Positions 1 to 64,000 of a stretch of 64,000 nt of DNA are shown one piece after another. This stretch comes from Chroococcidiopsidaceae cyanobacterium YX2bin18. GTDB taxonomy: Bacteria > Cyanobacteriota > Cyanobacteriia > Cyanobacteriales > Chroococcidiopsidaceae. The notes beneath the pieces are model-generated. The model made no database searches. It saw nothing but the letters and a program-made list of their open reading frames with translations, and was not told the DNA's origin. Both the position numbers and the translations under genes were made by a program. The stretch spans positions 62,001-126,000 of the forward strand of contig JAUJND010000001.1 in assembly GCA_030446505.1 (NCBI GenBank). The letters run 5' to 3'. Each line of letters begins with the position of its first letter. The first letter of the stretch is position 1.

Positions 1-4
1 CCAT

Positions 5-406
5 GTGAAAGCAGAAGGCTTTGGTAAACCAATCCATTTTGTCCTTACCCCAGGAGAACGGCATGATACAGTTGCATTTGGGGCATTGGTTAAGGAAGGA
101 AAAGTCAAGCGCCCTGATCGAGGTAGGCCCAAGCATCACAGCCGATATCTAGTTGGTGACAAAGCCTACAGTAGCAACGAGATTCGGCAACAACTGCGTC
201 GCTCTGGCACTACTGCTGTCATCCCCAAACGTAGTAACGAGAAACGACGTGGGCGCTTTAATCGAGGTTTGTACCGAGAGCGCAATCGGGTAGAGCGTTT
301 GATTAATCGACTCAAACAATATCGACGAATAGCGACCCGGTACGAAAAATATGCTGTTAACTATCTTGCCATGCTGATGATTGGTGCTATTCGTCTTTGG
401 CTGTGA
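5..406 (+). mobile_element. IS5-family DDE transposase, C-terminal part (truncated by window start)
   Basis: ORF with IS5-type C-terminus (VGDKAYSS...IPKRSNEKRRGRFNRGLYRERNRVERLINRLKQYRRIATRYEK). Confidence 0.85.
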
Positions 407-420
407 GTTTGCAGACACGC

Positions 421-640
421 TCTAATCCACCCCAAGCAATTTTAGCTTCATTAAAATAGCATCATCTTCGACAAACTCAGCAATTGTCTGAATTTCCATT
501 ACAGATGCAATCCCAGGGATCGCTGCTACCATTTCCGAGGCGATCGCGTCTTTGACAATATCCTTAATAAAAACACCATCAATTTTCAGGTAATCAACAG
601 GTAGTTTTTTCAAGTTGAGCGCACGCAGGGCGTTCGGACA
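421..640 (-). pseudogene. EAL-domain (c-di-GMP phosphodiesterase) fragment
   Basis: LKKLPVDYLKIDGVFIKDIV...AIPGIASVMEIQTIAEFVEDDAILMKLKLLGVD matches the EAL C-terminal region; cut on both sides by IS sequence. Confidence 0.75.
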
Positions 641-644
641 TGAT

Positions 645-929
645 GTCTCCTTCCCACATCGCTGCCATCTCAGCTTGAGTCTTATCGCCATGCGTTTTGA
701 CAAATTCACACGAAATTTTTCCCAGTCGGTGATGAGCGTATCCCACTTGCCAAGGGGACACTTTGGCTTTGCTTGGTAGTCTCCAGTCTCAGATCGCCGC
801 TGAGCACCATAGGTCAATCGTGTTACGACTGATTTGGCACACTTGTGCGGCAACGCTAGTCTTTATGCCGTCCAACTCGATCACGCGAATCACCTTCTGT
901 CGCAAGTCGTAACTGTAGGGGTTTGCCAT
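645..929 (-). pseudogene. IS630-family transposase N-terminal fragment (frameshifted)
   Basis: MANPYSYDLRQKVIRVIELDGIKTSVAAQVCQISRNTIDLW followed in another frame by RRSETGDYQAKPK...KITDWEKF-like sequence. Confidence 0.75.
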
Positions 930-1236
930 GAGTGGATTGAACCTATCAAAACTAGAGGTTATCTCTATTATCTTGGCAACTGCTATAACCCTCTTCTGTC
1001 AAACTGGGAAAGCTCAAACCATTGCTAAAACAATTACTTAGCAATGGTTTGAACTTGTTGAGAATATCTGACAATGACATAAGATGTAAAAGCGTGTATT
1101 CCTTGTGGAGCACGCGTTGCAAATTTCGACTTTGCGAGAGCGATGAAAGAGGGATAAATCACTCCCATGTTTGCCCAAAACTATTTAGACTCTGGAACTG
1201 AGGGTGATAGCGATCGCCTAGCTGCTGGCTGTGGTG

Positions 1237-1713
1237 TTAACTTAGAGTGTGCCTGTTTGTAAAAGCCGAGAACTTTTTGTGTATAGGCAAGCTCGTTGTA
1301 CCGCTCTTACATCCTGTAGGCTCACCAGTCATCCACCAACAAGCAGCGCGACTTACAGCAACGCTTTCATTGTTGCTTTCACGATACTGCTTCTGTAGTT
1401 CGCGCCCCATAATACAACTTACAATAGCCCGTGTTGTCACAGGGCTTGTTTCAAGCTGTGTCGGTGTCAGTTCGCGTCCGATACATTGTTTAGACCACCT
1501 AGGAATAATACCTGCTGTAATTTGCCACTCGCTATATAGTCCATCGTCCTGTTTACCAGTTTTTGGTGCTGCCTGCCGCAGCGCCTCGACCAGCGCCCCG
1601 ACTTGTGTGTTAGTGACCTGTTGTGCTTGAACTGGTAGCGCCCACAACCCCAAACTGGCTATTAGTCCGCTAAGTAATAACTGCCGCATCTGTCTCCTTA
1701 CTCTATTATCCAT
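1237..1713 (-). CDS. Hypothetical secreted protein
   Basis: ORF with N-terminal signal-like segment ending VQAQQ. Confidence 0.6.
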   Translation of the reverse strand: MDNRVRRQMRQLLLSGLIASLGLWALPVQAQQVTNTQVGALVEALRQAAPKTGKQDDGLYSEWQITAGIIPRWSKQCIGRELTPTQLETSPVTTRAIVSCIMGRELQKQYRESNNESVAVSRAACWWMTGEPTGCKSGTTSLPIHKKFSAFTNRHTLS

Positions 1714-2000
1714 TTCAGATCACTAAAAATCCTCAAAATGCTAAAGATTTTACCTAGGCATACTTAAACAGTGCCTTTACTACCTCCTGAGTTGCGGACA
1801 TGAATTCAAAAGCTAATCTTCCTTCTAGACGAGGTTTTTAGCTTTTCCTTATTCCTAAAATGCTCGCAGAGGATTATACCAAGTTGTAAACATTTGTTAA
1901 AGATACTACTTGAATAATTACTCAGTACAACGTTAGCTTTTAAGAACTCATCGATAAACTAGAAGCCAGAAAAAATTCAAAGCAGGAAAGGAAACAACAA

Positions 2001-4126
2001 ATGAGTAATCGTTGGAACAGTAAACTTGATGACCCGCCTGTTCCGAATTCGGAAGATGCAAATCAGCATCGAAAAGGGTGGTTTTTTGCTCAGTTCACCC
2101 AACTAGCATCAAAGTTGTCAAGAAGAATGAAACGCAGCATGACAATTGTCACGCTTGTTATAGCTACGATTTTAGCAGGGCATACTGTGTCAGCACAGAT
2201 ATGCGCCTGCCGCCAGCGCCTCCTTCACTCAAAACTGTGACGGTTCCAGAACCCGATAATCTTGGGGAATTCGTTAAAGATAAAGTAGCTGCGATCGCTT
2301 TAGGAAAGTCACTTTCTGGGATATGCAAATCGGTAGCGACGGCATTCAGTCGTGTGCCAGTTGCCACTTCCATGCCGGAGCAGACAGCAGAGCCAAAAAC
2401 CAGCTTGAGCCAGGGTTATCGCGCATAAATCCGGATGGTACTGCGAATCCAGATTTAGTTATCAATACAGGCGGGCTGAATTACACTTTGCAGCCGGGAG
2501 ATTACCCATTTCATAAACTCGCTGATCCAAACAACCGTGCCTCGGTTGTAGCAGATAGTAACGATGTCACCTCCTCCCAAGGAACCTTCAATTCTCAGTT
2601 TGTTGATGTCGTTCCTGGTCGCGCCGAAGACCAAGTAGTTCCCCAACCCGATTCAATCTTTAACATAGGTGCACCAACATCCGCCGCGTAGCACCTCGCA
2701 ACACACCAAGCGTGATCAATGCCGTCTTCAACTTCCGCAACTTCTGGGACGGAAAAGCGCAGAACGATTTCAATGGCGTGAATCCTTTTGGATCAAGAGA
2801 CCCGGATGCCAAAGTTGTGAAGGCAACAAAGCAGAATCAGCTACAAGAGGTGAAAATTAGCCTCAAAATTCCAGCCTAGCTTCCCAGGCAGTAGGACCGC
2901 CATTGAGCGATTTTGAGATGTCTGCTACCAGTCGCACGTTTGAGGAAATCGGTCAAAAGTTCGCCAAGGGCAAGAAAAATAAGCTTCCCAGGGAACTCGG
3001 CAAGAAACTAAAGTTCCTCCGACCGCTTGGCAAGCAAATCGTCCATCCTGAAGACAGTGTTCTGGGAGTGTACAGCAAAGCGCCTGAGCTTGGTCTTAAG
3101 CCACACACCTACGAAAAGATGATCGAGGATGCTTTCAAGCCGGAGTGGTGGAAGTCCAATCAGGTGATCAGTGTAGATAGTCAGGGTAACCGCACATTCA
3201 TCAAAAATCCGAAGAAAGGCTCCTCTGCCACGAACGAGTACACGCTGATGGAGTACAACTTCCCGCTCTTTTTCGGGCTAGCAATTCAAATGTACGAGGC
3301 AACATTAGTTGCCAACGATACACCATACGATCATTTCCGAGAAGGGAATACTAGCGCTTTAACACCCGAACAGCAGCAGGGGCTGGCAATTTTTCTCGGT
3401 CAAGACCAGACACAAGGCGGCGGTAGATGCATTAACTGTCACAGTGGACCAGAATTCACTGACGCTTCTGTTAGCAAAGTCTCTAGCAGCCCCCTCAGAA
3501 GACGCGAGGGAAATATTATTGATCGGGGCTTCAACAACATAGGTGTTAGACCGACATTTGAAGACATTGGGGTGGGCGCTAACGACCCGTCTGACACTCC
3601 GCTTTCACAGGCACGCCTAGCCAAGCAGGGACGCTTTAATGACCCGACTCTTAATCCGCCGCTAAACTCAAGCGATATAGTGGGGGCTGACGGCGGCTTT
3701 AAAACGCCTGGACTGAGGAACGTGGAACTAACTGCACCATACTTCCACAATGGCGGGCAGTTGACTTTACGTCAAGTAATTGACTTTTACGCGCGCGGCG
3801 GGGACTTTCATCCAATTCTAGGTCGAGATGGCGAAATACAGCCTGTATCAATACTTACTTTGGGCAAAACTCCTCAAGAGGTGGAAGCAGCAAAAGTAGC
3901 ACTAGTTGCCTTTCTAAAATCACTTACAGATGAGCGAGTCCGCTATCATCGAGCGCCGTTTGACCACCCGCAGCTGTTCGTCACAAACGGACATCCAGGA
4001 GACCAGACATCTGTTACTAATGATGGCTCTGGAAAAGCCTTAGATACATTAGTAGAGATCCCGGCTGTCGGTCGTAACGGTCTTAGCACTCCTCTGCTGA
4101 ACTTTTTGGAATTGCCTCCACAATAG
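2001..4126 (+). pseudogene. Di-haem cytochrome c peroxidase/MauG-like protein, frameshifted in its N-terminal third
   Basis: CASCH and CINCH haem motifs; frames 2001, 2078, 2323, 2669 and 2903 chain into one protein; several breaks repaired by single-base additions. Confidence 0.75.
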
Positions 4127-4254
4127 GAGTAACTCATCCCTTAATATATTCCTACTCCCTTTAAGAGCAGCGTGAATCAGAAGGACTTCTAGTGGATCTA
4201 TCCTGCAATCAACAAGGGTAAAGTAAGAATCCTTATTTAGCATCAAACACATCA

Positions 4255-4278
4255 AAAGCCCGGATATCCGGGCTTTTC
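4255..4278. terminator. Perfect palindromic hairpin between convergent genes
   Basis: AAAAGCCCGGATATCCGGGCTTTT. Confidence 0.7.
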
Positions 4279-4322
4279 TAATAGTTGATACAGGGTAATG
4301 AGTGTTGTGGCTGCTGAAATTT

Positions 4323-4874
4323 TTAACAACGTTGATATCGCATTCCTGGTAACTGAGATATTAGCCCCATAAGTTCCAACTGTAACAAGGCACTAGAAAC
4401 TGCTCCAGCTGAATAGCCAGTTTGTTGCACAATCAAGTCGAAGGGCATAGACTATAGGGCGATCGCTTCCAACACTTGCTTAAGCTCCGGCTCTAAATCT
4501 GGTAAAGATAACTGGGGTGGCTCGACTGGAGCGAAGTCTCCAGTACTTATTAAGCCTAAACAACCAAGCGATCGCCCATTATCCAAAGAACCACGCAAAA
4601 CATAAACATCCTGACAAAAATCATTCGCAAACCGCGCTGTAATCAAAGCACCAGATTTAGTCGGAGCTTCCATCACCAATACTGCACGGCTGATTCCGGC
4701 AATAATCCGGTTACGGCGGGGAAAGTGAGCGCGATCCGGTTGTGTCCCTGCTGGATACTCGCTTAGAACTAATCCTTGCTTTAGAATCTGCTCGTAGAGA
4801 CTGCGATTACGCGGCGGATAAACGACATCTACTCCAGTACCTAAAATAGCGCTCATATCTTGCACCAAGCTCAA
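4323..4874 (-). pseudogene. dprA: DprA/Smf C-terminal remnant with in-frame TAG
   Basis: LGTGVDVVYPPRNRSLYEQI...SEYPAGTQPDRAHFPRRNRIIAGIS...SGALITARFA; after TAG the same frame continues SMPFDLIVQQTGYSAGAVSSALLQLELMGLISQLPGMRYQRC. Confidence 0.85.
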
Positions 4875-5050
4875 ATCGATACAATGTGGGCATTTTAGTC
4901 AAATTGCCTCTAAACTGAACCGTGCTTAAATTAAGCTTTCTAAGTCTCAAGGCGACCACTTGAAAAAATTAGGAGAGCTTAAAAAGTTGATTGTTTCGTG
5001 ATTGTGCAAGATATGAACTTAAACTACTTATGAACTCAAATTTGGGTTAT

Positions 5051-5084
5051 CCTCAGTGTCTACCCGTAGGGGTGAACACTGAGG
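5051..5084. other. 15-bp-arm imperfect inverted repeat upstream of rtcB
   Basis: CCTCAGTGTCTACCC-gtag-GGGTGAACACTGAGG (13/15 pairing). Confidence 0.6.
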
Positions 5085-5315
5085 CATTGCACAGAAATGT
5101 AAGAAAAATCAACAGGTTTTCCGTATCGTTGGCGCAACCTTAAAAAACTTGTCACTCGAATGTGCCAATTTGCTATTAAACAGCTTTTAGTCATCGTACC
5201 GCTCAAATTACCCTAACTTGAGATAGAGAAAATAGGCGAACTATAAAAACGATAATTACACAAGTGGTTTATGCTGTACTGAATTAATTTGTCGCTTAAT
5301 TAAGGGTACTTAAAG

Positions 5316-6776
5316 ATGGCTATTATCGAAGTTTTGAAAAAAATTTCTGATACTGTCTGGGAAATTCCTGTTTCCTATAAAGAAGGAATGCGTGTGCCTG
5401 CCCGAATTTATGGTACAGAAAAGTTAATTCGGGAAATGGACGATGCAGTTTATGACCAAATTACTAACGTAGCAACGCTTCCAGGGATAACTAAGTATGC
5501 CTTGTGTATGCCTGATGGACACTTTGGGTATGGCTTTCCGATTGGTGGAGTTGCGGCAATGGATGTAGAGTCAGGAGGCGTAATTTCTCCTGGTGGTATT
5601 GGTTTTGATATTAATTGTGGAATGCGGTTGATGGTTACTAACCTGACTTATAAGGAAGTAAAGCCATATATTAAAAAGGTAGTAGACAAACTCTATCAAA
5701 GAGTTCCCGCCGGAGTAGGGAGCAGAGGATTTGTCAAGCTTTCGCGTAATGACTTTCGACAAGTAGTCGAGCAAGGGGCGCGTTGGTGCGTCCGTAATGG
5801 TTATGGCTGGGAAGAGGATTTGCCTTTTATTGAAGAAAATGGCTGTATTGAAGGGGCTGATGCTTCAAAAATTAGTGAAAAGGCAATTGATCGCGGTTTT
5901 AACCAAATCGGAACTTTAGGATCTGGCAATCATTATCTAGAAATTCAAGTTGCAAAACAAGAAAACATTTTTGATCCTGAGTTAGCCCGCAGTATGGGAA
6001 TTACGATGCCAGATCAGGTGGTGGTGATGTTCCACTGTGGAAGTCGGGGTTTTGGGCATCAGGTAGCAACAGACTATTTACAAACCTTCCTCAAGGTGAT
6101 GGAGAGCAAGTATGGCATCAAGATTCTAGATCGAGAATTAGCATGTGCGCCTTTCAACTCTCCCGAAGGACAAGCTTATTTTGCAGCGATGAAGTGCGGC
6201 ATCAATATGTCTTTTGCCAATCGTCAAGTTATTCTACACCGCATCCGCGAGGTGTTTTCCGAAGTTTTTGGACGCACGGCAGAGGATTTGGGAATGCACA
6301 TGGTTTATGACGTAGCGCATAATACGGCGAAGCTAGAGCGTCATATGATTGATGGCAAAGAGCGATCGCTCCTTGTCCATCGTAAAGGTGCAACCAGGGC
6401 TTTCGCACCAGGGATGGCAGATGTTCCTGAGCGGTACAAAGCGATCGGTCAACCGATTATCATTGGCGGCAGTATGGAAACAGGCTCTTATTTGTTAGTT
6501 GGTGTACCCACTGGCGCTCAGACTTTCTTTAGCACTGCTCATGGTAGTGGGCGCACAATGAGCCGCACGAAGGCAAGAAAAACTTGGCAGGGAGAAAAAC
6601 TCCAGAAGGACATGGAAGCTAAAGGTATTTATGTCCGCAGTACATCTTGGCAAGGATTAGCAGAAGAAGCAGGCGGAGCATACAAAGATGTTGATGAGGT
6701 TATCGAAGCGGCTGAATTAGCTGGAATTAGCAAAAGAGTTGTGCGGTTAACTCCAATTGGGAATATCAAGGGGTAG
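5316..6776 (+). CDS. rtcB: RtcB 3'-phosphate RNA-splicing ligase
   Basis: Full-length 486 aa; GIGFDINCGMRL metal-binding Cys motif, LGSGNHYLEIQ, FHCGSRGFGHQ, VYDVAHNTAKLE, STAHGSGRTMSR nucleophile-His motif. Confidence 0.95.
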   Translation: MAIIEVLKKISDTVWEIPVSYKEGMRVPARIYGTEKLIREMDDAVYDQITNVATLPGITKYALCMPDGHFGYGFPIGGVAAMDVESGGVISPGGIGFDINCGMRLMVTNLTYKEVKPYIKKVVDKLYQRVPAGVGSRGFVKLSRNDFRQVVEQGARWCVRNGYGWEEDLPFIEENGCIEGADASKISEKAIDRGFNQIGTLGSGNHYLEIQVAKQENIFDPELARSMGITMPDQVVVMFHCGSRGFGHQVATDYLQTFLKVMESKYGIKILDRELACAPFNSPEGQAYFAAMKCGINMSFANRQVILHRIREVFSEVFGRTAEDLGMHMVYDVAHNTAKLERHMIDGKERSLLVHRKGATRAFAPGMADVPERYKAIGQPIIIGGSMETGSYLLVGVPTGAQTFFSTAHGSGRTMSRTKARKTWQGEKLQKDMEAKGIYVRSTSWQGLAEEAGGAYKDVDEVIEAAELAGISKRVVRLTPIGNIKG

Positions 6777-6779
6777 GTT

Positions 6780-7664
6780 ATGCAAATACGCACTCCGCTT
6801 ACAGTGATTACAGGGCCACTAGGAAGTGGCAAGACTACTTTGCTGCGTCACATCCTCGATACTGTTTCTAGAAAAATTGCTATTTTGATGAACGAATTTG
6901 GCGAGATTTCAATCGACAGTAAAATCATTGCTGGCAAAAATGTTCAAATGGCGGATCTTGGTGGCGGCTGTGTGTGCTGTTCGTTACTTGGGGAGTTTGA
7001 AGCGGCTGTCGATGAAATTATTGATACCGTTGATCCAGATATCATTGTGGTGGAGACAACTGGAGTAGCAGAACCTGATGCACTTGTGTTTGATATTCAA
7101 GAAAGTTTAGCCAAAGTGCGCCTAGATGGAGTCGTCACAATTATTGATGCAGACGCAATGGTGAAATATCCATCTGTAGGTCATACAAGCCGAATCCAAA
7201 TTGAAGCAGCAGATACTATTATTTTGAACAAAGTAGATTTAGTGTCAGAAAGCGAACTACACGCCAGAGAGGAGACGCAGCACTCGAGTCAAGAACTAGC
7301 CTCGATTCTACCTACTACGCGCTGTCAGGTAGATCCAGACTTGCTGTTTGGCATTGGTAGAGAACGGGTAGAAGCGCCACCTGATCACGTTCACCAACCG
7401 GAATTTGAATCATTCAGCTACACAACAACTGCAATTTGCGATCGCACTTGTTTTGAGGAATTTGCTGATAGTCTGGGAACAGAGATTTACAGAGCGAAAG
7501 GTTTTATCTCCTTTACTGATGCAACTTATCTATTTAATTTTGTGGCTGGACGTTGGGAACTTGAGTTATTTGAACAAGAGGGAACCCAATTAGTTTTCAT
7601 TGGTAAACAGTTGAGCGAACTAAAAGAGAAGATTATTAATAATTTAAAGTTGTGTGAGCAGTAG
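6780..7664 (+). CDS. G3E family GTPase (CobW/COG0523)
   Basis: Walker A GPLGSGKTT, GGGCVCC metal-binding motif, VETTGVAEP, NKVDLV; starts 3 bp after rtcB stop. Confidence 0.9.
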   Translation: MQIRTPLTVITGPLGSGKTTLLRHILDTVSRKIAILMNEFGEISIDSKIIAGKNVQMADLGGGCVCCSLLGEFEAAVDEIIDTVDPDIIVVETTGVAEPDALVFDIQESLAKVRLDGVVTIIDADAMVKYPSVGHTSRIQIEAADTIILNKVDLVSESELHAREETQHSSQELASILPTTRCQVDPDLLFGIGRERVEAPPDHVHQPEFESFSYTTTAICDRTCFEEFADSLGTEIYRAKGFISFTDATYLFNFVAGRWELELFEQEGTQLVFIGKQLSELKEKIINNLKLCEQ

Positions 7665-7668
7665 GCTT

Positions 7669-8100
7669 ATGTCCTATGAATTTCTCGAAGATATTGCGAT
7701 CGCTGATATTGCTTTTCGAGCTTGGGGTAAGGATCTTCAAGAGCTTTTCAAGGTGGCTGGCGATGCCACAATCAACACAATGATTGATAATTTGAACTCG
7801 ATAGAACCTAAGCAAACGCGAACTTTTAGCCTAGAGAATGACGCATTAGACCTGTTGCTGTTTAATTTTCTGCAAGAACTAATTTACTACAAAGACAGCG
7901 AACAACTTTTACTACGGGCGCAGCAAGTTCAAATTAAGCTTAAAAACGCTTTATATCAGTTGAGTGCAGTTACTCAAGGAGAAAATTTAGATCCCAATCG
8001 TCACCACCAGCGGGTAGATGTCAAAGCTGTTACTTTACACCGTTTCCAATTGGAAAAAGTTGAGAATGGCTGGACAGCTATGGTGATCCTTGACATTTAA
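7669..8100 (+). CDS. Archease-family protein
   Basis: YEFLEDIAIADIAFRAWGKDLQELF, LLFNFLQELIYYKD, HHQRVDVKAVTLHRFQLEKVENGWTAMVILDI; ATG at 7669, 4 bp after G3E stop. Confidence 0.85.
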   Translation: MSYEFLEDIAIADIAFRAWGKDLQELFKVAGDATINTMIDNLNSIEPKQTRTFSLENDALDLLLFNFLQELIYYKDSEQLLLRAQQVQIKLKNALYQLSAVTQGENLDPNRHHQRVDVKAVTLHRFQLEKVENGWTAMVILDI

Positions 8101-8759
8101 AAATGAGAGAAAAATGTGTATATGCTCATTGAAATGTACTTATGCAAGACTTGAGTGAATCTCAAGGTCAGTCTTAAATTACGCTCTTCAAAGGCGATCG
8201 CACTTCATCCGATTGATTCACCCGATCAGGTGATTTTGAAGGCGGTCGTATCAGTCCAGCCGACAAATGTCAGGGGAGCGAGAAAGCCTGTAAGAGCTAG
8301 TGCGCCAATCAATACCTCTTGGTTAAGCTTGGCAGTTGGCATTGCTCTTAATAAGTAGACGCAAGTATCAACTTTCTAGCACTTCAAAAATTCTAATTTT
8401 TAGTTAACCGAGAAGTAGTGGGCATTCAGATACTGTAAATCCAATGCTGGCTTTAAGAATTATTCGTGCTAATGGTTGGTAGGAGAATTTTTGGACGAAA
8501 CAAGCACTAAGGGATGAAATTGTGTAGATTCTAGACTTCTGGTTCTGATCACACCAGTAGCTTTTGTTGTTCAAATCACCCAATTGGGTGAGTCACTTGG
8601 ATGAAGTGCAAGTATCTTCGCTAATCGTACTTTAATAGTAACCCTGAAGTTGACTTGAACTTATAGTAATGCAACTCAAAACACACATTGATTTTGAATT
8701 CATTTACTAATCAGGGAAGCCAAAAGTAAACAATTAGCTCACAAAACAACAGAGGAATT

Positions 8760-10316
8760 ATGCAATACACACGCAAGAATCAAAAACAATGGCTTCTATC
8801 TTTAGTAGCTGGAGCATCGATTGTACTTCCCTTTGCTCAAATCCCACAAGCGCAAAGCCAATCGGCAACTACGACGAGTGCCAGTGACGACAGCACTTAC
8901 CTAGTGCAAGGCAAGAAGGGTGCAAACAACACCTGCCACTTCAGCACGAGCATAACACTCTATCCAGGCGAGAAAGCAGTAGAGGCACGTCAGGTTAGTT
9001 TCGATGCCCCAACCTGCACAATCAAGATGCAGCGCACAAATAATTTAACCTCTGATGCAGCGGAGAATGCTAGAGCAGGTATAGAAACCAAAAGCGGCAC
9101 CCTTGCTACGCCGCCTGTGTCTGCCAGCCTAGTTAGTCCAGAGGCAGTTTTCAGAAGCCGCGCCTACAGCCGGACGTATTTAGTGAACCTGAAGGCGTTG
9201 CATAATAGAGGTATGAATGGAGGGAAGCGTCAATGCAATGTCCAGAGTGCCAATCAACGCATATCCGCAAGAATGGAATCAAGCGAGGTAAACAAAACCA
9301 CATTTGTGTAGATTGTGGGCGACAATTCGTTGAACGTGATGAGACATCGAGAGGCTACAGCGATGAAGTCAAAGAGGAATGCTTGAAAATGTACGTCAAT
9401 GGCATGGGTTTTCGTGGAATTGAACGGGTTAAAGGGGTGCATCACACTACCGTAATTTACTGGGTCAAGCAAGTAGGAGAAAATCTCCCCGATGCCTACG
9501 CTCCAGAAATGATTCCCGAAGTCGGAGAACTGGATGAATTGGAAACCTTCGTTGGCTCGAAAAACAAAATCTGGCTCTGGACGGCAGTAAATCACTTCAG
9601 TTCAGGAATTTTAGGTTGGGTGTTAGGCGACCATAGTGCAAAAACTTTTGAGCCACTATGGGCAATTGTGAGACCATGGCAATGTTACTTCTATGTTACG
9701 GATGGATGGTCTGTTTATCCTGGCTTTATTCCAGCGGGAGATCAGATTGTGAGCAAGACTTACATGACGCGGGTTGAGAGTGAAAACACAAGGTTGAGAC
9801 ACTATCTTGCTCGGCTACATCGCAAGACCCTTTGCTATTCAAGTCAGAGCAGATGCTGAGGCACTCAATCCGATTGTTACTTCACTATCTCAAATTCTGG
9901 GATGTCCCTGTTCCTCATTGATTCATACTTTCATTCAGCAACGCCGTGAACCTGAACAACGTTTTTCAGAACCATGTTAAAGATGGTGTTGATTTCTTAT
10001 ACGACGGCTTCAATGTTTCGGGAAGCTGCCAGACCTTCGCTGACCAAGGTAAATGGAACACAAGATTTTGGGCTTTCCTCGGTCGGACTAACACAACGTG
10101 TCTGTACAACCCCAGCCGAACGACAATTACAGGCAGCACTGGTATGCGCTTTGCCAGCCAGCTGGATCGTACTGCGGTGTACAAACCGATGTCTACTACA
10201 ACCGCCACAAAACGATCGGCAAGGCAAATGGAGCGATTGTTGATCAAACCAACTTCGGCGGCTCTAGCGGTTGTTTGGGTGCGCTTTTCATCAAGAAGCA
10301 GATCGTCCGCTACTAA
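8760..10316 (+). pseudogene. Secreted protein gene interrupted by an IS1-family element
   Basis: Signal peptide ORF to 9193; reading frame resumes exactly at 9946 (VNLNNVFQNHVKDGVDFLYDGF...); a further frameshift near 10110. Confidence 0.8.
9194..9945 (+). mobile_element. IS1-family insertion sequence, 752 bp, transposase frameshifted near its 3' end
   Basis: MQCPECQSTHIRKNGIKRGKQNHICVDCGRQF...; ends GGCGTTGC/GCAACGCC; 11-bp direct repeat GTGAACCTGAA at 9183-9193 and 9946-9956. Confidence 0.93.
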
Positions 10317-10672
10317 AGTTTCGACTCCCCACTAGCTTTAGTTAGGATTACCTAAGTTGGGAGCGATCGCCATAGTTGGATAAATGTAATGCTGAATATT
10401 CCGCGCGATCGCCCTTTGGAAGCTTTATAGGTGCGATCGCCTTAGCAACTGCCTTAGAGTTTTCAATGTTACATAGTCACTCCAACTAAACCTACTCTGC
10501 TGCTGATGTTCATGGCGTTGATAGGTTGTCGGCTCTTAAAGTACCTGTTTGCTGAGACGTAGTTCTAATGATAAAAAAGTTGCTAAAAGCGACTATTATT
10601 TCTTTGCTGCTATCTAAAAGTGACTCTTTCTAGAACCAGACTATAAGCCTACTCCTTTTGTTTGCGTTTCTT

Positions 10673-11316
10673 TTAGGAACTAGTTTCCTGGTTCTGTTCT
10701 TCAATCGTGGAACTCCAGTCACCGTTCTCTACCCCCAGCAAGCTTGTTTGCGGAGATCCAGCGTCTCTCTGCAACTCATTGAACAGCGTTGTATCAGCCA
10801 TCGCTTTGCGGAGTTTGAGCTTTTTCTCTTCGTAGGCGTTGCGCTCCTCTGCTAACATTGTTGCCCGTGCTGCTTCTCCTACGGTGCTAGCCCACTGACT
10901 CGGCTCAGCGTTACCAGGAGGGAGGCTATTGAGGTTGCTTAGCCAGGCGTGGCGCACCTCCTCCATTGCATCACGTTTTGGGTACTTGAATGTCTGTACT
11001 TTTACAAAAGCACAGGTCTCAGTACCGTTAACAACCAGATGAGCTTTGAGGGCAAGCAGGATATTGCGTGAGTAGCCGATGTATTGGGTGCGACCTGCTG
11101 TATCAACACAGCGTACACACCTGCAACCTTGGTGTTTGCCGGGTGCTTTAGCCAAGTTTCAAGGGGTAACACTGCTTCTGCGTCACTGTCAAGGCTAGGA
11201 GTTGCATTTATCTCATTAGGAGTATGCTCGTCATTGGAGTGATACAAAAAGTCATGGAGTCCCCGGTGTGCTTCCGGAACATTTTGGTGTTCGATTGACA
11301 CGTTCTTTTTATCCAT
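10673..11316 (-). pseudogene. GIY-YIG-like nuclease domain protein, split by one frameshift
   Basis: KVAGVYAV (upstream frame) joins DTAGRTQYIGYSRNILLALKAH (downstream frame) near 11100. Confidence 0.65.
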
Positions 11317-11594
11317 CTTGTTAAAAGTTGAGTTATCTTCAGCCCTTGCTAGCCTAAAAACATAACGGCAAACACGGGAGCTATAAATGAGAATTCCCCT
11401 ACTGATGCTCCCACATTTTAGCGTTGCAACAGCTTAATCGCTGAGTTGTAGGTAGTGCTATTAGCGCGATCGCCCTGCTTGTAGTTGGGATGACTCTGTT
11501 TACCCGGCACTAAAAACAAAGTCTTACCTGGAGCGCTGCTCAAATACTCTAGTACAGGAGGGTAGCAATCTATACTCTGAATTCGGATATCTTC

Positions 11595-12227
11595 TTAGCG
11601 TGCTTGTTGTTCCAAATATTTACTTAATGCATAAGCCATATCCCCACGAGTCATCGGCTGCAAAGGGTTAATGTTGTTTTGTTGATCTGTATTGACAAAA
11701 CCTTCATTTAAAGCAGTAGCTAAAGATTTTCTTGCCCAAGCAGGGATAGATGCTACATCCGGATATTTGGCTAAAATTGCTTCAACAGTATTATCGGGGA
11801 ACTGAAACACGCCATAAGCTTGAGCAAAAATAGCAAAGGCTTCTGCTCTAGTTATCTTCTGGTTAGGAAAAAACATATCCCCCCGATAGCCTTTCATAAT
11901 GCCAGTTTTTAGGACTGTCTGGATGTCCTCAAAGTAAGCGTAAGTGTTTGGTACATCTTGCACTTCAATCAAAGTTTCTTGATTTGCAGCTGCTCTTTTG
12001 TCTAATTGAAATGCTTTAACTAAAATTGAGGCAAGTTCTGCACGACTAAGCAGTAGTTCTGCATGAAACTGTCCATCTGCAAGGTTAGACATCAAGCCAG
12101 TAGTAAGCACTTGCTCGATAGGATCAGACAAGGGTTGCACAGGTTGGGCTTGAGCTTGAATAATTACTGAACCTTGAAGTACTACAACTAGGCAAAGGGT
12201 AATAGCATGGTGCATAACTAAAATCAC
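11595..12227 (-). CDS. S-layer homology (SLH) domain protein
   Basis: SLH repeats (LSRAELASILVKAF, ITRAEAFAIFAQAYGV, PMTRGDMAYALSKYL) plus signal peptide. Confidence 0.85.
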   Translation of the reverse strand: MILVMHHAITLCLVVVLQGSVIIQAQAQPVQPLSDPIEQVLTTGLMSNLADGQFHAELLLSRAELASILVKAFQLDKRAAANQETLIEVQDVPNTYAYFEDIQTVLKTGIMKGYRGDMFFPNQKITRAEAFAIFAQAYGVFQFPDNTVEAILAKYPDVASIPAWARKSLATALNEGFVNTDQQNNINPLQPMTRGDMAYALSKYLEQQAR

Positions 12228-12372
12228 TTCTAACCCGTTATCACTTTACAAAAACTCTGCTCGAATGCTGTTCGCCGAATTCAGTTTAATCAAAGTAATC
12301 AATAGCACAGTTAATCTAAGTCTTGTGACTTGTGACAAAGTTGTGTGAACAACTTAAAAGATAAATCTCCTA

Positions 12373-13059
12373 ATGGCATCCGATATCCAGCTACTTCCTC
12401 GCCTCCATGCTAAATCAGTACGAGAGAATGGCAACCAATACTATGTGAATATCAAGGGTGATCGCCTCCCTAGTGTGACAACAATCCTTAATGCCACCAA
12501 ACCGCAAGCAGATCGAGATCGATTGTTTAACTGGCGACAACGGGTTGGGACAAATGAAGCAAACCGCATTTCCGGAACCGCCAGCCGTCGCGGAACGCAA
12601 ACCCATAAGCAGATTCAACGCTACCTCCAAGGTTTAGATACCCCTTGTCCTGAAGCCAGCCGCCCATATTGGCAAAGTATAGAACCAGTTTTGCAAAATA
12701 TCGACGCTGTGCGGCTAATTGAAAGCCCGGTTTTTCACTATGAGATGAGTTATGCCGGGATAGTGGATTGCGTTGCTAGTTACCAGGGCATTCCCTGTAT
12801 CTGTGAGTGGAAAACGGCAGATAAACCCAAGGGTTCTGTTGAACGTTTGTATGAGTATCCGCTGCAATTATCAGCGTATCTAGGAGCAGTTAATCAGTAT
12901 TATCAGGATTATGGGATTAAGCTAAATCATGCCCTGCTGGTTGTAGCAATTCCAGAGTTGCCAGCTGAAGTGTTTTTGTTTGAGCAATTAGCGATGGAAG
13001 ATTACTGGCAGCAGTGGCTGGGAAGAGTCGCTGAATATTGGAAACGCAGAACGCGTTAG
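12373..13059 (+). CDS. PD-(D/E)XK nuclease, MGME1-like exonuclease
   Basis: LPSVTTILNATKP, RGTQTHKQIQRYL, YAGIVDCVA...CICEWKTADKPK. Confidence 0.7.
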   Translation: MASDIQLLPRLHAKSVRENGNQYYVNIKGDRLPSVTTILNATKPQADRDRLFNWRQRVGTNEANRISGTASRRGTQTHKQIQRYLQGLDTPCPEASRPYWQSIEPVLQNIDAVRLIESPVFHYEMSYAGIVDCVASYQGIPCICEWKTADKPKGSVERLYEYPLQLSAYLGAVNQYYQDYGIKLNHALLVVAIPELPAEVFLFEQLAMEDYWQQWLGRVAEYWKRRTR

Positions 13060-13104
13060 CGCCAGCTTGATGTGTAACTCTTAAAGTAGGTACTAATAAT
13101 AATT

Positions 13105-13635
13105 ATGTCTAATTCTCCTTTAGAAGTTCCGGTAACGTTTGAGCAGGCGATCGCTCAAACACAAGCTTTAATATCTCAAGCAGAAGTAGAAGAATCACCA
13201 GAACTAGCAGTAGTGATCGCCGAGTTAGTCAAAACTGAAACTGGTGCCAGAGGATTTTTAGCTACTTATATCAAATCAGAATCAATAGCAGATAATCCCT
13301 CAATAACTGTGGTTCAAGCATTGAAGTCAAATCCAAATGTTGTAGAAGATTTAATTGTTAAAAATTTAGCAATGTCAGTAGCACAGGTAGTTTTCCATCG
13401 CCGAAATCACAAAGAAGATCTGGCTGAGGCTTCAGAACAAGTGCGTCAGCGTACAGCCCGATTGATAAAACTAGTTAATATGCCTGCTGTTTACGATTGC
13501 TCCGAAAAACTATTGGCAAGTGCCACAACAGGAGAAGGCAGCTACAAAGACTTTCTAGAACGCTGGGGTTATGATGCTGAACAACGGCAGGTAATCTGTA
13601 AAGCATTACAGCAAGTAATCTCTGAGCCGAGATAA
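13105..13635 (+). CDS. Conserved hypothetical protein
   Basis: Clean 176-aa ORF collinear with the flanking nuclease and TPR genes. Confidence 0.65.
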   Translation: MSNSPLEVPVTFEQAIAQTQALISQAEVEESPELAVVIAELVKTETGARGFLATYIKSESIADNPSITVVQALKSNPNVVEDLIVKNLAMSVAQVVFHRRNHKEDLAEASEQVRQRTARLIKLVNMPAVYDCSEKLLASATTGEGSYKDFLERWGYDAEQRQVICKALQQVISEPR

Positions 13636-13679
13636 CAATCAAGACCAATTATCATCCCTTGCTCCTTGTTGGAGGCATA

Positions 13680-15533
13680 ATGTCGGATACCTCAGTGCGC
13701 GATCGCTACTTAGCCTTAATTGACCAAATTGTTCAAGCTACCCTCAAGGGACAAATTCGCTCTAAAGAGCAGGTTTATCAACTGCTACAAGATGTTACAC
13801 CAGGCACGGGAGAAATATTTGAGCGCTGTTTAGCGGAGCGAATAGACACAACTCAGCAGCAAAAAGACACGCAAACCGATGAGTTGAAGCAAGCAAAAGC
13901 GATCCGTAGCTTCCGCGCGCTTACAAACTATTCAGTCAGAGTGGAGCGGCGACAGTTGCAAAATCAAGTGTCTGACACACTGTCACTAGCTCGGCAAACA
14001 ATTACAACCGCACCAGGCGATCGCCTGACAGCGTTGTTGCAAGTTATCGACCCGAATCGCACACCCAGATTAAGCTTAGAGCAACTCCAGCAACTTGCTA
14101 AAGCGCTATCAAGTTCTGACCCTGAAGACAAAGAATTGCAGCAACTAGCAGCGGGCTTAACTTCAGGTTTAGGATCATGGCAGAGACTACAAGAATACTT
14201 AGTCAGCTGGATGTACGAACAGAAAGGAGTACTTGGTTTTGAGGGTGTACCAGGACAACGCAGTCCTTGGGCGATTTGGGCAACTCAGGTAAATAGTACC
14301 AGTATCCAATCACTGTTTCAGACTTTAGCTTTGAACCAGTCGGTAGCTGAGTGGACAAGTCAGCAGCGTCATCTTACTCTGAGTGACTGGGTGGAAATAG
14401 CCGTAGTTATGCAGTGCTTGCAACAAGGGCTGGTTAGCTGGTTTGATCAACAGGCTTACGATCCCAAAGTCGGAGCAAAACTATCAATTTCTACCTTTTT
14501 GACTTTTGCTGTGATTTGGTCTGAGTTAGCTAATGGTTTTAGTATGGCAAGTTCTGCTAGTGACTCTAACCGCTTCACCAATGGTTGTTTTCAGATTACA
14601 TTACAGATCCTCAGAAGTTTTGCCCAACAGAATTACTTTCCTCTTTATGGCGGCATTTTTGCATCTTTTAGTGGCGATAATTTGCGCTCTGCCCTCAACT
14701 ACCTAGATGAACCTCTACGCCAAGTCGAAGGTACTCAAGAAAAAGCGCGGATTCTAACTTTACTAGGCTATTCTCTCCGGGCTTTGGGGCAGTTAGAAGC
14801 AGCAAAAACATTTCAGGAGCAAGCATTGGAGATTGCACGTGCAGCAGGCGATCGCGCTTGTGAAATTGCTAACTTAAATCACCTTAGCCGTGCCTGTGTC
14901 GCTCAAAAAGACTATGAAATGGCAATTAGCTACAGTCAACGTGCCTTAATTCTGGCGCGTCAATCTGGCGATCGCTTAGGAGAAGCTAATGCGCTAGCTA
15001 ATCTTGGCTACAGTGAGGTGTTTCAGGCGCAACAATCGGAACATACTGAATCAGAGGTATATGAAACAGCAATTCATTACCTGCAACAAGGGTTACAGTT
15101 ATCACAGCGATTGGGCGATAACCAAAGCCAGGCTTTATGTTGCAGCAGTTTGGGGATTGCTTATTTAGTTCTCTCCCAACCCGAAGCCGCAATTCCTTAC
15201 CTAGAATCGGGCTTACAAGCTGCTCAATTCTCAGGTGACTTATATCTTCAAGGGCTGAATCTAGCTTCCTTGGCAGAAGCGTACTACGGTCAGCAAAACA
15301 TTGAGAAAGCTATCTATACAAGCAGCTTGGGTATGTATCTCCTAGAGCAAATTGCCTCTCCCCAGTGGCGACAAGCGGCAGGATTACTCACGATTTTGCA
15401 GGGACAAATGGGAGGTGAAGCTTTTGCGGCTTTACTTAAACAGTCTCGTCCGCAAATTATTAAAGTTATTGGCATAGATGGCTATGACTATATTCCCCAA
15501 TTATTAGAAGAATATAGGCGATCGCTCCTGTGA
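13680..15533 (+). CDS. TPR-repeat protein
   Basis: Multiple TPR units (LEAAKTFQEQALEIARAAGD, YEMAISYSQRALILARQSGDRLGEANALANLG). Confidence 0.85.
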   Translation: MSDTSVRDRYLALIDQIVQATLKGQIRSKEQVYQLLQDVTPGTGEIFERCLAERIDTTQQQKDTQTDELKQAKAIRSFRALTNYSVRVERRQLQNQVSDTLSLARQTITTAPGDRLTALLQVIDPNRTPRLSLEQLQQLAKALSSSDPEDKELQQLAAGLTSGLGSWQRLQEYLVSWMYEQKGVLGFEGVPGQRSPWAIWATQVNSTSIQSLFQTLALNQSVAEWTSQQRHLTLSDWVEIAVVMQCLQQGLVSWFDQQAYDPKVGAKLSISTFLTFAVIWSELANGFSMASSASDSNRFTNGCFQITLQILRSFAQQNYFPLYGGIFASFSGDNLRSALNYLDEPLRQVEGTQEKARILTLLGYSLRALGQLEAAKTFQEQALEIARAAGDRACEIANLNHLSRACVAQKDYEMAISYSQRALILARQSGDRLGEANALANLGYSEVFQAQQSEHTESEVYETAIHYLQQGLQLSQRLGDNQSQALCCSSLGIAYLVLSQPEAAIPYLESGLQAAQFSGDLYLQGLNLASLAEAYYGQQNIEKAIYTSSLGMYLLEQIASPQWRQAAGLLTILQGQMGGEAFAALLKQSRPQIIKVIGIDGYDYIPQLLEEYRRSLL

Positions 15534-15579
15534 CTGTGCGTGATTGAGTGGTGGCAATACCTAAATAAAGCAACTCAAC

Positions 15580-15600
15580 ACCCCCTGACTAACAGGGGGT
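15580..15600 (+). terminator. Rho-independent-like terminator
   Basis: ACCCCCTG-actaa-CAGGGGGT followed by TTATTATT. Confidence 0.7.
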
Positions 15601-15846
15601 TTATTATTGTTGACAGCTTTAAAATATTTTGATACGGCAAATACAACTTACCTTTTTACGGTTCACCACACTACTTTCATATCTTTCTTTAATTAAATTA
15701 CTAATAGAGAGAAGAAAAGCATAAAAGCTTCTCTCTAAAAAGATTAGAGGTTCTGTAATTGGGTAGATGCCTGAAGCCTCTAAATACCTTTCTTCACTTT
15801 GTTCAACTACCAAAAAAGTTATTCAGATTAAGGAGAGTATTGAGAT

Positions 15847-16386
15847 ATGGCACTAATACGTTGGGAACCATTCCGAGAAGTAGAAACGCTACGTCGTCAA
15901 ATGAATCAACTGTTTTACGATCTAGCAGAAGCTAATAGTAGTGAATCAGATATTTCTCAATCAAAACGAACAGCATGGGTTCCTGCTGTTGAACTACAAG
16001 ACAAAGGTTCTGAGTTGCTGTTAAGAGCCGAAATTCCGGGTGTAGAGGGCAAAGACCTGGATATTCAAGTAACTCAAGATGCAGTTTCAATTGCTGGTGA
16101 GCATCGTTATGAGAAACGGTCTGAATCTAATGGTAACTTTCGTTCAGAATTCCGTTATGGCAGCTTCCAAAGAGTAATTCCTTTACCAGCCAAAGTACAG
16201 AATCAGCAAGTCAAAGCAGACTTGAAGGACGGGATTTTAACGCTAAATTTACCAAAACTGCAAGAAGAGCAGAATAAGGTGTTTAAGGTGAATCTTGGTC
16301 AATCTCAAAGTGCAGCTTCTCTAGAAGCTGGTAATGGTAACGGACAAAGCACTGCATTAGAACAGAGCGTTGAAACTACTTCATAA
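15847..16386 (+). CDS. hspA: Hsp20/alpha-crystallin small heat-shock protein
   Basis: LLRAEIPGVEGKDLDIQVTQDAVSIAGEH...FRYGSFQRVIPLPAKV...LKDGILTLNLPK. Confidence 0.93.
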   Translation: MALIRWEPFREVETLRRQMNQLFYDLAEANSSESDISQSKRTAWVPAVELQDKGSELLLRAEIPGVEGKDLDIQVTQDAVSIAGEHRYEKRSESNGNFRSEFRYGSFQRVIPLPAKVQNQQVKADLKDGILTLNLPKLQEEQNKVFKVNLGQSQSAASLEAGNGNGQSTALEQSVETTS

Positions 16387-16443
16387 CGTTTGTGTTCTTG
16401 GATTTAGAAGTTGCTTTTCTGTGTTAGGTAAGTTTTGATATCC

Positions 16444-16474
16444 ACCCCAGCTGAGTTAATTGGCTGGGGTTTTT
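16444..16474 (+). terminator. Terminator downstream of hsp20
   Basis: ACCCCAGC...GCTGGGGTTTTT. Confidence 0.8.
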
Positions 16475-16606
16475 AGTTTAAAAGTATAGGATAAGAAAGA
16501 GGCGAGTCCTCACGAGCAAGTCGCTGGAGGCAGCATCACACCTCCCCTCGGTTATGACAATACCTCGTACCCACAGCGCGAAACCTGTTTTGAAATTGCC
16601 AAGTCT

Positions 16607-17083
16607 ATGCATTTAAACAAGTCAGTTACCTATTTCAGCGAACATGAGGTTTACCCTTGTCCGATTTGCCTCTACGGTCAAATTTCCCCGCTGTCACTGA
16701 TGGATGCTATGGCTTGTGACTCTTGCCGCCACATTTTCACCACTGACATAGAGAAACAACAAATTAAGATGGCGGATAGACAACCACCGCTGATTTGGCG
16801 CTGGAATGGCAAGAAGTGGGCAGAAGCGCACATAGAGGGAGTAATGGGTTGGGGTTATTGGTTAGGAGGTATTGCTTTTGTGATCCTTCCAACTACTATA
16901 CTGGGGCTGACAGTTTATACCAGACCTCCGATTCCTGGTAGTACCTTAGCTTGGCTACCAACTGTTTGGACTGGATTAGCCTTTTTATTGCATCTAGCGA
17001 TTATAGTTTGGCTAGTGATTGAGTTTTATGAATTTCCAATTTGGGCTTACTTGAAATCCAAGCGGCATTTGTTTGGGCGATGA
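16607..17083 (+). CDS. Conserved membrane protein with N-terminal zinc-ribbon-like CPIC..CDSC
   Basis: Cys pairs plus two hydrophobic segments. Confidence 0.65.
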   Translation: MHLNKSVTYFSEHEVYPCPICLYGQISPLSLMDAMACDSCRHIFTTDIEKQQIKMADRQPPLIWRWNGKKWAEAHIEGVMGWGYWLGGIAFVILPTTILGLTVYTRPPIPGSTLAWLPTVWTGLAFLLHLAIIVWLVIEFYEFPIWAYLKSKRHLFGR

Positions 17084-17248
17084 CAGATCAAGTCATACCA
17101 AAGCTTGATTGCAAATGACCACAGGAAGTGAATGAGATGATGCTGGCAAACTGTTATTATGCAGCCCATCGCGCATATTGATGTTGATTGTAAATTTGCG
17201 CGAGGTAATTCAAATTTTGACCTGTGACGTAATGGTGTCATAGAGCAT

Positions 17249-17620
17249 TTAATTACCAGATTTCATATAGCTCAATAACCAATTCGCTGCCGTTGCTCGA
17301 CGAGTCTGCCGAGGTCCAAACTCGCCTACCTTGTAACCTGCAAATCCCAGCTGTTTCAACAACTGTTTATTCTCCGTAGGAATCGAACGAGTCAGCTTTA
17401 CCGTTGCAGGGCGACTATTAATGAAATCTGGCGGTTCTGGATACTCATCCCACCATTCTGGTGCAACCTCTGTAGCGTCCCAGAAATTAGCTGATACATT
17501 GTAGCGATAACCCAGGCAGTGCCAGACTAGCTGATTCACTGTAGGATCATCAATTTGATCATTCAGAATAGCCCAGATTGTTTCTGTATTGAGTGGCGGT
17601 AGGTTAGACATTGTAAGCAA
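17249..17620 (-). CDS. Conserved cyanobacterial protein, probably DUF1823
   Basis: LVWHCLGYRYN...FWDATEVAPEWWDEYPEPPDFI. Confidence 0.6.
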   Translation of the reverse strand: MLTMSNLPPLNTETIWAILNDQIDDPTVNQLVWHCLGYRYNVSANFWDATEVAPEWWDEYPEPPDFINSRPATVKLTRSIPTENKQLLKQLGFAGYKVGEFGPRQTRRATAANWLLSYMKSGN

Positions 17621-17958
17621 ACTGAGGCTGTTGGAGGATATCTTGAGATTACACCTCCGTGATTCTAGGAGCCAGGCTCAGAAGTTGTAGGGTTTTTTCA
17701 CGCAGTTTACCCATAGCATGAATTTTATTATGCCCAGTCCAAGTTACGTTACTAGGCTACATTGCACCCTCAATCTTAGTTGGAGGACAATATAACACTA
17801 CCAACATACTGTCCATTAGCTAGCTTCTGTGACACCAAAGAAAAGAACAGCTTGGTTTGGCTCAGATCTTACTGGTAGTTGTATGCCTAATCTTTGTTCT
17901 ATCTCAAAGTTAGTTGCATTCAGGAGCAGCAAAAGCTTCCTTTAAGTAACAGTGCGCT

Positions 17959-19518
17959 CTACCGCTTGTGATGTTGCTTTGATTCAGTTTCTGGTTCTGA
18001 GTTATCTGTCAAAGGCTTAATTACTCGTGCGATCGCTTGTTGGACAAATGCCTTGACAAATTCATCGCGGCGATTCAGTTGAAACTGCCGTTGTACCACT
18101 TCCGTAATTCCACCATCACCCCAGTCTTGATCATGGCGGAAGTATTCAATAAAACTTTTACCAGCAATACGGGTTAAATAAGCTGCCGTGACACCTTGAA
18201 TTGCTCTACCAATTACAAACGTGGCTACATTCAATTGGAGTGCTGTTGACAGCAATTGAATTGCACCTTTAACAATTCCCAAACTTGCCAGAGTTTTTGC
18301 TAAAGAAAGCGCTAGTTCTCGTCCCCGCTCCAAATTCAGTTCACTACCATAAATTCTGCCAATTTCAACTACCATCTGAGCATTCACAGCAGCTGTTGCT
18401 AATAGATCCACCATCGGTAAAGGTGTCACAGAAACAACACCTGCCCCAATCCACTGGTAGCGTTCGACTACCTTATTAGCCTGACGACGACGTTGAGCAT
18501 CGATCAACTTGCGGGCTTCTTCTCCTAGCTGTTGAGATTGGAGCAGAATATTGTCAGCAACAAGGTCTTCTCCCTCTGCCCGGAGCACAGCTGCCATCCG
18601 GCGGAGCAAAGGTAGAATATCTGGCTCAGGCTGCAAAGTTTCGCCGTCTTCAAGAACTACTGGCTGAGGATTAGCAGCGATCGCTACTACATCTGTCGGC
18701 GCAATAAATTCTCGCACTCGCGATCGCAACCGCGCCAAGATAATTTCTTGGTCAGTTTCAAGATAAAGATCGGTTTTGTTCAACACAATAAGCGATCGCT
18801 TACCAATTTCTGCTAAAGCTCGCAGTGGCTCGTATTCCGAGCGGCGTAAATCATTATCTACAACAAATAACAGTAAATCTGCTTGTGTAGCTAACTGCCG
18901 TGCCAGTTGTTCTCGCTCGGTTCCAGCTACACCTGCCTCTAAAATTCCTGGTGTATCCGTAATTAAAATCTTCCGATTCAATCCTTTTAATTTCAGAGTA
19001 TAAGTTTCTCCCACCTCCGTCGTTCCCATCGGTGCATCTACTCGACCGATCATCCGCCCAATTACGGCATTTACCAGAGATGTTTTACCAGCTGAACCAG
19101 TGCCAAACACCACTACTTGCAACTCGCCGCGAGATAAAGTTGTTTCAATCTCCCGTGAACGACTAAGTAAAGCTTGCCGCGCTACTTCATCTTGAATTTG
19201 GTCTACCTGCTGCCGCACAGCTTTTAGCGTTTCTGCTGCTGCCTCAGTCTTAACCTCTGGAATTTGGATTTGTCGTTGTTGCCGCCGCGATCTCTTTTCC
19301 GCACCCTGAACCATCAGCACATAATAGACAAATGCCGCAATTAATGCCCCTATGAGTACAATTAGCAACAATAGCAGCAGGTTGCCTAGCAGCGGAGATG
19401 TCCAAGAAACTGCCCCGTAAAGCCGCGACAGGTTTTCAATCAGCCACAGCGCTAACCCTAGGATGAAAATAAGACCAACAATTAGCGTAACTAGGCGTGG
19501 TAGGGGCATCAAGAGCAA
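17959..19518 (-). CDS. Membrane GTPase with DUF697 (YcjF-like) C-terminus
   Basis: FGTGSAGKTSL, DTPGI, NKTDL G motifs; two N-terminal TM helices. Confidence 0.85.
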   Translation of the reverse strand: MLLMPLPRLVTLIVGLIFILGLALWLIENLSRLYGAVSWTSPLLGNLLLLLLIVLIGALIAAFVYYVLMVQGAEKRSRRQQRQIQIPEVKTEAAAETLKAVRQQVDQIQDEVARQALLSRSREIETTLSRGELQVVVFGTGSAGKTSLVNAVIGRMIGRVDAPMGTTEVGETYTLKLKGLNRKILITDTPGILEAGVAGTEREQLARQLATQADLLLFVVDNDLRRSEYEPLRALAEIGKRSLIVLNKTDLYLETDQEIILARLRSRVREFIAPTDVVAIAANPQPVVLEDGETLQPEPDILPLLRRMAAVLRAEGEDLVADNILLQSQQLGEEARKLIDAQRRRQANKVVERYQWIGAGVVSVTPLPMVDLLATAAVNAQMVVEIGRIYGSELNLERGRELALSLAKTLASLGIVKGAIQLLSTALQLNVATFVIGRAIQGVTAAYLTRIAGKSFIEYFRHDQDWGDGGITEVVQRQFQLNRRDEFVKAFVQQAIARVIKPLTDNSEPETESKQHHKR

Positions 19519-19624
19519 TGGTGAACAGGTAGCTAATTCTGATTTTAGTCTGCCTGGGATCTAAGACGAGTAAACCAACGCGATCGCCATTGACGACAAA
19601 ACGTTAGGACAATCGCTGTAAAAT

Positions 19625-20461
19625 CTAGCGATAGGCAACTTGTGACCCACTCCAGACTTGGTTGAGCGGTTTGCCAAAAACAATCGGTTGATCTACATCA
19701 ATTGCAGCAACGGTTTGACCATCACCACCAACCGCCCATAATGACCACTGTTCATCGCCGAGATTACCAGCGCGGAAAAGCACTTGGTTGGGGTTAACTT
19801 GACTCCAACCGAGCAAAATAGAGATGTCGTGGTTGTAAGCTGTTTGGGAAGGAGCAACAGTACTAGTACGATTTTGTGTTCGATGCCAAATCACAGCCAA
19901 GTCGGAAGCATCGGAGGAACTAAATAAACCTTCAAATTGTCGTGCCAAAAGGCGATCGCTTGTTTTAGACCAACCAACTGGAGTCAAAATTGAGATAACT
20001 CCCGGTACTTCCGTTACTACCAACGAATGATCCGCCAAGGGAGAACTAGCGTTGACTACTTGTAATTCCCCTGTTTGGAGATTTTCCACGAATATAACGC
20101 TGCTGACGCGACTGCGATACAGTTCAGGCTGCGCTTGCATTTGAATGCGACTGTAGGCAGCATACACACCATCAGGGGAAACAAGGGACGGGCTACGGTA
20201 GTAGTGCAGCCTGGCACGCTTTGAACTGCCTGCATGAGTAGCCATCACCCAATTCCAGGGAATAGGATAGGGGCTACCAAGCGGGTCACTCTGGGCTACC
20301 GCAGGCACTGTAGCTGCATTTATTGACGGGGGAGCTACGCTAACTGGTTCAGCTTTAATAGGCTGGAGCGGCGCAATCATTATTGGAGCTATCACCAGCA
20401 CAACAATCAGCAGTTTTAGGTATGGTTGAGGGCAACATCCTGTCAAGAGGCATTTGAACAT
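19625..20461 (-). CDS. Conserved cyanobacterial secreted/anchored hypothetical protein
   Basis: Intact 278-aa ORF with N-terminal TM. Confidence 0.6.
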   Translation of the reverse strand: MFKCLLTGCCPQPYLKLLIVVLVIAPIMIAPLQPIKAEPVSVAPPSINAATVPAVAQSDPLGSPYPIPWNWVMATHAGSSKRARLHYYRSPSLVSPDGVYAAYSRIQMQAQPELYRSRVSSVIFVENLQTGELQVVNASSPLADHSLVVTEVPGVISILTPVGWSKTSDRLLARQFEGLFSSSDASDLAVIWHRTQNRTSTVAPSQTAYNHDISILLGWSQVNPNQVLFRAGNLGDEQWSLWAVGGDGQTVAAIDVDQPIVFGKPLNQVWSGSQVAYR

Positions 20462-20669
20462 TGATTAAGTTTCTCTAGGCGGCTTGGTGAGCGTTTGTCG
20501 GTAGGGCGGTAGCTTTTCCATACCATCTATAACAAGGGGATCACCAAGTGAGAAGAGTAATTTATTAAAATTTTTATCGGCTTTGAAAATTGGTATTGCT
20601 CCTAACATAAAGGTTAGGTAGTTAGGACATATCAGTTATTTTTCAACTCAAAATAGCCCTTAACTTGTA

Positions 20670-21665
20670 ATGAAAGTCGTATTTTTCGGTACTCCTCAGT
20701 TCGCAGTACCCAGCCTAGAACGCTTACTAAAACATCCAGGGTTTGAAGTGTTGGCAGTTGTTACGCAGCCGGATAAACGCCGGGGTCGCGGCAATCAGAC
20801 AACGCCAACAGCCGTTAAAACTATTGCCTTGACGCATTACCTTCCTGTGTGGCAACCGCAGCGGGTGAAAAAAGATGCTGAAACGTTGAACCACCTGAAG
20901 CAGATGGAGGCAGATGTTTTTGTTGTCGTCGCTTACGGGCAAATTCTTTCCCAGGAGATTCTAGATATACCTAAACTGGGTTGCATTAATGTTCATGGCT
21001 CGATTCTGCCTAAGTACCGGGGAGCAGCTCCGATTCAGTGGTGTCTTGCTCACGGTGAGACAGAAATCGGAATTACAACAATGTTAATGGATGCGGGGAT
21101 GGATACGGGGGCAATGCTGTTGCAAGCTGTTACACCGATTCAGCTACTAGAAAATGCTCAAGATTTGGCTGCTAGGCTAGCTGGGTTAGGGGCAGATTTA
21201 TTAGTAGAAACATTATTAAAGTTGGAGCACCAGGAAATTCAACCAATTCCTCAAGATGAATCAATTGCAACTTATGCACCGTTACTTAAAAAGCAAGATT
21301 ATTTAATAGACTGGTCTAAAAGTGCGATCGCGTTACATAACCAAGCCAGAGGCTTTCCCAATTGTGTAGCGATGTTTCGCGCTCAAGTGTTGAAAATTAT
21401 CGCTACAATTCCCCTCAGCGCTGCTTATTTGCCTGAACTGCCGCCGCAATTGCGACTAGAGGATTGGTCCTCAGCCCCATCTAGCTATCCAGGTGAAGTT
21501 GTAAATATTGTTAAGGGAATTGGACCAGTTATACAAACGGGTGAAGGGCTATTATTGTTGCGGGTGGTGCAACTTGCAGGCTCACGCCCTCAGTCAGGGT
21601 GGGATTTTGCTAATGGTAGTCGTTTATCAGTGGCAGAAGTGTTAGAAAATGGGCAATTAATGTAG
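20670..21665 (+). CDS. fmt: Methionyl-tRNA formyltransferase
   Basis: [19 protein letters not shown]...[22 protein letters not shown]...[19 protein letters not shown]. Confidence 0.97.
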
Positions 21666-21788
21666 AGATTCGGGTTGTGTGGCAAAAACGATTTGAGGAG
21701 AGGCGATCGTTCTCAATTCGTGTTTTTTATTGAGCAATGGCAAAAAAGTTGAGACACCAACTGTATTGATGCTCGTGTATCGCCAAAG

Positions 21789-22480
21789 TCAGCGCCAAGA
21801 AAATTGCCCTTAAAGAATCATGTTAATTGCCTCAATGCCGTTCAAAGTTGGTCGTGCCGTATTGAAACAACCAAATCCCCATTCCTGGTTTTGTCGTCGT
21901 TTGAGCAAGCGATGGTCTTGCTGCACTCGTCGGTTGTTGAAATACTTTGCCGCAGTTGTGCGCTTTTGGGTAGCTGCTTATTAGCTTTGAGTGCATCAAG
22001 AAGGGCAGGAGGATAGGCAGCATTTTTATCGACATTGACAACCCGTGGAGTCTGAGTATGAGTAGCATTGAGTGTTTTAGGCAAGAAGCGCTCTGCACAA
22101 GAGTGGATCACGCTTGGCACTCAACAGAAAATCCAGGGTGTTCCCCTGCGAGTCCACCGCACGATCCAGATACTTCCACTGCCCTTTGACCTAGCCGACA
22201 CTCTCTGCTTTTGAAAAGCAGGAGAGGCGGCTGAATGTACGTTTCAGCAACTCGCCAGGAATCATTAGTCGGTTGGAGATGAGGACGACGAATGCGTTTG
22301 TCCAATTGGGAACCATATTTCAATACCCAACGATTAATTCTCGCATGCTCCACCTCAATACCAAGTTGCTGCCATCATCTGTTCCAGCAAATCTCGGTAA
22401 CTTATGGCATAGCCGCACTACCAACGCACCTTGAGCAAGATGATTTCTGGTAGAAATTGTCGCCACTTAAACACACACAG
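21789..22480 (-). mobile_element. Decayed IS6-family transposase
   Basis: Frameshifted KWRQFLPEIILL..., HARINRWVLKYGSQLDKRI, TNDSWRVAETYI, ALNATHTQTPRVVNVDKNAAYPPA, RTKPGMGF. Confidence 0.8.
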
Positions 22481-22559
22481 TAGTAGACATTGAAAACTCT
22501 AGTGGAACCATTCAGCCTTTCCACCCTATCATTTTTCAATTTTTGCGCCACAACCAGAA

Positions 22560-22795
22560 TAGTATCTTCATAAGTTGGAGCTAGCATTCCAACCATGAAA
22601 TCAATAACGAGTCGATTGGTGAAAAATTGCCCTCTTTGACGCTTTAAATAGGTTGCCGTGTATTGCTCGTAAGCATAACCCATGATGTAATCATGGGACT
22701 CTAGAAAAGATCGCTTAATAGACGATAATTTTGAAGCTCAACTACAACATCAGCAATGGCGCGTCTACCAACAGTGACTAGAGGCTGTTTCTAAA
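22560..22795 (-). pseudogene. Internal slice of N6-adenine DNA methylase (HsdM-like)
   Basis: ADVVVELQNYRLLSD / LESHDYIMGYAYEQYTATYLKRQRGQFFTNRLVIDFMVGMLAPTYEDTIL; stops before the SAM-binding motif. Confidence 0.65.
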
Positions 22796-22800
22796 GGGAT

Positions 22801-23575
22801 GTAGCGAGAGCGCTGATTACGTCAACTTCCGCAGCATCAGACGAATCATTGCAATGTGGACAAAACTGGCGGTAACTCTTCGTAGTCCCGACATAAACGG
22901 CGTGCATTCTCAAGCCACGCAAACGTCCGTTCAACGACCCAACGCAATGGTTCTGGAACGAAATCTTTGCCAAGTCGTTGCCCAATCTCAAGGGTGCAGT
23001 TGTAGGTTGCTTTGAGTCGCTGTGTCAAACTTTCCTTGGTAGCTCTGGTCAGCCAGCACTTTTTCAATCCAGAGAGTTGGCATCCAATGCAGGCATCGAT
23101 AATACCACTGTTTGCCGCTTTGACATCGGCAACGTTGGCAGCACTCACAAAACAGGACAAGATCAAGCCCAAGACATCTACGACAATGTGGCGTTTACTT
23201 CCTTTGACCTTCTTGCCGCCGTCAAACCCGTGTTCTGGTCCCCTTTTTGAGCCATCTCGACTGACTGACTATCGACCATCACGCTCGCTGGGTTGTGCGT
23301 TTCATCCCATATGCAGACGGACTTGTTGCCTACAGACACCATCATCTGCTCATGACTCCAGCGTCGCAGATAACCATACACCGTCTGCCAAGCCGGAAAA
23401 ATCATGCGGCATTGCCCGCCATTAATCCCATTGTCTGCTCCGTACATCAAGGCGTTGAGCACTTCTCGTAAATCCACTTCTCGGTCACTGCCTACTGGTT
23501 TTTCAGGCGGCAGCAACGGCTCTAAAATCATCCATTCTGCATCTGTGAGATCGCGCTCGGTATCGCTTGCGGCTC
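22801..23575 (-). mobile_element. IS5-family transposase, frameshifted
   Basis: ERDLTDAEWMILEPLLPPEKPVGSDREVDLREVLNALMYG... then CQLSGLKKCWLT...FVPEPLRWVVERTFAWLENARRLCRDYEEL. Confidence 0.8.
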
Positions 23576-24118
23576 ATCTATCGTCCTCTATACCTGATCT
23601 GACCCGACTTCAGCCACCTTTCTTCCTTCTCGCTACATTTCTTTATAAATGGCTTCTTAGATACTGTTGGCGTACAAACTCCTCCGGTCTTGCTTCTAGA
23701 AAAATCACCAGTCAAAAAAGTCAATGATTTTGCCTTCTGGGTTGGCGGAAATGTCAAACTGATCCATTGGAGTATGTCTGTACCGCAACACTCCATAATA
23801 CGGCACACAGCGATGGGTAAGACAAAAGACTTATTACAACATTTCCGCACAACTATAGTTTCACGGCTATGCCTAACAAATAACTTGGGGTTAGTGTCGT
23901 ACAGATAACCTGGCGGCGATTTGACACTGGATACTCACAGATATTTTTTAAGCTACCGTCCCAACCCAGAACCGAATCCAGCTAACTATTCATTATCCAA
24001 AGACTTTCCGTATATTCACTTTATTTTAAATAATATCAAGAAGTTTTCCATATATTCCTTGGCGATACGCAGAATTTCTCTAGATAATATTCATACATCA
24101 AGTACTAAATATTTCTCT

Positions 24119-24205
24119 ATGGAACAACATTCAAAAAAGTCTTTGGAGCAAATACGCGATGCAATTTAAGTCAAACATTATTCTTAAACAGAGAAAGCTA
24201 TGTTA
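24119..24205 (+). pseudogene. N-terminal relic of integron-integrase-like tyrosine recombinase
   Basis: MEQHSKKSLEQIRDAI*VKHYS*TEKAM in one frame with two stops. Confidence 0.5.
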
Positions 24206-24219
24206 GGTGTCGACTTTTT

Positions 24220-24671
24220 TTATTGTGGTAATAACTCATCATTTATCACTTCTATTAACTCATACGGACACGTCTTTGAAAACGTCTCCAATGGCAATCC
24301 AGTTTCAGCCTTTGCTTGTTTAACTGCTTGTGTGTAGCACTCATCAAAAATGTTATCAAGATAAGGTTTAAGACTAGGTGAGTCGTTGAGGGCTTCCATG
24401 ACACGTCTGCGGTGTTCAATAATGCTACCTTCCCAACTTCCACTTCTGTTTCAGGCTGGTATTGCCACTTGAGCAAATGAACTAAAACCACAATGAGGTT
24501 ACTCTTCAAGCTCCTACGCTCACTCCTCCCCATGTCCTCGATTTCCTCAATCAGATTGTCCCAGTCCACATTCGCATGGTCCTGAATCCGCAGTTTCTCT
24601 ACAGTCGTTTCTATCCATTGCAGGTAATCTGTTTCATATAGAGTTTGGCAATCAGCTTGTAGAGAATTCAT
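24220..24671 (-). pseudogene. DUF29 family protein with one frameshift
   Basis: LYETDYLQWIETTVEKLR...VDWDNLIEEIEDMGRSERRSLKSNLIVVLVHLLKWQYQPE, C-terminus in another frame (CPYELIEVINDELLPQ). Confidence 0.75.
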
Positions 24672-24893
24672 GGCAGTTTCTATAGAGGCTTGGACAATGA
24701 GACGGAAGAATTATAGACATCCTTATTTACATCGTAGTCCGTGCGATCTACCATCCGTCCGGTGCAGCAATTTTAGAGAGGTAGAGGTAGAGCAATCTAT
24801 ACTACGCCTTATCTAATGTTTCACTCATACAGAAATATCTAGTCTAAAGATTGCAGTCTAAAATAAATATTCAAGCCGACGTAGTATAAGTAG

Positions 24894-25703
24894 ATGAAAA
24901 TTGCGGATTTAATTACCTGGTTTGAGAATTGGGCAAATCCGGCTTGGCAGGAAAGCTGGGATAACTGTGGCTGGCAAATTGAGCCAGGAGTCTTAGAGCA
25001 ACCAGCACGGGTGCTAGTTTGTTTGACCCCTACCTTGGCAGTAATACAAGAAGTAATCGCTCTCCAAAATTCCGGTATTCCAGTCAATCTAATTTTTGCC
25101 CACCATCCTTTAATTTTTAGTCCCCTAAAATCGCTACGTACTGGGGAGGCGATCGCTGAAATTACTAGGCTAGCCTTCACGCATCAAATCGGAGTTTACA
25201 CCGCTCACACCAACTTTGATCAAGTGCAAGATGGTACAGCCGACGTGCTGGCAAATTTGTTGGAACTCAAACAAGTAGCACCGATAGTACCAACTCAAGC
25301 AGGGCTAGGATATGGGCGTGTCGGAGAATTAAACCCTAGCTTGACGTTACAGGAGTTACTGACTCAGATCCAAACTCAGCTAGCTCCTCCGGATCTCATA
25401 TTTTCTCCCACAGGAGATTTAGAGCAAATTATTCACCGAGTTGCAGTTTTAGGCGGATCGGGAGCTAGCTTTATCTCGGACGTTGTGAAAACTGGCGCTC
25501 AAGCTTATCTGACTTCCGATTGTAAATTTCATCAATTTCAGGAAAGTCGCGATCGCAGTTTAATTTTAATTGACGCTGGGCATTACGCCACCGAACGTCC
25601 CGCCTGCGATCGCCTAGTAACCAAGTTCAAAGCTTTAAATATACACTGGGTACAGTTAAGTCAAAAGGATGAGGATTTCCGCGCCTTTTACTCTAAATAC
25701 TAA
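24894..25703 (+). CDS. NIF3-like dinuclear metal-centre protein
   Basis: WDNCGWQIE, FAHHPLIFSPLKSL, VYTAHTNFDQV, DAGHYATE. Confidence 0.9.
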   Translation: MKIADLITWFENWANPAWQESWDNCGWQIEPGVLEQPARVLVCLTPTLAVIQEVIALQNSGIPVNLIFAHHPLIFSPLKSLRTGEAIAEITRLAFTHQIGVYTAHTNFDQVQDGTADVLANLLELKQVAPIVPTQAGLGYGRVGELNPSLTLQELLTQIQTQLAPPDLIFSPTGDLEQIIHRVAVLGGSGASFISDVVKTGAQAYLTSDCKFHQFQESRDRSLILIDAGHYATERPACDRLVTKFKALNIHWVQLSQKDEDFRAFYSKY

Positions 25704-26162
25704 CAATCTAGAAAGATGAAGAGCGGCAAGAGAATGAGTTAAGATAGATGACATCAAGCCAAGCTCAAAGCAGAGTCCCTAGACTCTAAACTAATGCTAC
25801 TCAAAACGGGTAAGCAGCTTACACAACTGCCTTGAGCAGTCATATCAGACGGTTCTAAAATTTAAGCTAATAGCTGAGAGTCGATAGTAGTTAATGGCTT
25901 GACCAAGGCAAATGCCCAAACTCAGTGCTATCGATGTGTTAGACCGTGCCTGCATAACCTGTAAAATGATTGTCTTAAATTCAGGAGTGACCAATAGCTA
26001 GCGACTCAGAATTTAAATGAAACTGAAAATGTTAAAAAAGTTTCTAGCTAAGTTGCCACACGCCCAAAAACGTGAGGTAAACTTGCTGAGACTGAGTGCT
26101 ATGTACTGGGTTCAAGCCCAGAAATCTACAGATTTAACCACGTTTATAAAGGGCAGCAATAC

Positions 26163-26474
26163 ATGCTACACCGCAAGATTTATCAACTGTGTGGCGACGG
26201 GCGTGAGGTATGTGTTTTCTTGCGGGACCAGCAACGCTGGATTGAACGCGCCCGCATTATTGATATAGAAGGAGATTTAGTCACCTTACGCTATGAAACT
26301 GAAGAAGAAGATGAAAGCTGTGCCTGGGAAGAGATGGTTCGCTTAGAAAGCATTGGTGCCGTGACTCAGAAATTAGCTTCCGTGCCACGAGGCAACGTTG
26401 AACCCCTTGTCTCTGAGGATTGCCCAGAAGCCGAGCGAATTCGTAATCGTCACACAGACTCTAATCCAGAATAA
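26163..26474 (+). CDS. Conserved cyanobacterial small acidic protein
   Basis: Clean ORF; RARIIDIEGDLVTLRYETEEEDESCAWEEMVRLESIGAV. Confidence 0.6.
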   Translation: MLHRKIYQLCGDGREVCVFLRDQQRWIERARIIDIEGDLVTLRYETEEEDESCAWEEMVRLESIGAVTQKLASVPRGNVEPLVSEDCPEAERIRNRHTDSNPE

Positions 26475-26563
26475 AAAAGTTGGGGGATTGGAGAAGATAA
26501 TCTCTGATCCTCCCCTAGTCCAAATTTGCAAAAGGGAAGCTCGATTCCTGGTTTTTATCTCTA

Positions 26564-28201
26564 TTAAGTGGCATCAGTAGAACCAGCACTAAGACCTTCA
26601 AAAGCAGGACAGTAGCCCTCAAGTGTCACCTTGAAGTTAAATAGGGGTGAGGCGGGGTTTCCACAGCGTTGTCCACGTTGAAATCGGCAAGTGCCACAGC
26701 ATTTCGTATCACCCCAGATCAGGCGATCGCTACTTTGGTTAAGTAACTCCCTGGGTGATAACCCCCGTAATACCAATTCCTGTCCCTGCCAACGCGCTTC
26801 GACTAAACCCGTATCAGCAAAGGCTCGCCAGCGAGAGTCAATAATAATTGCATCAGGAAGGGTAATTGTCACCACTGTCTCTAATTCATTTAATTCACCT
26901 TCATAATTTGTCTCTGGCGGTGCTGGTTGAAGAAATGTCTCGCCAATTGGTAATTCTACTAAAGTCCCAGCTTCTGGGGAATGCAAATGATAGCGATTTT
27001 GCAACTCCTCCAAGCTGGTGAGATCTGCTAGATAAGTGGGGGAGCCGTGGACAAAAATGACGTGCTGTGGTCGCAAGTTATGAATTAATTGAGTGATCCC
27101 AGAGCCATCACTATGTTGTGCCAGTAGATAAGTTTCGACGCTTATGAACCCAGAGTTTTTAATTTCAATTGATTGACCCGGTTTTTCCGGCAGTAGAACA
27201 ACCCAGGAGCCAGTGTCTGGAGCACAGTATTGATTTAAATCAGCTGTTTCATCCGTGACAATAATACAAGGATGCCCAAGCGTGTGCCGTTCGGGCTGAA
27301 ATCGCCGCATCCGGGGACGGACTCGCTCATCCCAAAATAGGGGTTGATGTTTAGCAAAGTTTTGTACAGAAGCGGGTAGGTGGGGTAGAAGTTCCAGGTA
27401 AACATCGCAGCCGATAGCAACACTGCCATCAACCCAGATATCCAAATCACGACCTGTAAAATTATGATGACTCCGCAACAGCATGACAATCTCTTGTCCC
27501 AACCCCAAAGTAGGCGTAGGCAGAAGAACAGAGCAGGAATTGGCGATCGCGCGATTAATTCGCTCCACTAGCTGATTTTCTTGGTTACGCCGATGGGGGT
27601 GACGCGCCGTGCCATAACTACCCTCAATAATGAGGACATCTGGTTTCAAACCCCGCAATTCTTCTAAGGGCAACCCCTCTACCAAGCGGGAGTTTGATAA
27701 GAAAAAATCGCCAGTATAGAGCAGCGTGTAATCTCGCTGTTGGGTAGTGTATGTTAGTAAAATTGCGGCAGCCCCTGGTAGATGCCCAGCAGGAAATAAT
27801 TCAGCACTCAAGCCATCTTGAAACTCGACAGGCGATCGCCACGGCAATGCCTGACAAAAATGAGAAATCTTTTTCGACTCCTCTGACCAATTCAGCGACA
27901 GTAGCTGAGTTGTTACTTCGCTAGCATAGATGGGTAACTGCGGAAAAGCCTGATGTAGTGATAGTAAGCCTTTAGCATGATCCGGGTGGGCGTGTGTACA
28001 CAGCACTAAATCTGCTGGTAGTGGTTTTACTCCCTTTTGCAAGGGTGAAATGTCTGCTAAGCCACAGTCAAGTAAAATGCGGTGTGGTCCCATCCGCACC
28101 ATTAAACACACACCTTCATCAACATGGTGAACACCATAAGGGAAACATTCAAGTTCTGTTTCCCCTGTATTGCTCCGTAAGGATACCGACCGATCACTCA
28201 T
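26564..28201 (-). CDS. MBL-fold/beta-CASP-like hydrolase
   Basis: CTHAHPDHAKGL, AGHLPGAAAILL, YTGDFFLS, beta-CASP-like C-terminal half. Confidence 0.85.
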   Translation of the reverse strand: MSDRSVSLRSNTGETELECFPYGVHHVDEGVCLMVRMGPHRILLDCGLADISPLQKGVKPLPADLVLCTHAHPDHAKGLLSLHQAFPQLPIYASEVTTQLLSLNWSEESKKISHFCQALPWRSPVEFQDGLSAELFPAGHLPGAAAILLTYTTQQRDYTLLYTGDFFLSNSRLVEGLPLEELRGLKPDVLIIEGSYGTARHPHRRNQENQLVERINRAIANSCSVLLPTPTLGLGQEIVMLLRSHHNFTGRDLDIWVDGSVAIGCDVYLELLPHLPASVQNFAKHQPLFWDERVRPRMRRFQPERHTLGHPCIIVTDETADLNQYCAPDTGSWVVLLPEKPGQSIEIKNSGFISVETYLLAQHSDGSGITQLIHNLRPQHVIFVHGSPTYLADLTSLEELQNRYHLHSPEAGTLVELPIGETFLQPAPPETNYEGELNELETVVTITLPDAIIIDSRWRAFADTGLVEARWQGQELVLRGLSPRELLNQSSDRLIWGDTKCCGTCRFQRGQRCGNPASPLFNFKVTLEGYCPAFEGLSAGSTDAT

Positions 28202-28280
28202 GCTGCCTTCCCTTAAACCATGCGTCAGTCACAGTGCAGCTTCTATCCAGATCCCGCCACTCTGCTCCTTTACCCCTTAT

Positions 28281-28403
28281 TTAGTGGGCAGAGCCGTTAC
28301 CGTGGTACTTATCTGAATCATAAAATCCATTTTTAGTGCCAAAGAACAAGCATGACACAGTAAAAAGAACCGTCAATCCTACTAAGATCAGTTTGACATC
28401 CAT
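28281..28403 (-). CDS. 40-aa single-TM microprotein, possibly a photosynthetic/NDH-1 complex subunit
   Basis: MDVKLILVGLTVLFTVSCLFFGTKNGFYDSDKYHGNGSAH, purine-rich RBS-like AGAGAG upstream; below the supplied ORF length cutoff. Confidence 0.65.
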   Translation of the reverse strand: MDVKLILVGLTVLFTVSCLFFGTKNGFYDSDKYHGNGSAH

Positions 28404-28530
28404 TTTGTTACTCTCTCTAAAGATTTCATAACGACAATATCAGTGATTCTGACAATTTTAATTACTGCTGGTTGTTGAATTAGCTGAGTATATAACCAGA
28501 TGCAACTTTCTTAAAGTTTGCTAAATTATT

Positions 28531-29142
28531 TTGGTATCAACTGTATTCAATCAGATTGTAGAACCTTCGTGGCTAGCGCGTCCATCTCCTGAGGTTGCAC
28601 CCGATTTGTTGGGCTGTACACTTGTACGACAACTGCCAGATCAACAAATCCGGGGGCTAATTGTAGAAACCGAAGCTTATGCTTTAGGTGATCCTGCTTT
28701 TCATGCCTACAAAAGACGCACAGACCGTAATCGGGTGTTGTTTGATCCAGCTGGTAGAACATATATTTATCTGATTTATGGTATCTACCACTGTTTCAAC
28801 ATCGTAACAGACCAAGATGGTATTCCTAGTGCAGTTCTGATTCGGGCTTTACAACTAGAGTCAGTACCAGCAGTAGACAGCACCTCAAACCAAAACATCC
28901 ACCGGATTGCTGCTGGTCCTGGGAAGCTGTGCCGTGTGATGCAAATTGAGCGCAGCCTAAATGGTGGCATTCTCCAGCCGGGTGAACCACTGTGGCTAGA
29001 ACATCGTGGGCGGCAATTTCAACAGCAAGTTGATTGCCAAGCTGTAACTTTTGTCCAAACTACTAGGATTGGGTTATCGCAGGGTATAGACTTACCTTGG
29101 CGGTGGTATTTGAGCAACTGCCCAGCTGTTTCGAGACGTTAG
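28531..29142 (+). CDS. DNA-3-methyladenine glycosylase (AAG/MPG type)
   Basis: LLGCTLVR...IVETEAY...DPAFHAYKRRTDRNRVLFDPAGRTYIYLIYGIYHCFNIV. Confidence 0.92.
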   Translation: MVSTVFNQIVEPSWLARPSPEVAPDLLGCTLVRQLPDQQIRGLIVETEAYALGDPAFHAYKRRTDRNRVLFDPAGRTYIYLIYGIYHCFNIVTDQDGIPSAVLIRALQLESVPAVDSTSNQNIHRIAAGPGKLCRVMQIERSLNGGILQPGEPLWLEHRGRQFQQQVDCQAVTFVQTTRIGLSQGIDLPWRWYLSNCPAVSRR

Positions 29143-29212
29143 ACGGATTTCGCCTCGCTTCAGGCAAGCAAATAACATTGGATATGTATAGCTCGTCTCT
29201 AATTTTTAATGA

Positions 29213-30019
29213 ATGCAACCTCGACCACGAAAGCAATTTGCTCAACACTGGCTGAAAAGTGATAAAGCACTAAATCAGATAATTCAGGCAGCAGAAATTA
29301 CAAAGAGCGATTGCATTTTGGAAATTGGCTCTGGAACAGGTGTTCTAACTCGCCACTTATTACCCCTGGCTCGGACTGTTGTTGCTGTCGAAATTGACCG
29401 CGATTTGTGCCAATTGTTGGCTAAACAACTCGGTCGAATTGAAAACTTTTTACTTTTGCAAGGTGATTTTCTGACGCTGGATTTGGCTGCTCATCTAGCT
29501 GCATTTCCAGCTTTTCAAAAACCTAATAAAGTTGTTGCCAATATCCCTTACAACATCACAGGACCAATTTTAGAAAAATTGCTAGGTAAAATTGCCAGCC
29601 CAGCAGTTCCATTTGATTCGATTGTACTGCTGGTACAAAAAGAAGTAGGTGACCGGCTTTATGCTCAGCCAGGGTCAAGAGCGTTTGGCGCACTATCAGT
29701 ACGGGTGCAGTATTTAGCAGAGTGTGAGTTAATTTGCCCTGTACCAGCTTCAAGTTTCCACCCACCACCGAAGGTAGATTCAGCTGTAGTCCGGTTGCGT
29801 CCGCGGAACTTTATCCCAGCTGCCATCGAGCCTGTCCGGTTGGAGCATTTGGTAAAACTGGGCTTTGGTGCTAAACGCAAAATGTTGCGAAATAATTTGA
29901 AAGGAGTAGTAGACCGTGATCGCCTTACCCAATTGCTGGAACAATTAAAAGTAAATCCTCAAGCCCGCGCTGAAGATTTGAGTGTAGCTCAGTGGGTAGC
30001 CCTGGCTAACGAATTATGA
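29213..30019 (+). CDS. rsmA: 16S rRNA (adenine1518/1519-N6)-dimethyltransferase
   Basis: RPRKQFAQHWL, LEIGSGTGVLTRHLL, VVANIPYNITGPIL. Confidence 0.96.
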   Translation: MQPRPRKQFAQHWLKSDKALNQIIQAAEITKSDCILEIGSGTGVLTRHLLPLARTVVAVEIDRDLCQLLAKQLGRIENFLLLQGDFLTLDLAAHLAAFPAFQKPNKVVANIPYNITGPILEKLLGKIASPAVPFDSIVLLVQKEVGDRLYAQPGSRAFGALSVRVQYLAECELICPVPASSFHPPPKVDSAVVRLRPRNFIPAAIEPVRLEHLVKLGFGAKRKMLRNNLKGVVDRDRLTQLLEQLKVNPQARAEDLSVAQWVALANEL

Positions 30020-30060
30020 ATTTTTAGTTCTTAAAACTCAAAACTCAAAACTATTAGAAA

Positions 30061-31014
30061 ATGCGTTCATACTCTCTGACTGCCCCTGCCAAAATTAATT
30101 TATATCTGGAGATACTTGGCGATCGCCCAGATGAATATCACGAACTGGCGCTGGTGCTGCAAAGCATTGATTTAGCAGATAAGGTAGATTTGCGCTCAAG
30201 TAGCACTGACACCATCCGCGTTCGCTGTGATTATCCTGACGTGCCTCAAAACAAAGGTAACCTTGCTTATCAAGCAGCCCAGTTGATGGTAGCAGAATTC
30301 AATCATGCCTTTGCCCAGTATGGCGGCATCGAAATTACTATCCACAAACAAATTCCTGTAGCAGCTGGGTTAGCTGGAGGATCTAGCAATGCGGCAGCAG
30401 TTTTAGTCGGCTTAGATTTAATGTGGAAGTTGGGCTTAACGCAGTCGGAATTACAAGAATTGGCAGCGCAGCTTGGTGCAGACGTGCCTTTTTGTATAGC
30501 AGGTGGGACAGCGATCGGTACTGGTAGGGGTGATCAACTCTCTCCCTTGCCTGGCTTAGATAATTTATATGTAGTGGTAGGGAAATATCGCAACCTTACA
30601 GTTTCCACTGCTTGGGCTTATCAAACTTACCGCCAGCAGTTTGGTAATTCTTATATTGCTGATCAGGATTTGGCATCTAGGGCGGCGGCGGTACATTCAG
30701 GATCTATGGTGAAAGCTATTAACAATAAAGATGGAGTCCAAATTGGTCAATTACTCCACAATGATTTAGAGCGGGTTGTATTGCCAGCATACCCCCAAGT
30801 TTTACAACTGCGGCAAACTTTTCAAAACACTGGGGCATTAGGAGCAATGATGTCAGGATCAGGTTCAACAGTGTTTGCCTTGTGTGAATCTTATAACCAG
30901 GCACAACAGATTCAGCAGCAAGTCAGAGCAGCAATTCCCAATTCTGATTTAGACCTTTGGCTAGCTAAGTTTTCTAGTACAGGTATTCTGGTTCAATCTA
31001 CAGCTAAAAATTAA
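30061..31014 (+). CDS. ispE: 4-diphosphocytidyl-2-C-methyl-D-erythritol kinase
   Basis: APAKINLYLEI, PVAAGLAGGSSNAAA, GADVPFCIAGGTA. Confidence 0.96.
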   Translation: MRSYSLTAPAKINLYLEILGDRPDEYHELALVLQSIDLADKVDLRSSSTDTIRVRCDYPDVPQNKGNLAYQAAQLMVAEFNHAFAQYGGIEITIHKQIPVAAGLAGGSSNAAAVLVGLDLMWKLGLTQSELQELAAQLGADVPFCIAGGTAIGTGRGDQLSPLPGLDNLYVVVGKYRNLTVSTAWAYQTYRQQFGNSYIADQDLASRAAAVHSGSMVKAINNKDGVQIGQLLHNDLERVVLPAYPQVLQLRQTFQNTGALGAMMSGSGSTVFALCESYNQAQQIQQQVRAAIPNSDLDLWLAKFSSTGILVQSTAKN

Positions 31015-31050
31015 GAAAAGCCTTTTTTGAACTCCAAAGACATAAAAAAG

Positions 31051-31389
31051 ATGAATAACCCGAACCCAACTGAAAACACGAAACCTGACACCAACCAGAA
31101 CCCAAGTCCTTTGCGCTGTTTAAGTGGAGCGCTAATTGCTGGAGGACTAGCGATCGCGCTCTATTCTCTAACCGTGTCTATTGCTCAAACTTTTGCTGCT
31201 AAACCTATTCACTCGGACAATCCAATCGTTGTAAATATTGGTACTGCTGTTCGGACTTTGGTTGTAGGGGTGAGTACTCTGGCAACTTGTCTATTTGGCT
31301 TAGTGGCTATTGGTCTAGTGGCTTTGGCTGTTCAAGTTTTTGTCCAGCAACTAACACAACGACCAACTCCGCCTGCAAACAGCGAGTAA
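31051..31389 (+). CDS. DUF3082-like two-TM protein
   Basis: CLSGALIAGGLAIALYSLTVSIAQTFA...TLVVGVSTLATCLFGLVAIGLVALAVQ. Confidence 0.65.
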   Translation: MNNPNPTENTKPDTNQNPSPLRCLSGALIAGGLAIALYSLTVSIAQTFAAKPIHSDNPIVVNIGTAVRTLVVGVSTLATCLFGLVAIGLVALAVQVFVQQLTQRPTPPANSE

Positions 31390-31603
31390 GCTTAATTTTG
31401 CACAACCGAATTTCTGCAAAAGAGCAAGATAACTTGCCTCTAGGACGCGGTCTAGCTGATATCAAACGCCTCCAACAACTGCAACAAACCTGTTACTGAG
31501 CGATCAGCTGCCGGATAGCAGTGAAGAGGTTTTTCTAATTTTTAACTTTTGACTTCTGTGTAAAGTTTCTGGCTTCTTCATAATTCTTATTTTTGACTAA
31601 ATT

Positions 31604-31675
31604 TTTCCCCACTCATTCCCCATAGTTTCCCCAAGATAGTTGAACTTTTCCCCAAAGGGGTAGAGGTTTTCCCCA
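31604..31675 (+). repeat. Five phased TTTCCCCA-type direct repeats
   Basis: CCCC cores begin at 31607, 31618, 31629, 31650, 31671 (spacing 11, 11, 21, 21). Confidence 0.85.
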
Positions 31676-32019
31676 AGCTGTTACGACAATGAATGGTTTA
31701 TCAAGATAGCTGTGGATTTCTGGTTAGTAAACTCAAGCATTACAAAACACGCAGATTTTATGAATAAATGTAAAGAAAACTAAGCTCAAATACTGATTAT
31801 TGCGTAAGTGGTTTGTTTCGCTCAAGCTAACTGTAATATTGCGTAACATTGACAACCCTACCCCCTCTTGCCGCACAATAATGCGACTTGCTTCTTAAAG
31901 TTTGGCAACCGCTTCCTTGTAGTGAAGCAGTACAGAACTGCTTTACTCCAGGCTGTGGGAGTGTTTGGTATTGGACGTCCGGTGTCTTTGTTATTTACTT
32001 GTCCTAGAGGAGATTTTGA

Positions 32020-32281
32020 ATGAACGCCAGCGTTAGTATCTGACCGGGAGATCCCAGAAGAACTACATGAATCGCTCAAAAGCTACTTAGAAACCCATCC
32101 GGACTGGGATCAAGACCGATTGTTTACAGCGGCACTGTCGCTATTTTTGCTCCAAAATGGCAACGGCGATCGCCGCGCAGTCCGGGTTTTATTTAGAAAG
32201 CCTATTTCACCACTGCGGTTAGATAATCCTCAGGACAAATCCTCAATATACTGCTCCTGGGTGTCGGAATTAATAGTCTGA
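32020..32281 (+). pseudogene. DUF2811-like protein (frameshifted)
   Basis: MNASVSI / REIPEELHESLKSYLETHPDWDQDRLFTAALSLFLLQNGNGDRR. Confidence 0.6.
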
Positions 32282-32594
32282 GTGTGGGCATGGCAATATA
32301 ACAGTGACTCAGCAACTAGTGCAGCCGTTACATTTTTGGTATTTATCCGGGACTAATGCAATAAGTTGCTGTGTGCCTTCTAGAGCAGATGTACTGCCAA
32401 AATTTCTAGCAATTAAAACTTTGGCAGGGATTCTTTGAGCACGTAACTACCAAACACTCACTCACAAAGCTGTACCATGGTCTGTCCAACTGCTACATAT
32501 CCACTCTCATCTATTTGTTGTATATCCACATTCTAAATACTTCATTTTCAGTATGGATATCACCTAAAGTGATTCTTTTTAGGAAGATGATGTC

Positions 32595-33292
32595 TTACTG
32601 TTGGCTTTGACTCGGAGCTTCAAACTTATAGCCAACCCACTGTCTGAATCACAATTGGCTGAGTTGCATCAATTTCAATTTTCTTGCGAATTTGACCAAT
32701 ATGAACATCTACAACTCGCTGATCGCCAACATATTCGTAGTCCCAGACCTCTTGAATTAGCTCAGAACGCCGCCAAACTCTACCTGGATGGCTAGCTAAA
32801 AAACGCAAAAGGTCAAATTCGAGAGCGGTCAAAGGTATTAGTTGATTGTTAATCATCACTTCCCGCCGCCCGATCAATCACTAGCTTTTCAAAAATAAGA
32901 CGTTGCTTTTCTGCTGTAGTGACAGCCCGCTGGCGCTTCAAAATTGCCCTACGCGAACTCTCAACTCCGCTAAACTAAATGGCTTAGCTCAGATAGTCAT
33001 CTGCACCTTGGGAAAAGCCGTGAATCTTTGTCCGCTTCGTCAGCCCGACTAGTCAGCATGAGCACAAAAACCTTGGTGCGGGTCATTTCTTCGCAGATGT
33101 TATAGCCAATCGCGTCTGGCAAATTTACATCCAAAAATTACCAAGTCTGGATTAAATTGCTCAAACATTGTAAGGGCAGTCTTGCCGTCTTCGGCAGACT
33201 TGATAGTTCTGCTTGGACAAGAAGCGTTGGATTAAAGTCCGGATTGCAGGATCGTCATCAACGACAAGAATCTTGGCGAGAGCCATAGCCAT
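32595..33292 (-). pseudogene. OmpR-family response regulator (receiver + winged helix), multiple frameshifts
   Basis: MAMALAKILVVDDDPAIRTLIQRFLSKQNYQV; PLTALEFDLLRFLASHPGRVWRRSELIQEVWDYEYVGDQRVVDVHIGQIRKKIE. Confidence 0.85.
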
Positions 33293-33740
33293 CACTTTGC
33301 ACAACAAATGAAGAGGATAAACAAGCTGATGAGATAAGCGGTAGTAATTGGGAACAATAAGATTCACAAGGCTAAAGCAATAAATTCCTATTTACCTTGA
33401 TGATAATTTATTCAGCATCTTAGACAATTATCAGCCCATACTCTGGGAATGCCAATAACTACTTGATATTCATCCACTTTTAAAGTTGGTATTAGTCCTT
33501 AAAGAAAGGAGTAGGAGCAATCTACCCCAGAGGCTTTCTTTATTAAACGAACGCTGTTAAGGAACACTGAAGTTGTTGGCATATGTTAAATTGGCTATGG
33601 TAACAGTGCTGCTTGTTAAATTGACAAATTTGTAGCCCTGATAGGAAGATAATTCAATCTCACAAATTCTTTCGACCAGCATAAAACCTAAAACCATTGT
33701 CTTTTCCACTGGCTACCCCTGGCTGGAGGCTATAGTCAGC

Positions 33741-34270
33741 ATGAGCGATCAAAATAACTACGAGGTGCTTGAGGTAACAGAAGACGCTACATTCGATGAA
33801 ATTCAGGATGCTCGTAGTCGCCTTTTACAGCAATACAGTGGCGATCATAAGCATCTAGATACGATTGAAGCGGCTTACGATGCGATATTGATGGAGCGCT
33901 TACGGATGCGCAAGAAGGTAAAATTAAGGTTCCAGAAGGTATCCGGTTTGCCGAGCGCCTTTCGCAATCACCTCCTAAACAAAGCGCTGTTACTGTTAAA
34001 CAGTCGCCTGCTTGGTTACAAAATCTACGTGATACGCCGAGTTCAACAGATATTCTGTTGCCTGGTGGTTTATTTTTGGTTTTAAGCGCCCTGACTGTCT
34101 TTTACACTGCTGCGGGTGTTCAAACTTTGCAGTTTGGCTTAATTGTCGGTGTTGGCTTAAGTCTTTACTTTCTTAAGCGTAAGGAACAAAAATTTGGTCG
34201 CGCTGTTCTGCTAACTGTCTTGAAGCCAATCCGCAGGATTAGTTGTGGGAGGTTGCTGGCAGCTTACTAG
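33741..34270 (+). pseudogene. CPP1-like (J-domain-like) membrane protein, frameshifted
   Basis: NYEVLEVTEDATFDEIQDARSRLLQQYSGD; later-frame TM segments PGGLFLVLSALTVFYTAAGVQTLQFG. Confidence 0.75.
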
Positions 34271-34406
34271 AGGAGCAAATAGTCAGCATCAATTTGACAA
34301 TTGAGCAGTTTTCTACAGTGTTGACATTTATCCTACTTTGGCTGATTAGCAGCTTCTTACGCTAGTGCGACATTGCTTTCACCTCTCCCTTTTTGCCGCT
34401 TGTAGG

Positions 34407-35119
34407 TCAAAGTCCTAAAGTTTCTTTTTCCACGGAGCGCAAAACTAAATCTACCGCCTCGCTCAGGTCTTTAACAATTAAGTCTGGCTGGTAGAGTTCA
34501 AGTTGAGCGCGATCGCGGATGCCACACAGCACTGCCATGATCTTGACACCGTGCTTTTTATTAATAATATCCGCTTCTGTATCTCCCACCATCCAAGCGT
34601 CATCAGCGGCAGGAAGTTCTGCTAATGCTCGTTCCATCAGTAGTGGTTTTATCATCAATGTCACGAGTTTTCTGGTAATCGTTAGCCAAGACAGTAACAA
34701 CGATCTTTGGGAAAAAATCTGCCTAAATCGTGCTGGTTAAAGGCATAGTCTAGTTCGCGGACGCGGCGCATAGTCATCACCGCTAGATCAACTCAGGTTG
34801 AACTTTTCAGTGCTGCTAATTGTTCCAGGCGCGAGGCAGTCGTATTGGAAGTAAGGTAGTGTATGTACAGTTTCCCGTCGCAACTGGGCAAATTGTTGCG
34901 CGCTTTTCAGGCCGTCTAGTCCAGAAATAGTGGCGATTTGTTTTTCAAGGAACGCTGACGCTTTAACTGCCAAAATTCTGCTTTACTGAGTTGTCGCACT
35001 GGCTGCTCCTGGATATCGGTCGAGTCCAAACAAAATTTATAGACACTGTAGTAGCGCTGGGAAACATCAATAATCGGACCATCAAAATCTGTATTAAAAG
35101 TCTTAACATTGTGAAACAA
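34407..35119 (-). pseudogene. HAD-family hydrolase, frameshifted
   Basis: NTDFDGPIIDVSQRYY..., LDGLKSAQQFAQLRRE, DAWMVGDTEADI. Confidence 0.75.
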
Positions 35120-35217
35120 ATGTACATTTACGACTTCCTCTTAAATGAGTTCAGTTTTAAATTTTAAATTTCTAATCAGCGGGTTTTGAATTATTAATCT
35201 AGTCGGCATCTTGGAGA

Positions 35218-36252
35218 CTACCTCGTTTGATCTGGTTCACGTTCAATAGCTTCAAATAAAGCACGGAAGTTGCCTTCGCCCTTCGAAACCTGGAGCCCTG
35301 TTTTCTCGCTCAATTAACTCAAGAAGAAGGTCGGCTGTCCAAAAATTGGCTGGGTGAAGGTCTGAAGTAGCACGGCATCGGGATTAGTGTCTTGCCAGTC
35401 AACTAAAATCTCTTGTTGGGCAATTTCCCAAGTTCAGCCGCAGAAAGAGAGAAAATTTTGGCGTGACTGCAATTGCGTGTTGTAGTAACTGGGGGTACTG
35501 GCAAGAAAGATACGCCTGAGAGGCAGAATTGAGCGATTACTTGCACAATATTGGGCGTTTGTAAAGCAATATGCTGAATTCCTGCTCCGCGATTTACGTC
35601 TAAAAATTCTAATTTGGGAATTAGGTGGATGCTGGTTGATTGATTGGGAATTGGACTGCGTTATTATGCGAAACCATGACTTGGCTGTGAACGGAGCGAT
35701 CAGTTTGAATTTTAAAGGCTGGTTTGGAACGAAAAATCAAAGTGTTTTGATTTACAACGGCACGCTCTAGGTCAACAGCAGCGACGTTTAGTACCAGCTG
35801 ATCACCAGTAAAGTATCGGCTGCTGAGTGTTGAGTATAGGTGCTAGATATTCAGCAAAGGGCAATGGGCAATAAGACTCGGTTCATTAGTATGAGTTGGT
35901 AAAGAACCCCAAGCGGCAATTTTGCCCCCACTTATTCCCATCTTGAATTTGGTGTTGCGGTTGCAGGACTTGCTGCCCCTGCGTTAGGCTCTAGTCATTA
36001 CTGCTTCCACATCTGCCACACACAAAAGCAATGTCATAACACCAGGCGGATACTGACGCAAAACTGAGCTACGGGGCTAAGTGGCGTGAGTGGTGAAGAT
36101 AAAACAAATTTAACTGAACCATTTTTAACTACTTCAGTGCAGGTGTGAGAACTAATACCATTGAAGCTACTGTGAAAAACCCATTTTGGCGCACAAACCA
36201 GTCGCGCGATGCTGGCATCTTCTGCATAGAAGTGAACGTGATCAATTTTCAT
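35218..36252 (-). pseudogene. 4-hydroxyphenylpyruvate dioxygenase-like gene, heavily frameshifted
   Basis: MKIDHVHFYAEDAS at N-terminus; GAGIQHIALQTPNIVQV-type sequence and HPPD-like C-terminus in broken frames. Confidence 0.65.
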
Positions 36253-36369
36253 AACTCGGAAAAGCAGCATACCGTTTTATCTATCTCAAATCTGCCTTTT
36301 TCGCTGGATTTGTGTTATTAATCAAGAATCCTCCCAAGCTAGAAAAATAGGTAGCTTTCTGGCTGAATA

Positions 36370-37043
36370 TTAATTTCTCACCGGCACTGCTTGCGGTTCG
36401 GCTGAAAGGGCATAAACAATTGCATTGGCAGCAGTTTCAGGGCTGAGCATTTTTTTGCGGTCTACCTTAAGTTGTACGTTGTCCCAGAAGGAGAATTTAC
36501 CCACCAAAGTAGAATAGCGTGAATCCTTGATGCCAGCGCTTTTAGTTCTTCTGCCATGCACTTACTAAAACCAACTACACCAAACTTTGAGCCACAGTAA
36601 GCCGCCGCCATTGACATAGAGTTAACACCTAAAAATCCCTACTACATTGCAGATGTGACCAGATTTACGCTCTTGCATCCAGTTCAGCTGCTGTGACTGG
36701 TGTAGAACTTTTTCTGGGTTGACATCCAGCATCGCGTCTAAATCATTATTCAAGGTTACTATATGGCTTCATGACTACTGCTCCAGCTACGTTGACTAAG
36801 GCATCGATTTGACCGAACTGGGCGACGGTACGTTCCATTAGCGCGTCTACTTGCTGATGATCAGTAATATCTGTGGGAACGGTTAAGATTTGGGTGCTCT
36901 CCAGGTAGTTGGTCAGCCGGGTTCGTAATCTTTCTGCTATCTCTTGCCACCAGTACCAAATGTGCGCCAGTGCGACGGCAAGTTTGCGAGTTAATGCTGC
37001 ACCAATGCCACCAGTCGACGATTACAATAACTTTGTCTTGCAT
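36370..37043 (-). pseudogene. SDR-family oxidoreductase, heavily frameshifted
   Basis: MQDKVIVIV, AHLVLVARDS, AAYCGSKFGVVGFSKCMAEEL in different frames. Confidence 0.7.
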
Positions 37044-37455
37044 ATCTCTTTACATTTCTTTGTTTACCCCATAATACTGATGTCTTTATTTGATATAGGC
37101 ATTAACTTGCTGGAGTATCAGGTAAAATGAGTCCTCGCTACCTAGATCCACCCTGTTAAAAGTCAAGGCAATATATATTCAAGGTGGTTGTCCTGTGCAT
37201 TACCTCTGTTTGCAGTAGTCCCGTTAGCTGCACGCTTACTTCTATCGCGTATTCGAGTTCCCAGCCGACTTTAGATGCGGACTAGTGCGAATAATTAAAA
37301 TAGTTAAATTTAATTAAGATTACATTCTGTTCTCTATGCAGTTCTGGACTACGGCTATTGATTGAAAACACAGCCAGAAAAAGAAGTTAATCATAACTGA
37401 CTCCAAATGTATTAAAGCTAATTTGTTGTATTTGCATCTAGAGGTTACTAAACTG

Positions 37456-39342
37456 ATGAAATTCTCTTGGAGAATACTTGTACTGTGGACATTGCCTGCT
37501 TTATAATTGGCTTTTTCTTCTGGCAGGGCGTTTGCGCTGCTAATCCTGCTTTGAGATGAGTAAGAACACTGCCAGTACTTTCGTATGACCTACGGGCGCT
37601 TTCCTGGAATACCTGGATACTGGGTCGATGACTACCGTAGATCTCATGTGAAGGTGGTCGAACAGCAATTGTGGAAGCTATTGGATCCAGACCTCGACAA
37701 TCGTATCCAACGACTGCGGGTGGATCTGCCTTATAACGCTCCTGAACTAATTACCAAGCTCAGAGATGCAAATATTAGCTTTGATTCTCATCCAATTCGC
37801 AATGATGGAGCGATTTGGGGGCTATTTGGGAATCTAATTTTTCCAATTTTGTTAATTGGTGGGCTATTCTTGCTGTTCCGTCGCTCTAGTAATATTATTC
37901 CCGGCAGGTCGGGTCAAGCAATGAACTTTGGCAAATCGAAAGCCCGTTTCCAAATGGAAGCTAAGACGGGATTAAATTTGATGATGTTGCTGGCATTGAT
38001 GAAGCCAAAGAAGAACTCAAGAAGTTGTGACATTCCTCAAACAACCGGAACGCTTCACTGCTGTTGGAGCGCGGATTCCTAAAGGTGTGCTGCTAGTTGG
38101 TCCTCCTGGTAAGGTAAACTTTGGTTGGCTGGCGGACGCTGGAGAAGCGGGAGTACCATTCTTTAGCATTTCTGGCTCGGAATTTGTCGAAATGTTTGTT
38201 GGCGTTGGTGCTTCATGAGTACGGATTTGTTTAAAAAAGCGAAAGAAAACGCTCCTGCCTGATCTTTATTGATGAAATTGATGCTGTGGGTAGACAGCGG
38301 GGTGCTGGCATTGGCGGCGGTAACGACGAAGAGAACAAACGCTTAACCAGCTTGTTGACTGAAATGGATGGTTTGAGAGCAATACTGGTGTGATTATCAT
38401 TGCGGCTACTAACCGTCCTGATGTATTAGACTCTGCCTTACTGCGACCCGGACGCTTTGATCGGCAAGTGATGGTAGATGCACCTGATCTTAAAGGGCGA
38501 CTGGAGATTTTTGAAAGTCCGGCTCGGAACAAGAAACTCGCCTCTACGGTTTCTTTGTAGCGATCGCCAGACGCACTCCTGGTTTTACAGGAGCCGATTT
38601 AGCTAACTTATTAAACGAAGCGGCGATTCTGACTGCTAGACGGCGCAAAGACGCGATTACCTTACCAGAAATTGATAATGCTGTTGACCGCGTAGTTGCC
38701 GGAATGGAAGGCACACCACTGGTAGACAGCAAGAACAAGCGACTGATTGCTTACCATGAAGTCGGACACGCTTTAATCGGCACTTTAATTAAAGACCATG
38801 ACCCCGTGCAAAAAGTTACTCTTATCCCTCGCGGACAAGCACAAGGATTAACTTGGTTTACCCCCAATGAAGAGCAAGGGTTGATTTCCCGCTCTCAAAT
38901 CAAAGCCCGAATTACTGGGGCTTTAGGGGGTAGAGCCGCTGAGGAGATCGTGTTTGGTTCTGGAGAAATTACGACTGGTGCCGGAAACGACCTGCAACAG
39001 ATAACAGGGATGGCACGGCAGATGGTAACTAAATTTGGAATGTCGGATTTAGGTCCCTTGTCTTTAGAAAGCCAGAGTGGAGAAGTGTTTTTGGGACGCG
39101 ATTGGACGACGCGCTCTGAATATTCGGAAGCGATCGCCTCTCGAATTGATGTCCAAGTCCGCGCGATTGTAGAAGATTGCTACAACGTGGCGAAACGACT
39201 GATGCGCGAGAATCGCACTGTGATGGATCGCTTAGTTGATCTTTTGATTGAGAAAGAAACGATTGACGGTGAAGAATTCCGCCAGATTGTTGCTGAGTAC
39301 ACTGATGTACCCGATAAGTCGCAGTATGTGCCAACTCTGTAA
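37456..39342 (+). pseudogene. ftsH: FtsH AAA+ metalloprotease: N-terminal/AAA half frameshifted, protease half clean
   Basis: [42 protein letters not shown] in several frames; clean from about 38704 with [11 protein letters not shown]. Confidence 0.85.
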
Positions 39343-39417
39343 AATTGAGTTGGTAAAACTTTAGCTGAGAAAACAAATCAACACTCTGTTTGTAAGACTG
39401 AAAGCAGATAAGTTGAT

Positions 39418-39449
39418 ATGGGGATGGTAAACACCATTCCCATTTTTTT
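39418..39449 (+). terminator. Terminator downstream of ftsH
   Basis: ATGGGGATGGT-aaac-ACCATTCCCAT-TTTTTT. Confidence 0.8.
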
Positions 39450-39540
39450 GTTACAAAACTTGCTCAACTAATTAAACACTAGTTACAGAGCTTTAGATAA
39501 AATTAGCAATTGGCAACGACCAATTAAAGTATGCATAAGC

Positions 39541-40149
39541 TCAAGGCAGATGCCGAATAATTCGGCAAGGATTTCCAGCAGCAACTACGTTTGCCGGAAT
39601 ATCTTTTGTCACAACACTGCCAGCACCGATAGTAGTGTTATCGCCAATAGTAACGCCGGGACAAATAATTGCACCGCCGCCAATCCAGACATTATTGCCA
39701 ATCTTAACTGGCGCAGCGAGTTCTCGACCGGAAAGACGAATTTCAGGTTCTATTGGGTGATATGCCGTGTAAATTTGCACATAAGGTCCGCACTTAACAT
39801 TTTCACCAATATTTACCGGATTGCCGTCTAAAATTACACAGCCATAGTTCATATATAACTGGTTACCAACATAAATATTGCTGCCGTAGTCGCAGTGGAA
39901 GGGTGGCACAATTTCAACTAGAGATTCTACTTTAGCGAATAGCTCAATTAGGATGTGCGCTCGCAATTCTTGTTCCGATTCAGTCGTAGCGTTGTACATC
40001 CTCAAAAGACGACGGGCGCGTTTACTCTCAGCAGCTAGTTCAGGATCGGAAGCTATATACAATTCGCCTGCTAGCATCTTTTGTTTTTCTGTTTTTTCCA
40101 CCATACACATCATGCTTGTTGGTTGTCCTTGCACAAATTTTAATGGCAT
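39541..40149 (-). CDS. Maltose/galactoside O-acetyltransferase-like hexapeptide transferase
   Basis: EKQKMLAGELYIASDPEL..., IGNNVWIGGGAIICPGVTIGDNTTIGAGSVVTKDIPANVVAAGNPCRII; true start may be an internal Met. Confidence 0.9.
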   Translation of the reverse strand: MPLKFVQGQPTSMMCMVEKTEKQKMLAGELYIASDPELAAESKRARRLLRMYNATTESEQELRAHILIELFAKVESLVEIVPPFHCDYGSNIYVGNQLYMNYGCVILDGNPVNIGENVKCGPYVQIYTAYHPIEPEIRLSGRELAAPVKIGNNVWIGGGAIICPGVTIGDNTTIGAGSVVTKDIPANVVAAGNPCRIIRHLP

Positions 40150-40716
40150 AGGGGTTGCAATCTCAGCCTGTGATTTCGGGTGATGGAGCTATATTGACGC
40201 GATGCCAAAGGCGGGCGAAGCCATCGCACTTGTTATCAGCTATTTGTTGGGATTAAGGACGAGGATTTATGATCCAACTAAACCTGTGAGGTTGATAGTT
40301 TCTATGGCTCACACTACTCTTAAACGCTTCACCCTTGCTGAATATCATCGTCTAGCAGAACTGGGATTTTTCGGTGAAGACGACCGAGTTGAGTTAATCT
40401 ACGGACAAATTGTTGAAATGGCAGCTAAAGGAACCGCTGATGAAGTTTGCCTGACTCGGTTACTGCGAGAGTTACCGAAATTGGTGGGCGATGGCTTCGC
40501 CAACGCTAAAGGCGTACGCGCTACTTTACGTTGTCAATCACCTATAGTTCTACCTCCAGACAACGAACCAGAGCCAGACTTTACGATTGTGCAAAATCGC
40601 GCTGATGATTATCTCAGTTCTCATCCTGAAGCAGCAGATGCCCTACTTGTGATTGAGATTTCAGATTCTTCTTTAAGTTATGACCAAGAGGTTAAATTAC
40701 CCCTTTATATCGAGAT

Positions 40717-40740
40717 GGCGGGGGGACGCTTCCCCCCGCC
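40717..40740. repeat. Perfect 10-bp-stem palindrome within coding sequence
   Basis: GGCGGGGGGA-cgct-TCCCCCCGCC. Confidence 0.85.
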
Positions 40741-40750
40741 ACTCTCGGCG

Positions 40751-40950
40751 GAAGCAAGTATTTCTGATTATTGGTGATTTAACTTAATATAGAATTAACA
40801 GGATGGTTCAAGCGAACATGATCATAATTTACAGGAAGCTGCCCCCAGCGACTCGCCGCTGAAGCAAGTATTTCTGATTATTGGATATTTAACTTAATAG
40901 AGAATTACCTGGAAGTTTACAGCGAACCTTATCAAGATTTACAGGATAAG
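40751..40950 (+). repeat. Imperfect tandem duplication, 110-bp period
   Basis: GAAGCAAGTATTTCTGATTATTGG at 40751 and 40861; similarity continues about 90 bp. Confidence 0.85.
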
Positions 40951-41277
40951 TTTGGCTATGGTGTGAAGCGTATTATTTTGTCTAATCAGGCGATCGCCCT
41001 TCCCTGTTTTCCTGATTTATTACTCGATTTGTCCAAGGTTTTTCCTATAATTGGAGTTTAAAACTGGGGCGATCACTTTCGTCTGCCTGCAAGTACATAA
41101 AGGAGTGAACTTACCAGTAGCCACCTCTAAGAAGGCGAACATACGCTCTTGTCATTATGAGACATTTTTGATTAACCTTGAGCCAGCTTTATAGTATGTA
41201 GCCAAAATAATTTAAAAAGTAGCAATATTTTATACTTAGTACTTTTAGTAAACTAAGCTCCAGATAAGGAAAAAACT

Positions 41278-42969
41278 ATGAGTATTACTCCAAAAGGTAT
41301 AAGCGTACTAGAGTTATATCGTCAATACAGAAACCAAAAATTAATTGTCAACCGTAGATATCAACGTAAGCTTGTTTGGACGAAAGCTGAAAAAGCTTGT
41401 CTCATAGAGAGTTTATTACTTAATTATCCAATTCCATTAATATTACTTGGAGTATTTAAGAGTAGTGAAGGAGAAGAAATATATGAAATCATTGATGGTA
41501 TGCAAAGGCTTAATGCCATTTTCAGTTTTATCGAAAATAAGTTTACCGTAGATGAAAAATATTTTGATGTAACAAAACATCCTTTTGCTAATGAGCTTAG
41601 CCAAGCAGGAGTATTTGAACCTGTAAAGGCAGAAGAAGCTACTTTCTTTGACTCTGATGTATGTGCAAAGTTTTTAGAGTAGCCGCTTGCCGTAACAATT
41701 TACCAAGCCAATTCCATTACAGAGATTGAAGATATTTTTAATCGAATTAATTCCAATGGTAAACATCTATCACCTCAAGAAGTAAGACAGGCAGGAGTCA
41801 CCACAAAATTTTCAGGTTTAGTTAGATATCTTGCTTCTGAGATTCGTGGTGATGTCTCAAGAGAAGAACTACCTTTAACTGATATGCCTGAGATTAGCAT
41901 TGATGCTAAATCAATTGATCTAGGATATGGAGTTCGTGCAGAAGATACATTTTGGTGCAATCAGGGAATTATACGTATTTCTGATCTTCGAGATAGTCAA
42001 GATGAGCAGTTACTGGCAGATATAATACTTTCCATAGGATTAGGGAAACCTTTTGCTGCAAGCAAAGATAACTTTGACTATTACTATGGTAAAGGTGATG
42101 ACGACAAATCAGATGAAATTGACTTAGCTATTGCAAGATATGGAGAAAATAATATCCAAAAAGATATAAAGACAGTTTTATCTCATATGAAAAATGCTAT
42201 TAAAGCAGTAAAAGGGGCAAGTGATAAAAAATTTTCTAAGAGATAAATTGAGTCGTCGTTCTGGAGTAGGTAATCCAGTGAAAGAGCCTTTTTACACATT
42301 ATTTATGGCTTTTTATGAATTAATTATAAAAGAATCAAAAGAACTATTTGACTATGAGCCAATATTTGCTGCTGTATCGAATTTGATTAGTAAGATTAAA
42401 ATAACTGCAACTGTTACAATTGACAACAGAATTCAAAATATCAATCTTACTAAAGGTTTAATTCAAAATTACTTTAAGCATACAGATAGTCCTACTCGCA
42501 GCAGTGGATCATACGCTGTAGATTTTGAAGGTTACTTGAGACGCTCAAAAACTGAGGCTGCTAATTATGATTTTAAGCAAGGATTTTATAGCCTGGACGA
42601 CAGGAATCGAAATTATGATGAGAGAAACTTAGACAAAATACTCCAAAATATTGCAGCAATGGCAAATTTGGGTAAAGGAAAGAAAGGATATATCTTTATT
42701 GGTGTATCTGATAAAGAGCCGGATACTCAACGTATTGAACAGTTAGATAAGATTACTGCTCCTCGGTTTTACTCATTTGGTATCGTGTTAATACAAATTT
42801 AACTCCTATCACATATATAAGACACACAGTATTAATGATTGAGGTCAAGGCTGGTGACGAGCCTGCATGGTACGACGGAAAAAAGCTTTATATTCGTGAT
42901 GGACATGAAAAAAAGCCGCAAGAAGTCTCCGGTGAGCAGACAGCAGCCGTTTACAGTCTGTTCAAATAA
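41278..42969 (+). pseudogene. DUF262 + AlbA_2/Schlafen-like protein, broken by an in-frame TAG, a poly-A frameshift and an inferred small deletion
   Basis: NRRYQRKLVWTKAEKACLIESLLLNYPIPLILLG...EIIDGMQRLNAI; IEDIFNRINSNGKHLSPQEVRQ; FKQGFYSLDD...ILQNIAAMANLGKGKKGYIFIGVSDKEPD; IEVKAGDEPAWYDGKKLYIRDG. Confidence 0.75.
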
Positions 42970-42984
42970 ATAAAGTTTAAGTTG

Positions 42985-43674
42985 ATGACTCCCACTTCTG
43001 CAAAAACCTTGACTTTTGAAGAGTACCGATTCTACCAGGGAGAACCGGATGTCCTCTACGAAATGTTCAGGGGTCACCTGATACCAATGGCAACACCTAC
43101 AGTTTTGCACACCAGTATTTGCCAATTTCTGGTTTATCAGTTTCAACGCTATTTCGGAACTCAAAATATTTCTCTAGTAGCGGCAACCACTGTTGGAGTC
43201 CGAACAGAGGAGAATTCATCTCGGATTCCTGATGTCATAGTTTGCAGTCAAAGCCTTTGGGAACAAGCCCTTAATAGACCCGGAGCAGGAGTGTTTGACT
43301 TAGGCGAAGTGCCTTTATTAGTAGTTGAAATAGCAAGTGAGAACTGGCGCGAAGACTATATTCGTAAACGTGCAGAATATGCCTTGATTGATATTCCTGA
43401 ATATTGGATTGTTGATCCTAAAAAAGAACGAGTCTGGGTCTTAAGTAATCCTGAAAGCGAAGATGGCTACGAACGAACCGAGTTCAAGCGTGGACAGGAA
43501 ATGATATCCATACAATTTCCAGAGTTAGTTTTATCAGTAGAGCAAGTGTTATCTCCTCCTGTTGTAGAGGAATTAATTAGGGAAGAACAAGCTCAACAAA
43601 ACCAGCTTGAGCAGCGAACCGAACGATTGGCAGCTAAGTTACGTGAGATGGGAGTAGACCCTGATGCTGTCTAA
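42985..43674 (+). CDS. Uma2 family (DUF820) endonuclease
   Basis: LTFEEYRFYQGEPDVLYEMFRGHLIPMATPT...RIPDVIV...VEIASENWREDYIRKRAEYALIDIPEYWIVDP. Confidence 0.9.
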   Translation: MTPTSAKTLTFEEYRFYQGEPDVLYEMFRGHLIPMATPTVLHTSICQFLVYQFQRYFGTQNISLVAATTVGVRTEENSSRIPDVIVCSQSLWEQALNRPGAGVFDLGEVPLLVVEIASENWREDYIRKRAEYALIDIPEYWIVDPKKERVWVLSNPESEDGYERTEFKRGQEMISIQFPELVLSVEQVLSPPVVEELIREEQAQQNQLEQRTERLAAKLREMGVDPDAV

Positions 43675-43720
43675 TTAAAGTGCCGATGCCAGAGCCACTG
43701 GCTTGCTATTCTAAACCCAA

Positions 43721-45241
43721 TTAATCATCATCTTTCTCTCGTCGCTGGTTTCGCTTTGGCTTATCGTTATTATCCGGTTTACCACGACGTTGACGTTTGG
43801 AATCATCGTTAGCTTCGTCTGCATCTTCTTCATTAGTTGATTTAGGTTCGACGATCACAGGCGGAGAACCTGGTAGCGTGTCTACAACTACAGGTGGCGG
43901 CGTTGCATTTGCCGGAGCAGGCTGCGCTGGTGATTGGGAGTTAACGGGCGGTGTCTCGACTGGGGAGGGAGAATCGTTAGGCGCGGGTGATACTGGAATC
44001 GGGGACTCGGAAGTGCTGGGCGCTGGAGTCGGTGTTGGAACTGGTGTAGGTTGTGGCGATGCTTGTGGGGAGACGCTACGCGATCGCCTCCGAGAAGGTT
44101 GAATCGAAGTTGGCGGCGCAGTGTCACCCACCACTGGGGGCAATGTCACTTCACTATTACCAACATCTGGTGAAGTACTGCTGGGCTGAACAATAACTGG
44201 TGTAGGTTGCTGCTCAGAGTTGGAGAAAACGGCACTGAGGGCAACAGCTGCTACAGTACCGATGATCGCCAATCCTCCCCCAATTAAAAGACCACGTAAT
44301 ATCGGTCGTTTTGCTGATGGACGTAAAGCAACGCTTTGAGACGCGGTAGCCACGGCAACAGGTTGATGATGCTGAGGAATTAAAGCCATCGTTGCTGCTG
44401 TATTCTGCGGAGGTATTACCCCAGGCCCGACTGATTGAGGAGCAGGTAGCAGTGATAGCCACTCAGCGATCGCGCTAGGTCGAAAACGAGCCTCTACTGC
44501 CATGCCGCGCATCACTGCTTGATTAACAGCAATACTCAGTTGGGGTTGCAAATCGCGGGGGGCTGGCATTGGTACGTGATCGCGTAAACTCGCTGCAATT
44601 GGCACTTTTGCTGTTAACAAAGTATAAAGTGTTGCCGCCAAACCATAGACATCTGTTGCTGGTGTGCGGGGAGCTTGGGAGAGATATTGTTCAATCGGTG
44701 CATATCCATCCGAAACCATCCCAGTATGAGTCTGTGTTGAGCCTGGGGTAAACTCCCGCGCAATTCCAAAGTCAATCAGCACTACTTCTTGGGTGCGGGA
44801 GTGCAGAATGATATTTTGGGGCTTAACATCCCGATGTAGCAAGTTATTTTGATGCACTACCTGCAACGCTGCTCCAATCTGCCGGATGTAGTGAATTGCC
44901 GTTTCTTCTGGCAAAGGATGGTTAGGAAACACAACCATATCCAGAGTTTGACCAGGAATATAATCCATCACCATGTAAGGCAGCTGATCTTCAATGAAAA
45001 AGTCGCTGACCCGAACAATATTGGGGTGGACACACAAAGCCAAGCGTCGCGCCTCATCCTGAAAGGAGCGCTGGAACTTGACAAACTCAGGATCTTGCCG
45101 CAGCAATTCATTGAGCGTTTTAATCACTACTGGCTGGTTCAAATATTGATGAGTAGCTTTAAATGTAATGCCAAAGCCACCCCGCCCTAGTTCCTGCTCC
45201 AGGGTATATTTTCCACGCTGCAATGTTTTACCAACTAGCAT
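43721..45241 (-). CDS. Serine/threonine protein kinase with Pro-rich C-terminal region
   Basis: [32 protein letters not shown]. Confidence 0.95.
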
Positions 45242-45702
45242 ATTTATCCAACAACTAATGCAACCACAACTCCCAACTCATTTTGCCTGTTTCTATTGAA
45301 TGCCTTTAGCCTTTTATCTGAACTTTGGCCAAAAAGGATTGGCTCAATAAGTATATTCGAGTACAAAAGTGTAAAACTTACCTTGAAATAGTTTTTATTC
45401 AACAATCAGTTTCTTTCAACCGTGATATAGCCCAAAAATTTACATTGCGGCACATCTGGTTCCAAAGATAACACTTTGGCATACATCCAGGTTATTCAGC
45501 CAAAGTCCAACGGTTATTGAGGCTTTATCCCAAATTAGAATATGAGAATTAATCTCTAAGCCGTCGTAGGAGAAGTGGACAACATAAGACGCTGGCTTTC
45601 AACCTTGTCCACCCCGTTATAGAATTGGTTTCGGCGAACACTTTTCCGTTGGTAATATAACTTAGGCGATTCTCTGTTTGTTCGACCAGTCAGGAGTAAT
45701 AC

Positions 45703-46200
45703 ATGAATCTCTCTATTGGTGACACATTCGTAAAAATAGCTTCTACCTTATTTATTGCCGTAGCTGCCATGTTCACGGGTTGTGCCTCAGATCCCAGTTC
45801 GCGCTCAGTGCAGGATTCTACACAGGTAAAAGAGACGCAGCCAGGACAGGTAAAAGAGACACAGGCGGGACAGGTGAAGGAGACGCAGTCGGGTCTGGCA
45901 TCCTTTATTAGCGAGGCATTTCAGGGAAGGAAAACTGCTAGTGGCGAAATTTTTGATAAAAACGAGCTTGTAGCAGCGCACCCTTCATATCCAATGGGTA
46001 CAGTTATGCGCGTAACAAATTTGGAGAATCAGCGTGTAGTTGAGGTGCGGATTAACGACCGAGCCTCCACAGCGAATCGCGAGTCAGGTCTTATCATTGA
46101 TCTGTCACCTATAGCTGCGGAGAAACTGGGGTTTGTTAAGGACGGTAAAGTGCGTGTCCGTACCGAGGTGCTTGAATGGGGAGACAAACGTCGGGGTTAG
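45703..46200 (+). CDS. RlpA-like double-psi beta-barrel lipoprotein
   Basis: Lipobox-like TGCAS; GRKTASGEIFDKNELVAAHPSYPMGTVMRVTNLENQRVVEVRINDRA. Confidence 0.88.
   Translation: MNLSIGDTFVKIASTLFIAVAAMFTGCASDPSSRSVQDSTQVKETQPGQVKETQAGQVKETQSGLASFISEAFQGRKTASGEIFDKNELVAAHPSYPMGTVMRVTNLENQRVVEVRINDRASTANRESGLIIDLSPIAAEKLGFVKDGKVRVRTEVLEWGDKRRG
45823..45894 (+). repeat. 3 x 24-bp in-frame tandem repeat encoding QVKETQxG
   Basis: Three adjacent units seen directly. Confidence 0.9.
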
Positions 46201-46402
46201 AACGTAACATCGAATGCCATCGTTAATTCTGAGCTTGAATAAAAAGTGTGATAGCTAAAGCCTGGAGTTATTTAAGGGTTAGTAGGTTTGCGATCGCAAT
46301 AAAGATGACTTAACACGAGTTAACAAGTAAGGGTTAAATGCTTCTCGATATACTTAGGCTAAATTAGCATTTAGGTCTAGTTTAGATCTAAGATCCAATT
46401 CT

Positions 46403-48493
46403 TCAAAACCGTTGACCAATACCAAATTGCAGCCTACTATCTCCTTGGTCATTAATGCCAAAGTCAGCTCTAATTAATCCAATTGGTGAGTCTAGCCGCA
46501 CCCCAACTCCGTAGCCAAAACCAGTCCCTGGTTTCCCGCGTACCACCCCAGGTTCACCCAAAATCGTATCACCAGAGCCTAAGTCTGATGCAAAATCTGC
46601 AAAAACTGCACCGCCGACAAAATTAAAAATTGGGAAGCGGTACTCCGCCGAGGCTAATACATAAGAACGTCCACTACCGACATTACCAGTTTCGTAGCCC
46701 CGTACAGAATTAATGCCGCCCAAGTTAACAGCTTTATATGGCGGCAAATCACCAATTGTTGTGCCTCCCTGGATATTGAAGGCTAATACTTCTAATTTTC
46801 CTAGCAATTGTACAGGGAAATACTGGCTATAGCTCGTCCACAGCCGAGTCATTAAAATATTGCCTTGACCAAGCGGAATTGATTGTTCCGTGCTGAAACT
46901 AAGCACTGAGCCTTGAGTGGGATAGAGGGTATTATCTCGTTGATCTTTTGTTGCTGTAAAAGATAATGTAGTTAAGTCGTCAATGCCATTACCACTGAAA
47001 GAGAGAGGATTTCCTAATTTATCTACTGGGGAAATTTCGCCATCGCGATCGCGGATACTCGTGCGCGTATAGTTCAAACCCAATGATGTTTGCCAATCAT
47101 CAATCGGACGCTGCAAGGTGATACTGCCGCCAAATTGTTTTTCCCGAACCCTATCATCATTAAGCAGGTCAATTCCATCAAACGTTTCAGAAATCCCGCT
47201 AGAGTTAAATGCCTTAATTTGATAACCCAGGCGATCTGGGTTACTAGGGCGATAAGCACTGGTAAAACTAGTCCCAAACTGTAAGTCACGCAGGCTTGCT
47301 TGGACATCCACGCCCAAGTGTTGGTTGACTCCGCCTACATTCTGATCTTTATAGCTTACCGTACCAAAAATCCCATCCTGGTTGTAACCGCTACCCAATT
47401 TGACTGCATTCGCCGGAATTTCGCTTAAGCTGTAGATAATATCAACTTTGCTGGGATTTCCTTCTAGAGCTACTTTGATATTTTGAAATAATCCCAGCTG
47501 ATAGAGATGCTGCAAGTCTTGTTGCATTAAGTTTTCTTGGAAAACCTGACCTGGCTTAACCTTTAGCTCACGGCGCAGGAAGTCTTGCTGAGTACGACCT
47601 TGAATTGGCTTCCCGCCTTCATTAAAAAAGTGGAATTTTACATTGTTTACAACTCCTTCAGCTACCAAAAGCGTAAGCACCCCGTCAAGGCTAGGTTGTA
47701 CCGATAATACCCGTGCAAGTTTATAGCCGTTTTGAGCATACCAATGATTAATCTGTGCCACACTTTGGCTAATAGCAGCCGGACTAATGGGATTGCCTAG
47801 CTGTGGTTTGAAGCTGTTGAGAGCTACATCTAGAGTTAGCGCCTTTGCTTGAGAAAGTTGGAGCGAACGCACTACCACAGGTTCTAATTGATAAGCTACG
47901 CTTAACCCTGATGGCTTACTACGACTGGTCACACGCGCTTGAGCCACTAGACCCGTAGCTAAAATTGCCGCTACATCACTTTGCATCTGACTTTCGCTCG
48001 TTTCTCCACCAACACGGGTCTGAATTACTTTGCGAACACTCTGCTCTAGATCCTCACTTACTCCGACGATCTGTACCTCGGTTGCTGTAACAACTAAATC
48101 ATTTGCCGGAGGGACTAAGACTGATGTTGGCGATTGGTTATTAATTGAAATCTGAGTTCGGCTAATTTCAGCACGATTTGTTACAAGCTGGTTAAGTATT
48201 TGCGGTTGAAAGTTAGTTGATAGTGTTTGATTTGAGGTGCTAATGGCGGCATCTTCTGTTGGTGCTACAACTTGGTAGTCCTGATAATACTGCACGTCGC
48301 TGCTTTGAGCGCTTTGGACAACGGTTGATTGAGATTGTTGAGCCTGTATTTGTACTACCTTATTTAATTGTTTGGGTGCTTGCATCCTAGGGCTAGCGTA
48401 GGTGTTTGCACTTGCCTTCGGCATCGCTGGATGATTTAAATTCAACCAAGTAAGGGCAGTTAAAGTAAAAATTGCAGTACCAGAAACACGCAT
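46403..48493 (-). CDS. Omp85/BamA-family outer-membrane protein
   Basis: POTRA-like N-terminus; GINSVRGYETGNVGSGRSYVLASAEYRFPI; terminal FGIGQRF. Confidence 0.93.
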   Translation of the reverse strand: MRVSGTAIFTLTALTWLNLNHPAMPKASANTYASPRMQAPKQLNKVVQIQAQQSQSTVVQSAQSSDVQYYQDYQVVAPTEDAAISTSNQTLSTNFQPQILNQLVTNRAEISRTQISINNQSPTSVLVPPANDLVVTATEVQIVGVSEDLEQSVRKVIQTRVGGETSESQMQSDVAAILATGLVAQARVTSRSKPSGLSVAYQLEPVVVRSLQLSQAKALTLDVALNSFKPQLGNPISPAAISQSVAQINHWYAQNGYKLARVLSVQPSLDGVLTLLVAEGVVNNVKFHFFNEGGKPIQGRTQQDFLRRELKVKPGQVFQENLMQQDLQHLYQLGLFQNIKVALEGNPSKVDIIYSLSEIPANAVKLGSGYNQDGIFGTVSYKDQNVGGVNQHLGVDVQASLRDLQFGTSFTSAYRPSNPDRLGYQIKAFNSSGISETFDGIDLLNDDRVREKQFGGSITLQRPIDDWQTSLGLNYTRTSIRDRDGEISPVDKLGNPLSFSGNGIDDLTTLSFTATKDQRDNTLYPTQGSVLSFSTEQSIPLGQGNILMTRLWTSYSQYFPVQLLGKLEVLAFNIQGGTTIGDLPPYKAVNLGGINSVRGYETGNVGSGRSYVLASAEYRFPIFNFVGGAVFADFASDLGSGDTILGEPGVVRGKPGTGFGYGVGVRLDSPIGLIRADFGINDQGDSRLQFGIGQRF

Positions 48494-48636
48494 GGAATTA
48501 GCCCGATCAATATCAATTAGCAGATAGATTTCAGGGGTTAGCGGATGTTACCCAATACTAACCCCAACTACCAACCTGCAAGCCATTTATTGCTATAAAT
48601 CAAAAGCACGTTCCTTGTTATTTTTTTTGTTTCTGC

Positions 48637-49969
48637 ATGACCTTATCAGCGTTTTCCTCAACCTCCAATACTCCTAGATTGCACTTACTTTGCCTCAGTA
48701 ATGGACATGGAGAGGATATGATTGCCGTCCGTATTTTGCAGGAACTACAGCAGCACTCAACGCAGATTAATATTGCTGCTCTACCCCTAGTTGGCGAAGG
48801 ACGAGCTTACACCCAGCTAGGTATTCCCTTAATTGGCTCAGTGCAAGCTATGCCTTCTGGTGGTTTTATTTACATGGATGGGCGACAGCTAGTGCGCGAT
48901 GTCCGTGGTGGCTTACTTAAATTAACCCTATATCAAATTAAAGCGGTACGTCGATGGGCGCGTTCCCAGATACCAAAAAACGAAAATAGAGGAAATTTAG
49001 AGGTAGCAAATATTGTACAGATGTTCTTTCCCTGGATAAGCGGTGCTAACTACGCCTTTATTGGCACGGCAAAATCAGAATATTATCTCCGAGATGAAGC
49101 TGGAATTTTACCAAGGCGATCGCTTTTTTAACTCTTTTGAAGGCTGGTCAGGTTCGGTTTACCTTCCTTGGGAACGTTGGCTGATGCTGAGTTCACGCTG
49201 TAAAGCAGTTTTTCCTAGAGACTCACTAACAACAAAGACGTTACAAAAATGGTCAATCCCAGCTTTTGATTTGGGTAACCCGATGATGGATCAATTAGAT
49301 GCAGTCAACCCACCGCCAATGTTCTACAGTTCAAATAATACAGAGCGCCAGAACAAGCGCGATTGCTCACTATTGTCCTCCTCCTGGTTCCAGACCGCCG
49401 GAAGCTTACGCTAACTGGCAGCAAATTATGGTTGCAACAAAACAGCTTTGGGCGATACATTCTCAGAGCGATCGCTATTATTTTGAAGCGCGATCGCACC
49501 TAGTTTAAGCCTAGAACCTTTATGCCAAATTCTTGTAAATGCTAATTTTATCCAAGTAAGCAGCGAATTACCATTTCCCGACCCTGAAGCCTTGACATTT
49601 AAGCATAAAAATGCGTCTTTAATTCTTAGCCAACACGCTTATAATCATTGCTTGCAGCTTGCAGACATAGCGATCGCAATGGCTGGGACAGCGACAGAAC
49701 AATTTGTTGGATTAGGTAAACCAGCGATTACATTTCCAGGCAAAGGTCCTCAATTTACTTACGCTTTTGCTGAAGCGCAAACCCGTCTCCTAGGTTCATC
49801 ATTAATTCTTTTAGATCAACCAACTCAAGTTGCAGATACAGTGCAGTCCCTGCTACGCGATCCAGATAGACTACAGTTAATTGCTGAAAATGGCTGGCGG
49901 CGCATGGGTAAGCCAGGAGCCGCCCGTCGCATTGCTGCTTGTTTACTGGAAAGATTTGAGCAAAGCTAA
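48637..49969 (+). pseudogene. Lipid-A-disaccharide-synthase-related glycosyltransferase, frameshifted
   Basis: LHLLCLSNGHGEDMIAVRILQEL...GGFIYMDGRQLVRDVRGGL; ADIAIAMAGTATEQFVGLGKPAITFPGKGPQFTY. Confidence 0.75.
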
Positions 49970-50484
49970 GTTTATCTGGCGTTGCTGTTATGTACAATTG
50001 CCCCCTTACTTCCAATTTTGGGAAAACAAAACCTCAAAGTCCTCAAAATTGGCATATATAGAAGACGAGAAGAATGCCCTTCTTTAAAACATTCATTGTT
50101 CACAGCAACACTGTTTATTTAAGCTGTCTCAGATACTCAGTGGATTTATCAACCTTTAAGCGCTACCTGATTAAGCACGTGTAAGTGTAAAATTTGTGTA
50201 TTAAATAAATTGCGCTGTGTAACAATACCTACCAAATCAGAGTTGTGTCTCTTACTAAGGATAGAGTGACAAAAATTCAAAAAACAGCACCAGTAATTGC
50301 TACAATCCTAAAGACTGAAGCTGAACGTTAGCAAAAGTATTTCACTGCTAACCGATGTAGTGAAGTAATTTAGCCCGTAAATTAAACTTAAGAATTATTA
50401 AGAAGTTCTGGGCTAGTGACGTAAGTACTAGTTACAACCTCGAAGTTGTGCCACACATCGTTAATTTCTCTAACTATTAAACGT

Positions 50485-51754
50485 ATGAACTCCGCAAATC
50501 AAAGCACATTTGCCTAATTTCAGTTCACGGCGATCCCGCGATTGAAATCGGTAAAGAAGAAGCTGGGGGCAAAATGTTTACGTGCGCTACGTGGGTGAGG
50601 CACTAGCCCAACTTGGATGGCAAGTTGATATGTTTACCCTTTCGAAAAGCGAATGCCGACCAACAAACTATAGTTGAACATTCCTCTAACTGTCGCACAA
50701 TTCGCTTAACTGCTGGTCCTGAAGATTTTGTGCCCGGGATAATATTTTTGGATATGCACCAGAGTTTGTGGAGCAATTCTTGAATTTTCAACAGCAATCG
50801 GGGATTAAATATGACTTAGTTCACACAAATTATTGGATATCTAGCTGGGTAGGAATGCAGCTAAAAAAAATCCAGGGTAGTAAACAAGTTCATACCTACC
50901 ACTCATTAGGCGCAGTTAAATATAAGTCAGTCTCCACAATTCCTTTGATCGCTAAAACTCGTTTAGCGGTTGAGAAAGAAGTGTTGGAAACAGCAGAGCG
51001 AATTGTAGCGACTAGTCCGCAAGAAAAACAACATATGCGATCGCTCGTTTCCACTAAAGGCAACATTGACATCATTCCCTGCGGCACAGATATTCATCGT
51101 TATGGCTCCATTTCACAGGAACAAGCAAGAGCCGAATTGGGAATTGACCCAGGAACCAAAGTTGTATTTTATGTCGGCAGATTTGACCAGCGAAGGTATT
51201 GAAACCCTTGTTCGGGCAGTAGACAATCAAAGCTACGTGGCAATGCAGACTTAAAAAACTAATTATTGGCGGTGGTAGTCGTCGATCACAGTGATGGTAT
51301 GGAGCGCGATCGCATTGAAAGTATTGTTGCCGAACTAGGGATGAGTGATTTTACTCGTCTTCCCTGGTCGTCTCGGTGATGATGTTCTGCCTACTTCTCA
51401 GCAGCCGATGTATGCGTAGTTCCTAGCCACTGAACTTTTGGTCTAGTAGCAATTGAAGCAATGGCAAGTGGCACACCAGTAGTTGCAAGTGATGTAGGTG
51501 GACTTCAATATACTGTTGTCCCTGAAGAAACAGGCTTGCTTGCTCCACCAAAAGATGAAGTCGCATTTGCGGCAGCAATTGACCGCATTCTCCTAGACCC
51601 TACTTATCGAAATAAGTTAGGTCAAGCAGCAAGAAAACGGGTAGAAACTAAGTTTAGTTGGGAAGGTGTTGCTGAGCAACTTAGTGAACTGTATACTGAT
51701 TTGGCTCAATCGGTCGAAGTTCCGATTAGTAAAACAGCTTTTGTAAGTGCATAA
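50485..51754 (+). pseudogene. GT4-family glycosyltransferase, frameshifted
   Basis: VHGDPAIEIGKEEAGG, VRYVGEALAQLGWQVDMFT, NIDIIPCGTDIHRY, EAMASGTPVVASDVGGLQYTV. Confidence 0.8.
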
Positions 51755-52042
51755 AAAGTAGCTTAGAGTGTTGAGTATAAATTAGTATGTCTAGCTGAGA
51801 ACTTAATCCTCAGCACTCTAAACTAATCTGACACTTCTAGAACCAAAAACCCGAAAAGCGATTAGTACTTCTGACTTGTGGCAACAAAGTTAATTAGCAA
51901 ATAAAACTTACCTGATTAACAGCAACTCCCTGGCTTCACGATAGCAATATTTAGAATCTTGCAAGCTAGCTTTCTTTATCTGAATAGCTGGAGGGATTAG
52001 TACCTTAAAGCCATATCTCTCAATTATTGTTAGTGTAGAGCC

Positions 52043-53514
52043 ATGCTACTAACTGCTGAACTGCTGCTGCAATATCAACGCTGTAAGCGACGGGCTTTTA
52101 GATACTCATGGCGATCAAAATTCGCGCGATTCTCCTAGTGAGTTACTGCTGAAACTACAAAAAGACAAAGCTTGCTCATCAAAAAAATGTTCTAGCACAG
52201 CAGACTTATCAGCAACCAGACTACCTAAAAGGAGACTGGGGTGCAGGAGCAAAAGTTACTGTGGGACTGATGCAGCAGGGGGTTGAATGCATTTACAAAG
52301 GAGTGCTTTTAGCTACCCATTCTCAAGAATTAACTCTGCTTAGTCGTCCAGCTTTACTGATTAAACAGCCAGGACAGTCGCGCTTTGGAAATTGGGTTTA
52401 CGTTCCGGCTCAGATTGAACTAGGCAAGCGTCCTAAGCTGGAATATCAAATTGTAGCAGCGTTTCACGCTCAAGTTTTGGCAACGGTACAGCAAGCCGAA
52501 CCAGAGACAGCTTGGCTACTATTACGCCGAAAAGAAGCTTACGCGGTGTATCTGCCAAAATGGATACCGCAGATGCAACGCAAGAGGAGAGTGTATTCAA
52601 ACTTTAGAATCAATCCAAGCGCCGGAAGTATTCATCAGCCGTCAGCGGTGCAGCCTTTGTCAGTGGTTTACTCAGTGTTATGCTTCCGCCAAATCAGAGC
52701 AACATCTCTCTTTTGCCAGGGTGAGCGTTTCAGCCGTTATACCCTACTGCAAGCACGAAATCTTACCCTAGAATCCCTCGCTAATACTAGCCCAGCTTGA
52801 ACTAGAAATTTTGGAAGGATTTGATAGTGAAGTAGCTCAAAAGCTAGTGTTACAAGCTCAATCTATCGTAAAGATCACCCAATTCTCCTACCTTTGGTAA
52901 TGCCTACACAGAAAGACAAGGAGAAGCTTCGAACTTTATTTTGATATTGAGGCAGAACCAGATTTAAATTTAGATTATATGCTGAGGAGTTTTAGTTATT
53001 GACCGCCGAGCTAAAACAGAAACATTCTATTCTCTCTTAGCAGAACGACCAGAAGAGGAAGAAATTAATCTGGCAGCAATTTCTTAATTTAGTTTGGCAA
53101 TATCCCTTAGCACCAATTTTTCATTTCTGTTCCTACGAAGTCGATACTGTTAAACGATTGGCGAGGCTTTACCGCACTCAAAAGAGCAGGTTCGACCCCT
53201 ACTAAAACGCTTTGTGGATGTGTATCAGCAAGTAACGCAAACAGTAGCGCTGCCCGGTTGAAAGCTATGCTTTAAAATCAATTGCCCGGTGGCTAGATTT
53301 TGAGTGGCGTGATCCCCAAGCTAATGGTTCGCAATGTATCTATTGGTATGACCAGTGGTTAGAAACAGGCGATCGCACATTCCTCGATATTATCCAACGC
53401 TACAACGAAGATGACTGCCGCGCCACCCGCCATGTTAAAGATTGGCTAAGGCAATTTTGTCCAAGATACTTACCCTTTAAAACTTGTTTAAAGAGTGCCT
53501 TAAAACTCGCTTGA
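52043..53514 (+). pseudogene. TM0106-family RecB-like nuclease, heavily frameshifted
   Basis: QYQRCKRRAF, WGAGAKVTVGLMQQGVECIYKGVLL, QIELGKRPKLEYQIVAAFHAQVL, ASIARWLDFEW-type C-terminus. Confidence 0.7.
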
Positions 53515-53522
53515 AAGTTGAC

Positions 53523-53624
53523 AGGACTTACGCAGTTGGACGCAATAATGTCATTCTGAGCGGTAGCGAAGAATCTCTGGGATGCTTCACTGCGTTCAGC
53601 ATGACATTCAACTGCGTAACTCCT
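53523..53624. repeat. 102-bp MITE-like element
   Basis: TIRs AGGACTTACGCAGTTG / CAACTGCGTAACTCCT (15/16 complementary); internal GTCATTCTGAGCG...CGTTCAGCATGAC inverted repeat. Confidence 0.8.
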
Positions 53625-53644
53625 AATTGAGGTAAGCTGATAAC

Positions 53645-53686
53645 ACTAAAAGCTGTGGAACTTTTTAGTATTCCACAGCCTTTAGT
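53645..53686. terminator. Bidirectional terminator between convergent genes
   Basis: ACTAAAAGCTGTGGAA / TTCCACAGCCTTTAGT, 15/16 pairing. Confidence 0.75.
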
Positions 53687-53781
53687 ACGGTGTGAGAGTG
53701 TTAACTCAACTCTATTTTAAATACACGTAAGCAGTAAAAAGATATTGGTAACAGTTTTGGTAACCAGCCTAAAGCACAAAC

Positions 53782-55471
53782 TTAGTTTTTAGTTTCCAAA
53801 ACACTCAGTTGCTTAACCTGACTTGCCCAATCTTTACTTGGGGATTTGCTAGATAAAGCACTACGGGGTATCACTCGTAAAACTTCCTCCACTGTTGTTA
53901 ATCCACTTGTCACCTTGTCAATCGCCGCGACACGGAACGAGAGCCAAATCAGTTTCTCTGAGATATCTTTGTAGCTGAGTCATTGTGCCTTCGTAGATCA
54001 GTTCCTGCACTGTATCATCAATGTCGAGCACCTTCCACGATCGCCTCCCGCCCCAGATAGCCAGAATTAAAACACGCATTACAGCCACGACCGCTGCCAT
54101 CCTTCTGGTCGAAACTGCTCCCGCTCCAAGCCCAGCACCCGTAAATCTGCCTCAGTTGGGGGTGTAGGGTTCGGCACAGTGAGCACAGACCCGACGTACT
54201 AGCCGTTGTGCCACAATTCCCAGCAAAGCATCACTTAATAAGCCAGGGTCAGGTCCAATATCCTTGAGCCGCGGAATTGCCTTAACCGCATCATTTGTGT
54301 GCAGCGTCGTAAACACCAAATGTCCTGTTAACGCTGCTCTGACTGCGGTTTCTGCTGTTTCTGCATCTCGGATTTCCCCTAGCATAATGATGTCTGGGTC
54401 TTGGCGCAAAAATTGCTCTTAAGCCCGCAGCAAAGGTCATCCCTGCGGCTTCATGTACCTGGGTTTGCGTAATTCGCGGCAGGATATATTCTACTGGGTC
54501 TTCTACCGTTACAACATTAACGTGTTCCTTGGCGACGGCTTGGAGACTTGTGTACAGTGTGCTTGTTTTCCCCGAACCAGTTGGTCCGGTGAGAATGATC
54601 ATCCTTGGGGTTGTCCGAGCCAGGATTTGTATATTGGTAAGGTTTTGGCGGAAAAACCGAGTTTATCTAGTTGGGAATAGGGATTTTTGGCGCGGTAGTA
54701 ACCGAATTACAGCTTTTTCGCCGCCGACACAGGGAAGGGTACTGACGCGCATATCCATGCCTACTTCTACCTGGTCAGTGGAAGTATATTGTTCTTCAAT
54801 CCGACCATCTTGGGGGCGACGGTTTTCTGAGATATCCATCTTACACACATGACTTTGAGGGCGACGATCACACGGCGGCTCAATTCAATGGGCAATGTGG
54901 TGATGTCGCGCAATACGCCATCTATGCGATAGCGGACTCTTAAGCCTTCTGGCATTGGTTCAAGATGAATGTCACTAGCGCGGTTGCGTAATGCACCGCT
55001 AAGTAATGTTTTAATCCGACCAATTTGATCAGCTTCTTTAGAAAGGTAGATTTCTGTCGTTTCAGTGATGTTTTCTTGCTCTTGTTGCCCAGTAATCGGA
55101 TTTGCTAGTGGGGTAGAGCTAAGGCGGTTATTATTCAGGTTTTGGCTGTGAAAACCAGGCGCGATAGCTCTTATCCGAAATCGGAATAATTTTAATTTCA
55201 CTGCCTGTGCGATCGCGCAATTCTTTAATAGCTTCAGAAGATAGATCTACAGGGCTTCCCAGGTAGTAACAACCACGCCACAGTAGCAAGGGAATTGCTG
55301 GGGCAAAGAATTTTTGTCTTGAAAATGGCGCAAAAATCTACTACTGACTTCCCGATCAAGCAGAGCCTGGTTAACAGTTCCTTGCTCGTCTACCATGAGC
55401 GAGAGCGCTTCTTCACAGCTAAGTTCTTGCTTTTTTAACCGTTGCCAAGTCGAGATAGTAGGGGGTTGCAT
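53782..55471 (-). pseudogene. GspE/PilB-type secretion ATPase, multiple frameshifts
   Basis: [87 protein letters not shown]. Confidence 0.88.
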
Positions 55472-56144
55472 AATTGTGCAATATAGAAATTTAGTAAAAT
55501 TGATCGATTTAGGTGCGTAAAAGCTACAAACAGCGCTACAAATTTCCTAGACTTAGGCGAGTTTTGTGCGGCAATCTTTACACACGAGTTTTTGGGACAG
55601 CACACCGAAAACTTGATGATGATTTGCTTTCGCTAATCGCAAAGCTTTTCAAGGTAACTTTAGTGTAACAAATCTACAAACTAAACTTAACGCTGCCTCT
55701 ACTCTCTATCCAAGAGGAATTTTACTGATAAGTTTCGTAGGAACTTAATATTGTCGTCAAGTTATTTCAGTAAATGTACAGTGGTAGGCGCAAGTGGAGC
55801 TTCGAGATTAGCTCAAGCTTCCCGCGATTCTGGTGGAGTTGAACTAATTTCTGATAGACTGCGTTGCAATAGATTGATGCCAAGCTCTACGCTTAGATTA
55901 TTAGCTGAGTAAAAGAAATAAATATAAGGCGATCGCCCTTTACAAATAGACTTTTGTAACGAAAACAAAGTCGTTTACTGAAAAACAAAGTTCAACATTG
56001 CCATATCAAGATTTTCAGCCCTTATCAGCTGGGGGCAACATAACAGTACAAGTATTTATCTAAATTACCCAGATTAGGTTATTCAGATTTTGTCTATCTA
56101 ATCAGCTAGAACAGTGTAGTTAGGCAGACGAAGGGTCAGGGCTA

Positions 56145-56303
56145 GTGCTACCGCCACTTGAAGTCGCATCAATAATTGCATTAAGCGGTTTTGATACACC
56201 TGTATTATTCTTCTAAACCCTTCTCATTTATGCCTAATATGCTAAGCGAACACCACTGAGCTAGAAGTTATCAACAGCCGCCGAATTTGGTGCAGCTGAT
56301 AGT
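56145..56303 (+). repeat. Truncated copy of the methyltransferase 3' end (partner at 58784-58943)
   Basis: GTGCTACCGCCACTTGAAGTCG[C/A]ATCAATAATTGCAT... roughly 87% identical by eye over about 141 bp. Confidence 0.85.
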
Positions 56304-56390
56304 TCACCCGATTTCGGCGGGCGTTTTACTGCTTTCGTCTTGTATCGAGTTAGCGTGAGGTTATCTGCGGGGAGTTGCCACCATAATCCT

Positions 56391-56997
56391 CTAAGTTTTT
56401 TCCACCAAATAAGACAATAACAGGTTTGTAATTTCTTGCTGCAACTGTCCATCACTCAATAATTCTGGGCGATCAATAACTGCTGCATGAGTCAAGGCTT
56501 CAACCGCCCGCTCTAAAATAAATACGGTCAAATCAAGGTTTTGCGGCTGAATTTGGTCGCGATGAAGTTCTAGGTAAGCACGAAGCAAAGCCGTAAACTG
56601 AGCTTCTGCATTAGTATTGTTGATGCGAGGCACTTGCTCGTTTAACACTTTATGCAGCATTGGATCGACAGCATGAGCCGCAATACAGGCTTCTACTAAC
56701 TCGTGCAAAACAACTTCGATTGGCGCATTGAATAGATCTTTCAGCTTTGATTCAATAATTGCCATCATTGTGTTGACATGATGTTCAGCCAGCGAGGTGA
56801 TCAACGCTTCCTTACTCGGAAAATATTGATACAGCGAGCCAATGCTTACTCCAGCTAGCTCTGCAATTCGATTTGTAGTTGCTCTGTCGTAGCCTTCTTG
56901 AGTCAAAATACGAGCAGTTGCAGTCAAAATGGCATCAACCGTGATTTTAGATCGGTCTTGTTGCGGTAATTTACGGGGTGTTGTGCTTTTGCGAGGC
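56391..56997 (-). CDS. TetR-family transcriptional regulator
   Basis: ILTATARILTQEGYDRATTNRIAELAGVSIGSLYQYFPSKEALI; start Met chosen at MPRKSTTPRK. Confidence 0.93.
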
Positions 56998-57049
56998 ATC
57001 TGGGTAAGGGAATCAAATGCGAGTTGATGGAAGTGAACGACGAGCATAA

Positions 57050-57075
57050 AATATGAGTTATAGCTCACATTTTAC
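57050..57075. promoter_or_regulatory. Putative TetR operator in divergent region
   Basis: Dyad-like ATGAGTTATAGCTCAC between tetR and the NmrA gene. Confidence 0.45.
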
Positions 57076-57087
57076 CAAGATATTCAA

Positions 57088-57969
57088 ATGATTTTAGTTA
57101 CTGGCGCAACTGGGAGTAACGGTACAGAGATTGTAAAGCGTCTCGCAACACGAAACGTTCAAGTACGCGCTCTGGTTCGCAATCGGGAGCGAGCCAGTGC
57201 GATACCAACTTCAATGGTTGCCAACGGCATCGCATTTCCCAACGTCGAAATGGTCGAGGGTGACTTTGATCTCCCCGCGACTCTGCTCGACGCACTTGCT
57301 GGTGTGAAACGTGCATTCCTCCTCACAAGCTCATCAGAACGCGCGGAAGTGCAACAGATCGCGTTCATTGATGCAGCGCGGCAAAGTGGTGTAGCGCACA
57401 TTGTGAAACTGTCGCAGTTCGGAGCCAACGCTAGCTCGCCTGGGCGCTTCCAGCGTTATCATGCAGCAGTCGAAGCAGCGCTCCAAGCATCAGGTATGGC
57501 ATATACGTTTCTCCGCCCCAACCTCTTCATGCAAGGCTTGTTAAACTTCCGCTCGACGATCGCGACTCAAAGCGCCTTCTACGCGGCGGCTAGCAATGCG
57601 AAAGTAAGCGCGGTTGACGTGCGCGACATTGCAGAAGTAGCCGTGGCTGCACTGACAGAAGCTGGGCATGAGGGAAAGATTTACGAACTCACTGGTCCGC
57701 AAGCGCTTACTCATGCCGAGATGGCAGAACACCTCTCCACTGTGCTAAATCGTCGGATTGCGTTTGTTGATACTTCGCCCGAATCCATGCATGACGCTTT
57801 ACTCAGTGTTGGTTTCCCCGTCTGGCAAGCAGACGGACTCCTTGAGGAGTACGCACTTTATCGGCGCAACGAGGCAGCAGCGGTCATGTCCGGTGTACAT
57901 CAGGCGATCGGTAAAGATCCGCGCAATTTTGAGGCATTCGCCCGCGACTACGCAACGATGTTTAGCTAA
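57088..57969 (+). CDS. NmrA-like NAD(P)-binding oxidoreductase
   Basis: MILVTGATGSNGTEIVKRL...VKLSQFGAN...FLRPNLFMQ. Confidence 0.92.
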   Translation: MILVTGATGSNGTEIVKRLATRNVQVRALVRNRERASAIPTSMVANGIAFPNVEMVEGDFDLPATLLDALAGVKRAFLLTSSSERAEVQQIAFIDAARQSGVAHIVKLSQFGANASSPGRFQRYHAAVEAALQASGMAYTFLRPNLFMQGLLNFRSTIATQSAFYAAASNAKVSAVDVRDIAEVAVAALTEAGHEGKIYELTGPQALTHAEMAEHLSTVLNRRIAFVDTSPESMHDALLSVGFPVWQADGLLEEYALYRRNEAAAVMSGVHQAIGKDPRNFEAFARDYATMFS

Positions 57970-58195
57970 CAGGTGTCGCCCCTGTCTAACTCAGAGGAGG
58001 TAAACAGTAGAGAAGCAGAGTTGTTACTCGCTTCGGGAAGGCTTGGTTCTTGGATTTAGATTGAGTGGATGCTGCTTAACAAATATGCTGGAGCGGCGAA
58101 TTAAGGTTTTTCGCTTCGCTTACTGGGCGCAACTTCAACACAGGCGCAATATCCAATCCTGTAAAATCCAGATTGCAACATCATTTGCTTTGATC

Positions 58196-58903
58196 ATGCA
58201 AAATCAAGAGTCATCTATTGTTTTTGACCAAGAACGTGCTTCTTCCTACGACAAAAGATTCGCTAAATTGGCTCCGTTGCGCGACGCACTTCATTTGCTT
58301 ATCCGCTTTGTACTTGCCGAACTTTCTACCAATGCGCGGATTCTCTGTGTCGGCGTGGGAACTGGCTTGGAATTGATTTATCTCGCCCAAACATTTCCAC
58401 AGTGGCAGTTTACGGCGGTAGAGCCTGCGGCACCGATGCTTGACATCTGTCGCCAACGCGCCGAAGAGTGTGGCATCGTGTCACGTTGCACCTTTCACGA
58501 AGGTTATCTCGATTCACTGCCCGCATCGCCCTCCTTTGATGCGGCGACTTGCCTTCTGGTTTCTCACTTCTTTATGCAGCAAGATGAGCGGCGCAACTTT
58601 TTTAGTCAAATTGCTTCACGACTTTGCCCTAATGGATATTTGGTCAGTGCTGATCTGGCTTCCGATATGTCCACTTCAGCCTACCAAAGCCTTCTTGAAG
58701 TTTGGCTACGAACGCTGAGGTATTCCGAAGTGCCTACTGAGGAAGTTGAAAAGTTTCGTGCTTCTTATGGTCGGGATGCTGCTGTGCTACCGCCACTTGA
58801 AGTCGAATCAATAATTGCATCGAGCGGCTTTGATACACCTGTATTGTTTTTCCAGACCCTTCTCATTCATGCCTGGTATGCGAAGCGAACTCTACTGAGT
58901 TAG
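58196..58903 (+). CDS. Class I SAM-dependent methyltransferase
   Basis: ARILCVGVGTGLELIYLAQTFPQWQFTAVEPAAPMLDICRQRA. Confidence 0.88.
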   Translation: MQNQESSIVFDQERASSYDKRFAKLAPLRDALHLLIRFVLAELSTNARILCVGVGTGLELIYLAQTFPQWQFTAVEPAAPMLDICRQRAEECGIVSRCTFHEGYLDSLPASPSFDAATCLLVSHFFMQQDERRNFFSQIASRLCPNGYLVSADLASDMSTSAYQSLLEVWLRTLRYSEVPTEEVEKFRASYGRDAAVLPPLEVESIIASSGFDTPVLFFQTLLIHAWYAKRTLLS

Positions 58904-59012
58904 AAGCGATCAACAGCAGCCGAACAAGGCGCTGCACTCGACAACCGGAAGCTTAGTCGTTAGGCTGCTGGTTAGCAGGTGAGGGCGCAACCAAAAGATT
59001 GTTGGTGAGTGT

Positions 59013-59678
59013 TCAATACGAGTTAGATGAAGATAGTTTTGCACTCGGCAAATGGTGTTGTGTAGCGGAAAGTTGTGCAACCATCTCGGCACGAGACGAA
59101 ACCTCAAGCTTACGAAACATCCGCTTCAAAGCCTGCTTCACAGAATTTTCAGTAATCCAAAGTTTATTTCCAATTTCTGCATTGGTTCGTCCTAAAGCAA
59201 CCAATTCTGCAATTTGCAACTCACGAGGCGTTAAGCGATTAGTTCTAAACGGTTGGTGCTGTGGTTCCTTCAGAGTTGCGCTTTGCGTGAATCGCACTGT
59301 TGCAGTCCTAACCGACAAGTGCAAACAGATGCCACTCAAATCAGCTAAATTTTGGCTATCAAAGCCAGGCATTGACTTTTCACGGGTGCAAGCCACTGCA
59401 CCTACTAATTGACCGCGATCAATGATCGGTCCTGCCATCACATGCCAATGATCAGGACGGGGACAAATGATTGACCACGCCTTGGGGGATGTAACCAATC
59501 CTTCATGGACAGGCGTATGGCGCTCTGCTAAGTAACGTGCAATAGGATTATGAACGACCGATAACGCGACTTTTAGTATCTGAAGATTGCGACCAGCTAA
59601 AAGCTGCTCGAAGAAAAAGATCCCCGATCGCTTGGCTGCAAAATAATCACCAAATTTTGGCACGACTTGCGATCGCAA
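59013..59678 (-). CDS. LuxR-family regulator (GAF-like + HTH)
   Basis: RLTPRELQIAELVALGRTNAEIGNKLWITENSVKQALKRMFRKLEVSSRAEMV. Confidence 0.88.
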   Translation of the reverse strand: MRSQVVPKFGDYFAAKRSGIFFFEQLLAGRNLQILKVALSVVHNPIARYLAERHTPVHEGLVTSPKAWSIICPRPDHWHVMAGPIIDRGQLVGAVACTREKSMPGFDSQNLADLSGICLHLSVRTATVRFTQSATLKEPQHQPFRTNRLTPRELQIAELVALGRTNAEIGNKLWITENSVKQALKRMFRKLEVSSRAEMVAQLSATQHHLPSAKLSSSNSY

Positions 59679-59837
59679 CTCGATTTCATCCTATAGCTGG
59701 TAAAAGGCTTCAAATAAAAGCTGAAAGGAACATGTCATAGTGGAGCAAAGAGAACTAGATCCAGGACTGGGCGCAGTGGGTTGCCACTCCTAGTATAAGG
59801 ATAGATTTTATGGCAATCGCCATTAGGAGACGAATTC

Positions 59838-60500
59838 ATGACTCACTCACAAAAGCACATCATTGGTTTGGTAATTTATCCAGGCATGACGGCACTTGAT
59901 ATTGTGGGACCCCAGCAAGTTTTTAGTGCGCTTCCCAATGTCCAGATCCATCGCATCTGGAAAACGCTAGACCCGATTAAAACCGATGATGGAATGATGA
60001 TTTTGCCTGATACTACCTTTGAAAATTGCCCGCCCTTGGACGTTATCTGTGTCGGCGGCGGCTTAGGACAGATGACAGTAGTAGACGATCCAGAGGTGCT
60101 TAAATTTCTCCAGCAGCAGGGTAGCACCGCAAAGTTCATCACCTCTGTGTGTGGTGGGTCTGAGTTTTTGGCGAAGGCAGGACTGCTACAAGGCTATCGA
60201 GCGGCTACTCACTGGATGGTACGTGAACAGCTAGCAGGATTGGGAGTTGAGGTCGGAACAGAGCGAGTAGTAATTGACCGAAATCGCATGACTGGTGGGG
60301 GTGTTACGGCAGGCATTGATTTTGGTCTAACGATTGCTGAAGTGCTTTGTGGTGAGGAAACCGCCAAGATCGCTCAACTATTGATGGAGTACGATCCAGC
60401 CCCTCCATTCGATGTCGGTTCACCCGAAAAAGCGGGAGCTGAGTTGGTCAGTAAGGCGATGGCATATGCTACGGGAACATTGGGTTTAGAAGTGAAATAG
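59838..60500 (+). CDS. DJ-1/PfpI-family protein (isonitrile-hydratase-like)
   Basis: IIGLVIYPGMTALDIVGPQQVF...SVCGGSEFLAKAGLLQGYRAATHW. Confidence 0.9.
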   Translation: MTHSQKHIIGLVIYPGMTALDIVGPQQVFSALPNVQIHRIWKTLDPIKTDDGMMILPDTTFENCPPLDVICVGGGLGQMTVVDDPEVLKFLQQQGSTAKFITSVCGGSEFLAKAGLLQGYRAATHWMVREQLAGLGVEVGTERVVIDRNRMTGGGVTAGIDFGLTIAEVLCGEETAKIAQLLMEYDPAPPFDVGSPEKAGAELVSKAMAYATGTLGLEVK

Positions 60501-60514
60501 GCAAATCTATAGGC

Positions 60515-60559
60515 AGCGTGTCACCTTTTTGACAAGTTATTTCAAAAAAGTGACACGCT
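60515..60559. repeat. 18-bp-arm inverted repeat (17/18) with 9-nt loop
   Basis: AGCGTGTCACCTTTTTGA-caagttatt-TCAAAAAAGTGACACGCT. Confidence 0.9.
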
Positions 60560-60597
60560 CTAATCTCCAAAATTCATCTTCAAGAATAATTTCAATC

Positions 60598-61056
60598 ATG
60601 AATATTTATTTTCACTCTGAGCGATCGCAACTATCTGGACACTGGACTCAAATTGGCTTTCTTGCGATCGCTGTGCTGTTTAATCTTTGCCTGGTTGCTC
60701 AACTGCTGACGGTTGGATTAGCAGTTTTCTATAGCCCTACTTGGTGGAGCATTCACGTTTGGCTTGTTCGCGGATATAGTGGATTGGCTGTATTTCTTTT
60801 AGCAGGGCTTCTGATCAGTCCATTTCCTCGAAAAATACAAATGCTTACAGGAGGTCTAATAACACTACTCATTCTGCAATTCATCACGATTCACCTAAAT
60901 CATCCCTTACCTTTAGGCATACTCCACCCGCTAATTGGCTTTACATTGTTTAATGCCTCGACAACCTTGGTTCATCGAGTATGGCGTGTAGTATTTAACG
61001 AGTCAGATGCTGTGACATCTGCTGAACCTTACCCCAGTATATCTATCAAAAAATAA
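60598..61056 (+). CDS. Multi-TM conserved membrane protein (DUF6220-like)
   Basis: Four hydrophobic segments; start at MNIYFHSERSQ. Confidence 0.55.
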   Translation: MNIYFHSERSQLSGHWTQIGFLAIAVLFNLCLVAQLLTVGLAVFYSPTWWSIHVWLVRGYSGLAVFLLAGLLISPFPRKIQMLTGGLITLLILQFITIHLNHPLPLGILHPLIGFTLFNASTTLVHRVWRVVFNESDAVTSAEPYPSISIKK

Positions 61057-61073
61057 TGACAATGCAAAATAAA

Positions 61074-61105
61074 AAGATTTGGAGTTCCATAAAACCCCAA
61101 ATCTT
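61074..61105. terminator. Terminator between convergent genes
   Basis: AAGATTTGG...CCAAATCTT with A/T-rich flanks. Confidence 0.65.
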
Positions 61106-61134
61106 AGAATAAATCATTAATTAATCAGCAACGG

Positions 61135-62472
61135 CTATAAAGTCAAAGATTGAGCATTTGTCTCAATCAACTTTGCCAAATCTTGCAAGAAGGCAGCAGC
61201 AGTTGCTCCATAGATAATTCGGTGGTCACAAGTAATATTGACCTGCATTTGTTGGCGCACACCGATCATGCCCTCACTTGCTACCACTTGCGATCGGGAA
61301 GCACCGATCGCTAAAATTGAACCTTGTCCAGGTGGCAAAATAGCATCAAATCGATCTACGCCAAACATTCCTAAATTCGACAGGGTAAAAGTGCCACTGT
61401 TGTATTCTTCTGGTTGCAATTGTTTAGCTCTAGCGCGGTCTACTAATGCTTTCCAGTTACGCGACAGCGAATAAATATCTAGCTGGTCTGCATTCTGCAA
61501 CACTGGCGTAATCAGTCCCCCGTCTTCCATTGCTACCGCCACAGCAATATTAATGCCAGCACGATACACAATTCCCTGCTCTGAATAGCTGGCATTTACT
61601 AAAGGATGTTTTTGCAATGCCATCGCTACCGCTTTTGCCAGTAGTGCCGTCATCGTAACGCCCTTAGACTTAATCTGCTTGTAAAGCTTATCCAACTCGT
61701 CAGTAGTAATCGTATAACCCACATGGAAAGTCGGCACCTGTAAACTAGCTACCATATTTCGCACTACTGCATTTTGCAGCGTGTTCAGCGGCACCACTTG
61801 ACCGGGGGCAGTGGCAACGGGGGTTGGGGTAGGTACTGGGGCAGTCTTTACCGCTGGTGCAGCAGGTGGAGCAATGGGTGTTGTTACTGATGCAGGTGCG
61901 GGTGCAGCGGGGGCTTTCGCTGTCGATGTCGCAGCGGTACTAGGTTTGCCCGATGCAGCCTCTACATCTTCGGCAACAATCCGACCATGAGGTCCACTTC
62001 CTTGCAAGGTACTTAAATCAACTTTTAGTTCCTTCGCCAACTTTCGGGCGCGGGGTGAAACCATAATCCGTCCATTGCCGGAGTTTGCACCGTTTGGCTG
62101 ATCGGTTACAGGGGTGGCTGAAGGCGTTTCGACTGTGGCTGAGACATCGGCAATTTGTCCTGGAGAGGTGGTAGCTTCTGTACTAGCGTCGGAGCCGCCA
62201 GAAGCTTGTTGATGGGCAGTTTCTATTTCTGCTTCCGTTTCTGCTACCAAGGCGATCGCCGCTCCCACAGGTGCGGCTTCACCAGCTGGAACGAGGATTA
62301 TGGCAATGTAGCCCTCGTAAAAGGACTCCACATCCATATCTGCCTTATCAGATTCGACAACCACGACTGTTTCGCCTTTTTCCACTTTTTCACCAGCGGA
62401 TTTGACCCAAGAGACAATTTTGCCTTCGGTCATGGTGGAACTAAGAGCAGGCATAAAGACTTCGTGAATCAT
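61135..62472 (-). CDS. Pyruvate dehydrogenase E2 (dihydrolipoamide acetyltransferase)
   Basis: Lipoyl VVVESDKADMDVESF, E3-binding VSPRARKLAKELKVDLSTLQGSGPHGRIVAEDV, catalytic CDHRIIYGATAAAFL. Confidence 0.95.
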   Translation of the reverse strand: MIHEVFMPALSSTMTEGKIVSWVKSAGEKVEKGETVVVVESDKADMDVESFYEGYIAIILVPAGEAAPVGAAIALVAETEAEIETAHQQASGGSDASTEATTSPGQIADVSATVETPSATPVTDQPNGANSGNGRIMVSPRARKLAKELKVDLSTLQGSGPHGRIVAEDVEAASGKPSTAATSTAKAPAAPAPASVTTPIAPPAAPAVKTAPVPTPTPVATAPGQVVPLNTLQNAVVRNMVASLQVPTFHVGYTITTDELDKLYKQIKSKGVTMTALLAKAVAMALQKHPLVNASYSEQGIVYRAGINIAVAVAMEDGGLITPVLQNADQLDIYSLSRNWKALVDRARAKQLQPEEYNSGTFTLSNLGMFGVDRFDAILPPGQGSILAIGASRSQVVASEGMIGVRQQMQVNITCDHRIIYGATAAAFLQDLAKLIETNAQSLTL

Positions 62473-62578
62473 GGGGTGGAGTCCTGAATCGATAATCTAG
62501 GAAAAAATTAAGTCAGATTGAATTGTATCTTGAGGCAGAGAGTAGGGAGTGGGGAACAGTAGCAATGGTCAACGAAAA

Positions 62579-63028
62579 TTAAATATCACCCCGAATTTCC
62601 TCTACTACACCATCGCGTAACAGAATTTCTACCTGCATTTTGTTAACAAGGTTATCTCCCACTCCGACGCTGAAAAAGCCCTCGACCTGTAATTGGGTAA
62701 CTTCCTGACCAAGTTCTAGTATCTGCACTTGTTGGAGGTTTTGCAAACTCTGATTTTTTTGCTCTAGTAGTTCACTTTTCTTTTCATTGACTTGGAGTTG
62801 GATATTGTCAATTTGTTGCAGTGTTTGGGGACCAGGGGGTTGTAGACTCTGTTTTTGAATCTCAGCGATCGCTCGTTGCCCTTGACTATCCAGTTGTTGC
62901 AACTGACCATCAACTTGATTGATTTGAGCCTGAAGTTGCTGTTGAACTTCGTCCTTCCAGCGGTCAGTGACAACTGCCTTAATGTTAATGGGTCGCTTGA
63001 GGACTAATTGGGGTTTGGAGGCATCCAT
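62579..63028 (-). CDS. YlqD-family protein
   Basis: LKRPINIKAVVTDRWKDEVQQQL...coiled coil...VGDNLVNKMQVEILLRDGVVEEIRG. Confidence 0.75.
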   Translation of the reverse strand: MDASKPQLVLKRPINIKAVVTDRWKDEVQQQLQAQINQVDGQLQQLDSQGQRAIAEIQKQSLQPPGPQTLQQIDNIQLQVNEKKSELLEQKNQSLQNLQQVQILELGQEVTQLQVEGFFSVGVGDNLVNKMQVEILLRDGVVEEIRGDI

Positions 63029-63062
63029 AAACTTTTGTCACACTCTATAATTGTGGGTTGGA

Positions 63063-64000
63063 TCAGGCAAACATCCCGTTAATAATATCGTGATAGCGTT
63101 CCATCACAACGTTTCGCCGAATCTTCAATGTTTGAGTCATCATCCCATTTTCAATCGAAAACGGTGACAATATTAATTTAAAGGGACCAATGCGATCATC
63201 AGAGCGATAGCCCGGACGGTTTTGCACTTCCCGATTCAATTCTTGCCTAAACAAGTCTTGAATCAGCTTACTTTCAAGATTAATTTCTTGTGAGAGAGGA
63301 GTTTCCCCTTGTCTCCTTCGCCCCTTGTCCCCTTGTCCTTCTGCCTCCTCTGGTAGATCCAAGCGGAGATTCTGAGAGGCTGCCCATTGTTGCAATGCTT
63401 CGAGATTAGGAACAATCAAGGACCCCAGCGATCGCTGATCCTGTCCCACCAGCATAATTTGGTCAATATAAGGCGATCGCAAACAGGCATCTTCAATTGG
63501 AGTTGGCTCAATATTTTCTCCATTTGTCAACACAATCGTATCTTTCGCTCGTCCCGTCACCACCAGATCGTTTTGCTGGGTAACCCAACCGAGATCACCT
63601 GTATCAAACCAGCCTTCAGGGTCAATTGCCTTGGTAGTTGCTGCGGGATTTTGCCAGTAGCCCGGCATAATTTGCGGTCCACGAGCCATAATTAAGCCGC
63701 GCTGTTCTCTAGGTAGGGGTTGACGAGTTTCAGGATCAACAATCCGAATTTCTGTACCAGCAATCGGCTGTCCTGATGAACCACGCAAGTTATGCCAGGG
63801 ACGGCGGACGTTTGTAACTGGACTTGTTTCAGTCAAGCCATAGCCTACTAATATCTCAATGCCCACAATCTCAAAAAAATTATCCAGGTGCTTTGCCAAG
63901 GAACCACCGCCACTGATCATCCGCTTCACATCGCCTGTAGCCTCACGCACCTTTTTATAAACCAACTGTTCAGCTAGAGCATGGAGAGGCAAAAGCACAA
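63063..64000 (-). CDS. Long-chain acyl-CoA/acyl-ACP synthetase, C-terminal part (truncated by window end)
   Basis: GYGLTETSPV, GWFDTGDLG, GRAKDTIVLTNGENIEPTPIED. Confidence 0.92.
   Translation of the reverse strand, partial: VLLPLHALAEQLVYKKVREATGDVKRMISGGGSLAKHLDNFFEIVGIEILVGYGLTETSPVTNVRRPWHNLRGSSGQPIAGTEIRIVDPETRQPLPREQRGLIMARGPQIMPGYWQNPAATTKAIDPEGWFDTGDLGWVTQQNDLVVTGRAKDTIVLTNGENIEPTPIEDACLRSPYIDQIMLVGQDQRSLGSLIVPNLEALQQWAASQNLRLDLPEEAEGQGDKGRRRQGETPLSQEINLESKLIQDLFRQELNREVQNRPGYRSDDRIGPFKLILSPFSIENGMMTQTLKIRRNVVMERYHDIINGMFA

What the first reader, a model, noticed from the sequence alone, without database searches (positions are those of the whole stretch)
31604..31675. Helically phased array of TTTCCCCA repeats
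CCCC cores of five same-strand (T)TTCCCCA(A) motifs begin at 31607, 31618, 31629, 31650 and 31671: spacings 11, 11, 21, 21 bp, so all lie on nearly the same helix face (about 10.5 bp/turn). Coding, terminator or simple-repeat explanations do not fit. It lies in the intergenic region upstream of the DUF2811-like gene. Inference: a cooperative binding array for a regulator or nucleoid/partition-type protein.
Basis: partly seen in the sequence, partly recalled or inferred. Interest (0 to 1): 0.6.

Follow-up and report, generated by a model that had tools for sequence, protein, structure and literature searches.

The report
DnaA-box array upstream of DUF2811
The phased TTTCCCCA repeats are a variant of a cluster of binding sites for the replication initiator DnaA that most cyanobacteria keep in front of one small uncharacterised gene, far from the known replication origin, and that disappears when a species loses DnaA.

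Summary
In detail: five same-strand (T)TTCCCCA motifs at 31603-31675, spaced 11/11/21/21 bp; none of 100 random 64-kb sequences came close. Footprinting identifies it. In relatives across the class Cyanobacteriia the same positions carry TTTTCCACA, the published cyanobacterial DnaA box. The variable base is A or C in all but one box, and all 138 spacings in 38 arrays keep helical phase. In this genome boxes 3-5 have drifted to CCCCA. The array belongs to a module: conserved AT element, DnaA boxes, inverted box, promoter-like block, DUF2811 gene. Copies of the module sit on Nostoc plasmids. It is separate from the published-type oriC beside dnaA, which this genome also has. dnaA and DUF2811 co-occur in 149 genomes (118 both, 23 neither, 4+4 discordant). 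Of 22 genomes without detected dnaA, 21 lack a strong array match. Two dnaA-less genomes that kept DUF2811 lost only the boxes. Best explanation: an extra-oriC DnaA assembly site controlling DUF2811, a DnaA-linked gene of unknown function. Binding and function are not shown experimentally; a titration/reactivation site or an auxiliary origin remains possible.

The parts
31576..31594 (+). Conserved AT element (consensus TTTGYAATTCTTATYWTT); role unknown, possibly an unwinding or promoter-type element
   Evidence: Near-invariant in 38 aligned arrays and in 68 named genomes; persists with 1-2 mismatches in dnaA-less G030 and G535
31603..31611 (+). Box 1, TTTTCCCCA (weak DnaA-box form, CCCCA in 36 of 38 arrays)
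31615..31622 (+). Box 2, ATTCCCCA (CCCCA or CCACA in relatives)
31626..31633 (+). Box 3, TTTCCCCA here; TTTCCACA in most relatives
31646..31654 (+). Box 4, TTTTCCCCA here; TTTTCCACA in most relatives; absent in some families
31667..31675 (+). Box 5, TTTTCCCCA here; TTTTCCACA in most relatives
31710..31718 (-). Inverted box: AATCCACAG on the - strand (TGTGGAT or TGGGGAT on + in relatives)
31835..31889 (+). Conserved promoter-like block with TTGACA (31849-31854) and CACAATAATG (31874-31883), about 140-170 bp before the DUF2811 start
   Evidence: Conserved in 68 named genomes and in a S. elongatus-like genome; promoter role inferred
32020..32220 (+). DUF2811 gene (PF10929), frameshifted near both ends in this genome; intact in relatives (65-79 aa)

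Best explanation
The array is an extra-oriC DnaA-box cluster that forms the upstream control region of the DUF2811 gene. DnaA binds the canonical TTTTCCACA boxes 3-5 and extends cooperatively onto the weak, helically phased CCCCA boxes 1-2 beside the AT element. The resulting oligomer controls transcription from the conserved promoter-like block about 170 bp downstream, so that DUF2811, probably a small DnaA-pathway or DnaA-response protein, is made in step with DnaA level or activity. Shown by sequence: identity with the published DnaA box, phase conservation, linkage to DUF2811 including on plasmids, and co-loss with dnaA. Inferred: DnaA binding at this site, cooperativity, transcriptional control, and the role of DUF2811. 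In this genome boxes 3-5 have drifted to the CCCCA form and the DUF2811 reading frame is broken, so the unit may be decaying here.
For: Boxes in relatives are TTTTCCACA, the published cyanobacterial DnaA box (PMC4674748). Variable base A or C in all but one box and 138 of 138 spacings in phase in 38 arrays. dnaA and DUF2811 co-occur: 118 both, 23 neither, 4+4 discordant of 149. Strong array matches in 15 of 15 dnaA+/DUF2811+ genomes tested; none in 21 of 22 genomes without detected dnaA. In G030 and G535, which lost dnaA but kept DUF2811, the boxes are gone while the other elements remain. The array stays with DUF2811 when the upstream genes change, and four Nostoc plasmid copies of DUF2811 carry AT element plus boxes.
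Against: No binding or expression data. The boxes lie some 175-250 bp upstream of the promoter-like block, far for classical control. Two genomes (G524, G542) have dnaA but no DUF2811 and only weak array matches. G039 has the array with no dnaA found (95% complete; its sister G492 has dnaA). Co-occurrence is not corrected for kinship and no control gene was run. The small-genome family f34 has dnaA and DUF2811 paralogs but mostly no array match.
Confidence: 0.55

Rival explanations
1. DnaA titration or reactivation locus (working like E. coli datA or DARS): the array mainly sets free or active DnaA, and DUF2811 encodes a helper acting there. Transcriptional control is secondary.
For: Chromosomal position varies freely while the cluster is conserved; mixed strong and weak phased boxes; usually one strong copy per chromosome.
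Against: The array keeps strict linkage to one gene and its promoter-like block, and travels with it to plasmids, which a pure titration site would not need.
Confidence: 0.2
2. Auxiliary or former replication origin: boxes plus AT element form an unwinding site used in some lineages, for example in species with several origins.
For: Boxes in one orientation beside an AT-rich conserved element; several-origin replication is reported in Nostoc 7120 and Synechocystis (PMC7198777).
Against: A separate cluster beside dnaA exists in this genome. In G119 the sampled GC-skew minimum is about 170 kb away. No skew switch at the array in the window. The AT element outlives the boxes after dnaA loss.
Confidence: 0.13
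3. Binding array for another protein that recognises TTCC[A/C]CA, for example an OmpR/PhoB-type response regulator, which often uses 11-bp direct repeats.
For: 11-bp spacing of boxes 1-3; a broken response-regulator gene lies at 32626-33367.
Against: Consensus equals the DnaA box, and loss tracks dnaA in several families.
Confidence: 0.07
4. Chance cluster or neutral decay product with no present function in this genome.
For: In this genome DUF2811 is frameshifted and boxes 3-5 deviate from the consensus.
Against: Cluster not reached in 100 random sequences; conserved class-wide; lost selectively with dnaA.
Confidence: 0.05

Closest known systems
Cyanobacterial oriC (dnaN- or dnaA-flanking DnaA-box cluster; PMC4674748, PMC5987646)
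   Same: Same box sequence TTTTCCACA, several boxes in a short intergenic stretch, AT-rich element nearby
   Different: Not next to dnaA or dnaN, present in addition to that cluster, tied to DUF2811, not at the sampled GC-skew switch
Intergenic DnaA-binding clusters of Bacillus subtilis that regulate transcription (Ishikawa 2007, cited in PMC7198777)
   Same: DnaA boxes outside oriC, in front of genes
   Different: Different gene, conserved across a class, phased strong/weak layout, found also on plasmids with its gene
E. coli datA and DARS loci (from general knowledge)
   Same: Extra-oriC DnaA-box cluster, position free on the chromosome
   Different: No IHF/Fis sites tested; strict linkage to a gene and promoter-like block
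Ordered DnaA-box arrays of E. coli oriC (PMC4285127)
   Same: Weak boxes beside strong nucleation boxes; whole-turn spacing changes tolerated while part-turn changes are harmful, matching the phase conservation seen here
   Different: Not an established origin; all array boxes in one orientation plus one inverted box

Membership tests
DnaA-box cluster (cyanobacterial type) | Several copies of TTTTCCACA or one-mismatch variants | tested here: met
   Relatives carry TTTTCCACA at boxes 3-5; the window carries the one-mismatch form TTTTCCCCA
DnaA-box cluster (cyanobacterial type) | Depends on presence of dnaA over evolution | tested here: met
   Array absent in 21 of 22 genomes without detected dnaA; boxes erased in G030 and G535
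DnaA-box cluster (cyanobacterial type) | Bound by DnaA | not testable with these tools
   Needs EMSA, footprint or ChIP
oriC | Next to dnaA or dnaN | tested here: not met
   0.2-2.7 Mb from dnaA in complete genomes; neighbours are DUF3082/ispE and DUF2811; dnaN position not searched
oriC | At the switch of GC skew | tested here: inconclusive
   Not at the sampled minimum in G119, no switch in the window; skew is weak in these genomes
oriC | Replication starts there | not testable with these tools
   Needs marker-frequency or ARS assay
DnaA-regulated promoter region | Boxes linked to a conserved promoter and gene | tested here: met
   Linkage kept across lineages and on plasmids; promoter inferred from conservation
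DnaA-regulated promoter region | Transcription responds to DnaA | not testable with these tools
   Needs expression data
datA/DARS-type locus | Changes DnaA-ATP/ADP state or free DnaA level | not testable with these tools
   Needs biochemical and genetic assay
OmpR/PhoB-type tandem site | Two or more direct repeats at 10-11 bp | tested here: met
   Boxes 1-3 at 11 bp, but motif and dnaA co-loss point to DnaA

The most novel reading that the evidence does not exclude
Array plus DUF2811 is a previously undescribed, ancient cyanobacterial DnaA module: DnaA assembles on a phased strong/weak box array to control (or be controlled by) DUF2811, a DnaA-specific accessory or feedback protein. This would be the conserved extra-origin job of DnaA in species where DnaA is dispensable for replication.
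Probability: 0.45. Interest if true: 0.85.

Novelty: new variant of a known kind. Interest (0 to 1): 0.68.

Why it matters
Several cyanobacteria keep dnaA although it is dispensable for replication, and the authors who showed this write that DnaA's function there remains unclear (PMC7198777). This site and gene give a concrete candidate answer: a conserved DnaA-box array coupled to an uncharacterised gene that comes and goes with dnaA. It can be tested in Synechococcus elongatus, Synechocystis and Nostoc laboratory strains. It also gives DUF2811, which no paper in the searched library mentions, a first functional hypothesis.

Tried and rejected
Rfam scan for a structured RNA in the intergenic region: only a chance-level match far below its family's threshold. 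DnaA specificity change in this genome as the cause of the CCCCA boxes: DNA-contact segments of DnaA are unchanged and its dnaA-flanking cluster keeps TTTTCCACA. Endosymbiont with lost dnaA (like Nostoc azollae, PMC2900214): rejected, since dnaA is intact here (462 aa) and the nearest named relatives are Gloeocapsa/Chroococcidiopsidaceae. Array as main oriC: GC skew and location do not fit. Link with ispE/DUF3082: rejected, because that synteny is broken elsewhere while DUF2811 stays. Fold of DUF2811: AlphaFold2 model poor (mean pLDDT 57, three helices) and no PDB relative, so a ribbon-helix-helix-like look of the sequence stays a guess; no fold search was run on so poor a model. DUF2811 in phages: none. 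Literature searches for a cyanobacterial extra-oriC DnaA cluster upstream of this gene found none; Zhou et al. 2011 and Ohbayashi et al. 2016 could not be read.

Full report
OBSERVATION. In 100 first-order Markov sequences of 64 kb no 75-bp stretch held more than two TTCCCCA. Genome-wide the phased pair TTCCCCA-N12-16-TTCCCCA has four matches, three of them in this array, and none for the reversed control.

FOOTPRINT. A DNA search of 40 related genomes with the intergenic region matched the array stretch as well as the DUF2811 gene. Aligned relatives show this layout: TTTGCAATTCTTATTTTT, then TTTTCCCCA (box 1), 11 bp to TTCCCCA or TTCCACA (box 2), 11 bp to TTTCCACAG (box 3), 21-22 bp to TTTTCCACAG (box 4), 21 bp to TTTTCCACAG (box 5), then an inverted box CTGTGGAT or CTGGGGAT. 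TTTTCCACA is the published cyanobacterial DnaA box, with assays reported on the oriCs of Anabaena 7120 and Cyanothece 51142 (PMC4674748). So the window's array is a DnaA-box cluster in which boxes 3-5 have changed from CCACA to CCCCA; the nearest held relative (G001, a Gloeocapsa assembly) keeps CCACA. Across 38 arrays the variable base is A or C in all but one box, and all 138 spacings (9-12, 21-22, 32, 43 bp) lie within 1.5 bp of a multiple of 10.5. Spacings are partly inherited, so this is not 138 independent tests, but indels and box losses respect the phase. A comparable rule is described for E. coli oriC: whole-turn changes between boxes are tolerated and part-turn changes are not (PMC4285127).

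NOT THE KNOWN ORIGIN. This genome has an intact dnaA (462 aa) with a separate TTTTCC[A/C]CA cluster in the region downstream of dnaA, where oriC lies in several published Nostoc-type genomes (L059). Among the listed box sites genome-wide, only these two places form clusters (100 of 119 sites listed). In complete genomes the array lies about 0.2 to 2.7 Mb from dnaA. In the 2,593,857-bp genome G119 the sampled GC-skew minimum is near 200 kb and the array at 371 kb. GC skew is weak in cyanobacteria, so this is evidence, not proof.

A MODULE WITH DUF2811. The stretch between array and gene also holds a conserved GAGTTTTTNTTAAG-type block (degenerate in the window) and a strongly conserved TTGACA...CACAAT[AG]ATG block. 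A S. elongatus-like genome (G071) shares boxes, inverted box and the promoter-like block. Upstream genes differ between lineages while DUF2811 stays. DUF2811 paralogs occur on 13 plasmid records. Six were examined: four Nostoc copies carry the AT element and boxes, one Acaryochloris copy carries boxes only, and one Acaryochloris copy has neither.

LINK TO dnaA. In 149 genomes of the order, dnaA (PF08299) and DUF2811 (PF10929) are both present in 118 and both absent in 23. Only dnaA: G035 (a dnaA fragment with a stop), G481 (61% complete), G524, G542. Only DUF2811: G030, G039, G480 (75% complete), G535 (Fisher p 4e-19, not corrected for kinship). Losses fall in several families (f7, f14, f17, f65, f70, and G085 of f23), with contrasts inside f23 and inside genus g23 of f17, so they are not a single event; the number of independent losses was not determined. 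The array model R1 (sequence only) gives E of about 1e-10 or better in all 15 dnaA+/DUF2811+ genomes tested, in G035 (visibly decayed) and in G039, and in none of the other 21 genomes without detected dnaA. At class level, the three complete genomes without dnaA lack any match. R1 also hits other DnaA-box clusters weakly, so only strong hits are read as the array. The small-genome family f34 is an exception: it has dnaA and DUF2811 paralogs but mostly no array match.

NATURAL EXPERIMENT. G030 and G535 (family f13, about 99% complete) lost dnaA but kept DUF2811. Their AT element (1-2 mismatches), TTAAG block (0-1) and -35 block (0-2) persist, yet no sequence within one mismatch of TTTTCCMCA remains in the 120 bp where four dnaA+ members of the same family carry 4-5. 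G480 agrees for the boxes but is incomplete and diverged. Loss of DnaA thus appears to remove selection on the boxes specifically. It also suggests that the AT element has some role beyond DnaA.

MECHANISM (inferred). DnaA nucleates on strong boxes 3-5, oligomerises over the phased weak boxes 1-2 toward the AT element, and the complex controls the DUF2811 promoter. What DUF2811 does is unknown: the predicted fold is poor, there is no solved relative and no paper in the library names it. Co-loss suggests that it works with or in response to DnaA.

THIS GENOME. DUF2811 is frameshifted near both ends and neighbouring genes at 32-36 kb are broken. With boxes 3-5 off consensus, the module may be decaying here. 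The assembly is 73.5% complete, and base-calling errors cannot be excluded as the cause of the frameshifts.

VERDICT. Real, conserved, and best read as an extra-oriC DnaA-box array coupled to DUF2811: a new variant of a known kind. It is interesting because DnaA's function in DnaA-independent cyanobacteria is described as unclear (PMC7198777). Limits: no experiment, no phylogenetically corrected test, no control-gene co-occurrence, and two key older papers (Zhou 2011, Ohbayashi 2016) could not be read.

Noticed in passing
window 32020-36000: A run of broken genes (DUF2811, a response regulator split at 32626-32877 and 33161-33367, a HAD-like hydrolase in pieces at 34407-35119) directly after intact genes: no open frame of 150 codons or more in 4 kb. 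Pseudogenes or local assembly errors.
   Followed up: partly
L311-L316 (plasmids of Nostoc and Acaryochloris): DUF2811 paralogs on large plasmids, most with the upstream DnaA-box module; one (Nostoc C057) lies next to ParM/StbA and near ParA genes.
   Followed up: partly
L030, L161, L159 and window 31576-31594: The AT element TTTGCAATTCTTATTTTT stays recognisable after dnaA and the boxes are lost, so it has a separate unexplained function.
   Followed up: partly
window 31870-31889: The promoter-like block contains a small palindrome CGCA-CAATAA-TGCG shared with a S. elongatus-like genome; possibly an operator.
   Followed up: no
family f34 genomes (G137, G144, G168, G228): Small 1.6-2.9 Mb genomes hold two or three diverged DUF2811 paralogs and mostly no array match although they have dnaA.
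   Followed up: no
window 40724-40946 and 45822-45893: Tandem repeats: a 110-bp unit x2 and a 24-bp unit x3.
   Followed up: no
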